Positions 1 to 64,000 of a DNA stretch of 64,000 nucleotides are shown piece by piece. The translations under genes and the position numbers were made by a program. Location: positions 62,001 to 126,000 of the forward strand of contig CACEFF010000001.1 in NCBI GenBank assembly GCA_902558815.1. The letters run 5' to 3'. The first letter of the stretch is position 1. Each line of letters begins with the position of its first letter. This DNA is from an uncultured Pelagibacteraceae bacterium (GTDB lineage: Bacteria > Pseudomonadota > Alphaproteobacteria > Pelagibacterales > Pelagibacteraceae). Below the pieces are notes generated by a model. The model was given only the letters and a program-made list of their open reading frames with translations, did no database searches and was not told where the DNA came from.

Positions 1-2285
1 CTAATATAGTAGAATCTCTTAGATGGGTAATGGGAGAAACATCTGCAAAAAGTATGAGAGGATCTGGAATGGAAGATGTAATATTTTCAGGTACTTCAAA
101 TAAAGCTTCTAAAAATATTGCAGAGGTTACAGTTACAGTTGCCAATGAAAAGAACGAGGGTCCCGTTCAATTTAGAGAACTCGATGAAGTAAATGTTAGA
201 AGAAAAATTGAAAAAGAAAAAGGCTCTAAGTTTTATATAAACGACAAAGAAATTAGGGCAAGAGATGCTCAAATGTTTTTTGCAGATTTATCCACCGGAG
301 CTCATTCACCATCTATGATTAGTCAAGGTCGTATAGGTGCACTTGTTACTGCAAAACCAACTGATAGAAGAGCAATTTTAGAAGAGGCAGCAGGTATATC
401 GGGCTTACATGTTAGAAGGCATGAGGCAGAATTAAGATTAAGTGCAGCAGAAAACAATCTAAAAAGGGCAGATGAATTAAGGAGACAACAAGAGAAGCAA
501 TTGGCGAATTTACAAAAACAAGCAGAAGAGGCGACTAAATATAAAGACATATCTGATGAAATAAAAAAAGTGGAGGCAGGTTTATATTATTTAAAATTAT
601 TAGAAATAGATAAAGAAATCAGAATTGAAAATGAAATTAATACTGAAGCAGAGGAAGAAGTAAGTGGTTTCAATAACAAAATTTTTGAAATCGAAAGTAT
701 GATTAAATTTGAAATAGAAAAAGTAACACCTCTAAGAGAAAAAAATATTGAAAACCTCTCAAAAATTCAAAGGCTTAACTTAGAGCTTCAAGGTTTGGAT
801 GAGGAAAAAACAAGAATTCAAGATGAAATACAAAATATAAAAAAAACTCTTCACACTTTTGATGATGATATCAGTAGAGAAAAAGGAATAATTATTGATG
901 CGAATTCCAATGAAAAAAGACTTAAAGAAGAAAAAAAAGAATTAATTGAAATTGATTCTAAGTACTATGAGACTGAAAAGCATTCTAACGAAGATTTAGA
1001 TGGAGCTAAGAACAGACTAAATTTAGAAATAGATAAAGTAAAAGAATTAATTAATTTACAAAAAAATCAAGAAGCAATATCTGTTCTAGATAAGTGTAAA
1101 GTAATTATAGAGGAATATGCAGATAGTTACAGCAAAAATCAAAATATCAAAAAAGAGTCAATAAAAAGAAATGAAAGAATTAATATTATAGATAAAGAAA
1201 TAGAAAGCTGGAAAAATTTGCTCTTAAATTCAGAGAAGATGGTTACAGAACTAAGTGATAGAAAAAATAAATTGAATTTACAGTTAGAAAGATTAGACAA
1301 TCAACCCAAGTTACAAGCTGAAAAAAAAGGTCAAATTTCTGAGGGTCTTAGAATTTCTGAACAAGAAAAAACTGATAATGAAACAATTATAGGTTCTACA
1401 GATGAAAAAATAGAAACTTTAAGATCCCAATTAAATGAAATTCAAGAGCAATCAATTCAAATCAGAGAACGAAAAGCAAGTTCTGGTGCAACGATAGAGG
1501 GGCTCAAAAAACGAAAAAATGATCTTGTTGATAGAATTAACTCAGAATTAAATTTAAAAGAGGATAATATTTTAGAAAATTCTAATCTTTTTGGAAAAGA
1601 AGAGCTTCCAGATGCAGTTAATCAAGAAGATTTATTAGATAAAAAAAAACAAGAGAGAGAAAAATTAGGGTCAGTGAATTTAAAAGCTGATGAGGAAACA
1701 AATAAATATGAAATGGAAATTAAAAAGATGGAGCAAGATCGAGCAGATTTAGTTACTGCAATTACTAAATTAAAAGAAAGTATTAATGAATTAAATCAAA
1801 AAGGTAGAGAAAGATTAATTGAAGCATTTGATAAGGTTAATAGAAAGTTTAATGAAGTTTATACTAAATTATTTAATGGAGGTAATGCTAAACTAGAATT
1901 GGTAGATTCAGATGATCCACTAGAAGCAGGTTTAGAAATGTTGGTAAGTCCTCCAGGTAAAAGACTTCAGTCCATAACTTTATTATCTGGTGGTGAACAA
2001 GCTTTGACAGCACTATCTCTAATTTTTGCAGTTTTTTTGACAAACCCATCACCAATTTGTGTTCTTGACGAAGTTGATGCTCCTCTGGATGACGCGAATG
2101 TAACAAGATTTTGTAGTCTGCTTGAGGAACTTACTAAAATTACAAACACTAAATTTATAATTGTTACCCATCATGCTTTAACAATGTCAAAGATGAATAG
2201 ACTTTATGGTGTCACTATGCCTGAAAAAGGTATCAGCCAGCTGGTAGCTGTTGATTTACAAAAAGCAGAAGGTATGGTTGCTTAA
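1..2285 (+). CDS. smc: Chromosome segregation protein SMC, 5'-truncated, apparently hinge-less
   Basis: This is an ATPase of chromosome organisation. The reading frame is open to the left edge (in-frame codons from base 3 read NIVESLRWVMGE), so the start and the Walker A loop lie outside the window. Visible parts are the N-terminal head (LRWVMGE, then SQGRIGALVTAKPTDRR and ILEEAAG), a long charged coiled coil, and the C-terminal head with the ABC signature LLSGGEQALTALS at about residue 650 (counting from the Met at base 30) and Walker B/D-loop VLDEVDAPLDD at about 677. Only about 460 residues separate the two heads, far fewer than in usual SMCs. I find no globular hinge; a short helical stretch around LDKCKVIIEEYA (bases about 1085-1120) sits where it should be. 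Family assignment is certain; loss of the hinge is inferred by reading. The stop lies 14 bases before atpI. Confidence 0.9.
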   Translation, partial: NIVESLRWVMGETSAKSMRGSGMEDVIFSGTSNKASKNIAEVTVTVANEKNEGPVQFRELDEVNVRRKIEKEKGSKFYINDKEIRARDAQMFFADLSTGAHSPSMISQGRIGALVTAKPTDRRAILEEAAGISGLHVRRHEAELRLSAAENNLKRADELRRQQEKQLANLQKQAEEATKYKDISDEIKKVEAGLYYLKLLEIDKEIRIENEINTEAEEEVSGFNNKIFEIESMIKFEIEKVTPLREKNIENLSKIQRLNLELQGLDEEKTRIQDEIQNIKKTLHTFDDDISREKGIIIDANSNEKRLKEEKKELIEIDSKYYETEKHSNEDLDGAKNRLNLEIDKVKELINLQKNQEAISVLDKCKVIIEEYADSYSKNQNIKKESIKRNERINIIDKEIESWKNLLLNSEKMVTELSDRKNKLNLQLERLDNQPKLQAEKKGQISEGLRISEQEKTDNETIIGSTDEKIETLRSQLNEIQEQSIQIRERKASSGATIEGLKKRKNDLVDRINSELNLKEDNILENSNLFGKEELPDAVNQEDLLDKKKQEREKLGSVNLKADEETNKYEMEIKKMEQDRADLVTAITKLKESINELNQKGRERLIEAFDKVNRKFNEVYTKLFNGGNAKLELVDSDDPLEAGLEMLVSPPGKRLQSITLLSGGEQALTALSLIFAVFLTNPSPICVLDEVDAPLDDANVTRFCSLLEELTKITNTKFIIVTHHALTMSKMNRLYGVTMPEKGISQLVAVDLQKAEGMVA

Positions 2286-2299
2286 TTAAACAAATTTAA

Positions 2300-2575
2300 A
2301 TGGTTAAAGATCCGTTCAAAACTCGCTTGGAGATTGCAAAAAAGAAGGTTATGAAGAGAAATTTGGATTATAAAAAACATAATCCCTCCCCTTTAGGTAG
2401 TGCATTCAAGCTTAGTACTGAATTAGTGTCTGCAGTTGCAATAGGGACAATTATTGGGTTTCTTTTAGACAAGACCTTTGGTACTAAACCATGGTTAATT
2501 TTAATTTTTTTTTTTGTAGGGGTGGTTGCTGGAATAACTAACGTAATTAAGTCTGCAAAAAATATGCAAAAGTAG
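2300..2575 (+). CDS. atpI: ATP synthase protein I (AtpI family)
   Basis: This is a 91-residue small membrane protein of the AtpI/AtpR family, thought to help assemble or stabilise the c-ring or to carry Mg2+ for the F0 sector. It has a basic N-terminus of about 35 residues followed by two hydrophobic helices (about 37-60 and 63-80), separated by the characteristic DKTFGTKPW turn. It is the first gene of a typical alphaproteobacterial F0 operon, 8 bases before atpB. The function within the family is only partly understood; the family call rests on the two-helix pattern and the position. Confidence 0.82.
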   Translation: MVKDPFKTRLEIAKKKVMKRNLDYKKHNPSPLGSAFKLSTELVSAVAIGTIIGFLLDKTFGTKPWLILIFFFVGVVAGITNVIKSAKNMQK

Positions 2576-2583
2576 ATAAAAAT

Positions 2584-3318
2584 ATGGCAGCAAATCCAAT
2601 GACTCAATTTGAAGTTTATAGAATTGGTCCAGAAATTAAAGTTGGTGCTTTTGATATTTCTTTTACAAATGCAAGCTTGTTCATGGTTATTAGTTCGTTA
2701 GCTATTTTAATTATTTTTAATTTAGGCTCAAAAAGAAGTTCTGTACTTCCAAATAAGCTTCAACTTCTAGCTGAGCTAAGTTATACATTTGTTTCAAAAA
2801 TGATAAGTGACACAGCGGGCTCCAAAGCTAAACCATATTTTGCGTTTATTTTTTCATTATTTATGTTTGTGCTTTTTTGTAATATGTTTGGTATGATCCC
2901 ATATACTTTTACTGTCACTAGTCACATTATTGTAACTTTTGTTCTTGCGGCTTTTATATTTATTGGAGTAACAATTATTGGTTTTATTAAACATGGTTTT
3001 GGTTATTTAAAATTATTTGTACCAAGTGGAGTGCCCATTGTTTTACTTCCATTAATTGTCATTATTGAAATTATCTCATATTTAAGTAGACCTGTTAGTT
3101 TATCAGTCAGACTTTTTGCTAATATGATGGCTGGTCATACTATGATGAAAGTTTTCGGAGGCTTTGTAATTAGTCTCGGAATAATCGGTGGATGGCTTCC
3201 ACTGAGTTTTTCGGTTGCTTTAACTGGTTTGGAGATCTTAGTTGCTTTTCTTCAGGCTTATGTTTTTGCAATCTTAACATGCATTTATTTAAATGATGCA
3301 TTAAATTTACACCATTAA
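2584..3318 (+). CDS. atpB: F0F1 ATP synthase subunit a
   Basis: This is the membrane stator subunit that forms the two proton half-channels against the c-ring. It has 244 residues, the usual length for alphaproteobacteria, and five to six hydrophobic segments. The essential arginine helix is visible as SLSVRLFANMMAGH (about residues 173-186), and the conserved C-terminal helix reads LEILVAFLQAYVFAIL. It starts at an ATG 8 bases after atpI and is followed by atpE. The identification is secure. Confidence 0.96.
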   Translation: MAANPMTQFEVYRIGPEIKVGAFDISFTNASLFMVISSLAILIIFNLGSKRSSVLPNKLQLLAELSYTFVSKMISDTAGSKAKPYFAFIFSLFMFVLFCNMFGMIPYTFTVTSHIIVTFVLAAFIFIGVTIIGFIKHGFGYLKLFVPSGVPIVLLPLIVIIEIISYLSRPVSLSVRLFANMMAGHTMMKVFGGFVISLGIIGGWLPLSFSVALTGLEILVAFLQAYVFAILTCIYLNDALNLHH

Positions 3319-3336
3319 TTAACATAGGAGGATATA

Positions 3337-3564
3337 ATGGAATTAGAAGCAGCAAAAATGATTGGAGCAGGTTTAGCGGCAATTGCCCTAGCTGGTGCTG
3401 GAGTTGGTATAGGAATAATTTTTGGAAATTATTTGTCTGGAGCGATGAGAAATCCATCTGCCGCACAAAAACAGTTTCCTAATCTGCTTTTGGGCTTTGC
3501 ACTTGCAGAAGCAACAGGATTATTTGGATTGGTTGTAGCGTTAATCATTCTTTTTGCGTTTTAA
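3337..3564 (+). CDS. atpE: F0F1 ATP synthase subunit c
   Basis: This is the proteolipid that forms the rotating c-ring: 75 residues, two transmembrane helices joined by the polar loop RNPSAAQKQ. The ion-binding carboxylate is the Glu in GFALAEATGLFG. The residue after that Glu is Ala, and the Gln/Ser-Thr ligand set of Na+ rings is absent, so a proton ring is expected. A good Shine-Dalgarno (aggagg, 3327-3332) precedes the ATG, stronger than those of its neighbours, which fits the high copy number needed for c. Confidence 0.97.
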   Translation: MELEAAKMIGAGLAAIALAGAGVGIGIIFGNYLSGAMRNPSAAQKQFPNLLLGFALAEATGLFGLVVALIILFAF

Positions 3565-3567
3565 CTT

Positions 3568-4158
3568 ATGATTAAAAAAATATTTTTTCAGTTTATATTT
3601 TTTAATTTCTTTTTTTTGAAAGAAGTTTTTGCAGCTGAAAGTGGAGGTATGCCACAATTAAATCCTGAGTTTTGGATCTCACAAATATTCTGGCTCACAC
3701 TTACCTTTGGTATTTTATATGTAGTTTTATCAAAACTCATACTACCAAAAATAAGTGCAAATTTAGAACTAAGAAAATCTCAAATACAAGAAAATATTGA
3801 GACTGCAGAAAAACAAAGAGAAATTAGTGAGTCAAAACTTAAAGAGTATAATGATTTTGTTTTAAAAAGTAAATTTGAGGCAAAAAATATTTTTAAAGAT
3901 GCTAGAAAAAAGGTTCTTAAAGATATTAATTCCAAAAAAGAAAATTTAGATAAGCAAATTGATGGGGAGATCAAAAAGGCTGAGCAAGAAATTGCTGTGC
4001 TTAAGAAAAATGCACCAGAAAAAATTAATAAAATTGTAATTGAAACATCTTCAGAACTTGTAAAAAAATTAATTGGGGCTGAGGTTAATAACAGTAGTAT
4101 TTCGGCAATAGTTGATGAATTGTCTAAAAAGAATGGGAATAAGTACTATGGTAATTGA
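3568..4158 (+). CDS. atpG: F0F1 ATP synthase subunit b' (first b-type stalk)
   Basis: This is a peripheral-stalk subunit of the b' type: 196 residues, with a hydrophobic N-terminus resembling a signal anchor (cut-like AxA at about residues 20-22), a second membrane helix (WISQIFWLTLTFGILYVVL) and then a long charged helix. In phototrophs and alphaproteobacteria the stalk is a b/b' heterodimer. The next gene supplies the partner and overlaps it by 11 bases. It starts 3 bases after the atpE stop. Confidence 0.9.
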   Translation: MIKKIFFQFIFFNFFFLKEVFAAESGGMPQLNPEFWISQIFWLTLTFGILYVVLSKLILPKISANLELRKSQIQENIETAEKQREISESKLKEYNDFVLKSKFEAKNIFKDARKKVLKDINSKKENLDKQIDGEIKKAEQEIAVLKKNAPEKINKIVIETSSELVKKLIGAEVNNSSISAIVDELSKKNGNKYYGN

Positions 4159-4645
4159 TTCAACTTTTTGGGTAGCAGTTTCTTTTGTTATATTTTTTGG
4201 TGGTCTTATTTATTTAAAAGTTCCTCACAAGATTAACGAAATACTTAACAAACTAATTTCAGATATTAAAAATGAGATTGATGAAAGCGAAAAGTTAAGA
4301 ACTGAAGCAAAAACATTACTGGATAATTCACAAAAGAAATTAGACACTGCGGAATTTGTTGGTAAAGAAATACTTGAACAAGCTAAAAAAGACAGTGATA
4401 AACTTATAATTGAGCTAAATGACAAGTTCCACAAGTCATCTGAAATTAAAAAAAATCTAGCAGAAAATAAGATAATTCAGATGAAAGAGGCAGCAATTAA
4501 AGAAATTAAAGATACTTCCATAAAAATAGCAGTAGACTCAGTAAAGAAAATTATTGTTACATCTGTTGATAAATCTAAGCTTGATACATTGTTTCAAAAA
4601 AACTTAGATGAAACAAAAGAAGAGTTAAAAAAAATTAACTCATAA
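4148..4645 (+). CDS. atpF: F0F1 ATP synthase subunit b
   Basis: This is the second peripheral-stalk subunit: about 165 residues with one N-terminal helix (FWVAVSFVIFFGGLIYL), the LKVPHKI turn and a long amphipathic coiled helix. I chose the ATG at 4148 because it puts the membrane helix within a few residues of the start, as in the family. In-frame upstream starts at 4112 and 4133 would only add codons overlapping b'. It ends the F0 operon; the F1 genes are not nearby, as is usual in alphaproteobacteria. crtI begins only 39 bases further on. Confidence 0.88.
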   Translation: MVIDSTFWVAVSFVIFFGGLIYLKVPHKINEILNKLISDIKNEIDESEKLRTEAKTLLDNSQKKLDTAEFVGKEILEQAKKDSDKLIIELNDKFHKSSEIKKNLAENKIIQMKEAAIKEIKDTSIKIAVDSVKKIIVTSVDKSKLDTLFQKNLDETKEELKKINS

Positions 4646-4684
4646 TAGTCTTACAATTTTTTTAAAAAACTATAAATTATCAAA

Positions 4685-6145
4685 ATGAATTCTGTTGTAA
4701 TAGGCTCAGGTTTTGGAGGTATAGCTGCTGCTCTTCGTTTAAAAGCTAAAGGCCATAAAGTAACTTTAATAGAAAAACACGAAGATCTTGGAGGTAGAGC
4801 AAGGGTGTTCAAGAGAAATGGGTTTACCTTTGATGGAGGACCTACAGTTATAACAGCACCATATTTAATTAATGAACTATTCGAATTATTCGAAAAAGAT
4901 CCAAAAGATTATATTAAGCTATCTCCACTTAAAATTTGGTATCAATTTGTTTTTGAAGATAATTCAAAATTTAATTACTCAGGTGATGAAACTGATATGA
5001 AAAAACAAATTGGAGAAATTAGTGAAGAAGATATCAAGGGTTATGACGAATTAGTCAACTTTACAAAAAAAATTTTTGATAAAGGATTTACAGATCTTGC
5101 TGACGTACCGTTTGACAAACCTATATTCATGATACAACAATTGCCAGCACTTTTAAAACTTAAGAGTTATAAATCAGTTTATTCATTAGTTTCGTCTTAT
5201 ATAAAAAATGAAAAACTAAGAAGAATGTTAAGTATGCATCCTCTTCTAGTAGGTGGGAATCCTTTTACAACTACTTCAATTTATGGGCTAATTTTATATT
5301 TAGAAAAAAAGTGGGGTATTCATTATTCGATGGGTGGTACAGGCAATATCATAAAAGGTTTTGAAAGATTGATGAATGAAGTGGGTATAGAAATAATTAA
5401 GGGTCATGAAGTAAAACAAATTATTTCTAATAACAATAAAATAACTGGTGTTAAATTAGATAATCAAGCAAATATTGAAACTAACAATGTTATTTGTAAT
5501 GCGGACCCTCCTGCTGTTTATGAAAAAATGTTGAATGGAAATAAAGATAACTCATTTATGTTTAAATGGAAAAAAAATAGAATGGAATATTCTATGGGAT
5601 TGTTTGTTTATTATTTTGGAACTAAAAAAATGTATAGTGATGTTGAACATCATACAATAAAATTTGGTAATAAATATAAAGAACATCTTGACGATATATT
5701 TGAAAAAAAAAAATTAAATAATGATATAAGTTATTATCTGCACAGACCTTCGGCTACAGACAAATCTATGGCTCCAGATGGTAAAGATTGTTTTTATGTT
5801 TTAGTTCCAGTACCAAATAATCAATCAAAAATTGATTGGTCCATTGAGGGTGAAAAAATGAAAAATTTAGTAATTGATAAAATGGAAAAAGATTTAATGC
5901 CAAATCTTAGAGAAAACATTATTGAAGATTTTTATTTAACCCCAGATTATTTTGAGAAAGATTTGAATACTAAATATGGTTCAGGTTTTTCAATTCAACC
6001 AAAATTTTCGCAATCAGCTTATTTTAGATTTCATAATAGATCAGAAATATATGATGGACTTTATTTTGTTGGAGCAGGAACTCATCCAGGAGCTGGTGTA
6101 CCAGGGGTACTTTCATCAGCAAAAGTATTAGATAAAATTTTATAA
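4685..6145 (+). CDS. crtI: Phytoene desaturase (lycopene-forming)
   Basis: This FAD-dependent enzyme converts phytoene to lycopene, the second step of the carotenoid branch. It has 486 residues. The dinucleotide-binding GSGFGGIAAALRLKAKGHKV motif is at the very N-terminus, followed by EKHEDLGGRARVF. The C-terminal CrtI signature reads YFVGAGTHPGAGVPGV. The stop and the next start share a base (TAATG), so crtI and crtB are translationally coupled. This is the first gene of the retinal cassette and may be read from the atp operon or from a promoter in the 39-base AT-rich gap. Confidence 0.94.
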   Translation: MNSVVIGSGFGGIAAALRLKAKGHKVTLIEKHEDLGGRARVFKRNGFTFDGGPTVITAPYLINELFELFEKDPKDYIKLSPLKIWYQFVFEDNSKFNYSGDETDMKKQIGEISEEDIKGYDELVNFTKKIFDKGFTDLADVPFDKPIFMIQQLPALLKLKSYKSVYSLVSSYIKNEKLRRMLSMHPLLVGGNPFTTTSIYGLILYLEKKWGIHYSMGGTGNIIKGFERLMNEVGIEIIKGHEVKQIISNNNKITGVKLDNQANIETNNVICNADPPAVYEKMLNGNKDNSFMFKWKKNRMEYSMGLFVYYFGTKKMYSDVEHHTIKFGNKYKEHLDDIFEKKKLNNDISYYLHRPSATDKSMAPDGKDCFYVLVPVPNNQSKIDWSIEGEKMKNLVIDKMEKDLMPNLRENIIEDFYLTPDYFEKDLNTKYGSGFSIQPKFSQSAYFRFHNRSEIYDGLYFVGAGTHPGAGVPGVLSSAKVLDKIL

Positions 6146-6996
6146 TGTCTAATAAAAGTTACTTATCTATTTATGCTAAGTCGTTCAGTTGGGCGGGTTT
6201 TTTTTTACCTAAAGAAACTTTAGAAAAATGTTCAACTTTATACGACTTTTGTAGAGTTGCTGACAACATTGCAGATAGTGATGAAAAAATAGAAAATAAA
6301 AAAAAAAAATTTAGTCATTTTGAAAATGATTTTAATAATAAAAACTTTGATAATCCTATTATTAAAAATATGTGGGAACTCATTAAGGAATTCAATATAT
6401 CTTTGAAAATTGTTCAAGATTTATTGACTGGAATTAAATCAGATATTAATGATAAAATTATATTAAGCTCAAAAAAAGATATTTTAATTTACTCATACAG
6501 GGTGGCTGGAACTGTTGGGTTAATGATGGCGAAAATTTTAAAAGTAAACAAAAAAAGTTCACTTAAATCAGCTATTGATCTTGGAATTGCAATGCAACTT
6601 ACCAATATATCAAGAGATGTAATTGAAGATTCAAAAAATAATCGTTCTTATATTGGTAAAAATTTTGAGGAAATTTCATCAACTATTAATCTTGCAGATA
6701 ATTTTTATGAAAATTCGTTTTATTCAATTAAAGATATACCAATAAGTTTCCGTTTTTCTATTTTGGTTGCGAGAAGAGTTTATAGAAAAATAGGACATAA
6801 AATTCTTAACAAAAAAAACTTAGAAAACTATCAAAATTCAGGAAAGATATATGTTTCAAATACAGAAAAAGTCTTAGAGACTTTTTTTTCAATTTTTGAC
6901 TTAATTAAACTATCATTCAGTTATAAAAAAGATGATCAAATACAACATGATCATAATTTAATTAATGAAGAAATAAATTTAGATGAAAGAATTTGA
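6145..6996 (+). CDS. crtB: Phytoene synthase
   Basis: This enzyme joins two geranylgeranyl diphosphates into phytoene. It has 283 residues of the squalene/phytoene synthase fold. Both Asp-rich Mg2+-diphosphate motifs are visible: CRVADNIADSDE (about residues 35-47) and QLTNISRDVIED (about 151-162). It overlaps crtI by one base and crtY by 14 bases. The GGPP synthase (crtE) that would feed it is not in the window and must be elsewhere in the genome. Confidence 0.93.
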   Translation: MSNKSYLSIYAKSFSWAGFFLPKETLEKCSTLYDFCRVADNIADSDEKIENKKKKFSHFENDFNNKNFDNPIIKNMWELIKEFNISLKIVQDLLTGIKSDINDKIILSSKKDILIYSYRVAGTVGLMMAKILKVNKKSSLKSAIDLGIAMQLTNISRDVIEDSKNNRSYIGKNFEEISSTINLADNFYENSFYSIKDIPISFRFSILVARRVYRKIGHKILNKKNLENYQNSGKIYVSNTEKVLETFFSIFDLIKLSFSYKKDDQIQHDHNLINEEINLDERI

Positions 6997-8050
6997 TTAT
7001 ATTATTATTGGTGGTGGTTGTGCAGGATTATCACTTGCATATGAACTTGAAATTAATGGAAAATTAAAAAGTAAAACTTTAGCTATTATTGAACCAAGAA
7101 CAGATTATAAAAAAGATAAAACTTGGTCTTTTTGGAAAGTAATGACACACAATTTTGATGATTGCGTTAAAAAAAGTTGGGAAAGTTTTTCAATTAATAT
7201 ACCAAAAAAAACAAATTATTTAGAATGTGCCAGTTATCCTTACCAAAGTGTTGATAGTGGCTTATTTTATGAAAAAATTAACAACAAATTAAAAGAGAAT
7301 AATAATATTTCTTTTTTTAAAGATTTAAGTGAAATTAATTCAAAAGACTCTTTTATTTTTAATAGTGTTCCATCAATTAAAAAAAATCATCGTAATTTTT
7401 GGCAACATTTTTGTGGTGTAGAAATTGAAACTCAAAATAATTTTTTTGATGATAAAATTTTTAATTTAATGGATTTTGACTGTGATCAAAGAGAGAGTGT
7501 TCATTTTTTTTATACTCTACCCTTCTCAAAAACTAGGGCTTTAATTGAAACTACTTGGTTATCGAAAATGAATGATAGTTCTCAAAAAGATTATGACAAA
7601 CAAATTAAAAATTATATTGAAAATCATCTTAATTTAAAGGATTACAAAATAATTTATAAAGAGGAAGGCGCGATCCCTCTTTTCTATCCAACATATGAGA
7701 AAGAAAAAAATAAGATTAATATTGGAACTGCTGGAGGTATGACCAGATTAAGTACTGGTTATACTTTTTTAAATATTCAAGATCACAGTAAATATATAAG
7801 GGAGAATATTGAAAATATCATTAACGCAAAAAAGTATAAAATTGGTAATAAATATCAATTTTTAGATGAGGTATTTCTAAGAGTTCTTGAAAAACATCCA
7901 GAAAAAATGCCTGATATATTTTTTAAAATGTTTAAGGCTTCACCAAAGACTGTTATAAAATTTTTGTCTAATAAAAGTAATTATTTTGAGGATTTATCTA
8001 TAATTTTTAAGATGCCAAAATTAACTTTTATTAAAGCATTGTTTTACTAG
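6983..8050 (+). CDS. crtY: Lycopene beta-cyclase, CrtY type
   Basis: This flavoprotein cyclises both ends of lycopene to give beta-carotene. It has 355 residues, slightly short for CrtY. The nucleotide-binding motif IIGGGCAGLSLAYELE is at the N-terminus. Characteristic CrtY segments follow: KTWSFW (about residues 47-52), FFYTLPFSKTRALIETTWLS, and NIGTAGGMTRLSTGYTF near residue 250. The start overlaps the crtB end by 14 bases, so the two are probably coupled. blh begins 12 bases after the stop. Confidence 0.92.
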   Translation: MKEFDYIIIGGGCAGLSLAYELEINGKLKSKTLAIIEPRTDYKKDKTWSFWKVMTHNFDDCVKKSWESFSINIPKKTNYLECASYPYQSVDSGLFYEKINNKLKENNNISFFKDLSEINSKDSFIFNSVPSIKKNHRNFWQHFCGVEIETQNNFFDDKIFNLMDFDCDQRESVHFFYTLPFSKTRALIETTWLSKMNDSSQKDYDKQIKNYIENHLNLKDYKIIYKEEGAIPLFYPTYEKEKNKINIGTAGGMTRLSTGYTFLNIQDHSKYIRENIENIINAKKYKIGNKYQFLDEVFLRVLEKHPEKMPDIFFKMFKASPKTVIKFLSNKSNYFEDLSIIFKMPKLTFIKALFY

Positions 8051-8062
8051 TTATATTTAGAA

Positions 8063-8998
8063 ATGAATAATCAAATTAAAAAAATAAATTTAAATCATTC
8101 TTTCATTTTTTTTTTATTTTGTAACGTTTTTTCTTTAATAACTTTTAAAGTTAACAGTTTTACCATTTCTCCGTTAATTTGCTTATTCCTAATTTTAAGT
8201 ATTGGTATTTCTCATGGATCACTCGACAATGAAAAAGGAAGAAAACTTTTTCAAATTCTTGGTATCAATCACTTTTTTATTTTTTATCTTTCATATATTT
8301 TGATTGGTCTAGTGCTAATAATTTTATGGATGATTATACCACATATTTCTTTAGTAATTTTTTTAATAGTTGCATCTCATCATTTCGGTAAAGAAGATAC
8401 TCAATTTTTAATAATTGAAAATACATATCTTAATCAATTATTATTTCTCTTAAAAGGTTCTTTGATAGTTTTTGCTCCAATGTATTTTCATTTTGATGAA
8501 ACAATATCAATATTCAAATTATTGTTAATTGATAATGATTCTTTCTATGAATTTCTAGATATAATAGAAACTAATAAGATTTTACTTTATGGAATTATTC
8601 TTTCAACTTTATCAAGTATTTTATTATTTACCAAAAATTTTGAATTAAAGAAATTCACTATTTTTTTAGATTATTTTTCAATTCTTATAATAAATTATTA
8701 TTTTTCTCCCTTACTAGCTTTTACTATTTATTTCTGTTTTTTACATTCCATAAGACACAGTATCTCATTAATATCCGAATTAGATAAAAATGACTTAAGT
8801 AATGGATTAAAAATCTTTATAAAAAAAGCTTTACCGTTAACAATCCTTACTGCTACTTTTTGTTTAGTTGGGCTTTATTTATTAAATAATACTTATAATT
8901 TTGATAGTTCGGTTCTTAAAATTATATTTATAGGTTTGGCGTCTTTAACCTTTCCACATATATTGCTCGAATATTTAATTGAAAAAAATGAAAAATAA
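8063..8998 (+). CDS. blh: Beta-carotene 15,15'-dioxygenase, Brp/Blh family
   Basis: This membrane-embedded iron enzyme splits beta-carotene into two retinals, the chromophore of proteorhodopsin. It has 311 residues with many hydrophobic helices. The family's histidine motifs are present: GISHGSLDNEKG (about residues 49-60), VASHHFGKEDT (about 102-112) and FLHSIRHS (about 226-233). Its presence turns the carotenoid cassette into a retinal cassette. No rhodopsin gene lies in the window. It overlaps ispH by 11 bases. Confidence 0.92.
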   Translation: MNNQIKKINLNHSFIFFLFCNVFSLITFKVNSFTISPLICLFLILSIGISHGSLDNEKGRKLFQILGINHFFIFYLSYILIGLVLIILWMIIPHISLVIFLIVASHHFGKEDTQFLIIENTYLNQLLFLLKGSLIVFAPMYFHFDETISIFKLLLIDNDSFYEFLDIIETNKILLYGIILSTLSSILLFTKNFELKKFTIFLDYFSILIINYYFSPLLAFTIYFCFLHSIRHSISLISELDKNDLSNGLKIFIKKALPLTILTATFCLVGLYLLNNTYNFDSSVLKIIFIGLASLTFPHILLEYLIEKNEK

Positions 8999-9935
8999 TA
9001 AAGAGTTAAAAATATTATTATCCGCACCAAGGGGCTTTTGTGCAGGTGTTGAAAGAGCCATAGAAATTGTAGAAAAATCAATTCAAAAATACGGTGCTCC
9101 AGTTTATGTTCGTCATGAAATAGTACACAATAAATATGTAGTTGATGATTTAAAAAATAAGGGAGCTATCTTTGTAGAAGAACTTGAAGAGATAGAAGAT
9201 AAAACAAGACCAGTAATTTTTTCAGCACACGGTGTTCCAAAAAAAGTACCAGAAGATGCCAAAAACTATAATATGACTTATATCGATGCTACATGTCCAT
9301 TAGTATCAAAAGTACATAGAGAGGCTGAAAATTTACATAAAGCTGGGTATCATCTGATTTTAATTGGACATCAAAATCACCCCGAAGTTATTGGCACTAT
9401 GGGCCAATTGCCCAAGGGATCAATTGATCTTGTTCAAAACGAGGATGAAGCCAAAAAATATAAAGTTCAAAATAACAAAAAAATTTCTTATGTCACACAA
9501 ACAACATTATCAGTTGATGATACAAAAGATATAATCCAAATTCTAAAAGATAAATTTCCTCATATTAAGGAGCCTTTGAAAGAAGATATTTGCTATGCAA
9601 CAACAAATAGGCAGATGGCAGTAAAAAACATTGCAAAAAAATGTGATTTATTTTTTGTTATAGGTAGTAGAAATTCATCTAATTCGGTTAGATTAGTAGA
9701 GGTTGCTAAAAAATCTGGTTGCTCTAATTCATTATTAATTCATTCACAAAGTGAAATCCCTTTCGATTTAATCAAAAACTCAAATACGATTGGTATTTCT
9801 TCTGGAGCATCTGCTCCTGAGATTTTAGTCAATAATTTTATAGATGAGCTCAAAAATAGATTTACAGTCAGCATAGATGAAGTAGAAATAATTAAAGAAA
9901 ACGTTGTTTTCAAAGCTCCAAAAAAATTAAATTAA
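8988..9935 (+). CDS. ispH: 4-hydroxy-3-methylbut-2-enyl diphosphate reductase
   Basis: This [4Fe-4S] enzyme is the last step of the MEP pathway, giving IPP and DMAPP. It has 315 residues from the ATG at 8988; an in-frame TTG at 8979 is possible but less likely. Iron-sulphur cysteines are visible in APRGFCAGVERAIEIVE, DATCPLVSKVHREA and EDICYATTNRQ. The catalytic SSGASAPE region is at about residue 270. In other alphaproteobacteria ispH also stands before thrB and rnhA. Here the retinal genes directly precede it, which ties isoprenoid supply to carotenoid demand. Confidence 0.96.
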   Translation: MKNNKELKILLSAPRGFCAGVERAIEIVEKSIQKYGAPVYVRHEIVHNKYVVDDLKNKGAIFVEELEEIEDKTRPVIFSAHGVPKKVPEDAKNYNMTYIDATCPLVSKVHREAENLHKAGYHLILIGHQNHPEVIGTMGQLPKGSIDLVQNEDEAKKYKVQNNKKISYVTQTTLSVDDTKDIIQILKDKFPHIKEPLKEDICYATTNRQMAVKNIAKKCDLFFVIGSRNSSNSVRLVEVAKKSGCSNSLLIHSQSEIPFDLIKNSNTIGISSGASAPEILVNNFIDELKNRFTVSIDEVEIIKENVVFKAPKKLN

Positions 9936-9936
9936 A

Positions 9937-10902
9937 ATGGCTGTTTATACAAAAATAAATAAAAAAGATATTTCTTATATTAATAGAAAATTTGAAATAG
10001 AAAAAATTATAAGCTTTAAAGGTATTAAACAAGGAATTGAAAATACTAATTATTTATTAAGATCGAAAAATAAAAAATTCATACTAACAATTTTTGAAAA
10101 AAGAGTTTCTCAAAAAGAAGTGCCATTTTTTATGAAGTTAATGGATCAGTTAAGTAATTCAAAAATAAATTGCCCAAAACCTCAAAAAAACAAAAATGGA
10201 AGTTACCTAATAAAGATAAAAAATAAAACAGCTTGTATTGTTTCTTTTCTTGCAGGAAAAGATAAAATATCTCTTAATTTAAAAAATTGTTACGATATTG
10301 GTAAAATGGTAGCTGAGATGCATTTATCTACAAAAAAAATTAATCTTTCTCGAAAAAACTCTATGGGTGTCAGATATCTTAATCCATTACTAAAAAGTAT
10401 AAAATTTAAATCGAAAAAATTTCCTAATGTAGAAAAATTTTTAAAAACTAATTTTAGATATATAAAAATAAAATGGCCAAAAAATTTACCAAATGGAATA
10501 ATTCATGGAGATTTATTTATCGATAATATCTTTTTTAGAAATAACAGATTGTCAGGGGTAATCGATTTTTATTTTGCAGCCAATGACTATTTTATGTATG
10601 AAATTGCAATTTGTATAAATGCACTTTGCTTTGATAAAAAAAGATCGAAGTTCGTGATGAATAAAAAAAAAGTAAAAAATTTAATTAAAGGTTATGAAAA
10701 AATTCGAAAATTCTCAATAAAAGAAAAAAAATCATTAAATATTTTATGTCGTGGTGCTGCAATAAGATATTTTATGACTAGACTTTATGATTATTCAAAC
10801 ACTCCCAAAACAGCATTAATTAAAATAAAAGATCCTAGAGAATATTATCAAAAGCTAGTAATACATAACAATTTAAGAACTTATAAAGATTATTTGAATT
10901 AA
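9937..10902 (+). CDS. thrB: Homoserine kinase, choline-kinase-like (type II) ThrB
   Basis: This phosphorylates homoserine on the way to threonine. It has 321 residues of the aminoglycoside phosphotransferase/choline kinase fold that replaces the GHMP-type ThrB in alphaproteobacteria. The kinase catalytic loop reads IIHGDLFIDNIFF (about residues 188-200) and the metal-binding segment GVIDFYFAANDYFMYEIA. The start is 2 bases after ispH, and the stop overlaps the rnhA start by one base. thrC is close by on the other strand. Confidence 0.92.
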   Translation: MAVYTKINKKDISYINRKFEIEKIISFKGIKQGIENTNYLLRSKNKKFILTIFEKRVSQKEVPFFMKLMDQLSNSKINCPKPQKNKNGSYLIKIKNKTACIVSFLAGKDKISLNLKNCYDIGKMVAEMHLSTKKINLSRKNSMGVRYLNPLLKSIKFKSKKFPNVEKFLKTNFRYIKIKWPKNLPNGIIHGDLFIDNIFFRNNRLSGVIDFYFAANDYFMYEIAICINALCFDKKRSKFVMNKKKVKNLIKGYEKIRKFSIKEKKSLNILCRGAAIRYFMTRLYDYSNTPKTALIKIKDPREYYQKLVIHNNLRTYKDYLN

Positions 10903-11324
10903 TGATAAAAATTTACACTGATGGTTCATGCATTGGAAATCCAGGTAAAGGTGGTTGGGCAGCAATTATATTAAATGATGGAAAAAAAACTGAAATTAAA
11001 GGAAGTGAAAAAGATACTACAAATAATCAGATGGAATTATTAGCACCTATTAAAGCTCTTAAAGAAATTCCAAAAGGTAGCAAAGTTGAAATCTTTACAG
11101 ACTCTAAATATGTAAAGTCTGGGATAACAGAATGGATACATAATTGGAAAAAAAATGGATGGAAAACTGCAAATAAAAAAAAAGTAAGTAATAAAGAACT
11201 TTGGACAGAATTAGATCTTCTAAATAATAAATTTGAAATAAGTTGGAATTGGGTAAAAGCACATTCAATAGACGAACTAAATAATGAAGTGGATTTACTT
11301 GCTAGGAATGCTGCAAACTTATAA
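10902..11324 (+). CDS. rnhA: Ribonuclease HI
   Basis: This degrades RNA in RNA-DNA hybrids (R-loops, Okazaki primers). It has 140 residues with the four acidic catalytic residues in IYTDGSC, NNQMELLAPI, IFTDSKYV and NNEVDLLARNAA. The basic handle WIHNWKKNGWKTANKKKV is also present. It is convergent with the peroxiredoxin gene; the two stop codons abut as TTATAA (11319-11324), leaving no intergenic space. Confidence 0.96.
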   Translation: MIKIYTDGSCIGNPGKGGWAAIILNDGKKTEIKGSEKDTTNNQMELLAPIKALKEIPKGSKVEIFTDSKYVKSGITEWIHNWKKNGWKTANKKKVSNKELWTELDLLNNKFEISWNWVKAHSIDELNNEVDLLARNAANL

Positions 11325-11807
11325 TAGATTATTCAATAAATTTTCTGCTGATGTTAATCCACATTCTTTAGTTTCTTTTTCAACATGGATATTAATAACC
11401 GTGAAATTTTCAATAACCATCAAGTAACGATTTGATCTAATTCCCATTCCTTTTTCATTTCGATCAACTTCTGCACCTATTGCTTTTGTGAATGACAAAT
11501 ACGGATCGGATAACATTTTTATTTTATCTCCAGTATTATTTATCTCTCCCCAACCATTCATTACATAAGGATCATTCACTGATAAACAGAATATATTTTG
11601 TATTCCTTTTGCTCTGATTTTATCTACATTTGATACAAATCCTGGTAAGTGAAGTTTTGAACAAGTTGATGTAAATGCACCAGGTAAACCAAATAAAACA
11701 ATCTTACCATTTCCTATGATTTCTTTTAATTTACTTTTTTGAGGTTCTCCATCAACGAGTTGAAAAATCTCTGTATCTGGTATTTGATCTTTTATTTTAA
11801 GTTTCAT
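11319..11807 (-). CDS. Peroxiredoxin, Prx5-like (redoxin family)
   Basis: This is a thiol peroxidase of the Prx5/AhpE-like group that reduces peroxides with thioredoxin or glutathione. It has 162 residues. The peroxidatic cysteine lies in LPGAFTSTCSKLHLPGF (about residues 41-57), with the PxxxTxxC pattern intact. It overlaps the thrC end by 4 bases (ATGA) and is the last gene of the cytochrome oxidase-thrC run, which could protect against oxidants made by respiration. The association of this peroxiredoxin with ispH-thrB-rnhA is common in alphaproteobacteria. Confidence 0.9.
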   Translation of the reverse strand: MKLKIKDQIPDTEIFQLVDGEPQKSKLKEIIGNGKIVLFGLPGAFTSTCSKLHLPGFVSNVDKIRAKGIQNIFCLSVNDPYVMNGWGEINNTGDKIKMLSDPYLSFTKAIGAEVDRNEKGMGIRSNRYLMVIENFTVINIHVEKETKECGLTSAENLLNNLL

Positions 11808-13177
11808 ATTGAATTCATTACATATTTTTTAACTTTTTCAATATCATTTGAAAGAAGTTCAAATTTTTCTTTTTTGTCATTAACATATTTAAGACTATCT
11901 GGTAAATTTTCAGTTTTTGATATTGCATCTTCTATCGCTTTCGGAAATTTACATGGATGTGCAGTTGATAGTACAACACAATTTTTTTCCAATCCTAATT
12001 TTTTTACAACACCGATACCCACTGCAGTATGTGGATCGACTACCATCTGATGCTCGTCATTAATTGTCTTTATCATTTCTATAGTTTCATTTTCATCAAG
12101 CATCTCAGATATAAAATTCTTTTTAATTTTATCTAAATCGTTTTTATCAATTTTATAAGTATTATTTCTTATTTCAGCCATTACGTCTTTTGTAACTTTG
12201 GAATTACTATCTTTTACATCATACAAAAGCCTTTCGAAATTGCTTGCTATTTGTATATCCATGCTTGGAGTATTTGTTTCCTCCACTTTCTTTTGAGTAT
12301 AGTCGCCACCTGATATTGCTCTGTGAAGTATGTCATTTTTATTTGTAGCCACGATTAATTTATCAATTGGAAGACCTAGTTTTTTTGCTAAGTAACCTGC
12401 ATAAATATCACCAAAGTTACCTGTTGGAACAGAAAAAGATAAAGGTTGACCATTTGCAACTTTGAAATAAGAGTAAAAGTAATACACTGATTGAGCAATA
12501 ATTCTTGCCCAATTAATTGAATTTACACCAGACATATTAATTGCTTTAGAAAACTTTTCGTCGTTGAACATTGCTTTTACTAAATTTTGACAATCATCAA
12601 AATTACCCTCTACTGCAATGTTAAATACGTTACTTTCTTCATGTATTGTCATTAGTCTTCTTTGCACTGGTGAAATTTTATTATTTGGGTGCAATACAAA
12701 AACATTTAAGTTACTTTTTCCTTTTAAAGCATCTATAGCAGCCGCACCTGTGTCACCTGAAGTTGCTACTATTATATTAATTTTTTTTTGATCACGTTCT
12801 AAATGATATTGATAAAAATTACCTATTAATTGCATAGCGATATCTTTAAAAGCAAGTGTGGGACCATGAAATAATTCTAAAACTTTTAAATTTCCTATAT
12901 CAGAGATTTTTACAACATCATTAGATCTGAAATTTGAGTATGATTTTGAAATCATAGAGATCAATTCATTTTTAGACATGAAATCTCCTATAAACGGATA
13001 AATTATTTCAGCCGCTAAATCATTGTAATTAAGGTTTTTTAAATTATCTAATTCCTCTTTTTTAAATTGTTCAATTGATTTAGGTACAAATAACCCTCCA
13101 TCATCTGCCAAACCTTTTAGGAACACATCCTTAAAAGTAAAATTTTTCTGATTATTTCTTGTACTTATATAGTTCAT
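11804..13177 (-). CDS. thrC: Threonine synthase
   Basis: This PLP enzyme makes threonine from O-phosphohomoserine. It has 457 residues. The PLP lysine lies in FHGPTLAFKDIAMQLIGNF (about residues 105-123) and the phosphate-binding region in VATSGDTGAAAIDALKG. The length and the N-terminal YISTRN segment fit the long, proteobacterial-type ThrC. The start follows the surf1 stop directly, so it is likely in the oxidase operon. With thrB just across the convergent junction the two final threonine steps are encoded within 4 kb. Confidence 0.96.
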   Translation of the reverse strand: MNYISTRNNQKNFTFKDVFLKGLADDGGLFVPKSIEQFKKEELDNLKNLNYNDLAAEIIYPFIGDFMSKNELISMISKSYSNFRSNDVVKISDIGNLKVLELFHGPTLAFKDIAMQLIGNFYQYHLERDQKKINIIVATSGDTGAAAIDALKGKSNLNVFVLHPNNKISPVQRRLMTIHEESNVFNIAVEGNFDDCQNLVKAMFNDEKFSKAINMSGVNSINWARIIAQSVYYFYSYFKVANGQPLSFSVPTGNFGDIYAGYLAKKLGLPIDKLIVATNKNDILHRAISGGDYTQKKVEETNTPSMDIQIASNFERLLYDVKDSNSKVTKDVMAEIRNNTYKIDKNDLDKIKKNFISEMLDENETIEMIKTINDEHQMVVDPHTAVGIGVVKKLGLEKNCVVLSTAHPCKFPKAIEDAISKTENLPDSLKYVNDKKEKFELLSNDIEKVKKYVMNSI

Positions 13178-13870
13178 TTAATAATTCTTTTTTCTAAAAT
13201 ATAAATATAGCAAAAGAATTGAAATCGCTAATGAAAACCAGGTAAGGGCATATTTTTGATGATTATTGGAAATATTGGCAGTAATTTTTTTTGGTTTAGG
13301 AACTTTATAATTTCCATCTAAATAAATTATATATTTGGAGAATTCCTTTCCAGTAAATCTTAATATATCTTCTCTATTTAAACTAAACCAATAGTTTTCC
13401 TCTATATCATTATCTGGTTTAAAAATATTTTTTCTTCCCTGTAATTTTAAAGTTCCAATAATTTCTCTCTCATCAAATATATTTATATCTTTAGAATTTT
13501 TTTTTTCGAATGGTATCCAGCCTCTATTAATTAAATAATTGTTATTATTAATCAAGATTGGATTTACAACTTCGAAACCTGGTGTTCCTGTATCATTAAG
13601 GCTGTACAAATAAATTTGCTTCTCTAAGTCTATTGAACCTGATGTTTTAATCTTTAAATAGTTTTCTGCATTAGAATTTGTTAATTCTACTGGTGGATTT
13701 TTTAAAGAATTTTCGATTTCAAAAATTAAATTATTTTTCCAATTTAATCGAACAATTTGCCATGAACCTAAAGTAACAAATACTAAAATAAAAAATATTA
13801 CAAAAACTGAAAATAAAAACTTATGTTTCAAAAAATATAAATTAACTTCCCCAAATATAGATTGCAGCAA
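13178..13870 (-). CDS. surf1: SURF1 family cytochrome oxidase assembly protein
   Basis: This assists assembly of the heme a/CuB centre of the aa3 oxidase. It has about 230 residues: an N-terminal transmembrane helix (FSVFVIFFILVFVTLGSWQIVRL) with the conserved GSWQ(I/V)xRxxWK motif, a periplasmic domain with NRGWIPFE, and a C-terminal helix. The start is uncertain. There is no ATG; a TTG at 13870 gives a 29-base overlap with ctaE, while a TTG at 13831 would put the start just after the ctaE stop and nearer to the first helix. Confidence 0.87.
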   Translation of the reverse strand: MLQSIFGEVNLYFLKHKFLFSVFVIFFILVFVTLGSWQIVRLNWKNNLIFEIENSLKNPPVELTNSNAENYLKIKTSGSIDLEKQIYLYSLNDTGTPGFEVVNPILINNNNYLINRGWIPFEKKNSKDINIFDEREIIGTLKLQGRKNIFKPDNDIEENYWFSLNREDILRFTGKEFSKYIIYLDGNYKVPKPKKITANISNNHQKYALTWFSLAISILLLYLYFRKKNY

Positions 13871-14630
13871 ACAAAAATAACCACACTACATCAACAAAAT
13901 GCCAATACCATGCTGCAGCTTCAAAACCAAAATGATGATCTTTATTAAAATGTCCTCTTTTTCCTCTAAACAAACATACAGCTAAAAATATAGTTCCTAC
14001 AAGTACATGAAATCCATGAAATCCTGTTGCCATATAAAATACTGATCCATAAATATGATCTGAAAAAGAAAATGATGCATGCTGATATTCATAAATTTGA
14101 AGAAGAGTAAAACAAAACCCCAAAATAACAGTCAACCATAAACCTTGTATAAAACTTTTTCTATCATCTTCTAGAAGCGCATGATGAGACCATGTAACAG
14201 TCGTCCCTGATAATAATAAAATTAAAGTATTGATTAATGGAATATCCCATGGATCAAATGTTTCAATATCTTTTGGTGGCCAAACATTTCCAACAAATTC
14301 ATTAGGAAATAAACTCACATCAAAATAAGCCCAGAACCATGCAACAAAAAACATTACTTCAGAGGCAATAAAAAGTGTCATTCCATATCTATGATGTATT
14401 TGAACTACAGGTGTATGATGTCCTTGATGTTCAGCCTCGATAACTACATCTCTAAACCACATATAAGCTCCATAAATTAACAAAGCAAATCCAAGATACA
14501 TTCCCCATGACACATCAGTATGAAGATAATAAACTGATCCTAAAGCCAAAACTAAACATGAGAAAGAAACGTAAATAGGCCAAGGACTTGGATCTACTAA
14601 ATGATAATCATGTTTTTTTTCAGCTGACAT
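13842..14630 (-). CDS. ctaE: Cytochrome c oxidase subunit III
   Basis: This core subunit of the aa3-type oxidase supports proton uptake and stability. It has 262 residues and seven hydrophobic segments. Family landmarks include YHLVDPSPWP at the N-terminus, ASEVMFFVAWFWAYFD (about residues 90-105), TGFHGFHVLVGTIFL and the C-terminal AAAWYWHFVDVVWLFLF. It lies in the usual place between ctaG and surf1. Confidence 0.97.
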   Translation of the reverse strand: MSAEKKHDYHLVDPSPWPIYVSFSCLVLALGSVYYLHTDVSWGMYLGFALLIYGAYMWFRDVVIEAEHQGHHTPVVQIHHRYGMTLFIASEVMFFVAWFWAYFDVSLFPNEFVGNVWPPKDIETFDPWDIPLINTLILLLSGTTVTWSHHALLEDDRKSFIQGLWLTVILGFCFTLLQIYEYQHASFSFSDHIYGSVFYMATGFHGFHVLVGTIFLAVCLFRGKRGHFNKDHHFGFEAAAWYWHFVDVVWLFLFAAIYIWGS

Positions 14631-14638
14631 TTTTTAAA

Positions 14639-15172
14639 TTATGATTGTTTATAGTAATCTGTCGAGAAAAAAGTATACGACATAGTTACATCTTCTAAAT
14701 TTTTAGTTGTTGGATCATTTACCATCTCAGGATCCAAATAAAATGTCATAACATACGTTGCTTTTTCACCTGCTTTTAATTGCTGTTTTTCAAAACAAAA
14801 GCAGCCAAGTTTACTATAATATTTTCCAAAACTTGATGGTGAAACATTAAAACTCGCAACTCCAGCAGTGGGTTCATTGCCATAATTTTTTACTTCAAAT
14901 TCTATTTTATTCACCTGTCCCACTTTAACATCTATAACATTAGTTTTAGCCTTAAAATCCCATGGTAAATTATTTACATTTGTATCAAACCTTACACTAA
15001 CCACTTTATTTAAAACTATTTTTGGAACGTTATTAGAAATTTGAGTAGTTCCCCCAAATCCAGTTACTCTACAGAATAAATCATACAAAGGCACTGCAGC
15101 ATAAGACAAGCCCAACATTAGAATAAAAATTCCAGATAATATTAGGGGAGTTAGTTTTTTTTTTTGTATCAT
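14639..15172 (-). CDS. ctaG: Cytochrome c oxidase assembly protein CtaG/Cox11
   Basis: This copper chaperone delivers Cu to the CuB site of subunit I. It has 177 residues: one N-terminal membrane anchor (about residues 9-28), the Cys in LYDLFCRVTGFGG, and a periplasmic beta domain with the Cu-binding pair in KLGCFCFEKQQL (about residues 122-133). The start overlaps the stop of the 41-codon CoxF-like gene as ATGA. Confidence 0.94.
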   Translation of the reverse strand: MIQKKKLTPLILSGIFILMLGLSYAAVPLYDLFCRVTGFGGTTQISNNVPKIVLNKVVSVRFDTNVNNLPWDFKAKTNVIDVKVGQVNKIEFEVKNYGNEPTAGVASFNVSPSSFGKYYSKLGCFCFEKQQLKAGEKATYVMTFYLDPEMVNDPTTKNLEDVTMSYTFFSTDYYKQS

Positions 15173-15294
15173 ATCGATCTATCAAAAACTCCTGTATTAT
15201 ACAAAGTAAAAAAGAAAAGAAAAATCATAAAGGCAATAATTGCTAGAGCAGTTATTATATTTTTTTTCTTTGTTTTTTTATCAGGTATCATCAT
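15169..15294 (-). CDS. Small membrane protein between ctaB and ctaG, CoxF-like
   Basis: This is a 41-codon gene below common length cut-offs. Reading the minus strand from ATG at 15294 to TGA at 15169 gives MMIPDKKTKKKNIITALA, then a hydrophobic helix (about residues 13-32) and the short tail LYNTGVFDRSI. It overlaps ctaB by ATGA at its start and ctaG by ATGA at its end, a sign of translational coupling on both sides. Many alphaproteobacteria carry a small single-helix protein (CoxF) in exactly this slot. Position, basic N-terminus and one helix match; sequence similarity could not be tested. A second ATG lies one codon in. Confidence 0.75.
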   Translation of the reverse strand: MMIPDKKTKKKNIITALAIIAFMIFLFFFTLYNTGVFDRSI

Positions 15295-16202
15295 AAAATC
15301 TTATCTATCAGAAAAAGAACAAAAACCAAAAACAAATATAAAATAGAGTATCCAAATATAGATTTGGCTTTTTTTGGGTTAAACTTGTTTTTCTTAAAAT
15401 TATAGAGCTCATAACATAAATAATTATAATAAAGAGTTAGCATTAATGAAGGTATTAAAAAAGCCAATCCTACAAAATTTATCCAATATGGAAAAATAAT
15501 CACAGGTAACATCAGCAAAGAATAAACAAAAATATTGACCTTAGTGCTTTCAACTCCATTAGTTAAAGGAAGCATTGGAATTTTAGCTTTTTTATAATCA
15601 TCTGATTTGTACAAACTTAAAGCCCAAAAGTGCGAGGGTGTCCAAAAAAATATTATCAGAAAAAAAGCTAATGGTTCAATTGATAAAGAACCAGTTGCTA
15701 TAGTCCATCCAATAACTGGAGGAAAAGCCCCTGCAGCTCCACCAATAACTATATTTTGTGGTGTTCTTCTTTTTAACCAAATTGTATAGATGAAAACATA
15801 AAATAGAATAGTTAAGAGTAATATGATTGCTGAAATTCTATTAGTAAAATAATCTAATGCAACAACTGAAATAATGGATAACATAACACCAAAAATAAGA
15901 GCTTGATTTCTATTTACTTTACCAGTTGGAATTGGTCTTAAGCAAGTTCTTGTCATTAAAGCATCAAGATCAGACTCGTACCACATGTTTAATGCACCAG
16001 CTGCTCCTGCTCCTAATGAAACTAACAAAATTCCAATTACTGCATCTTTAGTCGAAACAATATTTGGTGAAGTTAATAGACCGACAGCACAAGTAAAAAT
16101 TACTAACGACATTACCCTTGGCTTCATTAATTTAAATAATTCAGAAAAATTAAATAAATCCTCTTGTGACAAACTTCTTTTCTTAAACCTTGAATTATCC
16201 AT
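15291..16202 (-). CDS. ctaB: Protoheme IX farnesyltransferase (heme O synthase)
   Basis: This farnesylates heme b to heme o, the precursor of heme a for the oxidase. It has 303 residues and about nine membrane helices of the UbiA superfamily. The Asp-rich prenyl-diphosphate motif is NMWYESDLDALMTRT (about residues 88-102), and the second conserved region reads TPSHFWALSLYKSDDYKKA. It ends in the ATGA that starts the CoxF-like gene and lies 20 bases downstream of ctaD. Confidence 0.96.
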   Translation of the reverse strand: MDNSRFKKRSLSQEDLFNFSELFKLMKPRVMSLVIFTCAVGLLTSPNIVSTKDAVIGILLVSLGAGAAGALNMWYESDLDALMTRTCLRPIPTGKVNRNQALIFGVMLSIISVVALDYFTNRISAIILLLTILFYVFIYTIWLKRRTPQNIVIGGAAGAFPPVIGWTIATGSLSIEPLAFFLIIFFWTPSHFWALSLYKSDDYKKAKIPMLPLTNGVESTKVNIFVYSLLMLPVIIFPYWINFVGLAFLIPSLMLTLYYNYLCYELYNFKKNKFNPKKAKSIFGYSILYLFLVFVLFLIDKIL

Positions 16203-16222
16203 CAGTTTTTTTTATTTTGTTT

Positions 16223-18672
<2,450 letters not shown>

Positions 18673-18731
18673 TTACCTAGCTATATAAAGCTCTTTTATA
18701 AAAATTACACTTTAGTTTTCGCGACAATTTA

Positions 18732-19433
18732 TCAATTAATCACATAGTTTATGATTGAAATTGCAGATATCACTGCTGTTTCTGATCTCAAAATATTCTC
18801 GTTGATCTTTATTGGCTGAACACCTTTGAAATTTAGAATCTCTCTCCTTTCATCCTCAGAAAAATCACCTTCAGGACCTATAATAATACAAATTGGTTTA
18901 TCTGTGAGTTTTGATTTATCAATTTTCTTATTAGTTGAATTTAAGTCTGTAAAAATTAAATCCATCGAATTTGTTTTTAAAAAACTATCAAAATTTTGAA
19001 TATCTTCAATAATTGGTACATTGATGCGGTTTGATTGTTCACTTGCCTCAATGATTATTTTTTCGATTCTTTCTTTATTAATTTTCCTAACGATTGTTCG
19101 ATCAAATATAATTGGTAAAAATTTTGTTACACCAAGTTCTGTTGCTTTTTGGATCATAAAGCTTTGATAGTTTGATTTAATGGGAGAAAAAGCTAACCAT
19201 AACTCTTTTATATTTTCCTTATGTCTTAATTGTTTTGTTATTTTAAACTCAATAATGTTTTTTGATATACTCAAAACTTTCGCTTCCCATTCGCTATTGC
19301 TATTAAATAAAGAAAAAACTTCATTTTCTTTTATTCTCATTACTTTATTTAAATAGTGTGATTGAGACTCATCTAATTTATCAGTCATGTTAGTCGATAA
19401 TGCCGCTGAAAAAAATAATCTAATATTGCTCAT
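18732..19433 (-). CDS. rsmE: 16S rRNA (uracil-1498-N3)-methyltransferase
   Basis: This methylates U1498 of 16S rRNA using S-adenosylmethionine. It has 233 residues of the SPOUT family, with an N-terminal PUA-like part and a C-terminal knotted domain. The motif IIGPEGDFSEDER (about residues 184-196) and the end segment LRSETAVISAISI are typical of RsmE. It is divergent from the HAD gene with only 17 bases between them. Confidence 0.93.
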   Translation of the reverse strand: MSNIRLFFSAALSTNMTDKLDESQSHYLNKVMRIKENEVFSLFNSNSEWEAKVLSISKNIIEFKITKQLRHKENIKELWLAFSPIKSNYQSFMIQKATELGVTKFLPIIFDRTIVRKINKERIEKIIIEASEQSNRINVPIIEDIQNFDSFLKTNSMDLIFTDLNSTNKKIDKSKLTDKPICIIIGPEGDFSEDERREILNFKGVQPIKINENILRSETAVISAISIINYVIN

Positions 19434-19450
19434 TTATGTTAAGTTAGTTT

Positions 19451-20113
19451 ATGAAAAATATTAAAGCAATAATTTTTGATGCTTATGGCACATTGTTTGA
19501 TGTCAATTCTGCTGCCGAAAAATGTAAAGATAAAATTGGAGATAAATGGGAGGGTTTTGCAAACTTTTGGAGAACTACGCAACTAGAATATACCTGGCTT
19601 AGAAGTTTAATGAAAAAACACAAAGATTTTTGGCAAGTTACTGAAGATAGTTTAGATAAATCTATGAAAGCTTTTGATATAGATCCCTCAATGAAAAATG
19701 AATTATTAAATTTATATAAAGTACTTTCACCTTTTAAAGAAGTTCCCCAAACTCTAAATACGTTAAGAGAAAAGAACTTTAAATTAGCTATACTTTCAAA
19801 CGGAACTCCCTCTCTCTTAAATGAGTTAGTTAAGAGCAATAACTTAGATGATTTATTTGATGATTTGTTTTCTATTGAAGAGGCAGGAATTTATAAACCA
19901 GACTCAAAAGTCTACGACCTACCTATTAAAAAATATAATATTAATAAAAATGAAGTTGTATTCTTGAGTGCAAATACATGGGATGTTTCAGGAGGAGGAA
20001 ATTATGGCTTTAACTCGATTTGGGTAAATAGAGATAATAGCATTTTTGACAATTTAGATTATAAGCCTCAAAATGAAATAAAAAATTTAAGTGAATTAAC
20101 AAAATTAATTTGA
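19451..20113 (+). CDS. Haloacid dehalogenase, type II (HAD superfamily)
   Basis: This hydrolase most resembles L-2-haloacid dehalogenases. It has 220 residues. The nucleophile Asp is in FDAYGTLFDV (motif I), followed by LRSLMKK in the cap, AILSNGTPSLL (motif II) and FLSANTWDVSGGGNYGF (motif III/IV with the N-x-W-D pattern of dehalogenases). The substrate is unknown and could be a phosphate ester, since the family is promiscuous. The next gene starts 7 bases later. Confidence 0.85.
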   Translation: MKNIKAIIFDAYGTLFDVNSAAEKCKDKIGDKWEGFANFWRTTQLEYTWLRSLMKKHKDFWQVTEDSLDKSMKAFDIDPSMKNELLNLYKVLSPFKEVPQTLNTLREKNFKLAILSNGTPSLLNELVKSNNLDDLFDDLFSIEEAGIYKPDSKVYDLPIKKYNINKNEVVFLSANTWDVSGGGNYGFNSIWVNRDNSIFDNLDYKPQNEIKNLSELTKLI

Positions 20114-20120
20114 GAGGAAT

Positions 20121-20357
20121 ATGACAAAAGGACAAAGAGCGGGAGAAGGTGCAATCGCAATAGATGTTGAGCAAGGAAGATCTTATTATTGGTGCAGTTG
20201 TGGTAAAAGTTCAAAACAGCCTTTTTGTGATGGATCACATAAAGGAACTGAATTTAATCCTATAGCATACAAAGCTGAAGAAACAAAAAAAATGTTTTTT
20301 TGTGTATGTAAACAAACTAGCAATGAACCATTTTGTGATGGTTCTCACAACAAATAA
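20121..20357 (+). CDS. Dual CDGSH iron-sulphur domain protein
   Basis: This 78-residue protein carries two CDGSH zinc-finger-like motifs, each expected to bind a redox-active [2Fe-2S] cluster with three Cys and one His: CSCGKSSKQPFCDGSH (about residues 35-50) and CVCKQTSNEPFCDGSH (about 60-75). The tandem arrangement matches the mitochondrial CISD3 type. The partner is unknown. A clear Shine-Dalgarno (gagagga) precedes the ATG. Neighbours (HAD, pirin, quinone oxidoreductase) suggest a small redox/stress operon. Confidence 0.9.
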   Translation: MTKGQRAGEGAIAIDVEQGRSYYWCSCGKSSKQPFCDGSHKGTEFNPIAYKAEETKKMFFCVCKQTSNEPFCDGSHNK

Positions 20358-20363
20358 TTATCA

Positions 20364-21200
20364 ATGAGCAATATAGAAGTAAGTAAAATTATTGACCCTA
20401 TTCCAACATCAGATGGTGCTGGAGTAAAGTTAAAAAGAAGCATTGGTGTCGAACCAAATTACTTTGATCCTTTTTTAATGTTAGATGAATTTGGTTCAGA
20501 AAATAGTGAAGATTATATTGCTGGCTTTCCACCCCACCCTCATAGAGGAATTGAAACTGTGACTTATATGCTTGCAGGTAACTTTGAACATAAAGATAGC
20601 ACTGGTGGTGAAGGTAAAATGACTGCAGGAGATGTCCAGTGGATGAAAACAGGTAGTGGAATAATTCATTCTGAAATGCCCACAATGAAAGAAGGTAAGC
20701 TTCATGGTTTTCAGCTATGGGTGAACATGCCGGCTAAACTAAAGATGAGTAAGCCTGAATATATTTATATCGACTCAGATAAGATGAGTGTTCATAAGGA
20801 TAATGACAAAACTATAAAAGTAATAGCTGGTAAATTTGAAAATGCCGAAGGGCCAGTAAAAGGGCATAATGTTGAGCCAGTTTATTTCGATGTTGAATTG
20901 AACAAAGATAAAAAATTTAATTTTAATTTACCATCTACTCATAATACTTTTATTTATCTAGTGAATGGTGAAATTGAAGTTGGAAAAAATAAACATGCAA
21001 ATGTAAAAGACAGTACTTTAATACTATTAACTGGTGGTGAAGATTTGACTGTTAAAGCTAAATCAGATGCTAAATTTTTACTCATTTCGGGAAAACCTAT
21101 TAATGAGAAAATTGCTAGAGGTGGGCCATTTGTAATGAATACTAAAGCTGAGATCTTGCAAGCTGTTCAAGATTATCATAATAATACATTTGTAAAATGA
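20364..21200 (+). CDS. Pirin family protein
   Basis: This is a double cupin protein of 278 residues. The N-terminal cupin has the metal-binding set HPHRGIETVTYM (about residues 58-69) and the later His/Glu in GSGIIHSEMP (about 98-107). Bacterial pirins such as E. coli YhhW have quercetinase-type dioxygenase activity, while others act as redox-sensing cofactors; which applies here is unknown. The stop overlaps the next start as ATGA (21197-21200). Confidence 0.9.
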   Translation: MSNIEVSKIIDPIPTSDGAGVKLKRSIGVEPNYFDPFLMLDEFGSENSEDYIAGFPPHPHRGIETVTYMLAGNFEHKDSTGGEGKMTAGDVQWMKTGSGIIHSEMPTMKEGKLHGFQLWVNMPAKLKMSKPEYIYIDSDKMSVHKDNDKTIKVIAGKFENAEGPVKGHNVEPVYFDVELNKDKKFNFNLPSTHNTFIYLVNGEIEVGKNKHANVKDSTLILLTGGEDLTVKAKSDAKFLLISGKPINEKIARGGPFVMNTKAEILQAVQDYHNNTFVK

Positions 21201-22168
21201 GAGCTGTAACAATTTCAAAAAATGGTGGCCCTGAAGTTTTGGAGCTAAAAGATATTAAACTTGGAGATCCTAATTTTGGTGAGGTTTTAATTAAGAATGA
21301 AGCTATTGGTCTTAATTATATTGATACTTATCACAGATCTGGTCTTTACCCCGTAGAACTACCATCAAATATTGGAATTGAAGGTGCTGGTATAATTGAA
21401 AAAGTTGGACCTGAGGTTCAAGATTTTAAAATTGGAGATAGAGTTGCTTATGCATCAATGCCAATTGGCTCTTACTCAACCCACAGAATTTTTCCTGCAA
21501 AAAAGTTAGTTAAAGTTCCAGATGATATTAAATTGGAAAATGTTGTCACTCTAATGACTAAGGGCATAACTGTTTTTTATCTTCTTCATAAAACTTATAT
21601 AGTAAGTCCTGGTGAAACTATTCTATTTCATGCTGCGGCTGGTGGAGTTGGTCAGATATTTTGTCAATGGGCTAAAAACTTAGGTTGTAATGTAATTGGA
21701 ACTGTTGGATCAGATGAAAAGATCAAAGTTGCAAAAGAAAATGGATGTGATCATATAATAAATTATTCAAAAGAAAATTTTGCTAAAAAAGTAAAAGAAA
21801 TTACAAATGGTGAAGGTGTACCTGTAGTTTATGATGGGGTTGGAAAAAAAACATTCGATCAATCTATTGAATGTTTAAGTGTTAGAGGAACAATGGTATC
21901 TTTTGGTAATGCCTCTGGCCCTCTTGATCCTTGTAATGTAGCAAAATCATTAGCACCTAAAGGATTATATTTAACGAGACCAAGCATTGCTCATTACACT
22001 AGAACTAGAAGAGAGCTTGATGAAGCAGCAGGTTTCGTATTTGAAATGTATAAAAATAAGAAATTTAATCTTAAAATCTCTAAAAGGTATTCTTTGTCTG
22101 AAATAGCAAAAGCTCACCAAGATTTAGAAAATAGAATAATTTTAGGTCCTGCGGTAATTATTCCTTAA
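21197..22168 (+). CDS. NADPH:quinone oxidoreductase (Qor-like MDR)
   Basis: This is a zinc-free medium-chain reductase that reduces quinones or enones with NADPH. It has 323 residues. N-terminal GroES-like domain contains GLNYIDTYHRSGLYP; the Rossmann domain has AAAGGVGQIFCQWAKNLG (about residues 149-166). The structural-zinc cysteines of alcohol dehydrogenases are missing, as expected for Qor. Its stop is shared with the convergent DUF2721 gene in a TTAA. Confidence 0.9.
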   Translation: MRAVTISKNGGPEVLELKDIKLGDPNFGEVLIKNEAIGLNYIDTYHRSGLYPVELPSNIGIEGAGIIEKVGPEVQDFKIGDRVAYASMPIGSYSTHRIFPAKKLVKVPDDIKLENVVTLMTKGITVFYLLHKTYIVSPGETILFHAAAGGVGQIFCQWAKNLGCNVIGTVGSDEKIKVAKENGCDHIINYSKENFAKKVKEITNGEGVPVVYDGVGKKTFDQSIECLSVRGTMVSFGNASGPLDPCNVAKSLAPKGLYLTRPSIAHYTRTRRELDEAAGFVFEMYKNKKFNLKISKRYSLSEIAKAHQDLENRIILGPAVIIP

Positions 22169-22569
22169 TCAACTTTTACATCCATATCAGACATATGAAG
22201 TCTTAAAGCATTTGTTGAAACGTGAATTTCTCTAATAAAAAAAATTATTGAAATCATCATTGATAAACAGCAAGATCCAAAAATTAATCTTGCTATAAAA
22301 ACCTCATTTAAATAAAGACCTAAAACTGTAAGCATATTAAACAAAAAGCCAAATGCTCCAAACATTATTGACCATCTTAGTAAAGTTATCCTTCCACTTA
22401 AATTAATAAACTGTTTTTTCCATTCAGGTGGAACATGTTTTTCATAAACGTGCTCATCATGTAATTCTCTAATTAAAGCACTTAGAGAATGGAATCTGTT
22501 ACTATAAACTCCCATTATCAATGGAATAGCAGGAAACATAAGTGCTGTTACTGTGTAATCTACATTCAT
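22165..22569 (-). CDS. DUF2721 family membrane protein
   Basis: This is a protein of unknown function, 134 residues from the ATG at 22569 (a TTG at 22590 is an alternative). It has three predicted membrane helices: about 4-20, 62-84 and 88-110. The polar segment SALIRELHDEH after the first helix is typical of DUF2721 proteins. It is divergent from ubiA (51 bases apart) and convergent with qor, sharing the stop palindrome TTAA. No functional clue beyond the family. Confidence 0.72.
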   Translation of the reverse strand: MNVDYTVTALMFPAIPLIMGVYSNRFHSLSALIRELHDEHVYEKHVPPEWKKQFINLSGRITLLRWSIMFGAFGFLFNMLTVLGLYLNEVFIARLIFGSCCLSMMISIIFFIREIHVSTNALRLHMSDMDVKVD

Positions 22570-22620
22570 ACGAATCAGTTTGATTATCAATGTTGCCTTT
22601 GTTATTTACAAGTAAATTTT

Positions 22621-23484
22621 ATGAACCAATTAAAGTTATTTATCGAACTTACAAGGCTTAAAAGACCAATAGGCTACATGTTATTATTTTGGCCATGTGC
22701 ATGGGGGCTAACTTTAGCTTATGATTTTTCTAAGAATTTAGATATTTATCTTTTTTATCTAATTCTTTTTTTTCTAGGTTCTGTTTTAATGAGGTCAGCC
22801 GGCTGTATCATAAATGATATACTGGACAGAAAATTTGATAAAAAAGTTTTTAGAACTAAAGATAGACCAATCGCATCAGGAAAAATATCTGTTATCATTG
22901 GATTGTTTTATGCAGGAATTTTATGTTTTTTAGCTCTTATTGTTTTAATTAATTTTAACTTATTTACAATTTTAATTGCATTGGCATCTATGCCTCTAGC
23001 TTTTACTTATCCTTTAATGAAAAGATACACTTATTGGCCTCAATTATTTCTTGGCGTAACTTTTAATTATGGTTTAATTCTTGGATGGACGTCAATTAAT
23101 GGTGAAATAAGTCTTATCCCAATAATTTTTTATTTAGGAGCCATATTTTGGACACTTGGGTACGACACTATTTACGGGTTTCAAGATATTAAAGACGATG
23201 AAATAATAGGACTAAAATCAACATCTATCAAATTTAAATCAAATCCTCATATGTTTTTAAGATTTTGTTATCTGATTTTTTCATTATCTTTAATTATTAT
23301 AGGCTACTTAATGGAATTAAATAAATTTTACTTTATAGTTTTATTGTTAGTATTTTTTCAAATGTTTTACTTACAACTTAAAAAACTTAAAATGAATATC
23401 CCATCAAGTTGTTTGAATACTTTTAAATCTAATAACATTTTAGGTTTATTAATATTTGTAAGCTTAATTTTAGGAAATTATTAG
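22621..23484 (+). CDS. ubiA: 4-hydroxybenzoate polyprenyltransferase
   Basis: This attaches the polyprenyl tail to 4-hydroxybenzoate in ubiquinone synthesis, feeding the respiratory chain encoded nearby. It has 287 residues and eight to nine helices. The two Asp-rich motifs are IINDILDRKFDKKVFRTKDR (about residues 63-82) and YDTIYGFQDIKDDEIIG. I chose the ATG at 22621 because it begins MNQLKLFIELTRLKRPIG as the family does. The reading frame extends upstream without any family similarity. Confidence 0.94.
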   Translation: MNQLKLFIELTRLKRPIGYMLLFWPCAWGLTLAYDFSKNLDIYLFYLILFFLGSVLMRSAGCIINDILDRKFDKKVFRTKDRPIASGKISVIIGLFYAGILCFLALIVLINFNLFTILIALASMPLAFTYPLMKRYTYWPQLFLGVTFNYGLILGWTSINGEISLIPIIFYLGAIFWTLGYDTIYGFQDIKDDEIIGLKSTSIKFKSNPHMFLRFCYLIFSLSLIIIGYLMELNKFYFIVLLLVFFQMFYLQLKKLKMNIPSSCLNTFKSNNILGLLIFVSLILGNY

Positions 23485-23485
23485 A

Positions 23486-25225
23486 ATGTCAAGTATTCAT
23501 ATTTTAAAAAGGCTTTATCAAGAATATACTAAAAAATACCTTAAACATATTTTAGCGTCAGTTTTTTTTACAGTTTTATTAGCTGCTAGCACATCTTCAG
23601 TTGCTTATTTGTTAGATCCGGCAATTAAACAACTTTTCATTGAACAAAATCAATCTTTAATATTTGTAATACCAGGATTGATAATATTAGCTTTTACTAT
23701 TAAAGGAGCCTCTCTTTATTTGGCAAGAGTGATTATGATTAATGTTTCACAGGAAGTGAGAAAAGATATTCAAATAGATATGTTTGAGTCTCTTGTTGGT
23801 GCAGATACAAAATATATGGATAAACAACATTCAGGAAAATTTATTACAAATTTAACAAATGATGTTGATATGATTACTAATTTAGTTAGTACAGCTATTC
23901 TTAACCTGTTTAAAGATAGTCTTACATTAATAGGATTATTATCTGTAATGTTTTTCCAAAATTGGAAATTAGCTTTAATTGCTATTATTATGATACCACT
24001 TGCCAGTTTTGCAGCTAAAAGTCTTGGAAAGAGAATAGGAAAAGTTACCACTCAACAAATGGGAAAGGCAGCAATTTTAACTACGTACTTAATAGAATTA
24101 TTTCAAAATCACAAATTAATGAAGATATTTCAAAAAGAGACTTATGAAAAAAAACGTGCAAGTGATTATTTAAATACTTTGAAAGAATCAAATATAAAGA
24201 TTGGCGTTGTTCATGTAAGAGCCTCTCCTATCATGGAATTTCTAACTGGTATAATGATTGCCTTTTTGGTTTTTTATTCTGCTAAACTTATTTCAACTAA
24301 TGAATTGGAGGTAAGTAATTTTTTTTCATTTTTAGCTGCAATGATGCTGGCTTATCAACCAGTTCGATCACTAGCTACTCTTAATATTACTATACAACAA
24401 GGTTTATCAGGAGCTAGGAGAGTTCTACCAATAATAGATAATGTGCCAGAAATTCAAGAGATTCAAAATCCAAACCAACTTATAGTGAAAAAAGGAAATA
24501 TCAATTTTAAAAATGTGTCCTTCAATTATTTAAAAACTGAGGGTATTACTTTAAATTCAATTAACCTAGATATGCCAGGGGAAAAAATGACTGCGTTAGT
24601 CGGTCATAGTGGAGCAGGAAAATCAACCATTTTAAATCTCATTCCAAGATTTTATAATATTAACGATGGAATAATCGAAATTGATGGTCAATCAATTAAC
24701 GATTCATCAATTTTTTCTTTAAGAAAAAATATTTCCTTAGTAAGTCAAGATACAACTTTATTTGATGATACTATTGCAAATAATATTTCTTATGCTAACC
24801 GAGACGCAACTCAAAAAGAAATTGAAGAAGCCGCAAAATATTCTTTTGCCAGTGAATTTATTGAAAAATTACCAAATAAATTCAACACTTTAATAGGTGA
24901 AAATGGTGTTAGATTGTCTGGTGGAGAAAAACAGAGAATATCTATTGCTAGGGCTATACTTAAAAAAAGTCCTATCATTTTACTTGATGAGGCCACATCA
25001 TCCCTTGATGCTGAGACAGAAAGTAAGATTCAAAAAGCGATAAGTTTTTTAACAAAAGGTAAAACTACAATCGTAATTGCTCATAGACTATCGACAATAT
25101 TAAATTCAGATAAAATCTATGTTATAGATAAAGGAAAAGTAGCTGGTGAAGGTAATCATGAGGGTTTATTAAAATCTTCGGAAATTTATAAAAATTTTTA
25201 TGATAAACAAATTGTAAAATCATAA
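23486..25225 (+). CDS. msbA: Lipid A/phospholipid export ABC transporter, MsbA-type
   Basis: This half-transporter flips core-lipid A across the inner membrane. It has 579 residues: six helices, then an ATPase domain with Walker A GHSGAGKST (about residue 374), the signature LSGGEKQRISIARAIL, Walker B ILLDEATSSLD and the switch His in VIAHRLSTI. It begins 1 base after the ubiA stop and shares one base with waaA. Placement beside waaA, lpxK and lpxL supports a lipid A role over a generic multidrug exporter. Confidence 0.9.
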   Translation: MSSIHILKRLYQEYTKKYLKHILASVFFTVLLAASTSSVAYLLDPAIKQLFIEQNQSLIFVIPGLIILAFTIKGASLYLARVIMINVSQEVRKDIQIDMFESLVGADTKYMDKQHSGKFITNLTNDVDMITNLVSTAILNLFKDSLTLIGLLSVMFFQNWKLALIAIIMIPLASFAAKSLGKRIGKVTTQQMGKAAILTTYLIELFQNHKLMKIFQKETYEKKRASDYLNTLKESNIKIGVVHVRASPIMEFLTGIMIAFLVFYSAKLISTNELEVSNFFSFLAAMMLAYQPVRSLATLNITIQQGLSGARRVLPIIDNVPEIQEIQNPNQLIVKKGNINFKNVSFNYLKTEGITLNSINLDMPGEKMTALVGHSGAGKSTILNLIPRFYNINDGIIEIDGQSINDSSIFSLRKNISLVSQDTTLFDDTIANNISYANRDATQKEIEEAAKYSFASEFIEKLPNKFNTLIGENGVRLSGGEKQRISIARAILKKSPIILLDEATSSLDAETESKIQKAISFLTKGKTTIVIAHRLSTILNSDKIYVIDKGKVAGEGNHEGLLKSSEIYKNFYDKQIVKS

Positions 25226-26481
25226 TGTTACTACTTTATAGATTTTTAATTAACTTAATCTTTTTATTATCACCTCTAATCATTTTTATAAGACTATTAA
25301 AAAAAAAAGAAGATTTAAAAAGATTTAAGGAAAAACTCGGTTTTTTTTCTATAAGAAAAAAGAATGGTAATCTCGTATGGTTTCATGGTGCTAGTGTTGG
25401 AGAGCTTCAAAGCATTGTACCTATTTTAGAAAAAATTAGTAAAGATAAGCATATTAATCAAATCTTAGTAACCTCTAACACTTTAAGCTCCTCTAAAGTT
25501 ATGGAAAAATTAAATATTAAAAAAGTTATTCATCAATTCTTTCCAATTGATACGAATTATTTATCTAAAAAATTTATAAATTATTGGGATCCAAAATCAG
25601 TTTTTTTTATAGACTCTGAATTTTGGCCTAACATGATTGAAAATTTAGATAAAAAAAAAATTCCTATAAATCTAATTAATGGAAGAATTACAAAAAAAAC
25701 ATACAAAAAGTGGAATACTTTTCCAAAAATCTCAAAAAAGATCTTTTTAAAATTTAATTTATGTTTAGCCTCAAGTAAAGAGTCAGCGAAATATTTAAGA
25801 AATCTTGGTGCTAAGAAGATAAAATATTTAGGCAACCTTAAATTTACACAATCTGAAAATGAAAAAACTTTCCTCAATAAAAAATTAAAAAAATTTATTT
25901 TATCTAAAAAAGTATGGTGTGCCTCAAGTACACATCAAACTGAAGAAAAATTTTGTGGAGAAGTACATAAAAAATTAAAAAAAAAGTATAAAGATTTACT
26001 AACTATAATAATTCCAAGGCACATAGATAGATTGGAAGGTATTAAAAAACAATTTAAAAACTTAAACCTGAAAATACATACCCACGAATCTAAAAAAAAA
26101 ATTGATAAAGATATTGATATTTATATTGTGAATTCATATGGAAAAACTAAATCCTTTTACAATGTTTGTAAAAACGTTTTTTTAGGGGGTTCAATAATTA
26201 ATCATGGTGGACAGAATCCCCTTGAGGCAGCTAGATATGGATGTAATATTTTACATGGTCCAAATATTCATAACTTTAAAGAAATTTATCGATTTCTCAA
26301 AAAAAATAAGATTTCATCTAAAATTGTTCATCAAAGACAAATTGTTAAATATTTAGATAAATTTATTTCAAAAAAAACAAACTCAGTTCAAATTAAAAAC
26401 AAGCTCAATAGTATTGGTCAAAAAATTTTATTTTCAACTTATAAAGAAATTCAGGTTATTATTAAAAACAATGAAATTTAA
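25225..26481 (+). CDS. waaA: 3-deoxy-D-manno-octulosonic acid (Kdo) transferase
   Basis: This adds Kdo to lipid IVA. It has 418 residues of the GT30 family: an N-terminal membrane anchor (about residues 3-24), WFHGASVGELQSIVPIL (about 52-68, with the catalytic Glu), DSEFWPNMI (about 131-139), and the C-terminal donor site GGSIINHGGQNPLEAARYG. It overlaps lpxK by 11 bases. Whether it adds one or two Kdo units cannot be told from sequence. Confidence 0.94.
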   Translation: MLLLYRFLINLIFLLSPLIIFIRLLKKKEDLKRFKEKLGFFSIRKKNGNLVWFHGASVGELQSIVPILEKISKDKHINQILVTSNTLSSSKVMEKLNIKKVIHQFFPIDTNYLSKKFINYWDPKSVFFIDSEFWPNMIENLDKKKIPINLINGRITKKTYKKWNTFPKISKKIFLKFNLCLASSKESAKYLRNLGAKKIKYLGNLKFTQSENEKTFLNKKLKKFILSKKVWCASSTHQTEEKFCGEVHKKLKKKYKDLLTIIIPRHIDRLEGIKKQFKNLNLKIHTHESKKKIDKDIDIYIVNSYGKTKSFYNVCKNVFLGGSIINHGGQNPLEAARYGCNILHGPNIHNFKEIYRFLKKNKISSKIVHQRQIVKYLDKFISKKTNSVQIKNKLNSIGQKILFSTYKEIQVIIKNNEI

Positions 26482-27418
26482 AAAACCAAAATTTTGGGAT
26501 TTGAGAAAACCAAATTTTATTTCATTATTTCTTTTGCCTTTAACCATTCCAATAATTATTAATAATTTTTTATTAAATAAAAAACCAAAACAAAATTTTA
26601 CAAAAGTTAAATCAATATGTGTTGGTAATATTTATATAGGTGGTACAGGAAAAACACCCACTACAATTAAACTATTCAATATTTTAAAAAAATTAGGTTT
26701 AAATACTTCAGTTGCAAAAAAATTTTACAAATCTCAGATTGATGAAAAAATAATGTTAGAAAAAAAAACTAAACTTATATCGGAAAAAACAAGGTTAAAA
26801 ATAATTGAAAAATCTTTAAAAAATAAATGTGAATTATTAATTTTTGATGATGGTCTACAGGATAAAACTATAAGTTATGATTTAAAATTTGTGTGTTTTA
26901 ATAGTGAAAATTTAATTGGAAATGGTTTACTTATCCCTGCTGGTCCACTGAGAGAAAAAATAGAGAGCCTAAAAAAGTATGATGGTGTTTTTATAAAAAA
27001 TGACAATAACATTAATACAATTGAGTTTGAAAAACTAATTAAAAAGATTAATCAAAATATAAAAATATTTTATACTAATTTTGAAATAAAAAATTTAGAT
27101 CAATTTGATATTTCACAAAAATATTTGATTTTTTCTGGAATAGGCAACCCTGAAAATTTCCGTAAAACTTTATTAAAAAACAAATTTAACATAATTGAAG
27201 AAATTGTTTATCCTGATCATTTTAGTTATAATGCAAACATTGTTAATGATATAAAGAATCGTGCAAAAAAAAAAGATGCGAAAATAATTACTACTGAAAA
27301 AGATTTTGCAAAAATTTCTAATTTAAATCATCAGGACATTAAATTTTTAGAAGTAGATTTAAAAATTAATGATGAAATTCGTTTAATTAATTTTATAAAA
27401 ACAAAAATTTATGAATAA
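26471..27418 (+). CDS. lpxK: Tetraacyldisaccharide 4'-kinase
   Basis: This phosphorylates the 4' position of the lipid A disaccharide. It has 315 residues from ATG 26471; the reading frame extends upstream to a TTG at 26414 but would overlap waaA more. The N-terminal membrane helix precedes the P-loop variant VGNIYIGGTGKTPTTIKL (about residues 54-71), diagnostic of LpxK. FDDGLQD (about 127-133) and ITTEKDFAKI (about 276) are further conserved segments. It overlaps lpxL by 8 bases. Confidence 0.93.
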   Translation: MKFKKPKFWDLRKPNFISLFLLPLTIPIIINNFLLNKKPKQNFTKVKSICVGNIYIGGTGKTPTTIKLFNILKKLGLNTSVAKKFYKSQIDEKIMLEKKTKLISEKTRLKIIEKSLKNKCELLIFDDGLQDKTISYDLKFVCFNSENLIGNGLLIPAGPLREKIESLKKYDGVFIKNDNNINTIEFEKLIKKINQNIKIFYTNFEIKNLDQFDISQKYLIFSGIGNPENFRKTLLKNKFNIIEEIVYPDHFSYNANIVNDIKNRAKKKDAKIITTEKDFAKISNLNHQDIKFLEVDLKINDEIRLINFIKTKIYE

Positions 27419-28274
27419 TTTAAAATATTTTGGTCAATCTATTATTATAATTTTTATGTTTTTTATTTTTAAAATTATAGGGCGTAAATTTTCAATTTTA
27501 ATATCAGCAAAATTATTTTCTTTAATTGGTCCTTTTTTTAGATCTAATACATTAAGTCACTCAAATTTAACAAATGCATTACCCAATTTTGATTATGAAT
27601 ATCGGAAAAAAATTTTAAAAGATATGTGGAATAATTATGGAAAAATTTTTGCAGAATATATGTTTCTTAAAGATTACAGAAAATCAAAAAAACTTTATGA
27701 AAATGTTATCGTTGAAAATCAGGAAGTGTTAACAAAAATTAAAAATTCATTAGAGCCAGTAATATTTATATCTGGACACTTTAATAACTTTGAATTAATG
27801 GCAATGCATATTGAGAAATCAGGCATCGATTTAGCTGCAATTTATAGACCTTTAAATAATCCATTTCTAAACCCATTAATGGAAAAGATTAGATCTAAGT
27901 ATATTTGTAACAAACAAATTAAGAAAGGTATGTCAGGAACCAAGGAAATTCTCAGATATTTTAAAAAAGGGACTTCAATTGCTTTAATGATTGATCAAAG
28001 AGTTTCAGAAGGGATAAAGGTTAATTTTTTTAATAATAGTGCACTGACTACAACTATTCCAGCACAATTTGTTAAAAAGTTTCAAGCACAAATTGTTCCT
28101 GTTTACATTGAAAGATTAAAGAATGATAATTTTAAAATTAGGATAAATGATCCAATGCATTTTCCACAAAATGAAACTTTAGAATCTATCACATTAAAAT
28201 TAAACCTTGTATTAGAAGATATGATCAAAATTAATCCAGAACAATGGATTTGGACTCACAATAGATGGAAATAA
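27411..28274 (+). CDS. lpxL: Lipid A biosynthesis acyltransferase (LpxL/HtrB family)
   Basis: This adds a secondary acyl chain to Kdo-lipid A. It has 287 residues: one N-terminal membrane helix, then the catalytic HxxxxE motif in SGHFNNFELMAMH (about residues 122-134) and a second block IALMIDQRVSEGI. The C-terminal PEQWIWTHNRWK is a hallmark of the family. It is the last gene of the ubiA-msbA-waaA-lpxK-lpxL run; the convergent DUF2093 gene begins one base after its stop. Confidence 0.92.
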   Translation: MNNLKYFGQSIIIIFMFFIFKIIGRKFSILISAKLFSLIGPFFRSNTLSHSNLTNALPNFDYEYRKKILKDMWNNYGKIFAEYMFLKDYRKSKKLYENVIVENQEVLTKIKNSLEPVIFISGHFNNFELMAMHIEKSGIDLAAIYRPLNNPFLNPLMEKIRSKYICNKQIKKGMSGTKEILRYFKKGTSIALMIDQRVSEGIKVNFFNNSALTTTIPAQFVKKFQAQIVPVYIERLKNDNFKIRINDPMHFPQNETLESITLKLNLVLEDMIKINPEQWIWTHNRWK

Positions 28275-28275
28275 A

Positions 28276-28464
28276 TTAATTTTTTTCTCTTTTAATTGAT
28301 GCTTCGATGTAAGAAAAATAAGCTTCTTGAAGATCAACATTCCAATAAGTCAGCTTATCTAGTGGAATTTGTTTTTTGGATATTGCACAAATTACATGGT
28401 CACCATCCTGAATAATTTGATAATTATTTGGATAATATTTTATTTTAGCTAATTTTTTTAACAT
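28276..28464 (-). CDS. DUF2093 family small protein
   Basis: This is a 62-residue protein from ATG 28464 (MLKKLAKIKYYPNNYQII); an upstream extension of the frame would run into the divergent purD gene. Family features are the PNNYQIIQDGDHVICAISKK core and the LTYWNVDLQEAYFSYIEA segment, which match the short alphaproteobacterial DUF2093 proteins. Function unknown. It starts only 21 bases from the divergent purD. Confidence 0.75.
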   Translation of the reverse strand: MLKKLAKIKYYPNNYQIIQDGDHVICAISKKQIPLDKLTYWNVDLQEAYFSYIEASIKREKN

Positions 28465-28485
28465 TTTTAGTTTATATATTAATAT

Positions 28486-29748
28486 ATGAAAGTTGCAGTA
28501 ATTGGAAGTGGAGGTAGAGAACACTCTTTATGCGTAGCTTTAAAAAGATCGTCAAATGTAAACGAAGTTTTCTGTATTCCTGGAAATGCTGGGACTAACA
28601 ACATAGCAAAAAATATTAACTTAAATCTTAGTGATTTTGAAAAAATAAAAGATTTTTTTATATCAAATAAAATTGATTTAGCATTAATTGGGCCAGAGAA
28701 ACCTCTCGTAGATGGTATTGTTGAATATTTAGAAAATCATAACATAAAAGTTTTTGGGCCAAATAAAATAGCCTCACAGTTAGAAGGTTCCAAAATATTT
28801 ACAAAAAATTTATGTAAAAAATATAATATACCAACAGCAAAATTTGGTATCTTTAAAAATTCAAAAGAGGCTGTTAATTTTTTGGACGGTTGTGAATTCC
28901 CAATAGTAGTGAAAGCTGATGGATTAGCGTCTGGAAAAGGAGTGTATATATGTGAAGATAAGAACCAATCTATAACAGCTGTAAATGAAATATTTGATGG
29001 TAAATTCGGTAAAGCTGAAAACATATTAATTGAAGAATTTCTTTCTGGAGAAGAAATGAGTTTTTTTGTTATTTCTGATGGTAGAGGCTATAAAAAATTT
29101 GGAACAGCTCAAGATCATAAAAGAGTTTTTGAGGGTGATAAAGGTAAAAATACTGGTGGCATGGGGGCTTACTCACCTTCTAGACTTGAAAGTGAAGATC
29201 TGGATAAAAAAATCTTAGATAAAATAATTGAGCCTACTTTAAAAGGTCTTAGAGAGTTAAATACATCTTTCGTTGGATTTTTATATGCAGGACTTATGAT
29301 AGTTAAAGGTGAACCATATCTCATTGAATATAATGTTAGAATGGGAGATCCTGAATGCCAAACTATTCTGCCAAAACTTAAAAATGATTTGTTAGATGTC
29401 GTTTTAGCTTGCGTAAATCAAAAATTAGATTCATTAGATTTAGAATGGTATGATGATAAAAGTCTTTGCATAGTACTTTGCTCTAAGGGATATCCTGATC
29501 AGTTTCAAAATAATATTGAAATTGAAAATCTTGATAAAATGAAATTATTGAATAATGAATTCATTTTTCACGCTGGAACTAAACTAGATAACGGTAAAAT
29601 CTTCTCAAATGGAGGAAGAGTTTTAAATTTTGTGATTAGATCTGAAAATTTTAAAAATAGTAGGGATAGAGGATTACAGTTAATTAATGAACTTGATTGG
29701 AAAAATGGTTTCTATAGAAAAGATATTGGTTTTAAAGTTATAGATTGA
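28486..29748 (+). CDS. purD: Phosphoribosylamine-glycine ligase
   Basis: This joins glycine to phosphoribosylamine in purine synthesis. It has 420 residues of the ATP-grasp fold. N-terminal GSGGREHSL (about residues 7-15), ALIGPEKPLVDGI, KADGLASGKGVYI (about 144-156) and FVGFLYAGLMI plus the metal-site EYNVRMGDPECQ are all typical. It is followed by rsmD, whose start overlaps the stop (TGATG). Confidence 0.97.
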   Translation: MKVAVIGSGGREHSLCVALKRSSNVNEVFCIPGNAGTNNIAKNINLNLSDFEKIKDFFISNKIDLALIGPEKPLVDGIVEYLENHNIKVFGPNKIASQLEGSKIFTKNLCKKYNIPTAKFGIFKNSKEAVNFLDGCEFPIVVKADGLASGKGVYICEDKNQSITAVNEIFDGKFGKAENILIEEFLSGEEMSFFVISDGRGYKKFGTAQDHKRVFEGDKGKNTGGMGAYSPSRLESEDLDKKILDKIIEPTLKGLRELNTSFVGFLYAGLMIVKGEPYLIEYNVRMGDPECQTILPKLKNDLLDVVLACVNQKLDSLDLEWYDDKSLCIVLCSKGYPDQFQNNIEIENLDKMKLLNNEFIFHAGTKLDNGKIFSNGGRVLNFVIRSENFKNSRDRGLQLINELDWKNGFYRKDIGFKVID

Positions 29749-30308
29749 TGAGAGTTATAAGTGGAATTTTTAAAGGAAAAAAAATTTTTCTTCCAAAAGA
29801 TGAAAATACGAGACCTTTAAGAGACTTGGTTAAAGAGTCTATTTTTAATTTGATACTTCACTCTAAAAAAATTAAACCAAATATTGATAGCTCTAGTATT
29901 CTCGATTTATTTTCAGGAACTGGATCTTTTGGGATTGAGTGTTTATCAAGGGGAGCTAATAAAATTGCATTTGTTGAAAACCACCAAAATGCTATTAAAG
30001 TCCTTAAAGAAAACTTAGAAAAGTTAAATTGTAAGGAAAAATACAAGATAATTGAAAATGATTGTTTTACATATTTATCTTTAAGGGAAAATTCTCAAGA
30101 AAAATTCGATATAATTTTTATAGATCCCCCATATAAAGAAAAAAAAATAAATATATTAATTGAAAATATATTAGAGAAAAAAATTTTACTTAAAAACGGC
30201 ATAATAATAATACACAGACACAAAAAAGATGACGTTATTATTACAAAAAAAATGAAAATTTTAGATACACGAGTGTATGGATTGTCAAAAATCGTCATTG
30301 GTAATTAA
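29748..30308 (+). CDS. rsmD: 16S rRNA (guanine-966-N2)-methyltransferase
   Basis: This methylates G966 of 16S rRNA. It has 186 residues from ATG 29748, which gives the family start MRVISGIFKGKKI. The SAM-binding motif is LDLFSGTGSFGIECLSRGA (about residues 49-67) and the catalytic motif IFIDPPYKEKKI. Its stop shares TTAA (30305-30308) with the convergent pgi. Confidence 0.94.
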   Translation: MRVISGIFKGKKIFLPKDENTRPLRDLVKESIFNLILHSKKIKPNIDSSSILDLFSGTGSFGIECLSRGANKIAFVENHQNAIKVLKENLEKLNCKEKYKIIENDCFTYLSLRENSQEKFDIIFIDPPYKEKKINILIENILEKKILLKNGIIIIHRHKKDDVIITKKMKILDTRVYGLSKIVIGN

Positions 30309-31471
30309 GAATTTACTAATATTTTTTTAGTATCTTTTTTAATTAACTCAACAGCCGGCTGATCATATGGATTAACATTCATTAGTTTGGCAAGAAGTAA
30401 AGTTTCTAATATAAAAAATGAAAATAGTTCTCCTAAAGCCTCTTCACTCTTTTTTTTTAAATAAAAGCTTCTAAAGGGAATTTTTTTCTTTCTAAAAACA
30501 TTTTCTGTAGCCTTAAACTGAGATTTTTTTATTTCATTTAAATCTTTACTTTTTAAATAACCATGACTTTTTAGAAGTATTTGATTATTAATTTTTATTG
30601 AGGTCTTGTCTTCTACAAAAAAAAGTGTGTAAAAATTATTATTAGGTCCATCAAGAAACAACTGCATTAAGCTATGATTATCCCTTGGCATATTAGATAC
30701 AATTGGTAAAATTCCTTTACCCTTTTTACCTAAACTCTCTGCCACTAACTGTTGATACCAATAAAATAAATTTGATGAACTATTATCATAATTTAAAATA
30801 ACTGAATTAAATTTTTTTTTTTTATTTAATTGGTGGATATTAAAAACATTTGAAATTAAGGAATTAATAAATTGTTTGTTATTTGCTAACTTATTAAATT
30901 GTCTAAATTTATTTACATTTAGACCCATCAATTCAGCAGGTATCATGCCAACCTCTGAAAAAACTGAGTATCTTCCTCCGATGAAATTATTGTGATGTAT
31001 TATTTCAGATTTAAGTTTTTTGGCTAAAGTGGTTAGATAATTTTTTTTATTTTCTGTTATAAATATATTTTTTTCACTTTTTTTTATCAAAATATTGCTT
31101 GTTGAAATAGTTTCCAAAGTATCTCCAGATTTTGAAATTATTAAGTTAAGGTTTTTTTTATTTATTCTTAAAGTATCTTTACTTATTTCTAAATTGTCGA
31201 AAAACAAAAAATTTTTTTTAATCTTGTGTTTTAAAAAATCATAAATTGTCTGAGCACCTAAACTTGAACCACCCATACCAAACAATCTAATTTGTGAATA
31301 TTTTTTAAACTTTAAAATTTTTTTTTTGTTGAATGAGTCTTTATAAGTTGTACTCATCGATCTCAGTATTTGATTATTTTCTTTTTTAATTTTTTTAAAA
31401 AGGTTAAAAATTTTTTTATTTGTTTGAAGATTTTTATAATTTTTAAATGAAATATTTTTAGTTAATTTCAT
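30305..31471 (-). CDS. pgi: Glucose-6-phosphate isomerase, short form
   Basis: This interconverts glucose-6-P and fructose-6-P. It has 388 residues, well below the roughly 550 of E. coli Pgi. SIS-type sugar binding is seen in FGMGGSSLGAQTIYDFL (about residues 64-80) and LIISKSGDTLETIS. The catalytic region VGMIPAELMGLNV, the His in MPRDNHSLMQLFLDG and the C-terminal lysine in NPYDQPAVELIK are present, so it should be active. It is the last gene of the minus-strand run from the HAD gene and overlaps the lipoprotein gene by 4 bases. Confidence 0.86.
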   Translation of the reverse strand: MKLTKNISFKNYKNLQTNKKIFNLFKKIKKENNQILRSMSTTYKDSFNKKKILKFKKYSQIRLFGMGGSSLGAQTIYDFLKHKIKKNFLFFDNLEISKDTLRINKKNLNLIISKSGDTLETISTSNILIKKSEKNIFITENKKNYLTTLAKKLKSEIIHHNNFIGGRYSVFSEVGMIPAELMGLNVNKFRQFNKLANNKQFINSLISNVFNIHQLNKKKKFNSVILNYDNSSSNLFYWYQQLVAESLGKKGKGILPIVSNMPRDNHSLMQLFLDGPNNNFYTLFFVEDKTSIKINNQILLKSHGYLKSKDLNEIKKSQFKATENVFRKKKIPFRSFYLKKKSEEALGELFSFFILETLLLAKLMNVNPYDQPAVELIKKDTKKILVNS

Positions 31472-31782
31472 TTATTTTTAATTTTTTCCATTAGCGATTT
31501 TTCAATTGATGATAATTCTCCGTCCTTTTTTACTTTTTTTTCAGAAAAATCTTCTTTATTCAAAGAAATTACGTTTGTAGAGGAGTTGCTATCTTTTTTT
31601 ATATTTTCAATATCTTCTGGAACTGGCAGATCTCCAAAGTCCGGGGGTAGAACTAATGGATTCTTTTTTTCAACCAAAAACTCATCAGAGTTATCTTTTT
31701 TTTTGAGAGTAAGAGCATCTTTGGTTGCTTGACATGCCCCAAGAAAACTAAAAATAAATATCAATAAAATTATCTTTTTCAT
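31468..31782 (-). CDS. Lipoprotein, DUF3035/BamF-like
   Basis: This is a 104-residue lipoprotein: signal peptide with lipobox FLGAC (Cys at residue 17), then the segment DEFLVEKKNPLVLPPDFGDLP (residues about 33-53 in part) that resembles the core of alphaproteobacterial DUF3035 proteins, one of which (BamF) is a BAM-complex subunit in Caulobacter. The rest is charged and probably unstructured. It overlaps lspA by 4 bases, so the signal peptidase that processes lipoproteins is coupled to a substrate. The family call is by eye. Confidence 0.65.
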   Translation of the reverse strand: MKKIILLIFIFSFLGACQATKDALTLKKKDNSDEFLVEKKNPLVLPPDFGDLPVPEDIENIKKDSNSSTNVISLNKEDFSEKKVKKDGELSSIEKSLMEKIKNK

Positions 31783-32264
31783 TTTTTTGTTTTAACTATC
31801 AGTTCCAAGTATATAAGTAAAATCACTCCTAATGTGATAAATATATCAGCAACATTAAATATGAACCAATGAAAATTATTTATATGAAAATCTATAAAAT
31901 CTGGGACAGATTTATATAATACCCTATCAAATATATTGCCTAAAGAGCCTCCAAAAATGATTAAAAATGCAATTTTTTCCATTCCGTTGGATCTAGATAC
32001 CATCCAAAGAATAATAGTAGTTATTATCAAAATTACTGCGGTTAGAAAATTATAATATAATTTCTGATCAAATGTTAAAAGTCCAAATGCAATACCTTCG
32101 TTCCAAATTAAATTTATATTCAAAAATTTAGATGTGAACAAACTTGGAGATAAATTTGATTCACTATTTAAAATAACATAAAATTTAGAAATCCTATCTA
32201 AAGAAAAAATTATAATTATTATAAAAAGATTAATAAAGAAACTTTTTTTTAGATAATCTGGCAT
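31779..32264 (-). CDS. lspA: Lipoprotein signal peptidase (signal peptidase II)
   Basis: This membrane aspartic protease cleaves prolipoproteins at the lipidated cysteine. It has 161 residues and four helices. Catalytic Asp motifs are GGSLGNIFDRVLYKSVPDF (about residues 105-123) and FNVADIFITLGV (about 136-147). It overlaps ileS by 16 bases and the lipoprotein gene by 4. The ribF-ileS-lspA order is common in proteobacteria. Confidence 0.95.
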   Translation of the reverse strand: MPDYLKKSFFINLFIIIIIFSLDRISKFYVILNSESNLSPSLFTSKFLNINLIWNEGIAFGLLTFDQKLYYNFLTAVILIITTIILWMVSRSNGMEKIAFLIIFGGSLGNIFDRVLYKSVPDFIDFHINNFHWFIFNVADIFITLGVILLIYLELIVKTKK

Positions 32265-34981
32265 TTAGGATGTCTCTCACAGGGATCAATTCTTATTTTC
32301 CAACAAACTTTACATTTTTTGCCAGATGCTTTTTGAGTTGAAACTATTATATCAGACTGATCATCAAAACTAATTTCGGCTTTGGAAGTTATGCATAATT
32401 CTGATAAATCTATATCTTTAACAATCTGTTTAAATTTATTGTTAAACTTAACATTGAGTTCTGCTTCTAAACTTGATCCTATCTCTTTACTTGCTCTTTT
32501 TTCCTCTATGCTAATATTGCAAATATCTCTAATCTTAATTAATTCAGACCATTTTTTCGAAAGATTTTGATTTTCAAATTTTTTTGGAAAATCTATAAAA
32601 TTTTCTAAATGAATACTTTTATTTTTTTTTGATACTAACTGATAAATTTCCTCGGTAGTAAATGAAAGTATTGGGGCAAACCATTTTAACAAAGAATTTA
32701 ATAATATATTTAAAACAGTAATGCAAGATTGTCTTTTATCAGAGTTAACAGGATCACAATATAAAGTGTCTTTTCTTATATCAAAATAAAACGCAGATAA
32801 GTCTACAGTGCAAAAATTTAATAATTCCTTATAAAGATTATGAAAATCATAATTTTTAAAATAATTATTAAATTTATTATTTAAACAAAATATTTTATGA
32901 AGCATAAATTGTTCAAGTTCAGGTAAATTTTCTATGTCTAACTTTTCAAGACTTTTATCCTCAAATTTATCATTTAGATTTCCTAACAAATATCTAAAGG
33001 TATTTCTTATTTTACGATAAGATTCTGAGTGTTGATCTAATATTGAGTAGTCTATTCTTAAATCCTCTGCGTAATTAGAGGAAGCTACCCAAATCCTTAA
33101 AATATCAGCACCATATTTTTTTAAAATATCTTCTGGAGCTATTACATTTCCCAAAGATTTTGACATCTTAAGACCTTTACCATCAACTACAAAACCATGA
33201 GATAATATTGATTCAAATGGAGCTTTGCCTCTTGTTCCACATGACTCCAACAAAGATGAATGAAACCAACCTCTGTGTTGATCAGAACCTTCTAAATACA
33301 TTGAGGCTGGCCACTTAAGATCTTCTCTTTTTTCCAACACAAACGAGTGGGTAGATCCACTATCAAACCATACCTCCACGATATCACTAAGTTTATCAAA
33401 ATCTTCTGCTTTATGTTTTTTTCCTAAAAACTTCTGAGGATCATCTGAAAACCAGCAATCTGATCCCTCTTTTTCATAAATTTTTGCAATATTTTCAAAT
33501 AATTCATCTTCTACTAAAATCTCCTTAGTTTTTTTATTTACAAAAATTGGTAAAGGAACTCCCCATACTCTTTGACGAGAGACACACCAATCAGGTCTGG
33601 TTTCGATCATTGATTTTAACCTCTCTTTTCCTTTACTTGGATAAAAAGTTGTTTCATTGATCGCTTTCAAAGCTTTATCTCTAAGTTTATGACTTTCCAT
33701 AGAAATAAACCATTGTGGAGTTGCTCTATGAACTAAAGGTGCTTTAGATCTCCAGGAGTGTGGGTATGAATGAACTAATTCACCATTTTTTAATAGTTTT
33801 TTTTGTTCTTTTAGTTTTTCTATTATAATTGGATTTGCCTTAAAAATATGTATTCCTTCAAATAAGTCTACATTTTTAGTATATTTTCCATCTCCATCAA
33901 CTGTTTCGATTGCTTTAATCCCATTATTTAAACAAAGATTAAAATCATCTGGTCCATGACTTGGTGCACAGTGAACAATGCCTGTGCCCTGCTCTATTGT
34001 TACAAAACGTGCCTCAAGCATTGGTATATCATAATCATAACCCAAATTTAAAAAAGGGTGATTGCAAATAGTATCTTTTAAATCTTTACCTTTAAATTTT
34101 TTTAATTTTTTATATTCTTTAAAATCACAATCTTTAATCGTTGTTTCTAACAAAGCTTCTGCTAAAACAATTTTTTTATTTTTAAAATCACCATCATCAT
34201 TGATTTCAATTAATAGGTAATCTAAACTTTCATTGTAAGCTAAAGCTTTATTTGCTGGGATTGTCCAGGGGGTTGTGGTCCAAATAATTATACTGCTATT
34301 ATTATCAAGTTCTTTGATATTTGAAGATTTGACAGGAAAAGAAACATAAATCGTATCAGATTTATGATCTTGATATTCCACCTCTGCATCCGCTAAAGCT
34401 GTTTTTTCTACAGTAGACCATAGAACAGGTTTAAATCCTCTATAAAGACTTCCTTCCTTCAAGAATTTACCAAGCTCTCTTACGATTTGAGCTTCAGCAT
34501 CGTAACTCATAGTTGAGTAATAATTTTCCCAATCTCCTACTACGCCTAGCCTTTTAAATTGTTGTTTATGAATTTCTATCCATTTCTCTGCAAAAGCTCT
34601 ACATTCTTTTCTAAATTCAATAATTGGAACTTCATTTTTATTTTTTTTATTTTTTTTGTATTGCTCTTCTATTTTCCATTCAATTGGTAGACCATGACAA
34701 TCCCAACCAGGGACATAAACGGAATCTTTACCATCCATTTGATGAAATTTTACAATTATATCTTTTAAAATTTTATTTAATGCAGTTCCCATGTGAATAT
34801 TTCCATTTGCATATGGAGGACCATCATGAAGTACAAATTTTTCTTTGCCTTTTTTAGAATTTCTTAACTCTTTATAAAGATCAATTTTTTTCCACAATTC
34901 TAATATTTCTGGCTCCCTTATTGGTAAATTAGCTTTCATAGAAAAAGCTGTTTTAGGCAAATTTATTTGTTCTTTACTCAT
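32249..34981 (-). CDS. ileS: Isoleucine-tRNA ligase
   Basis: This charges tRNA-Ile. It has 910 residues, class Ia. The HIGH motif appears as PPYANGNIHMGTALNK (about residues 55-70), the editing domain contains IIWTTTPWTIPANKA and GTGIVHCAPSHGPDD, and KMSKS is in GKGLKMSKSLGNVI. The C-terminal zinc finger is visible as KKCKVCWKI plus PCERHPKC, so it belongs to the zinc-bearing bacterial group. It overlaps ribF by 4 bases and lspA by 16 bases. Confidence 0.97.
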   Translation of the reverse strand: MSKEQINLPKTAFSMKANLPIREPEILELWKKIDLYKELRNSKKGKEKFVLHDGPPYANGNIHMGTALNKILKDIIVKFHQMDGKDSVYVPGWDCHGLPIEWKIEEQYKKNKKNKNEVPIIEFRKECRAFAEKWIEIHKQQFKRLGVVGDWENYYSTMSYDAEAQIVRELGKFLKEGSLYRGFKPVLWSTVEKTALADAEVEYQDHKSDTIYVSFPVKSSNIKELDNNSSIIIWTTTPWTIPANKALAYNESLDYLLIEINDDGDFKNKKIVLAEALLETTIKDCDFKEYKKLKKFKGKDLKDTICNHPFLNLGYDYDIPMLEARFVTIEQGTGIVHCAPSHGPDDFNLCLNNGIKAIETVDGDGKYTKNVDLFEGIHIFKANPIIIEKLKEQKKLLKNGELVHSYPHSWRSKAPLVHRATPQWFISMESHKLRDKALKAINETTFYPSKGKERLKSMIETRPDWCVSRQRVWGVPLPIFVNKKTKEILVEDELFENIAKIYEKEGSDCWFSDDPQKFLGKKHKAEDFDKLSDIVEVWFDSGSTHSFVLEKREDLKWPASMYLEGSDQHRGWFHSSLLESCGTRGKAPFESILSHGFVVDGKGLKMSKSLGNVIAPEDILKKYGADILRIWVASSNYAEDLRIDYSILDQHSESYRKIRNTFRYLLGNLNDKFEDKSLEKLDIENLPELEQFMLHKIFCLNNKFNNYFKNYDFHNLYKELLNFCTVDLSAFYFDIRKDTLYCDPVNSDKRQSCITVLNILLNSLLKWFAPILSFTTEEIYQLVSKKNKSIHLENFIDFPKKFENQNLSKKWSELIKIRDICNISIEEKRASKEIGSSLEAELNVKFNNKFKQIVKDIDLSELCITSKAEISFDDQSDIIVSTQKASGKKCKVCWKIRIDPCERHPKCQII

Positions 34982-35910
34982 TTTGTTTTTCTCGCAACTG
35001 ATAAGTCAGTTTTAATTTGTTTTTTTAGTTGATCCATATTTTTGAATTTTTTTTCTTTTCTAATAAATTTTAAAAATTCAACTGATAAATCTTTATCATA
35101 TAGATTTCCAGAGAAGTTAAATAAATGAACCTCTAATAATATTTTTTTTCCGTTGAATGTAGGTCGATATCCTAAATTTGCTATACCTCTTATAATTTTT
35201 GAGCTATTTTTCATTTTAACTCTTACAGAATAAACACCTGGGCATGCTAACACATAATCCTTGATATCAATATTTGCTGTTGGGAAACCAATTTTTTTTC
35301 CTAATTGTTTTCCTCTTTGAACTTTGCCCTCTATAGACCATTTTCTATTTAAAAGTTTATTTGCATCACTTAATTTACCTTTTTGTAAATAATTTCTAAT
35401 TAAAGATGAAGAAATTATTTTTTTATTTTTAATTAATGGTTTCGGTTTAATTATTCTATAATTATATTTTTTTTCATATTTGATTAATTGCTTAACATCA
35501 CCTTCCCTTTTATTACCAAACCTAAAATTATTGCTAACAAAAATAAATCTTGCTCCTAATTTTTTTTTTAATATTCTTTCAATAAAATTAACTGATTTTA
35601 TTTTTGAAAACTTTTTATCAAACTTTTTTAAAATAATAAAATCAACCTTTAATTTATTTAAAAGATCAATTTTTTGTTTTCGATTAGATATTCTAAAATT
35701 CTTTATATTTTTATTAAAATACATTTTTGGCATCGGTTCAAATGTCAGAACACCAATATTTATAGAATACTTTTTTTTAAAATCCTCAGCTAGATTAAAT
35801 AGTTTTTGATGACCCATGTGAAGTCCATCAAAATTTCCAATTAAAATTATTGAACGTTTGTGCTTAGATTTTATATTCAAACTATTATATAAATTTATTG
35901 ATTTTACCAT
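34978..35910 (-). CDS. ribF: Bifunctional riboflavin kinase / FAD synthetase
   Basis: This makes FMN and then FAD from riboflavin. It has 310 residues: an N-terminal nucleotidyltransferase domain with IGNFDGLHMGHQKLF (about residues 24-38), VSNNFRFGNKREGD and ISSSLIRNYL; and a C-terminal kinase domain with GKVQRGKQLGKKIGFPTANI (about 195-214) and EVHLFNF. The start codon is the ATG at 35910; it overlaps the upstream HAD gene by 7 bases. Confidence 0.95.
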   Translation of the reverse strand: MVKSINLYNSLNIKSKHKRSIILIGNFDGLHMGHQKLFNLAEDFKKKYSINIGVLTFEPMPKMYFNKNIKNFRISNRKQKIDLLNKLKVDFIILKKFDKKFSKIKSVNFIERILKKKLGARFIFVSNNFRFGNKREGDVKQLIKYEKKYNYRIIKPKPLIKNKKIISSSLIRNYLQKGKLSDANKLLNRKWSIEGKVQRGKQLGKKIGFPTANIDIKDYVLACPGVYSVRVKMKNSSKIIRGIANLGYRPTFNGKKILLEVHLFNFSGNLYDKDLSVEFLKFIRKEKKFKNMDQLKKQIKTDLSVARKTK

Positions 35911-36722
35911 TTTAGTTCTGATTGGATATAATTGCAGATTGCTTCATAAGATTTGGATGTTTTTTCAATTCCATTTTTTTTAATTTCTTTTTTATGAATA
36001 CCATTAGAAATTATTAAAGAGTCAAAATTCAAAAGATTTGCTCCTTTGATATCAGTATTTAGATTATCGCCAATTGATAATGTTTTTTTATTATTATTAT
36101 CAATAGATTGATTATAAACTTCTGGATAAGGTTTACCAAAATAAATAACCTCACCACCCATCTTTTCAAAAACCATTGCAACCGATCCAGCACACAATTC
36201 TCTCTCACTTCCTCTATCAACAATTAAATCAGGGTTTGTACAAATCATTTTTTTTTCTAAGTTTTTCTCAAATAAATCTTTGTAATATTTTAAATCTTTA
36301 TCATGATCATCAAATAAACCTGTACATAAAATATAATCACTTTTTTCTATGCTTTCTAATTTTTTTTTTTCAAAATCTTTAAATAAATCAAAATCTCTAG
36401 GGGGACCAATATGAAAAAAAGGTCTGTCTATTAAATTTTTTTTTAAATAATTTAATGCTGCTTCTCCAGAAGTAAAAACATGATCTCTAATTTCTTTTTT
36501 TATACCTAATTTTTCTAAAAAAGTTTTTACTGCGTGATTGGGTCTTGGTGCATTAGTTAACAGGATATAATCTTTTCTTTTTTTAGTAATCTCATTTAAG
36601 ACTTTTATAGCTTCTTGATGAACTGAAACTCCATCATGGACTACTCCCCATAAATCTACATAAAATAACTGATAATCATCTACGATAGAGCTAAGTCCTT
36701 CTTTGTCTAAATTTTTAGTCAT
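35904..36722 (-). CDS. HAD-IIA family hydrolase (TIGR01459-like)
   Basis: This is a phosphatase-like protein of 272 residues from ATG 36722 (a TTG one codon upstream is also open). Motif I is FYVDLWGVVHDGV (about residues 19-31), where the family has DxWGV(L/V)xDG; motif II reads LLTNAPRP; motif IV is SIGDNLNTDIKGANLL. Alphaproteobacteria carry this type next to ribF. The substrate is unknown. The gene is divergent from groES with 123 bases between them, holding the heat-shock promoter. Confidence 0.83.
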   Translation of the reverse strand: MTKNLDKEGLSSIVDDYQLFYVDLWGVVHDGVSVHQEAIKVLNEITKKRKDYILLTNAPRPNHAVKTFLEKLGIKKEIRDHVFTSGEAALNYLKKNLIDRPFFHIGPPRDFDLFKDFEKKKLESIEKSDYILCTGLFDDHDKDLKYYKDLFEKNLEKKMICTNPDLIVDRGSERELCAGSVAMVFEKMGGEVIYFGKPYPEVYNQSIDNNNKKTLSIGDNLNTDIKGANLLNFDSLIISNGIHKKEIKKNGIEKTSKSYEAICNYIQSELKW

Positions 36723-36791
36723 CAAAATTATCTATAACCCATAAAATCCTCAAATTCCTTTATTTTTTACCCAACTTATTTTGAAGTATAT

Positions 36792-36819
36792 CTTGAAATA
36801 GTAGGCTCAATCTCTATAT
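36792..36819 (+). promoter_or_regulatory. RpoH (sigma-32)-type promoter for groESL
   Basis: The sequence has CTTGAAA at 36792-36798 and CTATAT at 36814-36819, i.e. CTTG-N18-CTATAT. The alphaproteobacterial RpoH consensus is roughly CTTG-N17/18-CCATAT, so this matches at nine of ten fixed positions. It lies 27 bases before the groES ATG. I see no CIRCE repeat (TTAGCACTC-N9-GAGTGCTAA) in the 123-base gap, so HrcA control is not indicated. Confidence 0.65.
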
Positions 36820-36845
36820 GAAGTCCATATTATAAAGGAGAATTT

Positions 36846-37136
36846 ATGAAATTTAGACCGTTACATGATCGAGTTTTAATAGAAGTTTTAGACAGTAGCG
36901 AAAAAACTGCTGGTGGAATAATAATCCCTGATACAGCTCAAGAAAAACCACAGGAAGGCAAAGTAGTGGCTATTGGAGGTGGTGCAAAAACTGAAGATGG
37001 AAAAACAATTCCAATGGATGTTAAAGTTGGTGACAAAGTTCTTTTTGGCAAATGGTCAGGAACTGAAGTTAAAATTGACGGTAAAGAATACAGTATAATG
37101 AAAGAGTCTGACATTATGGGGATTTCAAGCAAATAA
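36846..37136 (+). CDS. groES: Co-chaperonin GroES
   Basis: This is the lid of the GroEL chaperonin. It has 96 residues with [14 protein letters not shown] at the N-terminus, the mobile loop [19 protein letters not shown] (about residues 18-36) that contacts GroEL, and [15 protein letters not shown]. The Shine-Dalgarno is strong (aaaggag, 36834-36840). It is the first gene of the groESL operon, under an RpoH-like promoter. Confidence 0.98.
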
Positions 37137-37146
37137 CTTAATTTAA

Positions 37147-38820
<1,674 letters not shown>

Positions 38821-38849
38821 CCCCCTAATCCTAATATTTAATTTTTATA

Positions 38850-38884
38850 AAAACGCCAAAAATCCAATTTTTGGCGTTTTTTTT
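38850..38884. terminator. Bidirectional rho-independent terminator after groEL
   Basis: A perfect 14-base-pair stem (arms 38850-38863 and 38867-38880, core CGCCAAAAAT/ATTTTTGGCG) with a 3-base loop CCA is followed by an eight-T run (38877-38884). On the minus strand the stem is followed by a T run too, so it can also end the convergent methyltransferase transcript. It is the strongest intrinsic terminator I find in the window. Confidence 0.92.
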
Positions 38885-38904
38885 ATTAATTGAAATTAAA
38901 TAAA

Positions 38905-39624
38905 CTATTTTATTTTAATAACACTTTGCATTTTATTAATACAAAATGCTTTATACTCAAATTCATCCTCATTAAACACTTCTTTTAAAGCTTTATATTC
39001 TCCTTGTTCCCAGCCGATATAATTATACAATTCGTCAAAAATTATAATGGCATTTTTTACAAGATGAGGTTTTAATTTTTCTAAAGTAAACTTTGTTGGA
39101 CTATAAGTGTCCATGTCTAAATGAACAAAATTAACCTTAGGATTATGTTTTTTTAAAAAATCATCTAATGTATCTTCTACCCAACCTATAGTAGGCTCAA
39201 CATTTGAATTAAGATTAGGAATTTGTTTATTCAAATTAAATGTACCCTTTGGAACTCCTCTTCCATGTCCAATCCAATCTTCTTTTAACCCTTCAAAACT
39301 ATCAAAAACATAAAATTTATTTACATACTTTGAAAAAAAATTTGCACTTTCGCCTTTAAAAACTCCAAACTCTAGATAATAATATTCTAAATTTTTATCA
39401 TTCAGTAATGAATTTTTTATAGCATACTCTCTAGTTTTCCATGTATCATCAAAGATTACACTCTTTTTAAAATCTTCTTTAAAATGTTGAAATGTTTCCT
39501 CAATTAAGTTGTCATTTAATTTTTTTTCTAATTTATTTTTTGACTCAACCCTAAATTCTACAGGGATCATCCAGTAAACAATTCTTGATATTTTAATTAA
39601 AATAGATTTGAAAAATTGACTCAT
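38905..39624 (-). CDS. TylF/MacO-like class I SAM-dependent methyltransferase
   Basis: This is a methyltransferase of unknown substrate, 239 residues. The SAM-binding motif is YLEFGVFKGESANFFSKYV (about residues 83-101), followed by FYVFDSFEGLKEDW and the metal-binding VHLDMDTYSPTKF and IIFDELYNYIGWEQGE motifs of the TylF family, whose members O-methylate sugars. It stands alone between groEL and typA, and an 8-base inverted repeat (39624-39650) sits right at its start. A role in cell-surface glycan methylation is only a guess. Confidence 0.75.
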   Translation of the reverse strand: MSQFFKSILIKISRIVYWMIPVEFRVESKNKLEKKLNDNLIEETFQHFKEDFKKSVIFDDTWKTREYAIKNSLLNDKNLEYYYLEFGVFKGESANFFSKYVNKFYVFDSFEGLKEDWIGHGRGVPKGTFNLNKQIPNLNSNVEPTIGWVEDTLDDFLKKHNPKVNFVHLDMDTYSPTKFTLEKLKPHLVKNAIIIFDELYNYIGWEQGEYKALKEVFNEDEFEYKAFCINKMQSVIKIK

Positions 39625-39972
39625 AGAATAATCAAATTAACTTTATTCTACTACTGCTCATAACACAATGAAATAATATTCTTCAGACTATAAAAAAATT
39701 GTTAAACGATTTCATATAAAATTTTTTAAATCATCTTATAATTGCCTTTTTTTAATGTTTAATAAGATTATGTCAAAACGATATAGCGGTAAATCCTTTA
39801 AAGATTCAAGTGTAAACAAAAAACCAAAATTAAGTTTAAAAGAAAAAAGAAAACTTAAGAGAGAAAAAACAAAAAAAACAAATTAAAACCATATTTTTCA
39901 GCAAATTTTAATATTTATTGAGCTTTTTTAAAGTTTTCAAAAAAAAAATTTAATGTATAAGAGCCACAAATT
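39625..39972. other. 348-base gap between methyltransferase and typA
   Basis: This is the largest space in the window without an annotated long gene. It holds an AT-rich divergent promoter region (39625-39760; a TATAAT at 39737-39742 is a possible -10 box but has no good -35), an 8-base inverted repeat TAGAATAA/TTATTCTA (39624-39631 and 39643-39650), and a 38-codon basic ORF at 39770-39886. The last 86 bases before typA are AT-rich with no recognisable element. I see no tRNA or riboswitch. Confidence 0.6.
39770..39886 (+). CDS. Small basic protein, 38 residues, unknown function
   Basis: From ATG 39770 to TAA 39886 the frame reads MSKRYSGKSFKDSSVNKKPK and then LSLKEKRKLKREKTKKTN. An in-frame ATG at 39755 would add five residues (MFNKI). 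About half the residues are Lys or Arg, no hydrophobic segment is present, and the C-terminal half should be a basic helix. It looks like a small nucleic-acid-binding or ribosome-associated protein, but composition alone in an A-rich genome is weak evidence. It lies in the same orientation as typA, 86 bases upstream. I do not recognise the family. Confidence 0.5.
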   Translation: MSKRYSGKSFKDSSVNKKPKLSLKEKRKLKREKTKKTN

Positions 39973-41799
39973 ATGAGTAACGATATAAGAAATATCACAA
40001 TCATTGCACATGTCGACCACGGCAAAACAACACTAATTGATAATTTGATGAAACAAAGTGGTTCATTTAGAGAAAACGAAGTTGTAGATGAAAGATTAAT
40101 GGACTCAGGAGAGCTTGAAAAGGAAAGAGGAATAACCATTCTAGCAAAACCTGCTTCTATAAATTGGAAGAATTCGAGAATCAATATTATCGACACTCCA
40201 GGACACAGGGATTTTGCAGCAGAAGTTGAAAGAGTTTTAAGTATGGCTGATGGTGCTTTGTTGTTAATTGACTCTGCTGAAGGTGTGATGCCCCAAACAA
40301 AATTTGTGTTATCCAAAGCTTTAAGACAAGGTTTAAAACCAATTGTTGTAATTAACAAACTTGATAAAGCAGATCAAAGAGCTAATGAAGTATTAGATGA
40401 AACATTTGATTTATTTGTAAGTTTAGATGCTAACGAGGAACAATTAGATTTCCCAGTTTTGTATGCTAGTGGAAGATCCGGATGGGCTGATAAAGAAGTA
40501 GATGGTCAAAGAGAGAATTTAAATCCTTTATTGGATCAAATTATAGAACATGTAAAACCTGCAGATCTTGATAAATCAAAACCTTTTGCAATGTTATCAA
40601 CGTTACTATATGCAGATAGTTTTTTGGGAAGAAGTTTAGTAGGTAGAATTAATCAAGGAACTGCTAAAGCTAATCAAGCAATTAAGGCAATTAATTTAGA
40701 AGGTGAAAAAGTTGATGAAGGCAGGCTTACAAAAATTTTTAGATATGAGGGAACAAAAAAAGTTCCAATTGAAGTTGGAGAAGCAGGAGATATTGTTGTT
40801 GTTGCCGGTCTAGAAAAAGCTAGTGTTGCTGATACAATATGTGATTTAGAGGTTAATGAACCGATTGCTGCTACTCCTATTGATCCTCCCACTATGTCTA
40901 TTACTATTACAGTTAATACATCTCCTTTGGCTGGCACTGAAGGTAAAAAACTTACTAGTACTCAAATTAGAGATAGATTGATGACAGAAGCACAAAACAA
41001 TGTTGGAATTACATTCTCAGAAAATGATGGAAACGACTCTTTTGTAGTAAGTGGTAGAGGAGAATTAATGTTAGAAATATTGCTAACTCAAATGAGAAGA
41101 GAAGGTTTTGAAATGACAGTTAGTCCACCAAAAGTTTTATACAGAAAAGACAAAGATGGAAACAAACTTGAGCCATTAGAAGAAATCACTATGGACCTTG
41201 ATGAAGAATACTCATCAAAAATAATTGACTCTATGAATAGAAGAAAAGGAAAATTGATAGAATTGAAAGACACAGGTAAAGACAAAAAAAGACTAATATT
41301 TCACGCCCCAACAAGAGGTTTAATGGGTTACACAAGTAGGTTTCTTACTCTTACAAAGGGAAATGGTGTTATTAATAGAATCTTCCATGATTATGGTAAA
41401 TTTGAAGGTGAAATGGAGGGAAGAAGAAATGGAGCTTTAATTTCTATGGAACAAGGAAAAGCTGTTGCATTTGCAATATTTAATTTACAGGCCAGAGGTG
41501 AAATGTTTGTAACACATAATGATCCAGTTTATCCAGGTATGATAGTTGGATTATCACCAAAACCTGGAGATATGATAATTAATGTTATGAAGGGAAAGAA
41601 GCTTACTAACATGAGAACTCAAGGTACAGATGAAAATGTGGTTCTTACTCCTGTGCGAAAAATGTCAATTGCTGAACAATTAAGTATATTAAATACTGAC
41701 GAAGCTTTAGAGATCACGCCAGAATCGTGTAGATTAAGAAAGGCTATTCTCGACCCTCATGAAAGAAAAAGAAGTGAAAAATCTAGCTCAGCAGCCTAA
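39973..41799 (+). CDS. typA: Ribosome-associated GTPase TypA/BipA
   Basis: This translational GTPase acts in ribosome assembly and stress adaptation. It has 608 residues. G-motifs: AHVDHGKTTL (G1, about residues 11-20), RGIT (G2), DTPGH (G3) and NKLDKAD (G4). EF-G-like domains III and V follow, and the BipA-specific C-terminal domain has GLSPKPGDMIINVMKGKKLTN (in part). Its stop overlaps that of the convergent yczE-like gene by 4 bases (CTAA). Confidence 0.97.
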   Translation: MSNDIRNITIIAHVDHGKTTLIDNLMKQSGSFRENEVVDERLMDSGELEKERGITILAKPASINWKNSRINIIDTPGHRDFAAEVERVLSMADGALLLIDSAEGVMPQTKFVLSKALRQGLKPIVVINKLDKADQRANEVLDETFDLFVSLDANEEQLDFPVLYASGRSGWADKEVDGQRENLNPLLDQIIEHVKPADLDKSKPFAMLSTLLYADSFLGRSLVGRINQGTAKANQAIKAINLEGEKVDEGRLTKIFRYEGTKKVPIEVGEAGDIVVVAGLEKASVADTICDLEVNEPIAATPIDPPTMSITITVNTSPLAGTEGKKLTSTQIRDRLMTEAQNNVGITFSENDGNDSFVVSGRGELMLEILLTQMRREGFEMTVSPPKVLYRKDKDGNKLEPLEEITMDLDEEYSSKIIDSMNRRKGKLIELKDTGKDKKRLIFHAPTRGLMGYTSRFLTLTKGNGVINRIFHDYGKFEGEMEGRRNGALISMEQGKAVAFAIFNLQARGEMFVTHNDPVYPGMIVGLSPKPGDMIINVMKGKKLTNMRTQGTDENVVLTPVRKMSIAEQLSILNTDEALEITPESCRLRKAILDPHERKRSEKSSSAA

Positions 41800-42443
41800 T
41801 TAAATATTTTATCTACTAAATAAAGTCCAAGTGCAACACAAGGACCAATTCCAAAAGCAAATAGTAAAGTTCCAATTCCCACCGTACCACCTAAGTACCA
41901 ACCAATACTAACAATTGTAATTTCTAGAGTTGCTCTTACAGCTGCTATTGGTAAATTTGATACTCTTTGTAATCCTATCATTAACCCATCTCTCGGACCT
42001 GCTCCTAAATTAGAAACTAAATAAATACCTCCACCAATTCCAACCATCACTACAGAAATAATTGCTAGAATTAATTGATGAAAATAAGTGGACGGAGTTG
42101 GCACAAATCTAATACAAAGATCAATCATCAATGCAATTATTAGAGCATTGAATATAGTCCCCATTCCCGGTTTTTGACTAAGAGGAATCCATAAAATCAA
42201 AACTGCTATACTTATTAAGAATGTAATAGTTCCAATACTTAAATTTACGTTTAAAGAAATGCCTTGAGCTAAAACACTCCAAGGAGAAGCTCCAGTGAAA
42301 GATACAATTAATAAACCTTCCCCTAAACCAAATAGTGTTAGACCAAAACATAAAAAAAAGAATGTTGATAATTTGGGCCTAAAATTATATGGCTTTTCAG
42401 AACTCCAATTTACCTTCGGTATATTCTTAATTTTTAAAAACAT
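41796..42443 (-). CDS. YczE/YyaS/YitT family integral membrane protein
   Basis: This membrane protein of unknown function has 215 residues and about five to six helices. The repeated pattern GEGLLIVSFTGASPWSVLAQGI (about residues 41-62, shown in part) and IYLVSNLGAGPRDGLMIGL (about 138-156) is characteristic of YczE proteins, which have two related halves with LGxxPWD/LGxGPRDG. The transport substrate is unknown. The gene is divergent from the periplasmic protein gene, 52 bases apart. Confidence 0.78.
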   Translation of the reverse strand: MFLKIKNIPKVNWSSEKPYNFRPKLSTFFFLCFGLTLFGLGEGLLIVSFTGASPWSVLAQGISLNVNLSIGTITFLISIAVLILWIPLSQKPGMGTIFNALIIALMIDLCIRFVPTPSTYFHQLILAIISVVMVGIGGGIYLVSNLGAGPRDGLMIGLQRVSNLPIAAVRATLEITIVSIGWYLGGTVGIGTLLFAFGIGPCVALGLYLVDKIFN

Positions 42444-42495
42444 TTTTTGATAAACTACTTCTATTATAGGAAAAGTCTATTATTGTAATCTTTAA

Positions 42496-43173
42496 ATGAA
42501 AAAATTTTTAATTCTTATCATTGTATTTTTCTCATCAAACGTTCTGGCTCATATGGAGCATTACAAAAAGTTTAATAAAATTGAAATGGATATTTTAAGA
42601 AATGGAGAATTAATAGGATACAACTATTATTTCTTCTCAAGAAAAGGTGATGAAACAATAGTTACGAATCAAATAAAGTTTGCAGTTAAACTTTTAGGAG
42701 CCACTATTTTTCAGGTAGAGGGTTTTGGTGAGGAAAGATATCTTAAAGATCAATTAATATCTTATGTCTCCAAAACTTTACAAAATGATAAAGAAAAATT
42801 TGTTGATTTAGTTTTTGATAAAAATAAAAATAAACTTACTATTAAAGGTTCTTCATATTCTGGAGAAGCGTCTGTTGGTAATATAATTGGAAATTGGTGG
42901 AACCATAAAATTTTACAAACAAATAGTCAAATAAGTCCAATTTCAGGCAGTATAAAACAACAAGTTGTTACTTTTATTGGTAAAGAAAAAATTGAACAAT
43001 ACGGAAAAACTTATGAAGTTGATCATTTTAAATTAAATTCTAAAGATATGTCGATACCTAAAGATAAGCGTCTAGATTTTGATATTTGGTTTGATAAAAA
43101 AAATTCTATGATTATAAGAGTTTCATATTCAAGAATGGGGAACTGGGAATATCGTCTTAAGAATTTTGAGTAG
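42496..43173 (+). CDS. Periplasmic protein of unknown function (DUF6134-like)
   Basis: This is a 225-residue protein with a cleavable signal peptide (MKKFLILIIVFFSSNVLA, cut after the first Ala about residue 18). The mature part is rich in predicted beta strands: MDILRNGELIGYNYYFFS, VEGFGEERYLKDQLISY and FDIWFDKKNSMIIRVSYSR. The pattern of a secreted all-beta protein with a closing YxRxG(N/x)WEYRL strand resembles DUF6134 proteins, but this assignment is uncertain. It lies alone, convergent with pmbA (6 bases). Confidence 0.5.
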   Translation: MKKFLILIIVFFSSNVLAHMEHYKKFNKIEMDILRNGELIGYNYYFFSRKGDETIVTNQIKFAVKLLGATIFQVEGFGEERYLKDQLISYVSKTLQNDKEKFVDLVFDKNKNKLTIKGSSYSGEASVGNIIGNWWNHKILQTNSQISPISGSIKQQVVTFIGKEKIEQYGKTYEVDHFKLNSKDMSIPKDKRLDFDIWFDKKNSMIIRVSYSRMGNWEYRLKNFE

Positions 43174-43179
43174 ATTTAA

Positions 43180-44496
43180 TTATTTACCTGCTACAACCAT
43201 GCCTTCAATCATTACAGTTGGTGAATTTGTTGAATACTGAAATTCTAAGTCATTTGCTAAAGTTATATTTTGAAACATATCTCTGAAGTTTCCAGCTATA
43301 GTGATTTCATTAATAGGATATTTGAATTCCCCATTTTCAACTAAAAAACCAGTGGCCCCTACTGAATAGTCACCAGTTATGATGTTGCTTCCATGACCAA
43401 TAGTTTCTGTAATATATAAACTTTTAGAATTAGAATTTAATAGATCTTTTAAAGCAATTTTTCCATTATCAAAATAAAGATTACTGGTTCCACCACTCCT
43501 TCCATTTGATTTAAGATTTAACTTCTTTCCGTTATAAGTATCTATTAAATAATGTTTCAAAATTCCTTGTTCAACTAACTTCAAGGTCTCTGTTTTTACT
43601 CCCTCAGAGTCAAAGCTCTGTGAACCTAAGCCTTTAATAATGTCAGGTTTATCAAATATATTGATTGTGTCTGAAAATATTTTTTTACCAATCATATCTT
43701 TTAAAAACGAAGTTCCTCTTGAAATGGCAGATGAAGATATTGCGCTTGCAAAAGTGCTTAGTATTCCTTTTGCGATTCTTTTATCAAAAATTATTGGAAT
43801 CTTTTCACTTCCAATTTTTTTCGGACTTAATTTTCTGATAGTGTTTTCAGCAGCCACTTTTCCTAATTCTTCTGCACTTTTAATATCATCTAGGTGACAT
43901 TTAAGAGTATATTCATAATCTCTCTCCATACTTTTATCATCTTTGGCAACAGCAACACTAGATGCTACAAATGATGAAGTTTTAAAACCTTTACAAAAAC
44001 CATCACTATTAGCTAAAATAAAATTTGATTTGTCTTCAGTAAAACTAGACTCAGTGTTAATTATTCTTTTATCACCAGAAGCAGAATTTTCTAATATTGA
44101 TAAATATTTAATTTTATCATCATTCTCAATATGAGTATCATCATATATATTTAACTCTTTAATTTCTTGAGCAAGCAAATCTTTATCAGGAAGTGCATTA
44201 AATTCATCCTCTGGAGTATTTTTTGTAGTTTCAATACATTTTTCAATTAATATATTTAAGTTATCTTGTAATAAATTTGATGAAGATATAGATGATTTTT
44301 TCTTTCCTATGTAAGTAGTTATATCTACTCCTAGATTGTCTGATCTATTAGACTCATCAAGCTTTTTATTCCTAAAATTTACAGTCTCAGATATAGAGCT
44401 GCCTACATTTATACTTGCTTCTGTAGCCCCTAATTTTTTGGCAAGATCTAAACAATAGGAAGCTTTATTTTCTAAATATTCTTGATCTTTAACCAT
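43180..44496 (-). CDS. pmbA: TldE/PmbA, subunit of TldD-TldE metalloprotease
   Basis: This is the non-catalytic partner of the TldD/TldE peptidase that degrades unfolded peptides and matures microcin-type substrates. It has 438 residues. The N-terminal segment with NFRNKKLDES (about residues 30-39), the mid-region RGTSFLKDMIGKKIF and the C-terminal VGATGFLVENGE are typical. It lacks the zinc HExxxH motif, as expected for TldE. It follows tldD directly. Confidence 0.92.
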   Translation of the reverse strand: MVKDQEYLENKASYCLDLAKKLGATEASINVGSSISETVNFRNKKLDESNRSDNLGVDITTYIGKKKSSISSSNLLQDNLNILIEKCIETTKNTPEDEFNALPDKDLLAQEIKELNIYDDTHIENDDKIKYLSILENSASGDKRIINTESSFTEDKSNFILANSDGFCKGFKTSSFVASSVAVAKDDKSMERDYEYTLKCHLDDIKSAEELGKVAAENTIRKLSPKKIGSEKIPIIFDKRIAKGILSTFASAISSSAISRGTSFLKDMIGKKIFSDTINIFDKPDIIKGLGSQSFDSEGVKTETLKLVEQGILKHYLIDTYNGKKLNLKSNGRSGGTSNLYFDNGKIALKDLLNSNSKSLYITETIGHGSNIITGDYSVGATGFLVENGEFKYPINEITIAGNFRDMFQNITLANDLEFQYSTNSPTVMIEGMVVAGK

Positions 44497-45909
44497 TTAT
44501 AGTTTTGTGCCACCAACTGTCATCTTATTTATTAGTATGGAAGGTTGGGCAACTCCAACAGGGACACCTTGGCCGGCTTTTCCACAAGTTCCGATACCGG
44601 GATCAAGCATCATATCATTACCTACCATTGAAACTTCTTTTAAAATTGATGGACCATCGCCTATAAGTGTTGCTCCTTTAATAGGAGATCCAATCTTGCC
44701 GTTTATTATCTCGTACGCTTCTGTACAATTAAATACAAATTTTCCAGACGTAATATCAACTTGACCACCCCCAAAGCTGACAGCAAAGATTCCTTTATCC
44801 ACAGATTTAATCATTTCTTCCTGCGTTTGTTTACCACTCAACATCATAGTATTTCTCATTCTCGGTAGAACTATATGTCTAAAATTTTCCCTTCTACCAC
44901 TACCAGTAGATTTAGTTTTCATTAATCGAGCATTCAATCTGTCTTGCATAAAGTTTTTCAAAATTCCGTTTTCTATTAGTACAGTTTTTTCTGTAGGGGT
45001 TCCCTCATCATCTATTGTAAGACTTCCTCTTCGATTATCTAAAGTACCGTCATCAATAATTGTAACACCTTCGCTTGCTACTTTTTCACCCATTAGATTG
45101 TGAAACGCAGAAGTTTTTTTTCTATTAAAATCACCTTCTAAACCATGGCCTACAGCTTCATGAATTAAAATTGCTGGCCAACCAGGTCCTAAAACTACTT
45201 TCATTTCCCCCGCTGGTGCTGGCTTGCTCTCTAAATTAACAGAAGCTATTCTTAAAGCTTCATCGCATACATTTTTCCAGTTATCTTCTTTAAGATAGGC
45301 GTCATAAGATTGTCTTCCACCAACTCCAAAAACTCCTGTCTCTTTTCTTCCATTTTTTTCAAGCATTACAGATACATTAAATCTTACTAAAGGACGTATA
45401 TCAGTTAATGTTTCTCCTCCAGATCTGATTATTTCTATAGATTTTTGTTCACCGCTAAAATTAGCAGTAACTTGCTTAACACTGCGATCTTTTGATCTCA
45501 GATATTTATTTACCTCATTTAAAATTTCAACTTTATTTTTAAGTGATTTTTGTTCAATTGGATTGATATTTTCGTAATATTTTTTATTGGATTTGGGAAT
45601 AGAGTGATTGTAATTACCTTTAGCAGACTTAAGAGTTGATTTTAAATTATTTGATGATTGCCTTAATGAATTTTTTGATATTTCATTAGAATGGGAGTAA
45701 GCAATTATTTCCCCTGATACTGCCCTGAATCCAAAACCTAAATCTGAGTTATAACTTGAATTTTTTATCTTATTATCGTCTAACAAAATACTTTCTGATT
45801 TAGAGTTCTCTAAATATAGCTCACCATCATCACATTTTTTAAGTGTATCAGAAATAATATTTTCTGCCTCATTTCTAGATAAATCAGATTTTTCAAAGAA
45901 ATTACTCAT
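44497..45909 (-). CDS. tldD: TldD, zinc metalloprotease subunit
   Basis: This is the catalytic half of the TldD/TldE protease. It has 470 residues from ATG 45909; an ATG six codons upstream (45927) is equally open. The zinc motif HEAVGHGLEGD is visible at about residue 254 (HExxxH), with the third ligand expected near NCTEAYEIING. The C-terminal GTCGKAGQGVPVGVAQP is a strong family signature. The pair tldD-pmbA forms one operon; the reading frames abut. Confidence 0.95.
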   Translation of the reverse strand: MSNFFEKSDLSRNEAENIISDTLKKCDDGELYLENSKSESILLDDNKIKNSSYNSDLGFGFRAVSGEIIAYSHSNEISKNSLRQSSNNLKSTLKSAKGNYNHSIPKSNKKYYENINPIEQKSLKNKVEILNEVNKYLRSKDRSVKQVTANFSGEQKSIEIIRSGGETLTDIRPLVRFNVSVMLEKNGRKETGVFGVGGRQSYDAYLKEDNWKNVCDEALRIASVNLESKPAPAGEMKVVLGPGWPAILIHEAVGHGLEGDFNRKKTSAFHNLMGEKVASEGVTIIDDGTLDNRRGSLTIDDEGTPTEKTVLIENGILKNFMQDRLNARLMKTKSTGSGRRENFRHIVLPRMRNTMMLSGKQTQEEMIKSVDKGIFAVSFGGGQVDITSGKFVFNCTEAYEIINGKIGSPIKGATLIGDGPSILKEVSMVGNDMMLDPGIGTCGKAGQGVPVGVAQPSILINKMTVGGTKL

Positions 45910-46006
45910 AAATAATTGATAATACATATGCTTTTTGAAATAATTTTCAACTAGTGTATTTTACGCATGTACATAAGATAACTTAATTAGTAATTATTAA
46001 CTTATA

Positions 46007-46354
46007 ATGAAAGTCTATTTCAATAATTCATGTAAAATTTGTAAGGCAGAGATTGATTTATATAAAAAGGAAAGTATCGAAGAAATTGATTGGATAGATA
46101 TAACGGACAATGATTTAGCAGAAAAAGAAACTTCTAGAAATAGTAAAGAATTATTAAGAAGACTTCATGTAAAAGAAGGTGAAAAAATTACTCAAGGGGC
46201 AGAGGCCTTTCTAATATTATGGAAAAAAATGCCAAAGTATAAATTTTTATATAATTTTTTTAAACTACCTGTAATTTTCAATGTGTTTTCTTTTGGATAT
46301 GAAATAATTGCTTTTTTTTTATATTTAAAAAATAAGAAACAATTAAAAAATTAA
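46007..46354 (+). CDS. DCC-type thiol-disulphide oxidoreductase (DUF393)
   Basis: This is a small thioredoxin-like redox protein of 115 residues. The CxxC site is CKIC in YFNNSCKICKAEIDLYKKES (about residues 3-22), a variant of the DCxxC that names the family. The segment IDWIDITDND matches the second conserved block, and ITQGAEAFLILWKKMPKYKFL the third, followed by a C-terminal hydrophobic helix. Function unknown. Its stop is shared with the convergent 97-residue membrane protein gene. Confidence 0.78.
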   Translation: MKVYFNNSCKICKAEIDLYKKESIEEIDWIDITDNDLAEKETSRNSKELLRRLHVKEGEKITQGAEAFLILWKKMPKYKFLYNFFKLPVIFNVFSFGYEIIAFFLYLKNKKQLKN

Positions 46355-46644
46355 TCAAAAAAAAATAATAAAAATTTACTCAATAATGACATTGAAGATA
46401 TAAACATAATAAGTACTATTGAGTACATAAATAAGACAATCTTATTCTTTTTTCTTCTCAGTCTTACAAAATCTTTATCATCTAAATCAGAAATATCTCT
46501 CTCTCCTATAACAGGATAATCATAACTAAACCTCCAAGTACTATCCCCAAGTCTAGTGTCTAAATTATTATAGTAGGTTATCCATGCAAGAACATATTTT
46601 AAAATTAAATATAAGAGTAAGAGAAAAACTGTTCCTAAAACCAT
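46351..46644 (-). CDS. Hypothetical membrane protein, 97 residues
   Basis: I do not recognise a family. The protein has a hydrophobic helix at each end (about residues 2-22 and 68-94) and a hydrophilic middle with the segment TRLGDSTWRFSYDYPVIGERDISDLDD. The aromatic and acidic middle is probably on one side of the inner membrane with both termini on the other. It follows the coiled-coil gene by 30 bases in the same direction and shares its stop with the convergent DCC gene. Confidence 0.62.
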   Translation of the reverse strand: MVLGTVFLLLLYLILKYVLAWITYYNNLDTRLGDSTWRFSYDYPVIGERDISDLDDKDFVRLRRKKNKIVLFMYSIVLIMFISSMSLLSKFLLFFFD

Positions 46645-46674
46645 TTTAAATAATACCTAAATAAAGATTAATAA

Positions 46675-47847
46675 TTAATTGTTAATTTTTTCTCGCTTTT
46701 TCGATATAAGTTGTGTTAACGCATCTACCATTGTATCTGAAGCTTTAAATATATCTATGCTTCTAAATTCATGTGAAAGATTTTTTTCTGGGTTTGTTTT
46801 ATCTTCAATAACAATTCCTTCATCTGGTGAATTATTCTTAATATATATTAATAATAACCATTCTTCATCCTCAGACTCATCCCATTTAATAAATATCTCT
46901 CCTGTTTCGAATCTTCGGTCAATACACCTAAAAATAGACATATTCCTTGTAACATGTCTCTTGTTAAGCTGAAAAACTAAACTACTTGCACTTCTATAAA
47001 AACTTTCTAACGCAAATTCAATTTTTTGTCTTGCTAAAGTATATTCTTTTTCTTTAGCTAACAAAGTATCTCTATCTTCGTCTCCTTGAAGTTTGACACC
47101 AAGAGCTTCTACCCTCTCTTTAATTTTTTTATCTCTAATAATTCGATATTTTTCCTTAAGTATATCAATTCTTTCTTGTAATTCTGAATAGTCTTCTCTT
47201 TTTTCTCTTAAAGAAATCTTTTCTAGTCTCTCTAATTCTTTAACCTCTCGAATTCTAAATTTCTCTATTTGTTTATCTAATCTTAATTGTTTTAAAAACT
47301 GTTTCTGTTTTTCAGCTTGTTCGATTCTTAAAAGAGCTTGTTCTTTTCGTAAAAATAATTTTATATCCTTTGTACGTTGTTTTTCTATTCTAGCTTCATC
47401 TTTTAAAGCTTGCTCTTTTAATTTTACTCTCAGTGTTTCTTGTTCTTTCTTTTGTTTATCTAATATAATTTTTGCATTTCTTTCATTTTCAATTTTTTCT
47501 AATTTTATTCTTCTTTTTTCGTCTTTCTTTAAAATTTTATAACTTGAAATTGTTTCTGAAATCTTATCAAAAAATCTCTGAATATATTTTTCTAAACTAA
47601 AATTAATTTTAATATTAAATTTAGGTTTTAGTGCAAGCTGGAATTTAACTAATTTTAAAGTTAAACTATCCCTTTGAACTTTTTTTATCTTTGGACTGAA
47701 ATTTTTTTTTTTAATATTCTTTAATTTTTTTTTCTTAATCCTTTTATTCTTATTTAAAATTTTTTTTGTCTTTTTTTGACGTTTAAATTTAGAAAATTTT
47801 TTCGTAGATCTTTTAATTTTTTTTGATTTTTTTTGTTTTTTTTTCAT
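46675..47847 (-). CDS. Lysine-rich coiled-coil protein, unknown function
   Basis: This is a 390-residue protein that I cannot place in a family. The first 55 or so residues are mostly Lys/Arg (for example KKKQKKSKKIKRSTKKFSK). Residues about 100-270 form a long charged coiled coil with many Leu-Arg-Lys-Glu heptads. The C-terminal 115 residues look folded: FRCIDRRFETGEIFIKWDES and LLLIYIKNNSPDEGIVIED suggest a beta-rich domain. No signal peptide or membrane helix. It may bind nucleic acid or the ribosome with its basic tail; this is a guess. Confidence 0.65.
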   Translation of the reverse strand: MKKKQKKSKKIKRSTKKFSKFKRQKKTKKILNKNKRIKKKKLKNIKKKNFSPKIKKVQRDSLTLKLVKFQLALKPKFNIKINFSLEKYIQRFFDKISETISSYKILKKDEKRRIKLEKIENERNAKIILDKQKKEQETLRVKLKEQALKDEARIEKQRTKDIKLFLRKEQALLRIEQAEKQKQFLKQLRLDKQIEKFRIREVKELERLEKISLREKREDYSELQERIDILKEKYRIIRDKKIKERVEALGVKLQGDEDRDTLLAKEKEYTLARQKIEFALESFYRSASSLVFQLNKRHVTRNMSIFRCIDRRFETGEIFIKWDESEDEEWLLLIYIKNNSPDEGIVIEDKTNPEKNLSHEFRSIDIFKASDTMVDALTQLISKKREKINN

Positions 47848-47877
47848 TTTTTAAAGAATTTAGATTCTATCAATAAT

Positions 47878-49065
47878 TTATTGATAAATATAGTCTCTAG
47901 TCACTGGAGTTGAGGTATAATTTTTTGTAAGTTGAAACTGATATACAACTTGATCCCCCCACTTAAATGCCATTTCACATCCTGTAAGATAAAATTCCCA
48001 CATTCTAAAAAATTTTTCATCAAACATTTGAATAATTTTTTGTTTATTTTTTATACAATTTTCTTTCCAGTGTCTGAGTGTGTGAGAATAATGTAGCCGT
48101 AAAATCTCAATATCAGTAACTACAAGGCCTGCTTTTTCGATTGGAGTTGTTACCTCACTTAAACTTGGCGTGTAACCACCAGGAAAAATATATTTTGTTA
48201 TCCATGGATGCGGGTCTCTAGGTGGGTTAACTGATCCTATAGTGTGGATTAAAGAGACACCATTATCTTTTAACATTTTCTCAATCTGTTTAAAAAATTT
48301 TTTATAAAATTTTCTTCCAACATGCTCAAACATTCCTACGCTTACAATTCTATCAAATTTTTCATCAAGCTCTCTGTAATCCATAAGCTTAAATTTTACC
48401 TGGTTTTCTAAATTCATTTTTTTTATTTTTTGTTTACAGTAATTAAGCTGATTTTCTGACAGAGTTATTCCAGTAACTTCACATTTTGCACTTTTAGCTA
48501 TATCAATTGCTAACGAACCCCAACCACAACCTATATCCAAAACTTTTTGATTTGGTTGAATATTTAGTTTTTTAATTATGTGTTGAATCTTATTATTTTG
48601 TGCTGTTTCTAAATTATCGTTCTCATTTTTAAAATAGGCACAAGAATATTGTCTCTTAGGATCTAAGAATAAATCATAAAGATCATCTGAAATATCATAG
48701 TGATGTGAAACATTCATCTTGGACTTTTTAATAAAATTAAAATTTGTTAAATACCTATAAGATCCTCGAAGTCTATTGATTAGATAACTAAAAAAATTTA
48801 ACTCACCTCTACCAAAATTCATTAATGCTAAGTCCAGAAAATTTGTTAAGGTTCCATTTTCTATTATTATTTCACCATTAGTATATGCTTCACCAAAATA
48901 TAGATCTGGATGCAATAATAATTTGTAATGCAGATTCTTATTTAAAATTTTTAACTTAATAGGATTATTACCTGGATTACCAATGATGTAATCTTTTGAA
49001 TTAGCATCAATTAATATAAAACCACCTTTTTTAAAAACTTTATTTAAAAAACTTGCTAGTTTCAT
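47878..49065 (-). CDS. cfa: Cyclopropane-fatty-acyl-phospholipid synthase family methyltransferase
   Basis: This methylates unsaturated acyl chains of phospholipids. It has 395 residues. The N-terminal domain is followed by SHHYDISDDLYDLFLDPKRQY (about residues 115-135, in part), SCAYFKNENDNLE, the SAM motif VLDIGCGWGSLAIDIAKSA (about 175-193), SVGMFEHVG and IFPGGYTPSLSE. All are hallmarks of CFA-like enzymes. Whether it forms a cyclopropane ring or another methyl adduct cannot be told. The stop codon is 30 bases from the coiled-coil gene start. Confidence 0.92.
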   Translation of the reverse strand: MKLASFLNKVFKKGGFILIDANSKDYIIGNPGNNPIKLKILNKNLHYKLLLHPDLYFGEAYTNGEIIIENGTLTNFLDLALMNFGRGELNFFSYLINRLRGSYRYLTNFNFIKKSKMNVSHHYDISDDLYDLFLDPKRQYSCAYFKNENDNLETAQNNKIQHIIKKLNIQPNQKVLDIGCGWGSLAIDIAKSAKCEVTGITLSENQLNYCKQKIKKMNLENQVKFKLMDYRELDEKFDRIVSVGMFEHVGRKFYKKFFKQIEKMLKDNGVSLIHTIGSVNPPRDPHPWITKYIFPGGYTPSLSEVTTPIEKAGLVVTDIEILRLHYSHTLRHWKENCIKNKQKIIQMFDEKFFRMWEFYLTGCEMAFKWGDQVVYQFQLTKNYTSTPVTRDYIYQ

Positions 49066-49066
49066 G

Positions 49067-49951
49067 TTAGGCCGCCAAAGGTGATTTGTTTGTAAAATTT
49101 AAATCTTTTAAAGAATTAATCAAATCTTTTTCGTCTTTTTTATTTAAAAGACTTAAAGGAGGTAAAATATTTGTATAAATTTTATCTTCTTGTGAGCAAT
49201 AACTATGCAACCCAGAAATTAGATTATATTTATCAAAAGCGCTTCTAACATCACACAATTTTTTATTTAGAGATTGTTTTTTGCCTGAGTGAAAGTCATC
49301 ATAAACTTTTCTAGAAATTTCTGCTGTCACATTGCATGTTGCAGTGATAATTCCAGAGCATCCTAGTTCCAAACCTTTTAACAGCTTTAATTCTGAACCA
49401 GGAAAGATTGAAAAATTATCTAATTTCAAGTTTTCAAATAAATTATATGAACTATCTTTTACTCCTATTATTTGTTTTGGAAATTTTTTTACAAGTTCTT
49501 TAACACAATCTAAGCTAAATTTATAACCACAAAGTTTTTCAAAGTTATAGAGAATAATCTTACATTCAGGAATAGAATTTATTATTCTTGTATAAAACTC
49601 AATCACTTCTACGTCACCATACTTATAATAAGCTGGTGGCATGATTAGAAATTTTTCAAAATTTAAGGAGTTTGCTATTTTCATAAAGTTAATTGTTTCT
49701 CCCAATGAATTTAAACCTGTACCAATTAAGTAATTATTTTTGTATTTACTTTTTGATAGTTGATTTAATAAATTAATTTTTTCAGAAATAGGTATTAATT
49801 GAGACTGTCCAGTGCTTCCAAATATTGCCGTTCCATGACACCCTTGATCAATTAATTTTTCAGCATGGCTTATCGTTTTTTCAACATTTAAGCTCAAATC
49901 AGAATTTATAATTGACATTGAAGCTGCATAAATCCCACTTATTTTTGTCAT
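49067..49951 (-). CDS. Dihydrodipicolinate synthase/N-acetylneuraminate lyase family aldolase
   Basis: This is a class I aldolase of 294 residues. The Schiff-base lysine is in KQIIGVKDSSYN (about residue 160) and the Tyr in CKIILYNFEKLCG (about 132). The usual G(T/S)TGE motif reads GSTGQSQL (about residues 45-52), with Gln in place of Glu, and the normal YNVPxR segment is replaced by YNFEKL. It is therefore probably not the lysine-pathway DapA but another pyruvate-dependent aldolase or lyase. It abuts cfa (1 base). Confidence 0.78.
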   Translation of the reverse strand: MTKISGIYAASMSIINSDLSLNVEKTISHAEKLIDQGCHGTAIFGSTGQSQLIPISEKINLLNQLSKSKYKNNYLIGTGLNSLGETINFMKIANSLNFEKFLIMPPAYYKYGDVEVIEFYTRIINSIPECKIILYNFEKLCGYKFSLDCVKELVKKFPKQIIGVKDSSYNLFENLKLDNFSIFPGSELKLLKGLELGCSGIITATCNVTAEISRKVYDDFHSGKKQSLNKKLCDVRSAFDKYNLISGLHSYCSQEDKIYTNILPPLSLLNKKDEKDLINSLKDLNFTNKSPLAA

Positions 49952-50000
49952 AATAAAAATTTATATAAAAAATATAATTAGTAAAGTTTATAAATACCAT

Positions 50001-50963
50001 ATGAAAATTTTAGTGATTCAAAATAGAATGGGAATTGGGGATACTGTAATTTTTCTACCCTATATTAAGGCTTTATCTAAAAAATTTAATTCACCTATAA
50101 GTTTACTTGTTAAAGAGAGCTCAAAAGCTAATCAATTTTTATACCAAACTAATTATATTGATGAAATTCTACTTTTACAGAGGGACAAAAAAACGAATAA
50201 TAGACATGCTGGTTTTTTTGGAAGCTTAAATTTAATTACAGATATTAAAAAACATAAGTTTGATAAAATAATAATTTTCAATTCTTCTTTTAGATTTTTT
50301 TTGATTGCAAAATTTTCTAACATCCCAGAAATATATCAATATCCATTATTTCAAAAAAATCAGCAACATATTATTGATACCCCCAGAAAATTTATGAAAG
50401 ATGAATTTAACTTAGATGTCAATGAAGACCCAGAGATTCAAATTGATCATGAATTAATTTCCCAATCATCAACAAAATTTCAAATAAATAAAAATGAATT
50501 AAATATTCTTTTAGGAATAGGAGGATCAGGGCCTACAAAAAGAATTCCAGCAAAAACGTTTATTAGTGTAATTAAAACGATGTCAGAAAAGAAGAAATGT
50601 AAATTTTTTCTAGCTACTGGTGATGATAATGATGAACAACTTATATTGGATGAAATACTAAAATCAAAATTTAAAGATCTTTGTATACCTCTAGATAATC
50701 TTTCGATTAAAGAAACTTTGCCAATAATTAAAAATTGTAATTTATCTATTTGTAATGACTCTAGTTTTAGTCACCTTTCTGCTGCCTTAGGTATAAAAAC
50801 AATAACTCTAATGGCAGACACTCCTTTGATTTATGGAAATTATAGCTCAATTATGTTCCCGATAATTCCTGAAGGAGAAAAAACAGTCACTCATAATACA
50901 TTAGGAAAAGAAAAAATTAGTTCTGAAAAAATATTAAATGAGATTTTTAAGATATTAGATTAG
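50001..50963 (+). CDS. Glycosyltransferase family 9 (heptosyltransferase-like)
   Basis: This is a GT-B glycosyltransferase of 320 residues, likely for LPS core sugars. The N-terminal MKILVIQNRMGIGDTVIFLP is the usual GT9 start. The donor site is visible as LLGIGGSGPTKRIPAKTF (about residues 171-188) and LSICNDSSFSHLSAALGIKTI (about 251-271, in part), with S-x-x-S-H as in heptosyltransferases. It stands apart from the lipid A cluster. Its stop (TTAG) overlaps the convergent J-domain gene. Confidence 0.85.
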   Translation: MKILVIQNRMGIGDTVIFLPYIKALSKKFNSPISLLVKESSKANQFLYQTNYIDEILLLQRDKKTNNRHAGFFGSLNLITDIKKHKFDKIIIFNSSFRFFLIAKFSNIPEIYQYPLFQKNQQHIIDTPRKFMKDEFNLDVNEDPEIQIDHELISQSSTKFQINKNELNILLGIGGSGPTKRIPAKTFISVIKTMSEKKKCKFFLATGDDNDEQLILDEILKSKFKDLCIPLDNLSIKETLPIIKNCNLSICNDSSFSHLSAALGIKTITLMADTPLIYGNYSSIMFPIIPEGEKTVTHNTLGKEKISSEKILNEIFKILD

Positions 50964-51463
50964 GAGATATCCTTTAAAACGATATCCTTAGCTTCATTAA
51001 CAATAGATGATAAACGGGATGTTTCTGGAGAAACATCAGGATGAATTTTTTTTTGAATTTTAACGTAAGCCTTATTTACTTCGGCTTTAGTGATTTTTTT
51101 ATTGATGTCTAGGTTCAAAATTTTATATGCTTCAGTAACAGATATTGATGACTGATTGTTTAAATTAGATTGATTAAAAGAAAATCTTCCTGATCTCCTT
51201 AAAGTTTGAATTAATCTAAAAAGAGATATTAATTGAATAATAGACAGACCCTTCAATTTTAATAATGCAAGACTTGCGAGTGTAAGAGGTAAGGTTAATA
51301 AAAATCTTCCCCCAATAGCAAATAGAATTGCCATTAAGAGCAATCCTATGATAAGTAAAATTCTTAAGCCTTTTGATATCTTTTTTGATGAAATATTGCT
51401 GATTATTTTTAAAAGAAAATAAAAAATAGTCAATATAACTACTGTATAAATTATTATATTCAT
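50960..51463 (-). CDS. Membrane-anchored J-domain protein
   Basis: This is a 167-residue DnaJ-type co-chaperone. The N-terminal part has one helix (about residues 2-20) and a second hydrophobic hairpin (about 32-75), and the C-terminal 60 residues are a J-domain: TEAYKILNLDINKKITKAEV, then YVKIQKKIHPDVS with the HPD needed to stimulate DnaK. The domain ends at the protein end, as in Tim14/Pam18-type proteins. It is divergent from oligopeptidase B, 16 bases away. Confidence 0.85.
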   Translation of the reverse strand: MNIIIYTVVILTIFYFLLKIISNISSKKISKGLRILLIIGLLLMAILFAIGGRFLLTLPLTLASLALLKLKGLSIIQLISLFRLIQTLRRSGRFSFNQSNLNNQSSISVTEAYKILNLDINKKITKAEVNKAYVKIQKKIHPDVSPETSRLSSIVNEAKDIVLKDIS

Positions 51464-51479
51464 ATATTTCTTCTTTTTT

Positions 51480-53555
51480 ATGAAATTACCACAACTACGA
51501 AAAAAACTAGAACTAAAATCTTGTCACAATACAACTTGGGAAGACAATTATAGCTGGATACACCAAAATAATATTTTGGAAGTTTTAAAAGATAAGAAAA
51601 AACTAAATCCTGAGGTAGAAAGCTATCTTAATCAAGAAAATGAATATACTGAACATCACTTAAAAGATACCAAAATAATCCAAAAAAAATTATTTGATGA
51701 GATAAAAGGTAGAATAAAGTTAGATGATGAATCTCTGCCCTATAGAGATCATTCTTATGATTACTGGACTAAAACGACTGCTGAAGGAAATTATTCTATC
51801 AAGCTTAGAAAAAAAATTGGTTCACAAAATACTGAGGAAATATGGAATGGAGACAAAGAGAAAGAAAATCTCAAAACAGACTATTTTGGTGTTGGAGATT
51901 TGGAGATAAGTAACAATGATAAATATCTTGGTTACTCTTTAGATATAAAGGGTTCAGAATATTACACAATTTATATAAGAGATATAAAAACTAACAAAAT
52001 TATCTCAAAAGAAATTTCGGAAACATCTGGGGGAATAACATTTAGTTTAGATGATAGATATATTTTTTATTCGAAACTTGATCAAAATCACAGGGCTAGA
52101 AAAATATATAGACATAAAATTGGAAATTTCGATAAGGAAGATGAATTAATCTTCGAGGAAAAAAGTGATGCTTTTACAGTTAGTATTGGGATAAGTTCGG
52201 ATGAAAAGTATTATTTCATAAATACTTCAGATCACAATACCTCTGAACAATATTATTTCAATTCAAATGAGGAAAGGCCATTACCTAAATTAATAATTAA
52301 AAGAGAAAGAGGTGTTTTGTATTCTATAAATTCATGGGATAAGAAATTTTATAATCACACAAATAAAAATGCTGAAGATTTTAAAATTGATGTCTGTAAT
52401 AATTTAGATCATCAAGAATGGAAAGCTTTCATACCAGCTAAGAACGAAACATTAATAGGTGGACTAACGTTCCTTAATGATTGGATTATTCGAAGTGAAA
52501 CATCAGATGCATTAGAAAAATTATTTGTTAAAAATATTAATACAAACATAGAGGAAGAATTAATTTTTTCTGATGAATCAGTTTATGTTCCTGGAGTATC
52601 ATTAACTCAAAAAGATAGAAATACTGATAAAATCTATTTGGGATATTCATCACCAAAAACACCATCCAGAGTTTATAAATATAATTTGTCAAATAAATCG
52701 AAAGAGCTTGTTAAAGAGCAAGAAATTCCATCTGGTCATAATAAAGGTGATTATATTGTAGAGAGAATTGAATTTAAATCTCATGATGGAAGGCTTGTAC
52801 CTTTAACGATTACCAGACACAAAAAAACTAAAATTGATGGTTCTGCAAATTTATTATTATATGGATATGGATCTTACGGAAATTCAATGTCTCCAAGTTT
52901 TTCATCTACACGATTAAGCTTAATTGACAGAGATATTATATGGGCGACAGCACATATTAGAGGTGGCATGGAAAAAGGTATGAAGTGGTGGAAGGAAGGG
53001 AAGTTGACCAACAAAAAAAATACATTTGAAGATTATATTTATGCAGCAAAATATCTTATAGAGAAAAATTATACTTCAAAAGGAAAAATAATTGGAATGG
53101 GTGGTTCAGCTGGAGGATTATTAATGGGAGCTGTAGTAAATAAATCTCCTGAATTATTTTTAGGAATTATTATGGCTGTACCTTTTGTAGATTCATTAAC
53201 AACAAATCTAGACCATTCTTTACCTTTAACAGTTGGAGAATTTGATGAATTTGGAAATGCAAAAGATAATAAAGATCACTTTGATTACATATTTTCATAT
53301 GCTCCGTACAACAATATTAAAAAAATGGATTATCCACATATGTTAATTACAACAAGTCTAAGTGATAATAGGGTATTATTTGATGAGCCCACTAAATTTA
53401 CTGCAAAACTTAGAGATTATAAAACTGATAATAATTTACTATTACTAAAAACTGAAATGAATGCTGGTCATGGCGGCAAATCTGGAAGGGATGGAGCTAT
53501 AGAGGAAATTGCTCTTGATTATGCTTTTGCGTTAAAAATTTCAAAAAAAATTTAA
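51480..53555 (+). CDS. ptrB: Oligopeptidase B (S9A prolyl oligopeptidase family)
   Basis: This serine peptidase cuts peptides after Arg or Lys. It has 691 residues: an N-terminal seven-bladed propeller and a C-terminal hydrolase domain. The catalytic Ser is in IGMGGSAGGLLMGAV (about residue 542), the Asp in TTSLSDNRVLFDEP and the His in MNAGHGGKSGRDG. AHIRGGMEKGMKWWKEGK is the family segment before the nucleophile. The hsp20 promoter follows immediately. Confidence 0.95.
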   Translation: MKLPQLRKKLELKSCHNTTWEDNYSWIHQNNILEVLKDKKKLNPEVESYLNQENEYTEHHLKDTKIIQKKLFDEIKGRIKLDDESLPYRDHSYDYWTKTTAEGNYSIKLRKKIGSQNTEEIWNGDKEKENLKTDYFGVGDLEISNNDKYLGYSLDIKGSEYYTIYIRDIKTNKIISKEISETSGGITFSLDDRYIFYSKLDQNHRARKIYRHKIGNFDKEDELIFEEKSDAFTVSIGISSDEKYYFINTSDHNTSEQYYFNSNEERPLPKLIIKRERGVLYSINSWDKKFYNHTNKNAEDFKIDVCNNLDHQEWKAFIPAKNETLIGGLTFLNDWIIRSETSDALEKLFVKNINTNIEEELIFSDESVYVPGVSLTQKDRNTDKIYLGYSSPKTPSRVYKYNLSNKSKELVKEQEIPSGHNKGDYIVERIEFKSHDGRLVPLTITRHKKTKIDGSANLLLYGYGSYGNSMSPSFSSTRLSLIDRDIIWATAHIRGGMEKGMKWWKEGKLTNKKNTFEDYIYAAKYLIEKNYTSKGKIIGMGGSAGGLLMGAVVNKSPELFLGIIMAVPFVDSLTTNLDHSLPLTVGEFDEFGNAKDNKDHFDYIFSYAPYNNIKKMDYPHMLITTSLSDNRVLFDEPTKFTAKLRDYKTDNNLLLLKTEMNAGHGGKSGRDGAIEEIALDYAFALKISKKI

Positions 53556-53563
53556 TTCTTCAT

Positions 53564-53590
53564 CTTGAAAAATAATAATTAATTCTTAAA
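53564..53590 (+). promoter_or_regulatory. Possible RpoH-type promoter of hsp20
   Basis: CTTGAAA at 53564-53570 is identical to the groESL -35 box in this window. The -10 region at the expected distance (CTTAAA, 53585-53590, 17 bases after CTTG) is a poor match to CCATAT. The position, 64 bases before the hsp20 ATG, would leave a leader of about 55-60 bases. I trust the -35 box more than the -10 box. Confidence 0.45.
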
Positions 53591-53597
53591 TAAGACA

Positions 53598-53650
53598 TTG
53601 CAAGTCGCCTAATGGGGCTTGCAAAAATAAACTTGCTTAAAAAAGGAGGA
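53598..53650 (+). promoter_or_regulatory. ROSE-like RNA thermometer in the hsp20 leader
   Basis: Two hairpins precede the ATG. The first pairs TTGCAAG (53598-53604) with CTTGCAA (53618-53624) and continues with two more pairs. The second pairs CTTGCTT (53632-53638) with the Shine-Dalgarno region AAGGAG (53643-53648): C-G, U-A, U-G, bulged G, C-G, U-A, U-A around a 4-base AAAA loop. The U-U/C-G-C-U against AGGA pairing with a bulged G is the defining core of ROSE elements, known from small heat-shock genes of alpha- and gammaproteobacteria. The fold was done by hand. Confidence 0.6.
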
Positions 53651-53654
53651 TATT

Positions 53655-54101
53655 ATGACAAGTAAGGATCTATCTATATTTAACTCACTAAGACCATTTT
53701 CAATTGGATTTGACGATATGTTTGACCAGTTTGAAAATATGTTAGGCAACGGTTCTCTGACTATGCAGTCAAATTACCCGCCTTATAACATCAGGAAAAC
53801 TGGAAGGGACAATTATGCAATAGAAGTTGCTTTAGCTGGTTTTAATAAAAATGATGTTGAAGTTGAGTTTGAAGATAATTTATTAACTGTTAGAACTAAA
53901 CAGGTTAATAATTCTGAGAATAAAAATGTTGAAGGAGAAATAATCCATAAAGGTATTTCTCAAAGACAATTTGCAAGATCATTTACTATTGCAGACGATG
54001 TAAAAGTAAATGGTGCAGAACTTAAAGATGGTCTTTTAACAATTTCTTGTGAAAGAATTGTCCCTGAACACAAAAAGAAAAAGCTTATTCTTATTAAATA
54101 A
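53655..54101 (+). CDS. Small heat-shock protein, Hsp20/IbpA family
   Basis: This ATP-independent holdase prevents aggregation. It has 148 residues: an N-terminal arm with RPFSIGFDDMFDQFENML (about residues 13-30), the alpha-crystallin domain from YPPYNIRKTGRDNYAIEVAL (about 43-62) to ADDVKVNGAELKDGLLTISC, and a short tail with the motif IVPEHKKKKL. The Shine-Dalgarno aggagg (53644-53649) is strong but appears to be paired in the leader. It is convergent with the lipoprotein gene. Confidence 0.95.
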   Translation: MTSKDLSIFNSLRPFSIGFDDMFDQFENMLGNGSLTMQSNYPPYNIRKTGRDNYAIEVALAGFNKNDVEVEFEDNLLTVRTKQVNNSENKNVEGEIIHKGISQRQFARSFTIADDVKVNGAELKDGLLTISCERIVPEHKKKKLILIK

Positions 54102-54110
54102 ACTAAACCT

Positions 54111-54139
54111 TGCTTGCGGAGATTTGCTCTCCGCAGGTG
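54111..54139. terminator. Hairpin between hsp20 and the lipoprotein gene
   Basis: A perfect 8-base-pair GC-rich stem TGCGGAGA/TCTCCGCA (54115-54122 and 54128-54135, loop TTTGC), extended by wobble pairs outwards. On the plus strand it is followed by GTGAAATTAAAAAC with no T run. On the minus strand it is followed by a moderately T-rich stretch (GTTTAGTTTATTTAAT). It probably ends the lipoprotein transcript and may protect or end the hsp20 mRNA. Confidence 0.55.
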
Positions 54140-54142
54140 AAA

Positions 54143-54448
54143 TTAAAAACAACCATTAGATACAAAACCAATCACAATAGATTTAGAATCTATTTCAAAT
54201 CTTCTTTCACAAGGTATTCCATATTTCTTCGTGTTGTATACAATTACCAGATTGCCTTTTTCATTTTTAAAATCTTCATCTGGTTTACCTAAATCTATCT
54301 GCAAATCATTAGAAGATTTACCAATAAATTTACTTAATTTTTGATTTTCTTTTTCAACTATCTCGTCTGTTTTTTGTTTAATTGTTTTACACCCTGAGAT
54401 TAAAGTCACCAAAATTAAACTAAGAACAATGAGTTTAAGTTTATCCAT
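54143..54448 (-). CDS. Small lipoprotein, possibly SmpA/BamE-like fold
   Basis: This 101-residue protein has a type II signal peptide with lipobox LISGC (Cys at residue 20). The mature part has a charged linker, then a small domain with FIGKSSNDLQIDLGKPDED (about residues 41-59), LVIVYNTKKYGIPCERRFEI and a C-terminal VSNGCF. The G-K-x-x-x-D-L-x-x-x-L-G-x-P pattern resembles SmpA/OmlA proteins. Two Cys (in GIPCERR and SNGCF) may form a disulphide. The function is unknown. Confidence 0.65.
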   Translation of the reverse strand: MDKLKLIVLSLILVTLISGCKTIKQKTDEIVEKENQKLSKFIGKSSNDLQIDLGKPDEDFKNEKGNLVIVYNTKKYGIPCERRFEIDSKSIVIGFVSNGCF

Positions 54449-54574
54449 AATTTAATAATAACAAGCTATTTCAGTCATAAATATAAACTTCTGAGTTGAA
54501 ATATGTGAATAAAGACTAGTTTTAGTGGGTAATTATAAAAAGAATCAAATAATTATCATTTAATAGGAGGTTGA

Positions 54575-55885
54575 ATGCTTAATAAATATTTCAATTATAA
54601 AAAACACAACACAGATTTTAAAACTGAAGTGATAGCTGGAACTACTACGTTTTTAACTATGGCTTATATAATGTTTTTAAATCCATTTATATTATCGGGA
54701 GAATTTGCCGGACCCGACAAAGGTTTCTTTGATTTCGGCGCGGTATATACTGCAACAATTTTAGCTACAGCTTTGGCTTGTTTTATAATGGCTTTTTACG
54801 GGAAAACTTGGCCAATAGGACTTGCGCCTGGTATGGGTATTAATGCATTTGTAGCTTTTGGAGTTTGTGCTGGTATGGGATACACACCTCAAGAAGCTTT
54901 GGGTGCTGTACTAGTTGCGGGGGTATTATTCTTAATTATATCTCTAACACCAATTAGAGCTTGGCTAATAAATTCAATACCAAAAAGTTTAAAGTTAGGG
55001 ATTGGAGCAGGTATCGGCTTATTCTTAGCAATAATTGGTTTACAAATAATGGAGGTGGTTGTTGATAACCCAGTGACATTGGTACAACTAGGTAATTTAG
55101 GTGACCCATTAGTTCTACTAGGTTGTGCAACATTTATAGCAATAATTGTATTAGAAAAGATGAATGTTAAAGGAAACATTATTATAGGTATTCTTGTATT
55201 TAGTATAATTGCTTGGGCCACTGGTCTTGCTAAATTTAACGGTATTGCAAGCGCACCACCACCTATGACATATTTGTTTGAATTTGATCTATCAGCTGCA
55301 ATGACCGCTGGTATGTCTACTGTTATATTTACTTTATTGTTTATTGACTTTTTTGATACTGCAGGAACTTTGACTTCGGTAGCTAATGTAGCTGGTAAAG
55401 TTGGAAAAGATGGAAAAGTACAAGATATAAATAAAGCTATGTTATCTGACAGTGTGGGTACTGTTGCAGGTGCAATGATGGGGACATCTACCGTCACTAG
55501 CTATGTGGAGTCAGGAGCTGGAGTAAAAGCTGGAGGTAAAACAGGAATGACATCTTTGGTAATTGGTATATTATTCCTAGCATGTATATTTTTTGCTCCA
55601 TTAGCGACTAGTTTGCCAAAACAAATTGATGGCGCTGCTTTACTTTTTGTTTCAGTGTTATTTATTAGAAATATTACTGATATAGAATGGAACGACATTT
55701 CAGAGTCTGCGCCAGCGATCTTAGCAATGATTTCAATGCCTTTAACATATAGTATTAGTAATGGTATAGCTTTAGCATTTGTATCATATGCTTTAATCAA
55801 AATATTTACTGGTAAGTTTTCAAATACTTCACCAGCAATTTGGTTGATTGCAATACTTAGTGTTGTTAGTTTTGTTGTTGCTTAA
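54575..55885 (+). CDS. NCS2 family purine permease (AzgA-like)
   Basis: This takes up purine bases (adenine, guanine or hypoxanthine). It has 436 residues and about twelve to thirteen helices. The N-terminal YFNYKKHNTDFKTEVIAGTT (about residues 5-24), MAYIMFLNPFIL, GLAPGMGINAFVAF and FIDFFDTAGTLTSVA are typical of the COG2252 AzgA group. The Shine-Dalgarno is aggagg (54565-54570). The 126-base leader holds no purine riboswitch that I can recognise. The convergent gene is a purine-type phosphoribosyltransferase, so uptake and salvage lie together. Confidence 0.92.
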   Translation: MLNKYFNYKKHNTDFKTEVIAGTTTFLTMAYIMFLNPFILSGEFAGPDKGFFDFGAVYTATILATALACFIMAFYGKTWPIGLAPGMGINAFVAFGVCAGMGYTPQEALGAVLVAGVLFLIISLTPIRAWLINSIPKSLKLGIGAGIGLFLAIIGLQIMEVVVDNPVTLVQLGNLGDPLVLLGCATFIAIIVLEKMNVKGNIIIGILVFSIIAWATGLAKFNGIASAPPPMTYLFEFDLSAAMTAGMSTVIFTLLFIDFFDTAGTLTSVANVAGKVGKDGKVQDINKAMLSDSVGTVAGAMMGTSTVTSYVESGAGVKAGGKTGMTSLVIGILFLACIFFAPLATSLPKQIDGAALLFVSVLFIRNITDIEWNDISESAPAILAMISMPLTYSISNGIALAFVSYALIKIFTGKFSNTSPAIWLIAILSVVSFVVA

Positions 55886-55896
55886 ATTGAACTTTC

Positions 55897-55932
55897 ATAG
55901 GGCTAGTTAGTACTAGCCCTATTTATTTTTTT
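55897..55932 (+). terminator. Rho-independent terminator of the purine permease gene
   Basis: An 11-base-pair perfect stem ATAGGGCTAGT/ACTAGCCCTAT (55897-55907 and 55912-55922) with a 4-base loop TAGT is followed by TTATTTTTTTTT on the plus strand. It overlaps the last four bases of the convergent phosphoribosyltransferase gene. On the minus strand there is no T run, so it acts mainly for the permease. Confidence 0.9.
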
Positions 55933-56440
55933 TTATAATTTCCTCAATAGATAATTCTTCATAATGTTCTGTGGGTTGAACAATCCAAGGATCTGAGTTT
56001 AATCTAACAGGACAAAAATCTGGTTCAAATTTAGACGATTTTTTTTTCCATAAACATGCTGTTTTAACTTCTTTGATAAAACCTTTGATTGGTTCATAAT
56101 TTTTCAACCATTCTATACTTTTATTAAGTGTCAAACCTGTATCGGATAAATCATCAATTAGGAGAACTTTATTAAAATCTTCATTCTTTGCTAAAGAACT
56201 TATTTCTCTGGCAAAAACTAATTGACCCTGCTGGTCTTCCATCCCTTTTCCTGAATAACTTTGAATTACTATGTATGCTATTGGTAATTTTAAGATTCTA
56301 GAAAGAATATCTATGATAGGAGCTGCACCCCTCATAATACCAACAAGAACTGTTGGTTTATAGCTATCGTGAATTTGAATAGCTAAATTTTCAACTATTT
56401 TAGTGTATTCTTTAAAACTTATAATTAATTTATCTGCCAT
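55919..56440 (-). CDS. Purine-type phosphoribosyltransferase
   Basis: This salvage enzyme attaches a purine base to PRPP. It has 173 residues from ATG 56440 (an ATG five codons upstream is open). The PRPP loop is VLLIDDLSDTGLTL (about residues 97-110) and the pyrophosphate loop is in VGIMRGAAPIIDIL. The C-terminal segment FCPVRLNSDPWIVQPTEHYE resembles the Gpt/xanthine-hypoxanthine group. The exact base is not clear. It faces the purine permease, supporting a joint salvage role. Confidence 0.85.
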   Translation of the reverse strand: MADKLIISFKEYTKIVENLAIQIHDSYKPTVLVGIMRGAAPIIDILSRILKLPIAYIVIQSYSGKGMEDQQGQLVFAREISSLAKNEDFNKVLLIDDLSDTGLTLNKSIEWLKNYEPIKGFIKEVKTACLWKKKSSKFEPDFCPVRLNSDPWIVQPTEHYEELSIEEIIKKNK

Positions 56441-56488
56441 AGAATTTTTTATCATATAAAAAAAATTAAAAAAGATTAAAAAGTAACT

Positions 56489-57379
56489 ATGAAAATTTAT
56501 GATTGTTTCATGTATTTTGATGAAGAGGTTCTTTTAGAACTAAGACTAAATGTTCTTGATAAATATGTTGACTATTTTGTAATTGTTGAAAGTGTTTTTA
56601 CTCATAAAGGTGATAAAAGAAAATTACACTTTAACCGTAACAAATTTGAAAAATTCAATCATAAAATCATTTATCTTACTTACGAGGAAGAACCAAAGAA
56701 TATTGAAAAAATATTTAGCAACGACACTGAGGATGAAAAATCTAGAAAGTACATTCTTAATGCAGCTTTAAGAGAAAATGGTCAAAGAAATTTTATTACA
56801 AAAGGATTAAAAGAGGCTAAAAATGATGATTTGATTCTTATTTCAGACGTCGATGAAATACCTAACTTAGAAAACTTTAAGTTTGATAAAATTAACCGAA
56901 AAATAATTTTGTTTAAACAAGAGATGTTTTATTACAAGTTTAATCTAAAACTACCTGATTATATTTGGACAGGAACAAAGGGTTGTCAAAAAAAAAATTT
57001 ATTATCTCCTCAATGGTTAAGAAATATCAAGGATAGAAAATATTCACTCTTTCGATTTGATATTATTTTTTCTAAAACAAAGTACATTGATATTAAACAA
57101 ATTAATGATGGGGGATGGCATTTTACAAATTTAAAAAGTGCTGAAGAAATAGAATATAAACTTAAATCATACCTCCATCATAGAGAATTTGATGTGAATC
57201 CGATATCTTCTGATGAAATTAAAAAAATCATTCAAAACAAAACTGCTATTTATGATTTAACTTTAGATAAAAGAACACAAAAAATTGGTAGTGGAAAGAA
57301 ATTACAAAAATACCCACTAGACAGATTGCCTAAATTTTTGCAAGATAACATAAATATTTATCAAAAATGGATAGATTAA
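56489..57379 (+). CDS. Glycosyltransferase family 17 protein
   Basis: This is a 296-residue GT17-type enzyme, the family of beta-1,4-GlcNAc transferases. MKIYDCFMYFDEEVLLELRL (about residues 1-20) and the later EIPNLENFKFDKI after LILISDVDEIP (DxD type motif at about 120-130) are typical. WHFTNLKSAEEIEYKLKSYLH is the C-terminal family block. The acceptor in a bacterium is unknown, perhaps a surface glycan. The next gene follows after 1 base. Confidence 0.87.
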   Translation: MKIYDCFMYFDEEVLLELRLNVLDKYVDYFVIVESVFTHKGDKRKLHFNRNKFEKFNHKIIYLTYEEEPKNIEKIFSNDTEDEKSRKYILNAALRENGQRNFITKGLKEAKNDDLILISDVDEIPNLENFKFDKINRKIILFKQEMFYYKFNLKLPDYIWTGTKGCQKKNLLSPQWLRNIKDRKYSLFRFDIIFSKTKYIDIKQINDGGWHFTNLKSAEEIEYKLKSYLHHREFDVNPISSDEIKKIIQNKTAIYDLTLDKRTQKIGSGKKLQKYPLDRLPKFLQDNINIYQKWID

Positions 57380-57380
57380 A

Positions 57381-57680
57381 ATGAAAAAAGGTTACTGGAT
57401 AAGCTTATATCTAAAGATAGATAATGAGGAAAACTTAAAAAAATATGCTGCAGCAGTTACACCTATCATAAAAGGATTTGGGGGGGTACCTTTGGTAAGA
57501 GGAGGTAATTATAAAAAGTTTGATGGTGACGACTTTGTTAGAACAGTAGTGTGGGAATTTCCAAGTTATGAACAAGCATTAGAGTGTCACGACTCGAAAG
57601 AGTACCAGGCTGGTTGGAGTTTAGCTAAAAACACCACAACAAGACATATGCAAGTGATTGAAGGATTTAGTACTGAATAG
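57381..57680 (+). CDS. DUF1330 family protein
   Basis: This is a 99-residue protein of the dimeric alpha-beta barrel type. The pattern KGYWISLYLKIDNEENLKKY, then AVTPIIKGFGGVPLVRGG (about residues 26-43), VWEFPSYEQALECHDSKEYQ and GWSLAKNTT is characteristic of DUF1330. Function unknown; members are often stress- or ligand-binding proteins. The gene overlaps the convergent DNA glycosylase by 14 bases. Confidence 0.88.
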   Translation: MKKGYWISLYLKIDNEENLKKYAAAVTPIIKGFGGVPLVRGGNYKKFDGDDFVRTVVWEFPSYEQALECHDSKEYQAGWSLAKNTTTRHMQVIEGFSTE

Positions 57681-58302
57681 GTTCAGGATCTATACTTCTC
57701 CATAAATACCAGGTTGCTACTGAACAATAAGGTGAAAATCTTTTTTTCAACAAAATTACAAAATTTTCTGGTGGCAAATATTTTTTTTTATAATTCCTTG
57801 AAATGGCTCTTAAAAGGCCAATGTCTTGGATTGGCCAAATATTTGATCTATTATAAGTAAAAAGTAAGATCATTTCTGCTGACCATCTACCTATCTGCCT
57901 TAAATTTGATAAATAATTTATTGCCTCCTCATCATCCATTTTACTAATTAATTTAGGATTGAATGTTTTATCTAAAATTTGATTAGCAAGATTTTTGATA
58001 CCTAAAACCTTTTGTCTACTTAGGCCACATTTTTTAAGTTGTAGAAAAGTTAATTTTGAAACTACTTTAGGATTAATTTTATTTTTACATTTTTTTTTAA
58101 ACTTTAAAAAAACTGAATTAGCTGCAGAAACACTTATTTGTTGACCTATTATACTTTTACACAATGAAAAAAATATATCTTTTCTAGATGTCAAAACAGT
58201 TTCAGATGGACTTTGATAACTTTTTATTAACCTAGACATTGTTTTATCTTTTTTAGACAAATACTTTTTTGCTTTATTCCAATATTTTGGAATTTTAGTC
58301 AT
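57667..58302 (-). CDS. DNA-3-methyladenine glycosylase, AlkA-like HhH-GPD
   Basis: This base-excision enzyme removes alkylated purines. It has 211 residues. The motif SIIGQQISVSAANSVFLKF (about residues 51-69) is the AlkA-type first conserved block; the helix-hairpin-helix is in LRQIGRWSAEMILLFT (about residues 135-150), and the catalytic Asp in WPIQDIGLLRAI. It lacks the four C-terminal cysteines of the EndoIII iron-sulphur group. It overlaps the DMT transporter gene by 8 bases. Confidence 0.88.
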   Translation of the reverse strand: MTKIPKYWNKAKKYLSKKDKTMSRLIKSYQSPSETVLTSRKDIFFSLCKSIIGQQISVSAANSVFLKFKKKCKNKINPKVVSKLTFLQLKKCGLSRQKVLGIKNLANQILDKTFNPKLISKMDDEEAINYLSNLRQIGRWSAEMILLFTYNRSNIWPIQDIGLLRAISRNYKKKYLPPENFVILLKKRFSPYCSVATWYLWRSIDPEPIQY

Positions 58303-59179
58303 TTGTTACTTTTGAAATGATAATTTTTTTCTTATAAATTTCTCTTCTAAAGATAATTAAAGTTGAGACAATTACTAAAAAAGCTCCAATAAGAGTTTTA
58401 ATTGTTGGTATCTCATCCCAAATTAAGTATCCAAAGAAAATGGCAAAAACTAAAGCTAAGTATTTTAAAGGAGTAACTAAAGAAACTTCTGAATATTTGT
58501 AAGATTGACTAAGCCATAAGTTTGCAACTCCACCAAAAACCCCAATTAATGACAATAAAATGAAATGGTTTAAACTTGGCAGTACCCAGCCATGAGGTAT
58601 AGTTAAAAAACTTAATAAAGTTATTGATAGGGAAAAATAGAAAGAAATCAACCAAACTGGTTCAGTTGAGGATAATTGTCTTATTGTAATTGCGACATAG
58701 GATAATCCAATACAAAATATAATTGGAAAAATATAATAAATATTTAATTCATTTATTCCTGGTTGAGTAATAATTAAAATTCCAATAAAACCAATTAGAA
58801 CGGCTAGCCATCTAAAAATACCAACTTTTTCACTTAAAAAAAAAATAGAAAAAATAGTTGTAAATATTGGTGCAGCAAACGAAATACTTACAACGGTTGC
58901 TAGAGGTAATTCTCTTAAAGCAATAAATATTGCAACTAATGCAATCAGACCTGATGCGCATCTTAATAAATGTAAACCAGGTCTTTTTGTTAAATAAAAA
59001 TTATGAAGTCTTTCTCTTGGTATTATAAAGAAATAGAAGATAATCCCAAAAAAACCTCTGAAAAATAATACTTGGCCAATTGGATAGTCTATTGACCATT
59101 TTACAATAATATCCATTAAAGAAAATGCACATATAGACATAAACATGTACAAAAAGCCTAATTGATTTTTACTAAGCAT
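58295..59179 (-). CDS. DMT superfamily transporter (EamA family)
   Basis: This integral membrane protein has 294 residues and ten helices formed by two EamA repeats (about residues 8-140 and 150-285). Segments such as GQVLFFRGFFGIIFYFFIIP, LRELPLATVVSISFAAPIFT and GVFGGVANLWLSQSYKYSEV are typical of drug/metabolite exporters. The substrate is unknown. It is divergent from msrA with 35 bases between them. Confidence 0.88.
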   Translation of the reverse strand: MLSKNQLGFLYMFMSICAFSLMDIIVKWSIDYPIGQVLFFRGFFGIIFYFFIIPRERLHNFYLTKRPGLHLLRCASGLIALVAIFIALRELPLATVVSISFAAPIFTTIFSIFFLSEKVGIFRWLAVLIGFIGILIITQPGINELNIYYIFPIIFCIGLSYVAITIRQLSSTEPVWLISFYFSLSITLLSFLTIPHGWVLPSLNHFILLSLIGVFGGVANLWLSQSYKYSEVSLVTPLKYLALVFAIFFGYLIWDEIPTIKTLIGAFLVIVSTLIIFRREIYKKKIIISKVTND

Positions 59180-59214
59180 AAGAATAATTTGTAAATTAAT
59201 TTAATTTATAATCA

Positions 59215-59658
59215 ATGGAAATAGCAGTTTTAGCTCTTGGATGTTTTTGGGGACCTGAAATTAAATTTAGTAAAATTGAAGGTATTATTAAAACAGAGGT
59301 TGGATATTGTGGTGGTAATAATTCAGCTACAACCTATAAAGAAGTTTGCACTGGTAAGACAAATCATGCTGAAGTTGTGAAACTTGATTTTGATGAAAAA
59401 ATAATAACATACGAAAAAATTTTAAAAACTTTTTTTCAAATTCATGATCCAACAACTTTAAATTCTCAAGGACCAGACTTTGGGACACAATACAGAAGCG
59501 AAATATTTTACTTTAACGATAATCAAAAAGTTATAGCTGAAAAAGTATTAAAAAGTGTAAATGATCGGTTAAATGGTAAAGTAGTAACAAAAATTTCTTT
59601 GTTAAAAAATTATTGCCCAGCTGAAGAGTACCATCAAAAATACCTAGAAAAAAGATAA
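59215..59658 (+). CDS. msrA: Peptide methionine sulphoxide reductase MsrA
   Basis: This repairs oxidised methionine (S form). It has 147 residues, a short MsrA. The catalytic Cys is in LGCFWGPEIKFSKIEGI (about residues 7-23) and VGYCGGNNSATTYKEVCTGK follows; the Glu/Tyr/Asp contacts are in FQIHDPTTLNSQGPDFGTQY (about 81-100). The resolving cysteine is likely that in LLKNYCPAEEYHQKYL. It is 1 base ahead of the sulphurtransferase gene. Confidence 0.94.
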   Translation: MEIAVLALGCFWGPEIKFSKIEGIIKTEVGYCGGNNSATTYKEVCTGKTNHAEVVKLDFDEKIITYEKILKTFFQIHDPTTLNSQGPDFGTQYRSEIFYFNDNQKVIAEKVLKSVNDRLNGKVVTKISLLKNYCPAEEYHQKYLEKR

Positions 59659-59659
59659 C

Positions 59660-60475
59660 ATGTCATTAGTAGAAACTAATTGGTTAGAAAAAAATCTATG
59701 TAATGTAAAAGTAATTGATTGTTCATGGCACATGCCTCAAACTAAAAGAAATGGTTTTGAAGAATATAAAGATCAACATATTCCTCAGGCAATATTTTTT
59801 GATTTAGATAATAATTCAAAAAAAAATATTAATCTTCCTCATATGTTAGTTGATATAAACAATTGGGAAAAAATAGTATCAAAAATGGGAATAAAAAATA
59901 GTGATGAAATAGTTATTTATGATAATTCAGATGTAATTAGCTCATGCCGCTGTTGGTTTAATTTCATTTATTTTGGTCATGACCCTAAATTAATACATGT
60001 CTTAAATGGTGGTCTTCAAAAATGGATTAGAGAAAAAAAAGAAGTAACTAAAAAAATATTAGATCTAAAAATTACAAAATATAAAAGCTTGGAAAAAAAA
60101 GAATTAGTTAAAAATAAAGATTCAATAAACAAAAATATTGAAACTCAAGAATTCAAAGTAATTGATGCTAGAAGTAAGGAAAGATTTGATGGAAAAATTC
60201 AAGAACCAAGAAAAGGTTTAAGAAGTGGAAACATTAAAGATTCTTTTTGTGTACCTTTTAATGAATGTTTAAATAAAGACAAAACATTCAAAAGTAAAAA
60301 AGATCTCGAAATTATTTTTGGAACTTGTTTAAAAAATATAAAAGAAGAAAATATAGTTTTTTCTTGTGGATCAGGAGTTACCGCGTGTGTTTTGGCACTA
60401 GCTTATTCTCTAATAAATGATAAATATCACCCTTGCATTTATGATGGCTCATGGGCCGAATATGGCATGATTTAA
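59660..60475 (+). CDS. sseA: Sulphurtransferase, 3-mercaptopyruvate type
   Basis: This is a two-domain rhodanese of 271 residues that moves sulphur from mercaptopyruvate or thiosulphate to acceptors such as cyanide. The active-site loop is CGSGVTACVLALA (about residues 232-244); the CGSGVTA form favours mercaptopyruvate over thiosulphate. The first domain has the conserved VIYDNSDVISSCRCWF region and the domain link contains KVIDARSKERFDGK. It is in the same direction as msrA and the RND genes. Confidence 0.88.
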   Translation: MSLVETNWLEKNLCNVKVIDCSWHMPQTKRNGFEEYKDQHIPQAIFFDLDNNSKKNINLPHMLVDINNWEKIVSKMGIKNSDEIVIYDNSDVISSCRCWFNFIYFGHDPKLIHVLNGGLQKWIREKKEVTKKILDLKITKYKSLEKKELVKNKDSINKNIETQEFKVIDARSKERFDGKIQEPRKGLRSGNIKDSFCVPFNECLNKDKTFKSKKDLEIIFGTCLKNIKEENIVFSCGSGVTACVLALAYSLINDKYHPCIYDGSWAEYGMI

Positions 60476-60478
60476 AAT

Positions 60479-61348
60479 ATGAAAAGATCAACAAAAACTA
60501 TTTCAATAATACTTGTATTCTTTTTAATAATTACAATTGTAATTATTGGAAGAACTATGATTGGAAATCATTTTAAAAAAAAATTCAGTAAAAGACCTCC
60601 ACCAGGAATAATAGTTACTGAGGTTGTAAAGAAAGAATTTTCTGAAAAAATAGAAACTTTTGGTACTGCAATTTCAAAAAAGTCAGAAACTTTCAAAATT
60701 AAAAAAGATGATCTACTTGCTGAATTAAAATTAAAAAATTTTATTAAAAAAGGGGAAGTTTTGATAAAATTAAAAAGTGGAGATATAATAGCTCCATTCA
60801 GTGGAGTGTTAGGATATACAGGTTTAACAGAAGATATACTTGTTTCAAATAACATAGTAATTATTACTCTTGATGATAACTCGACTATATATTCTGATAT
60901 CAAAATTCCTGAAAATTATTCAGCATCTATAAAAAAAGGATTACCCATAGAGGCTAAAATAACCAGTTATAAAGATAGAATATTTGAAGGTGAAGTAGAC
61001 TTTGTTTCAAGTAGAATTAATGCTGATACTAGAAGTTTATTGTCTAGAATAAAAGTAGACAATAAAGACTTAGATTTAATTTCAGGATCATTACTAGAAG
61101 TAAGTGTAAAGTTTAACTTAAGAAATTCTTTAAGCGTTCCTGATACAAGCGTGATGATTGAGGGCGATAATGCTTATGTTTATAAGATTGATGATAAAAA
61201 TATTGCAAATAAAACTGAAGTAAAAACAGGTCTAAGAAGTGATAAAAATATAGAAATAATCTCAGGTCTAATTGAAGGAGACATTATTGTTGCTGAAGGA
61301 TTAAAAAAAGTTAGACCTCGAGGAAAAATAAAACCTATCAATAAATAA
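60479..61348 (+). CDS. RND efflux periplasmic adaptor (MFP), apparently hairpin-less
   Basis: This is the membrane-fusion protein of an RND pump. It has 289 residues, short for the family: a single N-terminal helix (about residues 8-24), a PPPGIIVTEVVKKEF start of the mature part, two lipoyl half-motifs, a beta-barrel region and a membrane-proximal domain ending SGLIEGDIIVAEGLKKVRP. In ordinary adaptors an alpha-helical hairpin of 60 or more residues separates the lipoyl halves; here KKGEVLIKLKSGDIIAPFSG joins them directly (residues about 89-108). It is followed at once by the pump gene. Confidence 0.88.
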   Translation: MKRSTKTISIILVFFLIITIVIIGRTMIGNHFKKKFSKRPPPGIIVTEVVKKEFSEKIETFGTAISKKSETFKIKKDDLLAELKLKNFIKKGEVLIKLKSGDIIAPFSGVLGYTGLTEDILVSNNIVIITLDDNSTIYSDIKIPENYSASIKKGLPIEAKITSYKDRIFEGEVDFVSSRINADTRSLLSRIKVDNKDLDLISGSLLEVSVKFNLRNSLSVPDTSVMIEGDNAYVYKIDDKNIANKTEVKTGLRSDKNIEIISGLIEGDIIVAEGLKKVRPRGKIKPINK

Positions 61349-64000
61349 ATGTTTATTACTGAATTAAGTATAAAAAGACCAACCGTATCTTGGGTGATGT
61401 CACTAATTTTAATTATTTTTGGTTTATTTGTTTTTTGGAAATTGCCAGTAAGAGAATTACCAAATGGAATACAGCCCCCTGTTGTGCAAATTCAGGTGGA
61501 TTATAAATCTGCTGCAGCTTCGATAGTAGATCAAGAAGTAACTCAAGTTGTAGAGGATGTTATTGGAGGAGCCGAGGGAATTAAAAACATTGACTCAAAA
61601 TCTCAAAATGGAAGAAGCACAATCAATGTAGAATTTGATACTAGTATAAACTTAGATAATGCTGCTAATGACATAAGAGAAAGGGTTGCTAGAATAGTTG
61701 ACAATTTACCAACTGAGTCTGATCCTCCGCAAATACTTAAAAGAGCCGCTGGGTTTACAACAACTATGTGGTTGTCTCTATCCTCATCTACTTGGAGTGA
61801 TCTTGAGTTAGGGGATTATGCTGAAAGATATTTAGTTGACCAATTTTCAAGTGTTAAAAACGTTGGAAGAATAAGAGTTGGAGGATTAAGAGAGTTGAGT
61901 ATCAGAGTTTGGATTGATCCTATTAGGCTTGCTGCTAATGATTTAACAATTCAAGAAGTTGAAATTGCTATGCGCGGAGAAAATATAAGTCTTCCAGCGG
62001 GAACACTCGAAGCAGACAATATTGATTTAACACTAAATTTAGATAAATCATACAACAACATAGATTCTATCAAACAATTGCCGATAAAAAAAACTGGTAA
62101 TAAAGTTATTTTGTTATCTGATGTTGCTAATATAGAATTTGGCCCAGTTTCAGAAAAAACTCTCTTTAAGGCTCAAACTAGAGACCAAATAAATTTAAAA
62201 ACTGTTGGAATTGGTATTTATGCAAGAAGTGGCGCATCTACAGTTGAGCTTTCAAATGATATTAAAAAAAAGATTATCCAAGTTAAAAAATCTTTACCTG
62301 AAGAATTAGATTTAAGAGTGTCTTTCAATAGAGCAAACTATGTTGAAGCTGCTATTGAAGAGGTATACAAAACCCTTTTAATAGCATTTATTTTGGTTGT
62401 CTTAATAATTTATTTATTTTTAGGAAATCTAAAGGCAGTTATTGTGCCAGCTATAGCTCTTCCAGTAAGCTTAATAGCGTCTTTTCTAGGTTTATATATA
62501 TTTGGACTATCAATAAATATTTTTGTACTTTTAAGTTTTATTTTAGCTATAGGAATAATTACAGATGACTCTGTCATAATGACAGATGCAATATACAGGA
62601 GGATAGAAAATGGTGAAACACCATTAGTTGCAGCTTATAAGGGCTCTAAACAAATTTCTTTTGCAATTATAGCTACGACATTAATTTTAGTTGCAGTTTT
62701 TCTACCATTAATTTTTGTTGATGGAATTTCTGGAACTCTATTTAGAGAAACCGCAATTGCATTATCTTTTTCAATAGTTGTGTCCTCTTTTGTAGCTTTA
62801 ACATTGTCTCCAATGCTAGCTAGTAAATTTTTATATAAAAAAGTGTCAAAAAAAGGTTTTATACAAAAGTTTGAAAAAATTTTCATGAGTTTTGCAAGTT
62901 TCTACAAAGAGACTTTGGATATCATTGTAAATAAAACTCGGGCTGTAAGTTTTTTCATAATTTTAATCGTTGTTACGTCGGTTTTGTTATTTAGTTTTTC
63001 AAAAAAAGAACTGTTGCCTATGGAAGATCGTGGGGCATATTTGATTATTGGTTCAACGGATGAAGGAAGTTCTTTCGAATATACTCAAGAGCAAGCTCAA
63101 AAAGTAGAGGCAAGATTGATTCCACTTCTGCAAACTGAGGATAGTCCTTATGCAAGATTTATAATGAGAGTACCTGGATTTGGAAATTCAGCTAATTCAT
63201 ATAATAGTTTTATAATAATTGCTTTACTAGATGACTGGAAAAATCGAAAAAAAGGACAACAAGTTATTTTAAGAGAAGCTATAGGAAAAATAGTGACTTT
63301 ACCTCAAGCATTGGCTTTCCCCATTTCTCCTCAATCGATAAGAGTATCTAATTATAATAAACCAGTACAAATGGTAATATACGGTAGTACTTATGAAGAA
63401 CTTGAAAACATTCAAAAAAAAGTAATTCAAAAATTAAGATCAAATAAAAACCTTTCAAGAATTGAATCTGATTACAATCGAAATAAACCAGAGGTGAAAT
63501 TAATAATTAATAAAAATAAAGCTAAAGACTTAGGTGTTTCAACAAAATCAATAGGTGAAACACTTGAGACTCTTTATGGAGGTAAAAAAATAACTACTTT
63601 TAATAAACTCGGTAAAGAGTATCCAATTATTGTTCAACAATATTTATCAGATCGAAGAAACAAAGAAGGTGTTTCAAAAATATTTGTTCGTTCGGAAACA
63701 AGTGGAAGGCTAATTTCTTTAGCAAATCTTGTTAGTTTTAAAGAGGAAGGTTCAGCAAAAGAGCTTGCAAGATATAATAGACAAAGAGCGGTAACAATAT
63801 CTGCAAATATTAATGAAGGTTATACCTTAACAGAAGCAATAAAATACTTTGAAGAAATTATGATTAATTTAGCTCCAGAAAATCAGATTACTTGGAAGGG
63901 AAAGTCAGAGGAAATTAAAGAGACGAGTAATGAGTTATTTGTAATTTTTGTTTTAGCTTTACTAACTGCATATTTAGTAATGGCAGCAACATTTAATTCT
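61349..64000 (+). CDS. RND efflux pump, HAE1/AcrB-type, 3'-truncated by the window
   Basis: This inner-membrane transporter starts with ATG at 61349 (MFITELSIKRPTVSWVMS) and is open to the right edge: 884 codons are visible, of about 1030 usual. The proton-relay aspartates are in AIGIITDDSVIMTDAI (about residues 404-419); the second half has the equivalent lower helix, and the visible end is the AYLVMAATFNS of the helix-bundle region. The stop is not in the window, so no outer-membrane partner can be assessed to the right. No TolC-like gene is to the left. Confidence 0.93.
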   Translation, partial: MFITELSIKRPTVSWVMSLILIIFGLFVFWKLPVRELPNGIQPPVVQIQVDYKSAAASIVDQEVTQVVEDVIGGAEGIKNIDSKSQNGRSTINVEFDTSINLDNAANDIRERVARIVDNLPTESDPPQILKRAAGFTTTMWLSLSSSTWSDLELGDYAERYLVDQFSSVKNVGRIRVGGLRELSIRVWIDPIRLAANDLTIQEVEIAMRGENISLPAGTLEADNIDLTLNLDKSYNNIDSIKQLPIKKTGNKVILLSDVANIEFGPVSEKTLFKAQTRDQINLKTVGIGIYARSGASTVELSNDIKKKIIQVKKSLPEELDLRVSFNRANYVEAAIEEVYKTLLIAFILVVLIIYLFLGNLKAVIVPAIALPVSLIASFLGLYIFGLSINIFVLLSFILAIGIITDDSVIMTDAIYRRIENGETPLVAAYKGSKQISFAIIATTLILVAVFLPLIFVDGISGTLFRETAIALSFSIVVSSFVALTLSPMLASKFLYKKVSKKGFIQKFEKIFMSFASFYKETLDIIVNKTRAVSFFIILIVVTSVLLFSFSKKELLPMEDRGAYLIIGSTDEGSSFEYTQEQAQKVEARLIPLLQTEDSPYARFIMRVPGFGNSANSYNSFIIIALLDDWKNRKKGQQVILREAIGKIVTLPQALAFPISPQSIRVSNYNKPVQMVIYGSTYEELENIQKKVIQKLRSNKNLSRIESDYNRNKPEVKLIINKNKAKDLGVSTKSIGETLETLYGGKKITTFNKLGKEYPIIVQQYLSDRRNKEGVSKIFVRSETSGRLISLANLVSFKEEGSAKELARYNRQRAVTISANINEGYTLTEAIKYFEEIMINLAPENQITWKGKSEEIKETSNELFVIFVLALLTAYLVMAATFNS

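Follow-up and report, generated by a model that had tools for sequence, protein, structure and literature searches.

Bacteria of the SAR11 group are among the most abundant bacteria and have few regulators, and the single hsp20 gene that we found in a Pelagibacteraceae genome raises the question of whether the short leader of its mRNA senses temperature directly. The window analysed here, a stretch of 64,000 nucleotides whose numbering is used throughout, comes from a genome of 1.1 Mb in 25 contigs (about 88% complete), and no HSP20-domain gene other than that at 53655-54101 was found in it. Judged from its sequence, the 57-nt leader of SAR11 hsp20 is probably a short two-hairpin RNA thermometer of the ROSE type. 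The following features bear on this reading:

53564-53570, + strand: -35-like RpoH box CTTGAAA, identified by sequence
53585-53591, + strand: -10-like box CTTAAAT, identified by sequence, 15 nt after CTTGAA
53598-53624, + strand: hairpin I, with a bulged G at 53607, a CGCC:GGGG core and the loop UAAU, from folding and compensatory changes
53632-53638, + strand: anti-Shine-Dalgarno (anti-SD) strand CUUGCUU, containing the UYGCU motif, with a bulged G at 53635
53643-53649, + strand: Shine-Dalgarno (SD) sequence AAGGAGG, of which AAGGAG (53643-53648) is paired
53632-53648, + strand: hairpin II, the putative temperature-sensing hairpin, with six pairs, one bulged G and the loop AAAA (53639-53642)
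53655-54101, + strand: hsp20, an IbpA-type small heat shock protein of 148 aa
53660-53666, + strand: AAGUAAG in codons 2-4, complementary to the anti-SD strand over seven pairs, one of them G.U

The Hsp20 protein matches PF00011 at 60.5 bits against a cut-off of 20.8 (Pfam), its gene begins with an ATG at 53655, and because the upstream gene ends at 53555 the hsp20 leader is intergenic. CTTGAA is present upstream of hsp20 in 168 of 194 distinct Pelagibacteraceae regions, as compared to 246 of 9700 shuffles; both promoter boxes, allowing a loose -10-like pattern, occur in 154 regions, with the 15-nt spacing in 152 of these 154. From this promoter to the core of hairpin I the distance is most often 13-14 nt, and the genome carries an rpoH gene (361 bits, above its cut-off). 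The first-pass annotation had described the CTTGAAA box as identical to that of groESL, and the heptamer is indeed found both at 53564 and at 36792, the latter upstream of an ORF at about 36846, taken for groES by eye, and of groEL, which has its signature motifs at 37408 and 38377. We infer from the sequence that hsp20 transcription starts at about 53598, near the foot of hairpin I; with a start at the hairpin, the very short leader of about 55-60 bases that had been claimed measures 57 nt (53598-53654). The gene two places upstream of hsp20, on the - strand, encodes a protein whose C-terminal part matches a DnaJ domain (50960-51463; 28.9 bits against a cut-off of 27.8).

Direct reading places both hairpins and the SD pairing exactly, to the base, where they had first been annotated. 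Hairpin I has the strands UUGCAAGUC-G-CC-UAAU-GG-GGCUUGCAA, the G at 53607 being bulged, and the segment 53590-53670 folds at -19.2, whereas its shuffles average -10.7 (z -3.7) and 0 of 200 reach the native value. The proposed pairing of CUUGCUU with the SD needs one correction: it is in the minimum free energy (MFE) structure of the leader alone, whereas in the MFE structure of the 81-nt fragment CUUGCUU pairs with AAGUAAG in codons 2-4. Adding 30 or 60 nt of coding sequence to the leader leaves the SD hairpin in the MFE structure at temperatures up to 37 °C; with 30 nt at 42 °C it is absent.

ROSE-like elements are characterized, in three papers (PMC11182007, PMC3669281, PMC10474464), by U(U/C)GCU paired with the SD, a bulged G, two to four hairpins and a small heat-shock gene, within a 5' UTR of 60 to more than 100 nt. 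The SAR11 leader precedes a small heat-shock gene, has U(U/C)GCU imperfectly paired with the SD around a bulged G, and contains two hairpins in about 57 nt, a length that depends on the putative start site. The ROSE reading put forward at the outset agrees with the architecture and core motif of the leader as well as with its gene context, its conservation and its promoter. A fourU thermometer was considered and rejected: there is no run of four U opposite the SD, where the anti-SD strand is CUUGCUU.

When a 401-base stretch was compared with 4227 Rfam families, the best match was ROSE_3 (RF02523; 29.5 bits, E 2.8e-4), which spans both hairpins and the start codon, with the bulged G of hairpin I aligned; of the other four matches listed for the same 401 bases, one was to a small Cajal body RNA (E 0.03) and three were on the opposite strand (E 2.3-9.3). 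Genome-wide, the hsp20 leader ranks first for ROSE_3 (E 1.8e-4), with one other match (E 0.66). The search with ROSE covariance models that had been suggested as a check therefore returned ROSE_3 as the sole good match, and because its 29.5 bits are below the gathering cut-off of 43 the leader is not filed as an Rfam ROSE_3 member; at gathering cut-offs no Rfam family matched anywhere in the window, and ROSE (RF00435) and ROSE_2 (RF01832) did not match the leader up to E 10. As a positive control, E. coli ibpA was recovered by ROSE_2 at 100.4 bits. The consensus structures of both ROSE_3 and ROSE_2 have an unpaired G in the hairpin preceding the SD hairpin. Of 20 other family leaders, only 3 have a ROSE_3 match at E 1 or better, and in a class-wide search, run with stricter filters that lose the window's own match too, 8 of 289 genomes had a match at E 0.01, 4 of these 8 being upstream of hsp20 by coordinates. 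Around hsp20 in other Alphaproteobacteria, 18 stretches yielded one ROSE_3 match at E ≤0.1 (L306, 39.1 bits) even though most of these leaders show UYGCU, so Rfam is narrow here.

We found hsp20 in 136 of 197 family genomes, many of them incomplete, and in 70 of the 77 good ones. Overlapping sets provided 207 leaders, 192 of them distinct, from which 130 non-redundant 70-nt segments were obtained. The SD-anchored UYGCU:AGGA core is present in 163 of 165 distinct Pelagibacteraceae leaders, as compared to 341 of 20600 mononucleotide shuffles (1.7%), and the two leaders that miss it (L241 and L276) have UGGA instead of AGGA. Left out of the 165 were L075 and L267, in which the leader is cut by a contig end, together with L268 and L269; counting the latter two as misses gives 163 of 167. 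L268, on a bacterial contig of the family, has a viral-type CUGUCU strand and a mis-set start codon, and may stem from a phage or from contamination. L269 belongs to a divergent second hsp20 copy in genome G042, and by eye no UYGCU element is seen in its leader.

A covariance model built from SAR11 alone (R1) has one match in the window's genome, at E 4e-21, the window sequence being part of the model's training set. At E ≤1.3e-13 it matches in 28 of 37 family genomes, the following gene having been read in a minority, and a match in G253 (E 2.9e-7) adjoins hsp20. Sister-family matches with E values around 0.01 (G252, G237, G231) and one in G241 (E 4.9e-4) are, by coordinates, not beside hsp20 and were taken as chance. 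UYGCU leaders precede hsp20 in all 8 sister-family sequences read and in several other Alphaproteobacteria too. The sister-family leaders (L290-L297) have UCGCUUAAGGAGG, and because their UYGCU strand and SD almost touch, the pairing there must differ. Short hairpins are common and the Rfam score is below its cut-off, so one could suppose that an AT-rich leader resembles ROSE by chance; the core frequency of 163/165 against 1.7% in shuffles, the compensatory changes described below and the single genome match at E 4e-21 all speak against this, and chance resemblance, to which we assign practically no weight, is refuted by conservation.

A lack of compensatory changes in related leaders would have counted against the first-pass annotation. 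In the 130 sequences, changes on both sides are found at 8 of the 9 pairs of hairpin I, in which 97.5% of cells are paired, so that this objection falls for hairpin I; hairpin II varies too little for covariation to be informative. The whole structure has 109 doubly changed cells against 24.6 in shuffles, a count that 0 of 500 shuffles reached, the shuffles keeping no control for kinship; slid controls had 5 to 49. Doubly changed pairs number 9 over the whole structure, which 10 of 500 shuffles reached. RNAalifold found hairpin I unaided and alone, and did not predict helix II. Because the SD is fixed, helix II is almost without covariation: it hardly varies apart from U.G, U-A and C-G exchanges, and its one doubly changed cell is at a pair that is often broken. 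Some counts for helix II are lowered by the MAFFT alignment, in which the SD is shifted by at least one column in some rows. On this alignment evidence, helix II is supported by invariance rather than by covariation. Just outside it, C is opposite G in 64 of 64 leaders, A is opposite U in 14, and G-U and U-A occur once each, while A lies unpaired opposite G or A in 85; the C-G pairing is a weak sign in favor of helix II. In the distant phage S-TIM5, by eye, the SD is AAGGUGG and the opposite strand CCACGCUU, a change from U-A to A-U around the bulged G.

The first-pass annotation had also called for folding at several temperatures, an SD that experiment shows to be open at low temperature counting against it. 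Folded up to the AUG, all 129 non-redundant leaders have a mostly paired SD at 15 °C, and the median SD-unpaired value rises from 0.20 at 5 °C to 0.28 at 42 °C. With 30 nt of coding sequence added, the median rises from 0.29 to 0.49 over the same range, the SD is mostly paired at 15 °C in only 97 of 129, and from 15 to 42 °C 69 of 129 open by more than 0.1 and 8 of 129 fall. With coding sequence at 5 °C, the anti-SD:SD pair has a median probability of 0.33 in the 105 leaders of the MTSKD group and 0.17 in the 24 others, and two leaders of a deep clade (L244 and L245) are predicted to be open at all temperatures. The folding model thus supports masking of the SD by the leader.

One could alternatively envision a static leader that covers the ribosome-binding site or protects the mRNA, tuning level or stability without sensing temperature. 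The small opening that the nearest-neighbor model predicts over the range from 5 to 42 °C would fit such a leader, as would the position of hairpin I at the 5' end, where it could shield the mRNA. However, for E. coli ibpA, a characterized thermometer according to PMC3669281, the same model raises the SD-unpaired value only from 0.00 at 5 °C to 0.03 at 42 °C; because a known thermometer fails to melt in it, the model cannot decide thermosensing. The imperfect UYGCU pairing and its bulge have moreover been kept where selection could have perfected the pairing, and we regard a static leader as improbable. A temperature-sensing function is likely for the leader from its sequence, and we infer that the SD hairpin would melt on warming and that translation would be controlled by temperature.

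The alternative partner of the anti-SD strand lies in codons 2-4. Among 111 near-invariant codons (residue kept in at least 97% of 100 distinct hsp20 genes), only the 3 codons ACA AGU AAG show no synonymous change, in genes that use AGU for 6.4% of Ser and AAG for 20% of Lys; all 177 MTSKD entries, from five genera and including duplicates, have ACA AGU AAG. The anti-SD:coding duplex is predicted at -7.3 kcal/mol for the native codons and -1.6 after synonymous recoding, and it reached p<0.05 in 43 of 43 tested sequences (every third of the MTSKD group). The absence of synonymous change, taken with this duplex excess, argues for selection at the RNA level on codons 2-4 in the main SAR11 clade, a conclusion that the gene comparisons support well. 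At the same threshold the duplex was found in 1 of 24 hosts with other N-termini, 2 of 28 viral contigs and 0 of 19 phage records, and these counts rule out coding-region pairing as a general ROSE feature.

One could thus suppose, tentatively and with more doubt than conviction, that the main-clade leader is bistable, its anti-SD strand pairing either with the SD (off) or with AAGUAAG of codons 2-4 (on), and that warming shifts it to the latter, freeing the SD and sharpening the response. Besides the frozen codons and the 43 of 43 duplexes in the MTSKD clade, the predicted pairing with the coding region climbs from a median of 0.00 at 5 °C to 0.16 at 42 °C, and at 42 °C the SD is predicted to be more open with native than with recoded codons (0.437 vs. 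0.296). However, the pairing is absent as a general part of the element, it dominates at all temperatures in some modeled leaders (L006), and another constraint on start-proximal codons is possible, the AAGUAAG stretch being itself SD-like. In a variant of this scheme, the coding pairing could be a second closed state with the start region in a loop.

The core of hairpin I is of the same bulged-G kind as the SD hairpin: YGC[CU]:[AG]GG occurs in 158 of 166 distinct leaders, most frequently as CGCC:GGGG among distinct family leaders, and in eight leaders hairpin I carries the ROSE core itself, UGCU or CGCU opposite AGGA or AGGG. This core may be a duplicated or a protein-bound motif. According to PMC10474464, Arg93 is required for the binding of E. 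coli IbpA to its own 5' UTR, and the residue is noted there as common to the IbpAs of alpha- and gamma-proteobacteria. By analogy, the SAR11 leader could be mainly a binding site for Hsp20 itself, which would repress its own synthesis until drawn off by aggregates, with temperature acting indirectly. By eye, SAR11 Hsp20 and 10 of 11 aligned phage Hsp20s have Arg at the position equivalent to Arg93, and the bulged-G core kept in hairpin I goes beyond what plain pairing would need; nevertheless, phage S-TIM5 keeps the Arg and has a leader that fails the strict ROSE pattern, and self-binding is compatible with a thermometer rather than exclusive of it. We consider it unlikely as the main role of the leader.

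Among studied systems, the closest relative of the SAR11 leader is the short ROSE-like element of Pseudomonas ibpA, a demonstrated thermometer of 61-62 nt with two hairpins (PMC3669281). Both have a stable hairpin I and a hairpin II that sets U(U/C)GCU against the SD, and both sit in a leader of about 60 nt between a sigma-32 promoter and a small-heat-shock gene; unlike the Pseudomonas element, the SAR11 leader has AT-rich stems and, in the main clade, codons 2-4 that match the anti-SD strand. Hairpin I of SAR11 has a bulged-G YGCC:GGR core. With Rfam ROSE_3 the SAR11 leader shares both hairpins and the bulged G of hairpin I, but its loops are shorter and its stems AT-rich. E. coli ibpA (ROSE_2) likewise opposes UYGCU, there UCGCU, to AGGA in its last hairpin and has an unpaired G in the hairpin before, but the element is part of a longer leader and is richer in G+C. 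The SAR11 hsp20 leader would be a variant within the already known ROSE-type thermometers.

Small heat-shock genes are also carried by marine phages. Relatives of hsp20 were found in 66 IMG/VR stretches and in 507-508 phage records (the second figure from a viral query), the latter mostly of Synechococcus and Prochlorococcus phages, with 6 Pelagibacter and 4 Methylophilales phage records. We read the leaders of 22 of these 507-508 records, two of which belong to single-cell marine viruses and 20 to named phages. Two-hairpin ROSE-type leaders are seen on marine phage hsp20 genes both in IMG/VR (L114-L164) and in the records (L318-L339), and in many cyanophages hairpin I has a UUCG loop.

The SAR11 model R1 was given 73 of 88 viral loci, the other 15, near-identical or truncated, having been left out by eye. 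It matched 69 of the 73 at E ≤0.1, 62 of these at E ≤0.003, with a best viral E of 2.5e-15 (1.9e-10 for Melnitz-2, 8e-9 for Syn19); at E 0.1 no match was found in L167, S-H38, S-TIM5 and Pseudomonas phage 30-2. The match is at the start of hsp20 in 68 of the 73 loci, including cyanophages, pelagiphages and methylotroph phages, and 67 of the 69 matches end within 8 nt of the ATG of the hsp20 frame (annotated or nearest in-frame), the outliers being L322, in which the match ends 10 nt inside the gene, and L166, in which it lies elsewhere. The strict SD-anchored core is present in 19 of 21 distinct phage-record leaders (2.1% in shuffles) and in 28 of 42 distinct IMG/VR leaders (1.2% in shuffles), the viral set excluding the truncated L165, L178 and L179. 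Among the 14 IMG/VR leaders without this core, a variant CUGUCU strand accounts for 12, and a start codon mis-set by the script for the other two (L167 and L169); SD hairpins with CUGUCU for CUUGCU occur in L148, L151, L154, L159, L160, L168, L170-L177 and L268. In an Rfam search of 20 sources, 19 of them phage loci, two phage leaders scored E <1, those of Melnitz-2 and S-SKS1, both as sub-threshold ROSE_3.

A search of IMG/VR for a UUCG-loop hairpin I followed by CUCGCU and AGGAG found at least 120 stretches. In 66 of the 80 that were examined, the ORF that follows is similar to hsp20 by BLAST; by eye, hsp20 also follows in four more, L388 and three that break off after 10-23 residues. In eight of the 80 (L359, L360, L379, L392, L405, L406, L411, L414), an ORF of 69-76 aa comes first and an hsp20-like ORF, by eye, follows it, on which ground we rejected for these 8 loci the idea of a viral leader on unrelated genes; two of the 69-76 aa ORFs were scanned and had no Pfam match above cut-off and no PHROG match. 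L354, also among the 80, has no start codon and looks like a chance occurrence in coding sequence. At L353:99-190, another of the 80, the UUCG-type leader pattern precedes a rubredoxin-like ORF of 48 aa, not hsp20. The alignment of 34 of 64 phage leaders being poor in hairpin I, pairs were counted directly in the 83 distinct UUCG hairpins (without L354): sequence varies freely at the three pairs below the first, which are paired in 83, 82 and 82, as compared to 41-48 in shuffles, 0 of 2000 of which reach the observed value at each pair.

The CUUGAA RpoH box is present in 14 of 63 IMG/VR leaders and 0 of 22 record leaders. The sequence UAUAAAUA, which we take to be the T4 late-promoter consensus, occurs in 41 of 63 and 5 of 22, respectively, as raw counts in AT-rich leaders. 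A possible synthesis, about which we are more doubtful than confident, is that one module of a bulged-G hairpin I and a ROSE SD hairpin is common to SAR11 and marine T4-like phages, the phage copies mostly lacking the RpoH box, that the phage would thereby tie its chaperone output to how warm the infected cell is or to its state of aggregation, and that codons 2-4 of the main clade would make the thermometer bistable. Phage-carried thermometers are known from lambda cIII (cited in PMC11182007) and from the fourU element of SP-beta blyA (PMC10586365); both concern other genes and other motifs rather than ROSE on hsp20.

The initial remark of being aware of no ROSE element in this lineage agrees with the open-access literature: among the papers listed, we found none whose title or abstract opening reports a ROSE-type hsp20 leader in SAR11 or in phages. 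A term search of a 2009 survey of P. ubique RNAs found no thermometers, heat shock, hsp or ibpA, and 'rose' solely as part of an author's name; term searches of two papers on cyanophage Hsp20 (PMC3827213, PMC5028025) found none of the words 'UTR', 'untranslated' or 'thermometer'. New beyond the first-pass annotation are the viral hsp20 copies of the leader and the frozen codons 2-4 as a possible competitor for the anti-SD strand.

Under the thermometer reading, the RpoH promoter would start the hsp20 mRNA close to the foot of hairpin I, and heat would raise the amount of this mRNA. Hairpin I, which is stable, would probably nucleate or protect the fold, and in hairpin II the U(U/C)GCU strand would hold the SD through weak pairs around the bulged G. 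Ribosome binding would then be poor at normal sea temperature and better once warming loosens hairpin II, with competition by codons 2-4 and feedback through binding of Hsp20 to the leader as possible refinements.

If this reading is true, the frozen codons 2-4 would offer a clean mutational test of coding sequence as part of a thermometer, and ROSE-type leaders on cyanophage and pelagiphage hsp20 would mean that host-style temperature control travels with the chaperone gene. For SAR11 itself, an RNA thermometer on its single hsp20 would directly link sea temperature to the stress response.
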